Shown one piece after another: positions 1 to 9,089 of a stretch of 9,089 nucleotides of DNA. The stretch comes from CAYFZR01 sp046760505 [NCBI: Candidatus Hydrothermarchaeota archaeon]. GTDB lineage: Archaea > CAYFZR01. The translations under genes and the position numbers were made by a program. Location: the NCBI GenBank assembly GCA_046760505.1, contig JBHIEG010000049.1, positions 1 through 9,089 on the forward strand, written 5' to 3'. Each line of letters begins with the position of its first letter. Position 1 is the stretch's first letter. The notes beneath the pieces are model-generated. The model saw nothing but the letters and a program-made list of their open reading frames with translations, searched no databases and was not told the DNA's origin.

Positions 1-205
1 ACTCCTTATCTGGGTTAATTCTCTTATAGAACCTTGATGCCTGTTGCCTGTTTGCTGAATACAGATTCTTGCCTAAATCTTTGTCCCACCAGAAAATGTC
101 TTTGAGTTGCAGAAATTCCTGTAGGTTTTCGTATTCTTGTTTCAGAAGTTCCTCTTTGATATTAGTCAAATCAACAACTTTAGCCTTGATTATTTTCTGA
201 ACCAT
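1..205 (-). CDS. N-terminus of a TnpB-like (IS200/IS605 accessory) protein, partial
   Basis: The frame opens at an ATG four bases after the stop of the preceding small gene, with GTGAT as ribosome site, and runs off the window edge after 68 residues. The visible part begins MVQKIIKAKVVDLTN, continues with a helical EELLKQEYENLQEFL stretch, and ends with LYSANRQQASRFYKRI followed by NPDKE. From memory, this resembles the N-terminal region of archaeal TnpB-related proteins, in which a KAKVV-LT opening and a YSA-x-x-QQA-x-R-F segment precede the conserved fold. TnpB proteins are RNA-guided nucleases linked to IS200/IS605 elements. The catalytic DED residues and the CxxC ribbon lie outside the window, so neither activity nor completeness can be judged. 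No TnpA is visible beside it. The assignment rests on family resemblance only. Confidence 0.5.
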   Translation of the reverse strand, partial: MVQKIIKAKVVDLTNIKEELLKQEYENLQEFLQLKDIFWWDKDLGKNLYSANRQQASRFYKRINPDKE

Positions 206-209
206 CAAA

Positions 210-431
210 TCACTTTTTCTCAGTCCTAATTTTGTCTACAAACCTTTTAACAAGATACGCGACCTGTTTGTAGACTTGAATTTTATTCTCCATACACCAA
301 ATTTTAAAGGCGATCCATTCCTCAGGAGTAAGAAATCCCGTTCTGGTAATATTGCTCGTTCCTATTTTTACTCCCGTTCCTACAGTTTTTATTGACCTTC
401 GTTTCGGTTTTTTCACTCTTCGCCGTACCAT
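210..431 (-). CDS. Small basic protein, possible ribbon-helix-helix DNA-binding protein
   Basis: This 73-residue protein has a very basic N-terminus (MVRRRVKKPKRR) and a C-terminal half that could be a strand followed by two helices. The strand would be around NITRTGFLT, helix one PEEWIAFKIWCMENK, and helix two VYKQVAYLVKRFVDKI. That order is what ribbon-helix-helix repressors show, but I recognise no family. It is the first gene of a unit with the TnpB-like gene, whose start lies four bases beyond its stop, so it may regulate that gene. A TATA box at 500-507 and an inverted repeat at 453-472 lie upstream, which would suit autoregulation. AGGT about eight bases before the ATG is the only ribosome site. 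Confidence 0.6.
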   Translation of the reverse strand: MVRRRVKKPKRRSIKTVGTGVKIGTSNITRTGFLTPEEWIAFKIWCMENKIQVYKQVAYLVKRFVDKIRTEKK

Positions 432-452
432 ATCTAGCGACCTGTGATAGAG

Positions 453-472
453 AAATCAAAATTTCTTGATTT
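453..472. repeat. Inverted repeat in the leader of the 431 gene, candidate operator
   Basis: The arms AAATCAA and TTGATTT (7 bp each) flank a 6-base centre. The repeat lies between the predicted transcription start (about 475) and the start codon at 431. A repressor bound here, possibly the gene's own product, would block transcription. The arms are AT-rich, so chance cannot be excluded. Confidence 0.35.
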
Positions 473-499
473 TTCCTAAGCAAATTTTAAACTTCTGGG

Positions 500-507
500 T
501 ATATAAA
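500..507 (-). promoter_or_regulatory. Archaeal TATA box for the 431-to-205 unit
   Basis: On the minus strand the sequence reads CGAAATG then TTTATATA, a canonical archaeal TATA box with a purine-rich BRE-like stretch before it. The usual 25-base spacing puts transcription start near 475, giving a leader of about 45 bases. Confidence 0.65.
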
Positions 508-540
508 CATTTCGACATCAAGGTTATTAAGTTTATTACG

Positions 541-556
541 TTTACCCTAGGGTAAA
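541..556. repeat. Perfect 16-bp palindrome TTTACCCTAGGGTAAA
   Basis: This is a perfect dyad without spacer. It lies about 33 bp upstream of the TATA box at 500-507 and about 20 bp beyond the stop of the winged-helix gene at 577. With its GC-rich core in an AT-rich gap it is more likely a dimer binding site (activator or operator) than a hairpin, because there is no loop. A role in terminating the upstream gene is the alternative. Confidence 0.5.
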
Positions 557-576
557 TGAAAATAAGTTTAGAATCA

Positions 577-783
577 CTACTTCTTTTTAGAAGCCAAACT
601 TATATATTTGCGACGGTTCTCAAAGCGTTCCTTAAGAAGGTTCTTTGCAACAAAGAGATTCACATAGCGTAAAGTCGTGGCAGGGGGTTCCCCCAGATTC
701 TTTATCAGATCCTGAATCCAAAGTTCCTTACCTTTCAACACTTTTTTAATTCTGTCAAACCAATATTCCCAATAGCCTTTCAT
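577..783 (-). CDS. Winged-helix DNA-binding protein
   Basis: I chose the ATG at 783 because AGGTGGAG lies directly before it. A longer reading from a GTG at 798 would place that ribosome site inside the gene. The 68-residue product has a helix-turn-helix pattern at about 20-50 (ELWIQDLIKNLG, PPATTLRYVNLFVAKNLL) followed by a likely wing (KERFENRRKYISLA), as in MarR/ArsR-like winged helices. The target is unknown. It follows the 50-residue gene by 11 bases and probably shares the promoter at 984-991. The palindrome at 541-556 lies just beyond its stop. Confidence 0.65.
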   Translation of the reverse strand: MKGYWEYWFDRIKKVLKGKELWIQDLIKNLGEPPATTLRYVNLFVAKNLLKERFENRRKYISLASKKK

Positions 784-794
784 CTCTCCACCTC

Positions 795-947
795 TCACTC
801 ATCTTCACCTAATACCCATTGCAAAGCCCTTTTATACCCTCTTTTCCACATGGCTTTAAGTTTGTCATCATAAGTTGAGGGCGGCTCGGGCACATTAAAA
901 AGTCTTTGTCTAATAGCATATTCTTTTTTCGCATATTCTTTTTTCAT
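795..947 (-). CDS. Hypothetical 50-residue protein
   Basis: The frame begins MKKEYAKKEYAIRQRLF, has a proline-rich turn (VPEPPSTYDD) and ends in a basic, tryptophan-containing helix (KAMWKRGYKRALQWVLG). I recognise no family. Support comes from a well-placed promoter (TATA at 984-991, leader about 15 bases), a GTGAT-like ribosome site directly upstream, and the winged-helix gene starting 11 bases after its TGA. It overlaps no better candidate on either strand. Confidence 0.55.
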   Translation of the reverse strand: MKKEYAKKEYAIRQRLFNVPEPPSTYDDKLKAMWKRGYKRALQWVLGEDE

Positions 948-983
948 ATATCACATCTCACTAATTATTATTCAAACCATAAC

Positions 984-991
984 TATTTATA
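984..991 (-). promoter_or_regulatory. TATA box for the 947-to-577 unit
   Basis: The minus strand reads TATAAATA, 36 bases before the ATG at 947. It overlaps the TAA stop (987-989) of the membrane-protein gene. The expected start near 962 gives a short leader containing the ribosome site. Confidence 0.6.
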
Positions 992-1340
992 TCTTAGAAA
1001 ATTGAGAAAAGATTTTCCTCTGTCTATAATAGTAGTAGCTGTTCCAAGTTACAGCATAGAGCTTGAGACAAGAAAAACCAATCAAAGATATTCTTAGGGC
1101 ATCATAAAAGGAAAACCAGAACAGATCAAGCCATAGAACTAATAGTATCAACAAGATAATGTTTTCGACCAGAATCTTCCAACCATAGAAAACTCCTTTT
1201 GGGCCGTAGGTCTTTAACAATCTTCTCGTCTCAGGGTTACGCTCGTCTTCGATACAGTTAGGAAAATCTTTCGCTATCTTGTAGGTAGTTAAATCATCCA
1301 ACAGATACAAGCCTATCGCCAACAAGATTAGTTCAATCAT
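987..1340 (-). CDS. Small integral membrane protein, DUF5658-like
   Basis: The 117-residue protein has three hydrophobic segments at about 2-15, 55-74 and 82-104. After the first comes LLDDLTTYKIAK, then EDERNPETRRLLKTYG, with the second segment following closely. A D-x-x-TT motif at the end of helix one, followed by E-x-NP and a conserved glycine, is the signature I associate with the archaeal DUF5658 membrane family, whose function is unknown. The tail is tyrosine-rich and basic. Its ATG overlaps the TGA of the upstream zinc-finger gene (ATGA) and GAGGAG serves as ribosome site, so it is the last gene of a coupled unit of three. Confidence 0.65.
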   Translation of the reverse strand: MIELILLAIGLYLLDDLTTYKIAKDFPNCIEDERNPETRRLLKTYGPKGVFYGWKILVENIILLILLVLWLDLFWFSFYDALRISLIGFSCLKLYAVTWNSYYYYRQRKIFSQFSKI

Positions 1341-1456
1341 TCAATCTCCTCTATCTCGCAGTTCCCACCCTTCTTGTGCCAATGGTTTAAGTGAAGCTTT
1401 AAAGAAGATTCGCCTATTATGAAGACTTTGTGGAATTTGCAGTAGTATCTCTTCAT
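1337..1456 (-). CDS. C2H2-like zinc-finger microprotein
   Basis: The 39-residue frame reads MKRYYCKFHKVFIIG, then SSLKLHLNHWHKKGG. Potential metal ligands are C6, H9, H22, H25 or H27, and C33. The spacing resembles a degenerate C2H2 finger with its LxxHxxxxH helix. It starts directly after the TAA of the preceding zinc gene (TAAATG), with GGTGA seven bases upstream, and its own stop overlaps the membrane-protein start. These junctions are the strongest evidence that it is translated. A nucleic-acid or protein-binding role is likely but inferred. Confidence 0.6.
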   Translation of the reverse strand: MKRYYCKFHKVFIIGESSLKLHLNHWHKKGGNCEIEEIE

Positions 1457-1561
1457 TTATGTTTCACCATCATAACTAATCCATTTCATACAATCATAAC
1501 AGAACGGTTCTCTCGGATTCCAATGGTCAAACCATTCCTTACAACTTTTACATACAGGCAT
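1457..1561 (-). CDS. Zinc-ribbon microprotein (CxxC...CxxC)
   Basis: The 34-residue product begins MPVCKSCKEWFDHW and ends with a second knuckle, FCYDCMKW. C4, C7, C21 and C24 form a classic four-cysteine zinc site. The ATG follows GTGATTGAT, and a further GGTGA lies slightly upstream. It heads a run of three genes joined by zero- or four-base junctions. No family is recognised beyond the zinc site. Confidence 0.6.
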   Translation of the reverse strand: MPVCKSCKEWFDHWNPREPFCYDCMKWISYDGET

Positions 1562-1768
1562 ATCAATCACGATTCACCGTATCCCGACAACCTTTGTCAG
1601 TAGGGAGAGCAAAGTAGGTGTACTAATCGAACATGTTGAATGAGCTTTCATACCTTCACTCTCCTTTCTACCTCAACAAGCTTTTCGGAAGGAAGTCCAA
1701 CTGCCAACCACAGTTCTCTTCTCGCAGATTCATTCAAGACTCGATCTTCTCCCTTTTCCGAGCTGAGG
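1562..1768 (-). other. Gap with only very short frames
   Basis: This 207-base stretch between a winged-helix gene and the zinc-ribbon gene is richer in GC than its surroundings. It holds a possible 29-residue frame (listed separately) and a 25-residue frame at 1574-1651 opening MKAHSTCSIS, which has a strong ribosome site but a low-complexity Ser/Thr sequence that does not look like a protein. A TATA-like TTAAATAA at 1791-1798 could drive transcription through it. I see no tRNA or convincing structured RNA. Confidence 0.35.
1648..1737 (-). CDS. Possible 29-residue microprotein with TTG start
   Basis: After a TTG, the frame encodes NESARRELWLAVGLPSEKL followed by VEVERRVKV. The composition is protein-like: charged, amphipathic and free of low complexity. 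Its TGA overlaps a following ATG (ATGA). The weak points are the TTG start, a GGAGAAG that sits rather far upstream, and the short length. It may be a remnant of a longer gene. Confidence 0.3.
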   Translation of the reverse strand: MNESARRELWLAVGLPSEKLVEVERRVKV

Positions 1769-1981
1769 TCACCTCACTACATTATAGGGTTTATTTAAGA
1801 AATAGTTTATACCCCCCTTTTCAATCTCCCCTCTCCATACCAATCTTTCTATGATACTTTTCACTTCACTGGCTTCTATGTTCAGGATCGTGGCCATTTG
1901 GATTATTCTCGGCTCTGCTACTACACCATTTTTCTCATACTCATTTTTTATCAGAGTTAGCACAATATTTGATTTATCCAT
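1769..1981 (-). CDS. Winged-helix-like regulator
   Basis: The 70-residue protein shows a three-helix pattern: helix one around SNIVLTLIKNEYEK, helix two EPRIIQMATILN, and a recognition helix ASEVKSIIERLVWRG, then a possible wing, EIEKGGINYFLN. This is the arrangement of small archaeal winged-helix repressors. There is no clear ribosome site before the ATG, while a TATA-like TTAAAATA lies 28-35 bases upstream, so a leaderless or near-leaderless transcript is likely. Ligand and target are unknown. Confidence 0.6.
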   Translation of the reverse strand: MDKSNIVLTLIKNEYEKNGVVAEPRIIQMATILNIEASEVKSIIERLVWRGEIEKGGINYFLNKPYNVVR

Positions 1982-2007
1982 TGTAGAAAAATGAGAAGTG
2001 AAACTAT

Positions 2008-2340
2008 TTATTTTAATCTGCTCAAAAATTCGGTTTTAGTGTATGCGTATCCACCGGTCAGTTCTTTTAATTTCGAGAACAAATCCTGTCCTTCTAAATA
2101 ATAAAGGTATGAGTTGAAGATCTTTTTCGGGTTTATCTTGAAATCGTATTTGCTCGATGGACAAGATGATTTGAATAGACTTGCAAACTTGGTCCTTCTT
2201 ATCAAGACGCCCTTCCTTCTCAGTCTGATGTATAGCCTGGTTGTCATATCAAACCCGAGTTCCTCTTTGATCTCAAAACCAAATTTCGGTGACTCGAGGA
2301 TTTCCACGATTTTTTTCTCACATGGGCTCAATGCTTTCAT
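2008..2340 (-). CDS. Winged-helix transcriptional regulator
   Basis: The 110-residue protein opens MKALSPCEKKIVEILE, continues with FGFEIKEELGF, and has a likely recognition helix in TTRLYIRLRRKGVLIRR. That order (helix, EIKEELG helix, R-rich helix, hydrophobic wing strand) fits a winged-helix domain in residues 5-55. The C-terminal half (residues 55-110) is tyrosine- and lysine-rich with no recognised fold and may mediate dimerisation. The ribosome site is weak. The gene lies 69 bases downstream of the 126-residue hypothetical. Its TAA stop forms part of the TATA box for the next gene. Confidence 0.6.
   Translation of the reverse strand: MKALSPCEKKIVEILESPKFGFEIKEELGFDMTTRLYIRLRRKGVLIRRTKFASLFKSSCPSSKYDFKINPKKIFNSYLYYLEGQDLFSKLKELTGGYAYTKTEFLSRLK
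2009..2016 (-). promoter_or_regulatory. TATA-like box before the 1981 gene
   Basis: The minus strand reads TTAAAATA, 28-35 bases before the ATG at 1981, so a transcript would begin within a few bases of the start codon. It overlaps the TAA stop at 2008-2010. Confidence 0.45.
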
Positions 2341-2409
2341 CTTCTAAACCTGTATCGAATCTTCTCAACAGTTCCAATATCTCCCTGTCATTCCTATCTC
2401 AATTTTCAT

Positions 2410-2790
2410 TTATATCAACTTCTTCAAAGTTTTTTGAAAGCTTTCCTCAAAATTTTTTCTTGAGATGAGATCCCCCTCGATAGTTCCAATTCCATGTTCC
2501 ACACTCAATAATTGGGCTATTAAAAAGAAAAATCCTGAGTAGAACTGGCGATGAAACCCGTTACTAAGAAGTGGTCGTCTGTATGTTGTAACTTGGGCCT
2601 CAAACTTCTCGAACAGTTTTACCCATTCTTCAACTTTCTTTTTGTCGCTTTCTCTGATAAGATCAAGACATTTGAACATAAACCAATCGCGAACATTACT
2701 CCAGTCAGTTATGTCTAAATTTTCATTTTCTGTTAAGTTCTTAAAAAGTCTTACAGCAAGTTCTTTATCATCCATTTCAATCATCTTCAT
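2410..2790 (-). CDS. Hypothetical 126-residue helical protein
   Basis: I do not recognise this protein. It is predicted to be mainly helical. An acidic N-terminus (MKMIEMDDKELAVRLFKNL) is followed by a segment with three tryptophans (TDWSNVRDWFMFK and VEEWVKLFEKF), then an aromatic patch (GFHRQFYSGFFFLIAQLL) and a basic C-terminal helix. The aromatic patch is too short and interrupted to be a clear membrane span. The first ATG overlaps the TGA of the zinc-ribbon gene (ATGA), favouring it over ATGs at 2784 and 2775. No ribosome site is evident, so translation may rely on coupling. Confidence 0.6.
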   Translation of the reverse strand: MKMIEMDDKELAVRLFKNLTENENLDITDWSNVRDWFMFKCLDLIRESDKKKVEEWVKLFEKFEAQVTTYRRPLLSNGFHRQFYSGFFFLIAQLLSVEHGIGTIEGDLISRKNFEESFQKTLKKLI

Positions 2791-2915
2791 TTTTCAATTA
2801 TTGAAAAGTATCTCCCGCATTTTTTACACTTAAACTTCAACCTCACACTACCATCGCTGAGAACATCCATACCTTTTCTTATCAACACTTTGCCATCACA
2901 ATATTTACACTTCAT
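2787..2915 (-). CDS. Zinc-ribbon microprotein (CxxC...CxxC)
   Basis: The 42-residue product begins MKCKYCDGKVLIRKG and ends FKCKKCGRYFSIIEK. C3/C6 and C30/C33 form two knuckles with strands between them, a textbook zinc ribbon in length and spacing. GAGGT is its ribosome site. The gene overlaps the end of the 71-residue gene by 11 bases, and its TGA overlaps the start of the 126-residue gene. Such free-standing ribbons are common in archaeal mobile elements; the partner is unknown. Confidence 0.7.
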   Translation of the reverse strand: MKCKYCDGKVLIRKGMDVLSDGSVRLKFKCKKCGRYFSIIEK

Positions 2916-3120
2916 TTTTTAACCTCTTTTTTAAAAAACTCATTCCATAATTCTTCTTATGCCAATCACTCGCATTCTGTAAATACTCGTGGTGTAAGTG
3001 CCATAACGCTACAACAATTGCGTCTTCTGGTGTGCTCGGATTCCATTTCTTGTTTTCTTTTTTGAATTCCTCATCTTCTAAGACTTCTTTGATTTTATTA
3101 TAAACGAATCTCCATCCCAT
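2905..3120 (-). CDS. Hypothetical 71-residue protein, histidine-rich centre
   Basis: I chose the ATG at 3120 because GGTGAT lies directly upstream, within a leader resembling those of three other genes here. An in-frame ATG at 3165 would add 15 mostly hydrophobic residues and make that leader coding. The protein begins MGWRFVYNKIKEVLEDEEF. The centre, PEDAIVVALWHLHHEYLQ, contains an HLHHE cluster that could bind metal or be catalytic, but I know no family with it. It heads a coupled unit with the zinc-ribbon and 126-residue genes. Confidence 0.6.
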   Translation of the reverse strand: MGWRFVYNKIKEVLEDEEFKKENKKWNPSTPEDAIVVALWHLHHEYLQNASDWHKKNYGMSFLKKRLKNEV

Positions 3121-3125
3121 AAGAT

Positions 3126-3155
3126 CACCTACTATATATAGTATCAAATCAAGAA
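3126..3155 (-). promoter_or_regulatory. Shared leader motif, divergent copy 4, before the 3120 gene
   Basis: It starts TTCTTGATTTG and ends TATAGTAGGTG. The last 11 bases are identical to copy 3 (7149-7176). It is two bases longer than the other copies. It contains the perfect palindrome ACTATATATAGT. The GGTG is the ribosome site of the following gene. Confidence 0.45.
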
Positions 3156-3183
3156 AAGATACCATTTAGTTCCTTTTTGGTTT

Positions 3184-3202
3184 CTATATGGAAACTATAT
3201 GG
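3184..3202. repeat. Direct repeat CTATATGG x2, candidate operator
   Basis: Two copies of CTATATGG lie at 3184-3191 and 3195-3202, 11 bp apart and so on the same face of the helix. They lie just downstream of a TATA-like box and across the predicted transcription start, where a repressor would act. Regulator unknown. Confidence 0.35.
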
Positions 3203-3211
3203 TTATAGAAG

Positions 3212-3219
3212 ATATTTAA
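3212..3219 (-). promoter_or_regulatory. TATA-like box for the 3120-to-2410 unit
   Basis: The minus strand reads TTAAATAT. Transcription start would fall near 3188, giving a leader of about 68 bases to the ATG at 3120. The box overlaps the TAA that closes the startless frame at 3216-3434. Confidence 0.45.
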
Positions 3220-3434
3220 TCTAAGATTTTTACTTTCTCATCCAGAATTTCTTTTATTTTTTCTCTTTTCCTTTTCTCTTCGATTCTCACTTTCTCATAG
3301 ATTTTAGGATCGACAAAGTAAGGAAAAGGTTCGGAGAAAAATATTGGAAGGTTAGGAATCAGGGCAAGATGGTTTCGGTGATAGATATAGTGATAACTCC
3401 CTATCCTGATGTTCAGGTTAGAGTGAGAGAAGAA
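3216..3434 (-). pseudogene. Protein-like frame without a usable start, probable gene remnant
   Basis: An open frame of 72 codons reads like a genuine protein: NLNIRIGSYHYIYHRN, LALIPNLPIFFSEPFPYF, then VDPKIYEKVRIEEKRKREK and a Lys/Glu-rich C-terminal helix. It contains no ATG, GTG or TTG before this stretch and no ribosome site. It may be the C-terminus of a gene truncated by deletion or frameshift, or it may use a rare start such as CTG or AUA. I do not recognise the family. The frame ends at a TAA within the next promoter's TATA box, as real genes in this window also do. A 29-codon plus-strand frame at 3369-3458 overlaps it. Confidence 0.45.
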
Positions 3435-3459
3435 TTAAAAAGAATTGGAGAATTATAAA

Positions 3460-3609
3460 TTAAACTAAATCCAATCTTATTATACAGAAACAACAAATAG
3501 GATTTAAATCATTATCGAAAAAAAGTTTATCTCTCCAATAGTATTTCTTACAGTATTTACACTTTGCTCTTATCGGCAGTTGCTTAAGTTTTGTAAATTT
3601 CATTATCAT
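3460..3609 (-). CDS. Zinc-ribbon microprotein downstream of the clamp gene
   Basis: The 49-residue frame begins MIMKFTKLKQLPIRAKCKYC and continues through a basic aromatic stretch (KKYYWRDKLFF) to ICCFC. C17/C20 and two of C39, C40 and C42 can form a zinc site. The ATG at 3609 is five bases after GTGAT; a second ATG at 3603 is possible. The gene lies 45 bases beyond the clamp stop, after a hairpin. TTTATTTAT in that hairpin's loop could serve as its own TATA box. Confidence 0.55.
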   Translation of the reverse strand: MIMKFTKLKQLPIRAKCKYCKKYYWRDKLFFDNDLNPICCFCIIRLDLV

Positions 3610-3631
3610 AAAAATCACTAAAAAATCTTAA

Positions 3632-3657
3632 TGAGAGAGGATAAATAAACTCTCTCA
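3632..3657 (-). terminator. Hairpin at the end of the clamp gene
   Basis: TGAGAGAG and CTCTCTCA form a perfect 8-bp stem with a 10-base loop, beginning at the clamp gene's own TGA stop. A T-rich run (GATTTTTTAG) follows within ten bases. This looks like a transcription terminator or an mRNA-stabilising 3' hairpin. Confidence 0.5.
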
Positions 3658-4593
3658 AAAATCTTCAGGGTATTCCCTTTCGGGTTCTATGTATTGATGT
3701 TCTAGATCGTTCACTTCCCTATTAGCCAAAGTAAGTTTCAAAGTTATCTTATCAGGGTTTGAGAGAACGAGTTGTAGTGGATTGTTGTTGCCTATTCTCA
3801 AAACAAACTCATCTGTAAAGGCGTTTCTTCCCAAATCAAACATATTGGTTAAAGAACCCCATTCATATATCGCTGAAACTTTGAAATCGTTTTGTGCCAT
3901 AACACTCAAGTCTTTGTTCGGATTAGTGTTGTATCTCGGTATCTGTGTTATTACCTGCTGGTATTGGTTGAATGTCGTCAAAATCAAAAAATCCTTTTCT
4001 GCTATTATCTTCACTTCACCCCCTGTATCATATCCGTAACTTCTTCTTCCTGTTCCCAATAGGGTTTCTATGTCTTTTAACCCTGTTTTGAAATCTTTCT
4101 TGCTTATCGGTATTTCCACATCAATTCTTTTCTCAAACTCCTTTTCCACTTTGTCTATCTCATCTCCGTCAATTTCCTTTTCATCTATCGAATACAAAGG
4201 CAACACAAACCTTTTCTTCACTTCTCTTTTCTTGTTTCTTTCATTCACTTGTTCAACTACCAAATGTCCCTTTCCATCAACTGTTAATCTCGCCAAATGC
4301 CCCCAACCACTATAAACTCTTTTCATAGCAGTTAAGAAATCATCTAACCTAACTTTCAATACTGTTTTCTCTGGAACTTTGTATTCGGCAAATCCAGATT
4401 TTCTCATAAAGAAATTAACCACAGCGTATCTGCCATCGTTTGTTTCTTTAATTCGTAGTCCGTCTTTATCGAACATCAGTTTTACTGAATTTACTAATGG
4501 TTTCATAGCCCTTAAACTCGCTAAAAAGGTTTCGCTACTCGTCACTACTTCAAAACTCTCTTTTGGCTTAGAAGTTTTTATTTTCTTAGCCAT
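3655..4593 (-). CDS. PCNA-like DNA sliding clamp
   Basis: The 312-residue protein shows the two-domain outline of archaeal PCNA. In the first domain an SSETFLASLRAMKPLV helix precedes strands around VKLMFDKDGLRIKE, the DGL turn typical of PCNA. In the second, ISKKDFKTGLKDIETL is followed by VKIIAEKDFLILTT. The C-terminus holds DEFVLRIGNNNPLQLVLS then KITLKLTLANREV, matching the PCNA end where Pl-x-l and an APR-type tail occur. A clamp ring tethers polymerase, ligase and nucleases to DNA. It is longer than the usual ~245-250 residues, owing to a 10-residue basic leader, a charged insertion near 115-160 and an acidic tail. GGTGAG precedes the ATG. No clamp loader is recognised, though an AAA+ ATPase lies upstream. 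Confidence 0.75.
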   Translation of the reverse strand: MAKKIKTSKPKESFEVVTSSETFLASLRAMKPLVNSVKLMFDKDGLRIKETNDGRYAVVNFFMRKSGFAEYKVPEKTVLKVRLDDFLTAMKRVYSGWGHLARLTVDGKGHLVVEQVNERNKKREVKKRFVLPLYSIDEKEIDGDEIDKVEKEFEKRIDVEIPISKKDFKTGLKDIETLLGTGRRSYGYDTGGEVKIIAEKDFLILTTFNQYQQVITQIPRYNTNPNKDLSVMAQNDFKVSAIYEWGSLTNMFDLGRNAFTDEFVLRIGNNNPLQLVLSNPDKITLKLTLANREVNDLEHQYIEPEREYPEDF

Positions 4594-4598
4594 ATTCT

Positions 4599-4626
4599 CA
4601 CCAATAGTAAGGAATAAAATTAAGAA
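4599..4626 (-). promoter_or_regulatory. Shared 28-base leader motif, copy 2, before the clamp gene
   Basis: It reads TTCTTAATTTTATT then CCTTACTATTGGTG, and the GGTG is the clamp gene's ribosome site. It aligns without gaps to copies at 5970-5997 and 7149-7176, sharing TTCTTAA, CTTA and GGTG. It directly abuts the hairpin at 4627-4659. Confidence 0.5.
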
Positions 4627-4659
4627 AGTGCCGATAAAAAATTTTCGCCATTCGGCACT
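4627..4659 (-). terminator. Hairpin between the ATPase and clamp genes
   Basis: AGTGCCGA and TCGGCACT form a perfect 8-bp stem around a 17-base loop, seven bases after the ATPase stop codon, followed by the T-rich TTTCTTAATTTTATT. A related half-site AGTGCC at 4660-4665 may give an alternative fold. Likely a terminator that separates the two genes, or an attenuator before the clamp. Confidence 0.55.
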
Positions 4660-4665
4660 ATGGCA

Positions 4666-5790
4666 CTAACTCCAATCTATCGAAGAATTGTTCTTTATAG
4701 CCCTTTTAATCCTGAAGAAAGTTCTTCTTGAATAACCTGTTTCAGTTATGAACCGAGATATTTGCTCTTTGATAGATAGATTGCTTTCCATCAATTCTAA
4801 AACAATTTTCAAAGGATTTGTATTTTTTATTAAAATATCTTTAATAATTTCTTTCCACGCTTGTCCATTCAAAACATCTGGATAATTCTTGTAATATTCA
4901 TAGATAATAGAAGATTGTATCAAAGTTCTGAAGTTTAGGTTTTCTGTCGCTTCTGTTGTATTTTTTCTGATGAAGTCTACGATTTTTAAATCAATTTTTA
5001 ATACCTTTGCCAATTCATAGAAAATCTTTATCAACTCATCGTAAGAGAAATTTAACCTATAAACTAATGCTCTCGAAAAAAGACTTTCTATTATTTCTTT
5101 GTTTTTGCTCGGTATCTTGTTTAAACACAATATTATTTTTCCGTTGAACTCGAAATTTAGGGGGGCTTTTAACTTCTCGGTTGAACTGTAATAACTCACC
5201 ATTCTAATATCTTTAGCACTCTCCCATAGACACGCTTTTAGGAGTGAAATCTTAGTCAAGTCATCGAGTATTTTTTCAACATCATCTAAGAATATTATCT
5301 TATCTTTGTTAGAATAGAGCAGATGATACAATTCCAAAGCAGTTATGTATGAGTTCAAGTAAATATAGTCTTGGTTTATCCTTAACCCCAATTCATTTAG
5401 TGTCGAAAGAACAGTAAAAGTCTTACCCAAACCACCATTAGAAATCAAGATTAAGCCGTTATTATTTCCCTTTACAGTTATTTTAACCAATTCTTTGACT
5501 TGCCTAAAGTATTTGTCTAATTCTGGACTTGAAACTTTTATCTTCTTGATTGCTTTCTCAAATTGTTCTTTAACATACTCTTGCTCAAGTAAGTTTGCCT
5601 GTTGTTCTAAGTATTCTTGCTCATCTTTCTGGTATTCAACAAATTTCCCCACTATGTTATTGAAGTTCTCGCTGAAACTAAGAGAATTATCCCAATAACT
5701 TTCTAAATCAAATGACGCAGGATCACTAAATCCTTTTTTCTTTAACGCTTTGATAATTTTTTCCTTTCTTTTTTTGGTTAATCGAACCAT
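4666..5790 (-). CDS. AAA+ ATPase of the phage/archaeal-virus type
   Basis: The 374-residue protein has a charged, coiled-coil-prone N-terminal region (residues 1-90), then an AAA+ core. Walker A is SNGGLGKT (117-124), Walker B is IIFLDD (165-170), sensor 1 is probably N224 in LCLNK, an arginine finger is likely R240 in ESLFSR, and a sensor 2-like arginine lies in NFRTL (286-290). The middle, with LLKACLWES, a SYYSS turn and NFEFNGKIILCLN, resembles AAA+ proteins of tailed phages whose role is uncertain. The C-terminus (340-370) looks like a helix-turn-helix. It lies just upstream of the clamp gene. Helicase loading, replication initiation or clamp loading are plausible; the sequence does not decide. 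Confidence 0.75.
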   Translation of the reverse strand: MVRLTKKRKEKIIKALKKKGFSDPASFDLESYWDNSLSFSENFNNIVGKFVEYQKDEQEYLEQQANLLEQEYVKEQFEKAIKKIKVSSPELDKYFRQVKELVKITVKGNNNGLILISNGGLGKTFTVLSTLNELGLRINQDYIYLNSYITALELYHLLYSNKDKIIFLDDVEKILDDLTKISLLKACLWESAKDIRMVSYYSSTEKLKAPLNFEFNGKIILCLNKIPSKNKEIIESLFSRALVYRLNFSYDELIKIFYELAKVLKIDLKIVDFIRKNTTEATENLNFRTLIQSSIIYEYYKNYPDVLNGQAWKEIIKDILIKNTNPLKIVLELMESNLSIKEQISRFITETGYSRRTFFRIKRAIKNNSSIDWS

Positions 5791-5799
5791 TTAAAATCC

Positions 5800-5964
5800 C
5801 TATAACCTTTCAATATCCCCGATTATTAACCCTGTGCTGATTAGATGGTCGTGTTTGTCTTTCAACTTTGCTATGAAGTCATTAACCTTTTCATCTGCTT
5901 TTTCTTCGTTTTTCGCATTTACTACTATCGTTCCATAAATGGCGATTAATTGTTCAAATCTCAT
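5800..5964 (-). CDS. Hypothetical 54-residue protein
   Basis: The frame starts MRFEQLIAIYGTIVVNAK, contains a charged helix (EEKADEKVNDFIAKLKDK) and ends with ISTGLIIGDIERL. The strand-helix-strand layout suggests a small alpha/beta fold. I recognise no family. It follows a copy of the shared leader motif with GGTG five bases before the ATG. The ATPase gene begins nine bases beyond its stop, so the two are probably co-transcribed and the product may assist the ATPase. Confidence 0.6.
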   Translation of the reverse strand: MRFEQLIAIYGTIVVNAKNEEKADEKVNDFIAKLKDKHDHLISTGLIIGDIERL

Positions 5965-5969
5965 TTCAA

Positions 5970-5997
5970 CACCAATAATAAGAACAAAACTTAAGAA
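5970..5997 (-). promoter_or_regulatory. Shared 28-base leader motif, copy 1, before the 5964 gene
   Basis: It reads TTCTTAAGTTTTGT then TCTTATTATTGGTG. Against copy 2 it is identical at most positions without gaps. It lies in a T-rich gap after the microgene at 6007-6054 and heads the unit that includes the AAA+ ATPase. Confidence 0.5.
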
Positions 5998-6006
5998 AAG
6001 AATAAT

Positions 6007-6054
6007 TCAATTCCCTACGGCATAATCCTTTTCACAGATTATACACCAAACCAT
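6007..6054 (-). CDS. Possible 15-residue single-knuckle peptide
   Basis: The frame encodes MVWCIICEKDYAVGN, a single CxxC knuckle, preceded by GTGATTAAG at the end of the upstream zinc-ribbon gene. The ribosome site and position after a run of coupled genes favour translation. The length is against it, and it may be a truncated zinc ribbon. Confidence 0.3.
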   Translation of the reverse strand: MVWCIICEKDYAVGN

Positions 6055-6055
6055 C

Positions 6056-6253
6056 TTAATCACTTTGATTACAAACTCCATCTGGAAAAATATCCAATTT
6101 ATTTTCACAGTTTGGACATCTCATTTCCATATCGCCAAACGAATTTTCTTTATAAGTTCCTGTTTTTTCATCAAATTCGTAAGTAGAATATTCAGTTTCC
6201 CAAACTCGTTTTAATTCTTTTTTACAATTCGGACATTTAGGACATTTAAACAT
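6056..6253 (-). CDS. Zinc-ribbon protein, 65 residues
   Basis: I placed the start at the ATG at 6253, so the protein begins MFKCPKCPNCKKEL. GATGAT lies four bases before it, and the start overlaps the upstream reading frame's end by only a few bases. In-frame ATGs at 6262 and 6292 are alternatives but sit deeper inside the preceding gene. C4, C7 and C10 face a second knuckle at C46/C49 (MRCPNCENKL), separated by a Tyr/Glu-rich loop. This fits a long-loop zinc ribbon. Function unknown. Confidence 0.6.
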   Translation of the reverse strand: MFKCPKCPNCKKELKRVWETEYSTYEFDEKTGTYKENSFGDMEMRCPNCENKLDIFPDGVCNQSD

Positions 6254-6254
6254 T

Positions 6255-6392
6255 TTAATCATCTGTATCGAATAATCTACCAAAACTTTCATCAGTATTT
6301 GGTTTATGAACTAATCCACATAAAGAACACACTAAACCGTGTTCTGTTTTTATAAGTCTATGATTTCCACACTCGCAAACTAATTTACTCAC
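6255..6392 (-). CDS. TFB-like zinc ribbon, 45 residues, GTG start
   Basis: The protein reads MSKLVCECGNHRLIKTEHG then LVCSLCGLVHK. The ligands are C6, C8, C22 and C25. The order cysteine pair, glycine, LI, acidic residue, HG, VCxxCGLV resembles the N-terminal zinc ribbon of archaeal TFB (eukaryotic TFIIB), which docks on the RNA polymerase dock domain. The cyclin folds of a full TFB are absent, and a short acidic tail (SFGRLFDTDD) takes their place. The GTG start overlaps the TGA of the preceding gene (GTGA), with GTGAT five bases upstream. It may act on the host polymerase, but other zinc ribbons look similar. Confidence 0.6.
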   Translation of the reverse strand: MSKLVCECGNHRLIKTEHGLVCSLCGLVHKPNTDESFGRLFDTDD

Positions 6393-6559
6393 TCTAAATC
6401 ACACTCAAACATACTAACTGACATCTTTTCAGTTTCAATATCTCTTATGTGTTCTTTCTTAAGTTTTTCTATTTTGTTTAATGCTTTAAACTCGTTCTTG
6501 TAAACCATAACATCATTAACTAAACCCTGAAATTCTATCACAACAACATAGACTTTCAT
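6389..6559 (-). CDS. Hypothetical 56-residue protein
   Basis: The frame starts MKVYVVVIEFQGLVNDVMVY and continues with KNEFKALNKIEKLKKEH. Two beta strands followed by a charged helix recall small phage proteins of unknown role, but I cannot name a family. GGTGGTTGA precedes the ATG. Both ends are coupled: its ATG overlaps the TGA of the zinc-finger gene and its TGA overlaps the GTG of the TFB-like gene. Confidence 0.6.
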   Translation of the reverse strand: MKVYVVVIEFQGLVNDVMVYKNEFKALNKIEKLKKEHIRDIETEKMSVSMFECDLE

Positions 6560-6696
6560 TCAACCACCGTTATATCAAACTTCTTGTGTAATTTCAAACA
6601 CTCTATCATATCATTAAACTTGACAATAAAACCACACTTTAAGCAAATGAATACTTCATTTTCTGTGTCTATTCTATAATCTGTGTGAGTTATCAT
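6556..6696 (-). CDS. Zinc-finger microprotein (CxxC...CxxxH)
   Basis: The 46-residue product carries VFICLKCGFIVKFNDMIECL then KLHKK, with ligands C18, C21, C33 and H37. The pattern is a C2CH-type finger with a helical second half. Two adjacent ATGs (6699 and 6696) overlap the stop of the preceding gene. I chose 6696 because it leaves three bases after GGTGAG. Its stop overlaps the next ATG. Function unknown. Confidence 0.6.
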   Translation of the reverse strand: MITHTDYRIDTENEVFICLKCGFIVKFNDMIECLKLHKKFDITVVE

Positions 6697-6884
6697 CATC
6701 TCACCAATTCTACATCAGTTACTTCTTTGTCACAACTATTACAAAAATACTCGTAAATTCCTACATCTTCTTGTAGCAATTCATCTCTTATAGTATCTCC
6801 CTCGTCAATAATTTCTACTGCGTCAGCATTTTTTCTTATGAAAGTATCACACCCACAAAATGGGCATTTTAATTTTACTGTCAT
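6696..6884 (-). CDS. Zinc-ribbon protein, 62 residues
   Basis: The protein starts MTVKLKCPFCGCDTFIRK and has a second knuckle, YFCNSCDKEV. C7, C10 (with C12 as alternative), C48 and C51 form the site. The acidic stretch between them (EIIDEGDTIRDELLQEDVG) is an unusually long, negatively charged ribbon loop. It is the first gene of a coupled chain of at least four. No ribosome site precedes the ATG, and a strong inverted repeat lies 15 bases upstream. Confidence 0.65.
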   Translation of the reverse strand: MTVKLKCPFCGCDTFIRKNADAVEIIDEGDTIRDELLQEDVGIYEYFCNSCDKEVTDVELVR

Positions 6885-6898
6885 ATTTGGTGGGACAA

Positions 6899-6934
6899 GA
6901 TAGCGATAGTTGAACTATTACTCTATCGCTTATC
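6899..6934. repeat. Inverted repeat upstream of the 6884 gene
   Basis: GCGATAG (6903-6909) pairs with CTATCGC (6923-6929). GATA/TATC extend the stem by four pairs past a single bulged base. A second dyad, ATAGTTGAACTAT (6906-6918), is embedded in it. The stem could be an operator, a 5' leader hairpin or the terminator of the upstream gene; no T-run follows directly, so regulation is favoured. Confidence 0.4.
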
Positions 6935-6962
6935 GGGTTATAGTATTAAGTTCACCGTAGTC

Positions 6963-7142
6963 TTATCCTTTCACCTTATTGTAAATTTCCTTTAAACCAT
7001 CTTCCCAATATAATCTTGTGTCATCTCCTGTTCCATCTCCTACTAAATCGCTAAAATGCTCGTTATTCCCAAGATTTAAAGCACCGTGAAAAAGCCCATC
7101 TACCAAATCTTCGATTTCTTTAACAAAGATTTTGAACTCCAA
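6963..7142 (-). CDS. Hypothetical acidic 59-residue protein, TTG start
   Basis: The protein begins MEFKIFVKEIEDLVDGLF (TTG read as Met), has an acidic glycine-rich centre (DLVGDGTGDDTR) and ends WEDGLKEIYNKVKG. No family recognised. The TTG is supported by GGTGA five to six bases upstream at the end of the shared leader motif (copy 3), and no ATG is available. The acidic composition contrasts with the basic zinc proteins around it. Confidence 0.6.
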   Translation of the reverse strand: MEFKIFVKEIEDLVDGLFHGALNLGNNEHFSDLVGDGTGDDTRLYWEDGLKEIYNKVKG

Positions 7143-7148
7143 TTATTT

Positions 7149-7176
7149 CACCTACTATAAGGAAACAACTTAAGAA
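7149..7176 (-). promoter_or_regulatory. Shared 28-base leader motif, copy 3, before the 7142 gene
   Basis: It reads TTCTTAAGTTGTTT then CCTTATAGTAGGTG and begins at the base after the stop of the zinc-knuckle gene at 7177. It aligns ungapped with copies 1 and 2, and its end TATAGTAGGTG is identical to copy 4. Confidence 0.5.
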
Positions 7177-7296
7177 TTAGACATTTTCCCAAACTTTGTA
7201 ACAGTTTCTACAGTAAGAGCATATCTCATCTTTAGGATTAGGAAATTTTCTTGAAAAACTTCTTGCTCTTTGTTTAGGAGTTAGTTTTTTTATTAT
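7177..7296 (-). CDS. Zinc-knuckle microprotein with probable AUA start
   Basis: The frame encodes KKLTPKQRARSFSRKF, then NPKDEICSYCRNCYKVWENV. C26, C29 and C32 form a CxxCxxC cluster after a basic N-terminus, very like the other small zinc proteins here. There is no ATG, GTG or TTG in frame, because a TGA lies 12 bases upstream. A perfect GGTGA (7303-7307) ends six bases before an ATA at 7296, and that ATA overlaps the preceding frame's TAA as ATAA, exactly where an ATGA junction would be expected. AUA initiation or a G-to-A loss of the start are the two readings. 39 residues. Confidence 0.45.
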   Translation of the reverse strand: MIKKLTPKQRARSFSRKFPNPKDEICSYCRNCYKVWENV

Positions 7297-7352
7297 TCTA
7301 TTTCACCTTTTGTTAATCCACTAAAATGTCTTTCTTTGTTCTGTGGTTTCAT
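7293..7352 (-). CDS. Possible 19-residue peptide after the ligase
   Basis: It reads MKPQNKERHFSGLTKGEIE and lies 37 bases beyond the ligase stop. An in-frame ATG at 7370 would add six residues. No strong ribosome site is seen. Support is mainly its junction with the next frame, where its GGTGA codons supply the ribosome site. Confidence 0.3.
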   Translation of the reverse strand: MKPQNKERHFSGLTKGEIE

Positions 7353-7389
7353 CTTCTCTAATATAATCATATAGGTAATTAAGAAAAGT

Positions 7390-8220
7390 TTAAATGAACT
7401 TATTAAATTTTGGAAAACGGAACTTCTTTGATTTGGGTATCATTTCCTGATACCTAACTTCTATCTTGACTTCTCCTAACTTCTTTCTTCTGAAATATTC
7501 CTGTCTTTCCGTTTCAGAATTGAACGACACATCTCCGTGTGGTGTTATTAAAGCCCCGAATGATCCCCAACCCGAAGTTTCTTTGTAGTCCAACACACTC
7601 ACTACCATCTTTTTGGTGGGTTTCACCTTTAACCAAGAGTAACTTCTTTGGTTCTCGTAAACGCTATTTTCTTTCTTCGCTATCATTCCCTCAAATCCTT
7701 TCTTTAATATATCTTTATAGAACTCTTTTCCGTCGTTTTCCACGAATTTGATAATTTTAACTCTATCAGTTTCTTTAACAAAATCTTTAAGAATTTTTTT
7801 CCTTATGAACAAAGGTTGGTTTCTCAAATCGTCTCCATTAGCATAGACAACATCAAAAACCACATAGGTTAAGGGTGTGAGTTTAGATAGGAACTTTGCT
7901 CTCAATTTACTTTGTATGTGTATTCTTGTCTTGAAGTTTGGATTGTGGTAATCTTCTCTCTTACCGTCATTCAAGACCAATTCCCCATCTAACACAATAC
8001 TCTTAATTCTGTCATCAAGAAAACCCAAGTTGTGAAATTCTGGAAACCTATCCGTCAAATCGTAACTATCCCTGTTCTGTATCCTGAAGTAGTTGTTCTT
8101 CTTATCTATCAAAAAAACTGTTCTTGAACCATCTAATTTCGGTTCATAGATAAAGCCATTTTCATCAATAGGTTCACTCTTTTGACAAAGCATTACCTCA
8201 AAGAACTCTTTTAAATCCAT
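7390..8220 (-). CDS. ATP-dependent DNA ligase, compact LigD-like type
   Basis: The 276-residue protein holds the nucleotidyltransferase motifs in order. Motif I is EPKLDGSR with K28 as adenylated lysine, motif III is VLDGEL (76-81), motif IIIa is YVVFDVVY (119-126), motif IV is FEGMIAKK (176-183) and motif V is WLKVK (196-200). A reduced OB domain ends with EVRYQEMIPKSKKFRFPKF, the arrangement of LigD-type ligases of bacterial and archaeal NHEJ. It lacks the N-terminal DNA-binding domain of replicative archaeal Lig1 (about 550-600 residues) and the polymerase and phosphoesterase domains of LigD. It seals DNA nicks or ends using ATP. Its ATG overlaps the coiled-coil gene's TAA (TAATG), and Ku lies just upstream, so a joint end-joining role is likely. 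Confidence 0.9.
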   Translation of the reverse strand: MDLKEFFEVMLCQKSEPIDENGFIYEPKLDGSRTVFLIDKKNNYFRIQNRDSYDLTDRFPEFHNLGFLDDRIKSIVLDGELVLNDGKREDYHNPNFKTRIHIQSKLRAKFLSKLTPLTYVVFDVVYANGDDLRNQPLFIRKKILKDFVKETDRVKIIKFVENDGKEFYKDILKKGFEGMIAKKENSVYENQRSYSWLKVKPTKKMVVSVLDYKETSGWGSFGALITPHGDVSFNSETERQEYFRRKKLGEVKIEVRYQEMIPKSKKFRFPKFNKFI

Positions 8221-8357
8221 TATTTTAATCTCCTAAACTTGATTTTACTCACTTTACTCTTACACATTTTTTCAGAAAGAGTTAGGTTTTTTCTTTGCTC
8301 TTTTAACACTTTTAGTTTCTCCTCCAACTTCTTTATCTTTTTATCTAAATGTGTCAT
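8220..8357 (-). CDS. Short coiled-coil protein between Ku and ligase
   Basis: The 45-residue protein reads MTHLDKKIKKLEEKLKVL, then KEQRKNLTLSEK, with a basic tail (KSKVSKIKFRRLK). Leucines and isoleucines at heptad-like spacing in residues 4-27 predict a coiled coil, and the tail could bind nucleic acid. AGGT lies before the ATG. The stop overlaps the ligase start by one base, so the two are translationally coupled. It might be an adaptor for the ligase, but no known NHEJ factor of this size comes to mind. Confidence 0.6.
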   Translation of the reverse strand: MTHLDKKIKKLEEKLKVLKEQRKNLTLSEKMCKSKVSKIKFRRLK

Positions 8358-8371
8358 ACTTCTTACCTGTT

Positions 8372-8397
8372 AAAATGAAAAAAAGAAAAAAACAAAA
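8372..8397 (-). terminator. T-rich terminator after the Ku-like gene
   Basis: Directly after the TGA the minus strand carries four runs of 4 to 7 T (TTTTGTTTTTTTC, then TTTTTTTCATTTT). Such T-tracts terminate archaeal RNA polymerase without a hairpin. Partial read-through would feed the coiled-coil and ligase genes, for which no clear promoter is visible. Confidence 0.6.
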
Positions 8398-9089
8398 TCA
8401 AGCCACCTTTACTGCTATCTTCTTCGGTTTCTCTAACTCATCTAACATAGTCATATCCACATTAGACGGTATCTCGATTTTCTTTTCTTCTTTGACTTCT
8501 ATCTTCTTACCCTGTTTCTTGAGTTTAATGAACTCATAGTATTTGTCTATGTTCTCGTTTCTTGTCAATTCTTCTACTCTTTTGTCTAATTGCTCGTTCT
8601 TAACCAATACCTTACTGCCTACTTGGTTTGTAGGTCTAACTAATCGCATATCCCTTAACGGAATTGCTAACAATTTTCTTGCTGTTCCAACTATCAGAAC
8701 TGTTCTCATCTTCTTGGAATAACCCATCTTTGCTATGAAACACAAATCCTTTACGAATAGAGTTTCTTTCATTCTTGCTAAAACGGGTTGAAACCTATCT
8801 TCGTTGTTGAACAATTCCAACTTACTATCTTCTTTCAATTCTTCATACAGTTTGTTGAATATACTGTATGGTATTGGTTTACCGACAACAACTATCTCTT
8901 TCGGTGTTTCGTTCTTCAAGAATGTGTCGTATTCTGATTTAAAGAATACTGTTTTTGTGTCTTTGTCAAACCTTTTCTCGATTTCTCCAATTCTATATTG
9001 TTTACCACAAGAACAGATGTATTTTTGCTCTAACTTGGTATTACACTCGTTACAGATTAAGTTGTTCTGTCCACGCCAATTACTCTCTA
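8398..9089 (-). CDS. ku: Ku-like NHEJ end-binding protein, 5' end cut off
   Basis: The open frame continues to the window edge, giving 229 visible residues; an internal TTG start at 8919 would drop the cysteine region and is less likely. The visible order follows bacterial/archaeal Ku: a CxxC-x(9)-CxC knuckle (NECNTKLEQ, YICSCGK) like the C-x-x-C of many Bacillus-type Ku proteins, then EIEKRFDKDTKTVFFKSEYD where Ku has its IvKGYE-YV-L segment, then KMRTVLIVGTARKLLAIPL and RDMRLVRP where Ku has the A-LRP-L-L--L-Y--EVR segment, then QLDKRVEELT and a KYYEFIKLKKQGKK tail. About 25-30 N-terminal residues should be missing. Ku rings bind DNA ends and recruit LigD. A coiled-coil gene and a LigD-like ligase follow. 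The match is by pattern, and the family's key glycines are partly changed. Confidence 0.65.
   Translation of the reverse strand, partial: ESNWRGQNNLICNECNTKLEQKYICSCGKQYRIGEIEKRFDKDTKTVFFKSEYDTFLKNETPKEIVVVGKPIPYSIFNKLYEELKEDSKLELFNNEDRFQPVLARMKETLFVKDLCFIAKMGYSKKMRTVLIVGTARKLLAIPLRDMRLVRPTNQVGSKVLVKNEQLDKRVEELTRNENIDKYYEFIKLKKQGKKIEVKEEKKIEIPSNVDMTMLDELEKPKKIAVKVA

What the first reader, a model, noticed from the sequence alone, without database searches (positions are those of the whole stretch)
7390..9089. A Ku-like protein and a LigD-like ligase form a minimal end-joining module on what looks like an archaeal mobile element
The ligase motifs are clear and of LigD type. The upstream frame matches Ku in segment order, including the cysteine knuckle. 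NHEJ is rare in archaea, and the known Methanocella system has separate Ku, ligase, polymerase and phosphoesterase genes. Mycobacteriophages Omega and Corndog encode Ku and are proposed to use host LigD for genome circularisation. Here Ku and ligase appear together without polymerase or phosphoesterase, next to a PCNA-like clamp, which suggests self-sufficient sealing of linear genome ends or resistance to double-strand breaks.
Basis: partly seen in the sequence, partly recalled or inferred. Interest (0 to 1): 0.8.

Follow-up and report, generated by a model that had tools for sequence, protein, structure and literature searches.

The report
Ku-like end-joining pair, archaeal element
What looks like a piece of an archaeal virus genome carries a very divergent Ku-like DNA-end-binding protein followed by a small DNA ligase of the break-repair type, a pair that would let the virus seal its own DNA ends; viral Ku has so far been reported mainly in phages of mycobacteria.

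Summary
On the minus strand lie a Ku-like frame (8398-9087, cut by the window end), a 45-codon frame and a 276-aa LigD-type ATP ligase (7390-8220), in operon-like order. The Ku-like frame escapes Pfam, NCBIfam, PHROGs and plain HMMER, but profile alignment to Ku is collinear over about 185 columns (score 50.4-50.6), against at most 31.9 in 400 shuffles, 26.4 in 600 other ORFs and 31.7 in 100 zinc-ribbon ORFs. Most of that score comes from the four-cysteine segment; the barrel alone gives none. Linkage is a second argument: 13 of the 14 best ligase relatives in the genome scan have Ku beside them, the other is cut by a contig end. Four-cysteine Ku occurs in 5 of 82 Ku frames, all in the phylum of a nanoarchaeal genome; nearest ligases and AAA-gene relatives point there too, one on a contig with terminase and portal genes. 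Ku plus ligase without a polymerase is common in archaea, so minimality is not special, and absence of polymerase or phosphoesterase here cannot be judged because the window ends inside Ku. Genome circularisation or break repair is inferred, not shown.

The parts
8398..9087 (-). Ku-like protein, 229 codons, 5' end beyond the window
   Evidence: hhalign to Ku profiles 93%, 185-186 collinear columns with controls; blastp to Ku of G393 24% over 220 columns
9007..9054 (-). four-cysteine segment of the Ku-like protein (CNEC...CSC), probable zinc ribbon
   Evidence: sequence; a like signature in 5 of 82 Ku frames, all five from the phylum of G002
8220..8357 (-). 45-codon frame, lysine/glutamate-rich, possibly coiled-coil (by eye), its stop overlapping the ligase start (TAATG)
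   Evidence: translation and sequence; no homolog sought
7390..8220 (-). ATP-dependent DNA ligase of LigD/NHEJ type without N-terminal DNA-binding domain; nucleotidyltransferase motifs present, shortened OB-fold end
   Evidence: Pfam PF01068 2.5e-32, TIGR02779 1.7e-39, alignment with archaeal Ku-linked ligases
4666..5790 (-). AAA-type ATPase of PHROG 1250 (context)
   Evidence: phrog_1250 3.1e-24; relatives in 3 of 194 genomes of the phylum of G002, E down to 3.6e-54
3655..4593 (-). divergent PCNA-like sliding clamp (context)
   Evidence: PF00705 22.9 bits, cut-off 20.3; sliding-clamp models 5.8e-9; solved sliding clamps 1.1e-5

Best explanation
A virus (or virus-like element) of a DPANN archaeon, most likely in or near the Nanoarchaeota, carries a divergent two-protein end-joining module: a Ku-like protein that would dimerise around double-stranded DNA ends, and a small LigD-type ligase that it would recruit to seal them. 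The pair was probably taken from an archaeal Ku-ligase operon and has diverged fast. Its most likely job is to join the ends of the element's own linear DNA (circularisation after entry, or repair of breaks made by host nucleases). Shown here: the two genes, their order, homology of the ligase, remote homology of the Ku-like frame, linkage of Ku to the ligase's relatives. Inferred: ring formation, recruitment, host, and the biological purpose.
For: Ku homology: hhalign score 50.4-50.6, collinear over about 185 columns; none of 600 other ORFs, 400 shuffles or 100 zinc-ribbon ORFs above 31.9. Smith-Waterman against 82 Ku frames: the best 8 each exceed the highest of 300 shuffles of that Ku (z 4.8 to 13.0). 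Of the 8 best ligase hits in the phylum of G002, 6 have Ku within 1 kb: 5 of the 7 fetched with flanks, and G002 itself (L018); one of the two without is near a contig end. The best ligase hits there and in the scan are Ku-linked archaeal ones: G563 (2.7e-44), G393 (1.5e-38), Archaeoglobus JdFR-37 (5e-41). Signature: CxxC-x(6-12)-Cx(1-2)C in 5 of 82 Ku frames; all five are among the 7 frames from the phylum of G002 that include this region. The motif C.[ED]C[NH]T.L, chosen after seeing the two sequences, is in 2 of 10,290 distinct ORFs on hand: the window frame and the Ku of G393. Element: AAA relatives in 3 of 194 genomes of that phylum, one on a contig with terminase and portal, one 3.6 kb from an integrase. 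G002 holds L018, isolate LFW-252_1, 'Ca. Tiddalikarchaeum', Nanoarchaeota (PMC8561730, passages).
Against: No curated Ku model matches; HMMER scores are not significant. When the frame is cut up, the cysteine segment (1-45) alone scores 31.2 (0 of 120 shuffles, but 1 of 100 zinc-ribbon ORFs reaches that), the rest (45-229) only 22.3 (shuffle max 21.0, 0 of 120), the barrel part alone 13.4 (48 of 120 shuffles as high) and the C-terminal part 18.0 (4 of 120). A single-sequence search gave 22.5 bits to a protein that I read as a CBS-domain protein, as much as to the best Ku (20.7). Folding without an alignment failed (pLDDT 38.1). The model built from an alignment with 28 Ku rows (67.3) leans to Ku by design; its 41 Foldseek matches at E<=0.001 are all chains of entries titled as Ku or NHEJ/DNA-PK complexes, but the 50 listed rows have TM-scores only up to about 0.36, and the best VIA Z is 7.6, under the 8 at which the tool warns of common arrangements. 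The ligase is a long branch whose place is unsure; with long-branched phage and viral ligases present it joins those, without them it falls between the Ku-linked and Ku-less groups. None of 38 viral ligase loci has Ku. No end-joining activity is tested, viral status rests on relatives of one gene, and the AAA host link has no control: the empty search of the Archaeoglobus phylum shows nothing.
Confidence: 0.7

Rival explanations
1. The Ku-like frame is not Ku but an unrelated zinc-ribbon protein that happens to lie upstream of a replicative-type viral ligase; the ligase then works at nicks and Okazaki fragments with the PCNA-like clamp and AAA ATPase.
For: Most of the profile score lies in the cysteine segment and the barrel part alone has none; 1 of 100 zinc-ribbon ORFs matches that segment's score; phage ligases of similar size without Ku exist (0 of 38 viral loci with Ku); clamp gene in the same element.
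Against: Full-length score 50.4 is far above all controls, and without the cysteine segment the best alignment still falls in the right order and register at the C-terminal half of Ku; the best-scoring ligase relatives are Ku-linked; 24% identity over 220 columns with the Ku of G393.
Confidence: 0.15
2. A functional Ku-ligase pair whose main purpose is protection against host nucleases (mending breaks made by CRISPR or restriction enzymes) rather than circularisation of the packaged genome. This is a variant of the best explanation, not exclusive of it.
For: General logic; the same enzymes would serve. None of four window proteins scanned matches a PADLOC model, which neither supports nor excludes it.
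Against: None specific; the two purposes cannot be told apart from this sequence.
Confidence: 0.3
3. The window is a piece of a DPANN archaeal chromosome or plasmid, not a virus, and the pair is the cell's own fast-evolving NHEJ.
For: Nearest Ku-ligase pairs lie among cellular-looking genes in archaea (L008, L018, L211, L213); no structural virus gene was found in the window frames scanned.
Against: All ORFs over 100 aa on one strand among many small frames; AAA gene of PHROG 1250 whose relative lies on a contig with terminase and portal, with similar proteins in 100 phage records; divergent clamp; no plainly cellular family beyond ligase and clamp in the 12 of 38 listed window ORFs that were scanned against Pfam or PHROGs.
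Confidence: 0.15

Closest known systems
Archaeal and clostridial Ku-ligase gene pairs (e.g. Archaeoglobus sp. JdFR-37 L008, Ca. Tiddalikarchaeum L018, G393 L213)
   Same: Ku and a LigD-type ligase as separate adjacent genes; in L008 and L213 in the order Ku-ligase; four-cysteine Ku in G393
   Different: Cellular, and their Ku is recognised by the Pfam profile; the window's Ku-like protein is not, has a shorter helical tail in the alignment, and a small frame separates it from the ligase
Mycobacteriophage Ku (Omega gp206, Corndog gp87)
   Same: Ku on a viral genome, proposed to help circularise the genome by NHEJ (PMC3706429, passages; the 2006 paper only as cited there)
   Different: That phage Ku works with host LigD is recalled; neither of the two phage regions that I opened (L006, L007, about 1 kb on each side of Ku) shows an annotated ligase
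Methanocella paludicola AP-NHEJ (Ku, Pol, PE, Lig as separate proteins)
   Same: Archaeal NHEJ with separate proteins (PMC4797286, passages)
   Different: There the phosphoesterase is operonic with polymerase and ligase; in the window nothing can be said upstream of Ku
Small ATP ligases of SPbeta-type phages (YoqV/LigB)
   Same: Size and domain make-up
   Different: No Ku within 1 kb in 38 viral ligase loci, mostly of this kind by size and similarity

Membership tests
Ku (PF02735) | Match to the curated Ku profile over its cut-off | tested here: not met
   No PF02735 hit at E<=1 in hmmscan; hence called Ku-like, not filed as a Pfam Ku
Ku (PF02735) | Sequence homology along the Ku core, in order | tested here: met
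   hhalign 93%, 185-186 columns, above all controls; weak outside the cysteine segment and none in the barrel part alone
Ku (PF02735) | Ku beta-barrel fold | tested here: inconclusive
   Single-sequence model pLDDT 38.1; Ku-alignment model 67.3 matches Ku chains, Z up to 7.6, TM about 0.3, but is led by the Ku rows
Ku (PF02735) | N-terminal strand and start of the protein | not testable with these tools
   Beyond the window end
Ku (PF02735) | Homodimer ring that binds DNA ends | not testable with these tools
   Needs biochemistry; no dimer prediction was possible
LigD-type (NHEJ) ATP-dependent ligase | ATP-ligase nucleotidyltransferase motifs (KLDG, FDV, EGMIAKK, WLKVK; motif names recalled) | tested here: met
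   PF01068 2.5e-32; conserved in A3
LigD-type (NHEJ) ATP-dependent ligase | NCBIfam equivalog cut-off (TIGR02779) | tested here: not met
   135.9 bits against 227.75, though it is the best-scoring model; hence called LigD-type by likeness and context
LigD-type (NHEJ) ATP-dependent ligase | Relatives encoded beside Ku | tested here: met
   39 of the 80 loci kept by the genome scan; 13 of the best 14
LigD-type (NHEJ) ATP-dependent ligase | Complete OB domain with C-terminal motif VI | tested here: inconclusive
   OB part shorter than in archaeal relatives, ends at FRFPKFNKFI without the R.DK seen in L008 and L018
Complete AP-NHEJ (with polymerase and phosphoesterase) | Pol and PE genes | not testable with these tools
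   Not seen in the window frames scanned; the element extends beyond it
PCNA | PCNA_N profile over its cut-off | tested here: met
   22.9 bits against 20.3; the stretch matched is residues 27-91 of 312

The most novel reading that the evidence does not exclude
An archaeal virus lineage, infecting DPANN archaea, encodes its own complete Ku-ligase end-joining machine, not borrowing the host ligase, to close or mend its genome; it would be the first such pair described for an archaeal virus as far as my paper searches can tell.
Probability: 0.5. Interest if true: 0.72.

Novelty: new variant of a known kind. Interest (0 to 1): 0.6.

Why it matters
Viral Ku was seen here almost only in mycobacteriophages: of 81 phage records that match one Ku query at E <= 0.01, 80 are Mycobacterium phages and one is an unverified faecal contig. 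A Ku-like protein with its own ligase on an archaeal element would make virus-borne, host-independent end joining testable with two small proteins, would show how far Ku can diverge, and would offer a route by which NHEJ genes move among archaea.

Tried and rejected
Close relatives of the Ku-like frame: none confirmed by tblastn among the 37 pattern-matched stretches of viral contigs and the 122 of genome contigs, none in phages at E<=10; in plasmids four weak hits, one a Burkholderia Ku at E=3. Single-protein scans of viral contigs with the ligase, clamp and AAA confirmed nothing. Viral loci found with ligase alignments (L088-L125, L157-L161) carry no Ku by my profiles. Hits of the Ku-like frame in 371 genomes of the phylum of G002 (20 genomes at E<=0.1): the three that I examined further (G507, G563 contig C30, G366) are not Ku by hhalign; G507 reads as a CBS-domain protein and G366 as a helicase by my recall of their motifs. 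The Ku of G393 is in that list at E=0.085; the other 16 were not examined. The AAA search of 246 genomes of the Archaeoglobus phylum gave nothing, which without a positive control shows nothing. A frame of L169 (12824-13282) thought to be a possible clamp is unlike the window's clamp. Extension of the window was not possible: no own genome is held, and the cap for metagenome scans is 0. Foldseek/VIA rows on the Ku-led model are not counted as independent evidence. Papers: the searches list no paper on Ku in archaeal viruses by title (searches listed none; one search listed 10 of 4,709); most listed papers were not opened, and only open-licence papers are held. Papers opened, by passages only: PMC11936186, PMC7824862, PMC4797286, PMC3706429, PMC7719229, PMC8561730. 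An earlier count said 43 Ku sequences; the profile held 42.

Full report
What is there. All ORFs over 100 aa of the window lie on the minus strand. In the direction of transcription they are a Ku-like frame (9087-8398, open at the window end), a 45-codon frame (8357-8220), an ATP ligase (8220-7390; its start overlaps the stop before it), several small frames, an AAA ATPase (5790-4666), a divergent PCNA-like clamp (4593-3655) and more small frames. No tRNA was found. The window has no close DNA match among 50,697 phage records. Twelve of the 38 listed ORFs were scanned against Pfam or PHROGs.

Ligase. Pfam DNA_ligase_A_M 2.5e-32. Among NCBIfam models the NHEJ ligase domain TIGR02779 scores best (1.7e-39, 135.9 bits) but under its cut-off of 227.75. 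It aligns with Ku-linked archaeal ligases, 38% and 37% identical to those of L008 and L018, and keeps the nucleotidyltransferase motifs (names recalled); its OB part is shorter and stops before the R.DK of those relatives. Against solved structures, full-length DNA ligases of 550-570 residues (archaeal by my recall) score best over residues 24-207 and the mycobacterial LigD ligase domain lower (1.5e-15 against 9e-10), so sequence alone does not settle the ligase type; gene context does more.

Ku-like frame. Pfam, NCBIfam, PHROGs and PDB sequence searches do not call it Ku. I collected Ku sequences from the loci on hand with the Archaeoglobus Ku that lies beside the ligase of L008 and from family searches. 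HMMER with these profiles is not significant. hhalign gives 92.9 and 93.0% probability, E 3.8e-7 and 3.5e-7 for one comparison, 186 and 185 columns in Ku order. Controls: 600 stop-to-stop ORFs of 180-300 aa (best 26.4), 400 shuffles (best 31.9) and 100 ORFs with a comparable cysteine pattern (best 31.7). Dissection: the four-cysteine segment alone scores 31.2, which 0 of 120 shuffles but 1 of the 100 zinc-ribbon ORFs reaches; the rest scores 22.3 (0 of 120 shuffles, best 21.0) and lies in the right place of Ku; the barrel part alone gives no signal (48 of 120 shuffles as high) and the tail alone little (4 of 120). Smith-Waterman against 82 Ku frames: the best 8 exceed the highest of 300 shuffles each, z 4.8-13.0. 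Direct blastp alignment to the Ku of G393 is 24% identical over 220 columns, E 0.003 for that one pair. The four-cysteine signature occurs in 5 of 82 distinct Ku frames: 5 of the 7 frames from the phylum of G002 that include the region, and none of the 72 from elsewhere. The motif C.[ED]C[NH]T.L, chosen after seeing the sequences, is in 2 of 10,290 distinct ORFs, the window frame and the Ku of G393. A caution: phmmer with the window frame gave as many bits to a protein that I read as a CBS-domain protein (22.5) as to the best Ku (20.7). Without an alignment the fold prediction failed (pLDDT 38.1). With 28 Ku rows it gave 67.3 and matched Ku chains, at TM about 0.3 and Z up to 7.6, which is expected from such an alignment and is not counted as independent.

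Gene linkage. Of these 80, 39 have Ku within 1 kb; of the 14 best-scoring 13 do and the other starts at a contig end. Of 38 viral loci none does. Of 7 ligase loci fetched with flanks from the phylum of G002 (the best 8 hits less G002 itself, which also has Ku) 5 do, and one of the other two is near a contig end. So the ligase's closest kin are NHEJ ligases by context. The trees place the window ligase on a long branch: with 103 rows its nearest rows by path are archaeal Ku-linked ligases, but it is drawn with long-branched phage and viral ligases; without those it falls between the Ku-linked group and the Ku-less one. Its exact place is unsure.

Which element and host. The AAA protein belongs to PHROG 1250 (3.1e-24); tblastn finds similar proteins in 100 phage records, those listed being mostly large phages. 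It has relatives in 3 of 194 genomes of the phylum of G002 (down to 3.6e-54), all three of PHROG 1250: on a contig with terminase and portal (L169), on a short contig with a broken ligase frame upstream (L168), and on a 624-kb contig about 3.6 kb from a tyrosine integrase (L170). G002 holds L018, isolate LFW-252_1, which PMC8561730 (passages) names 'Ca. Tiddalikarchaeum anstoanum', Nanoarchaeota. Ku signature, nearest ligases and AAA relatives thus point to the same phylum, although only two archaeal phyla were sampled. The clamp resembles archaeal clamps (organism names of the PDB rows recalled). A DPANN virus or provirus is the best reading; no structural gene was found in the window.

How special. 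Ku occurs in 40 of 246 genomes of the Archaeoglobus phylum and 4 of 194 of the phylum of G002. Among the 44 Ku-bearing genomes, 27 match the phosphoesterase family and 17 the polymerase family at E<=0.001, 14 of these over the cut-off (genome completeness not given). PMC7719229 (passages) reports Ku with a LigD ligase domain in ten of 243 archaea. Ku plus ligase without polymerase is therefore ordinary in archaea; what is new is the carrier and the divergence. A 2025 survey lists 11 viral Ku sequences, those shown in the passages being of mycobacteriophages and a Streptomyces phage (PMC11936186, passages). In the phage collection 80 of 81 records that match my Ku query are Mycobacterium phages.

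Mechanism. From established knowledge of AP-NHEJ (PMC4797286, passages; PMC3706429, passages), Ku binds ends and the ligase seals them; in mycobacteriophages Omega and relatives Ku is proposed to serve circularisation. The same for this element, with its own ligase, is the most likely reading; repair of nuclease breaks is the main alternative purpose. None of this is tested here.

Noticed in passing
L155:16-2028 and L156:1432-3435: Single open frames of 671 and 668 aa hold a Ku domain followed by an ATP ligase domain with its C-terminal region: Ku-ligase fusion proteins in archaea of the Archaeoglobus phylum. A third genome (G191) has a 663-aa Ku frame that was not examined.
   Followed up: partly
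L169:1-13640: Contig in a genome of the phylum of G002 with terminase, portal, an ERCC4-type nuclease domain and the PHROG 1250 ATPase: probably a tailed archaeal virus.
   Followed up: partly
L170:4980-12945: Tyrosine integrase, PHROG 1250 ATPase and a large frame without Pfam match on a 624-kb contig: probably a provirus.
   Followed up: no
L168:735-1507: DNA ligase coding stretch that seems split over several frames just upstream of the PHROG 1250 ATPase; only the 1040-1507 piece was scanned and matches a ligase domain.
   Followed up: no
L211:3-1201: A Ku C-terminal frame overlaps the ligase start by 4 bases in G563, whose ligase is the best-scoring relative of the window's.
   Followed up: partly
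window 4666-5790: PHROG 1250 has no assigned function; the similar phage proteins listed are annotated hypothetical or thioredoxin. Its closeness to a clamp gene here and a ligase in L168 suggests a replication role.
   Followed up: no
L005:542-1522: A 5.5-kb unverified faecal 'Bacteriophage sp.' record encodes a Ku close to cellular Ku; it may be a bacterial fragment.
   Followed up: no
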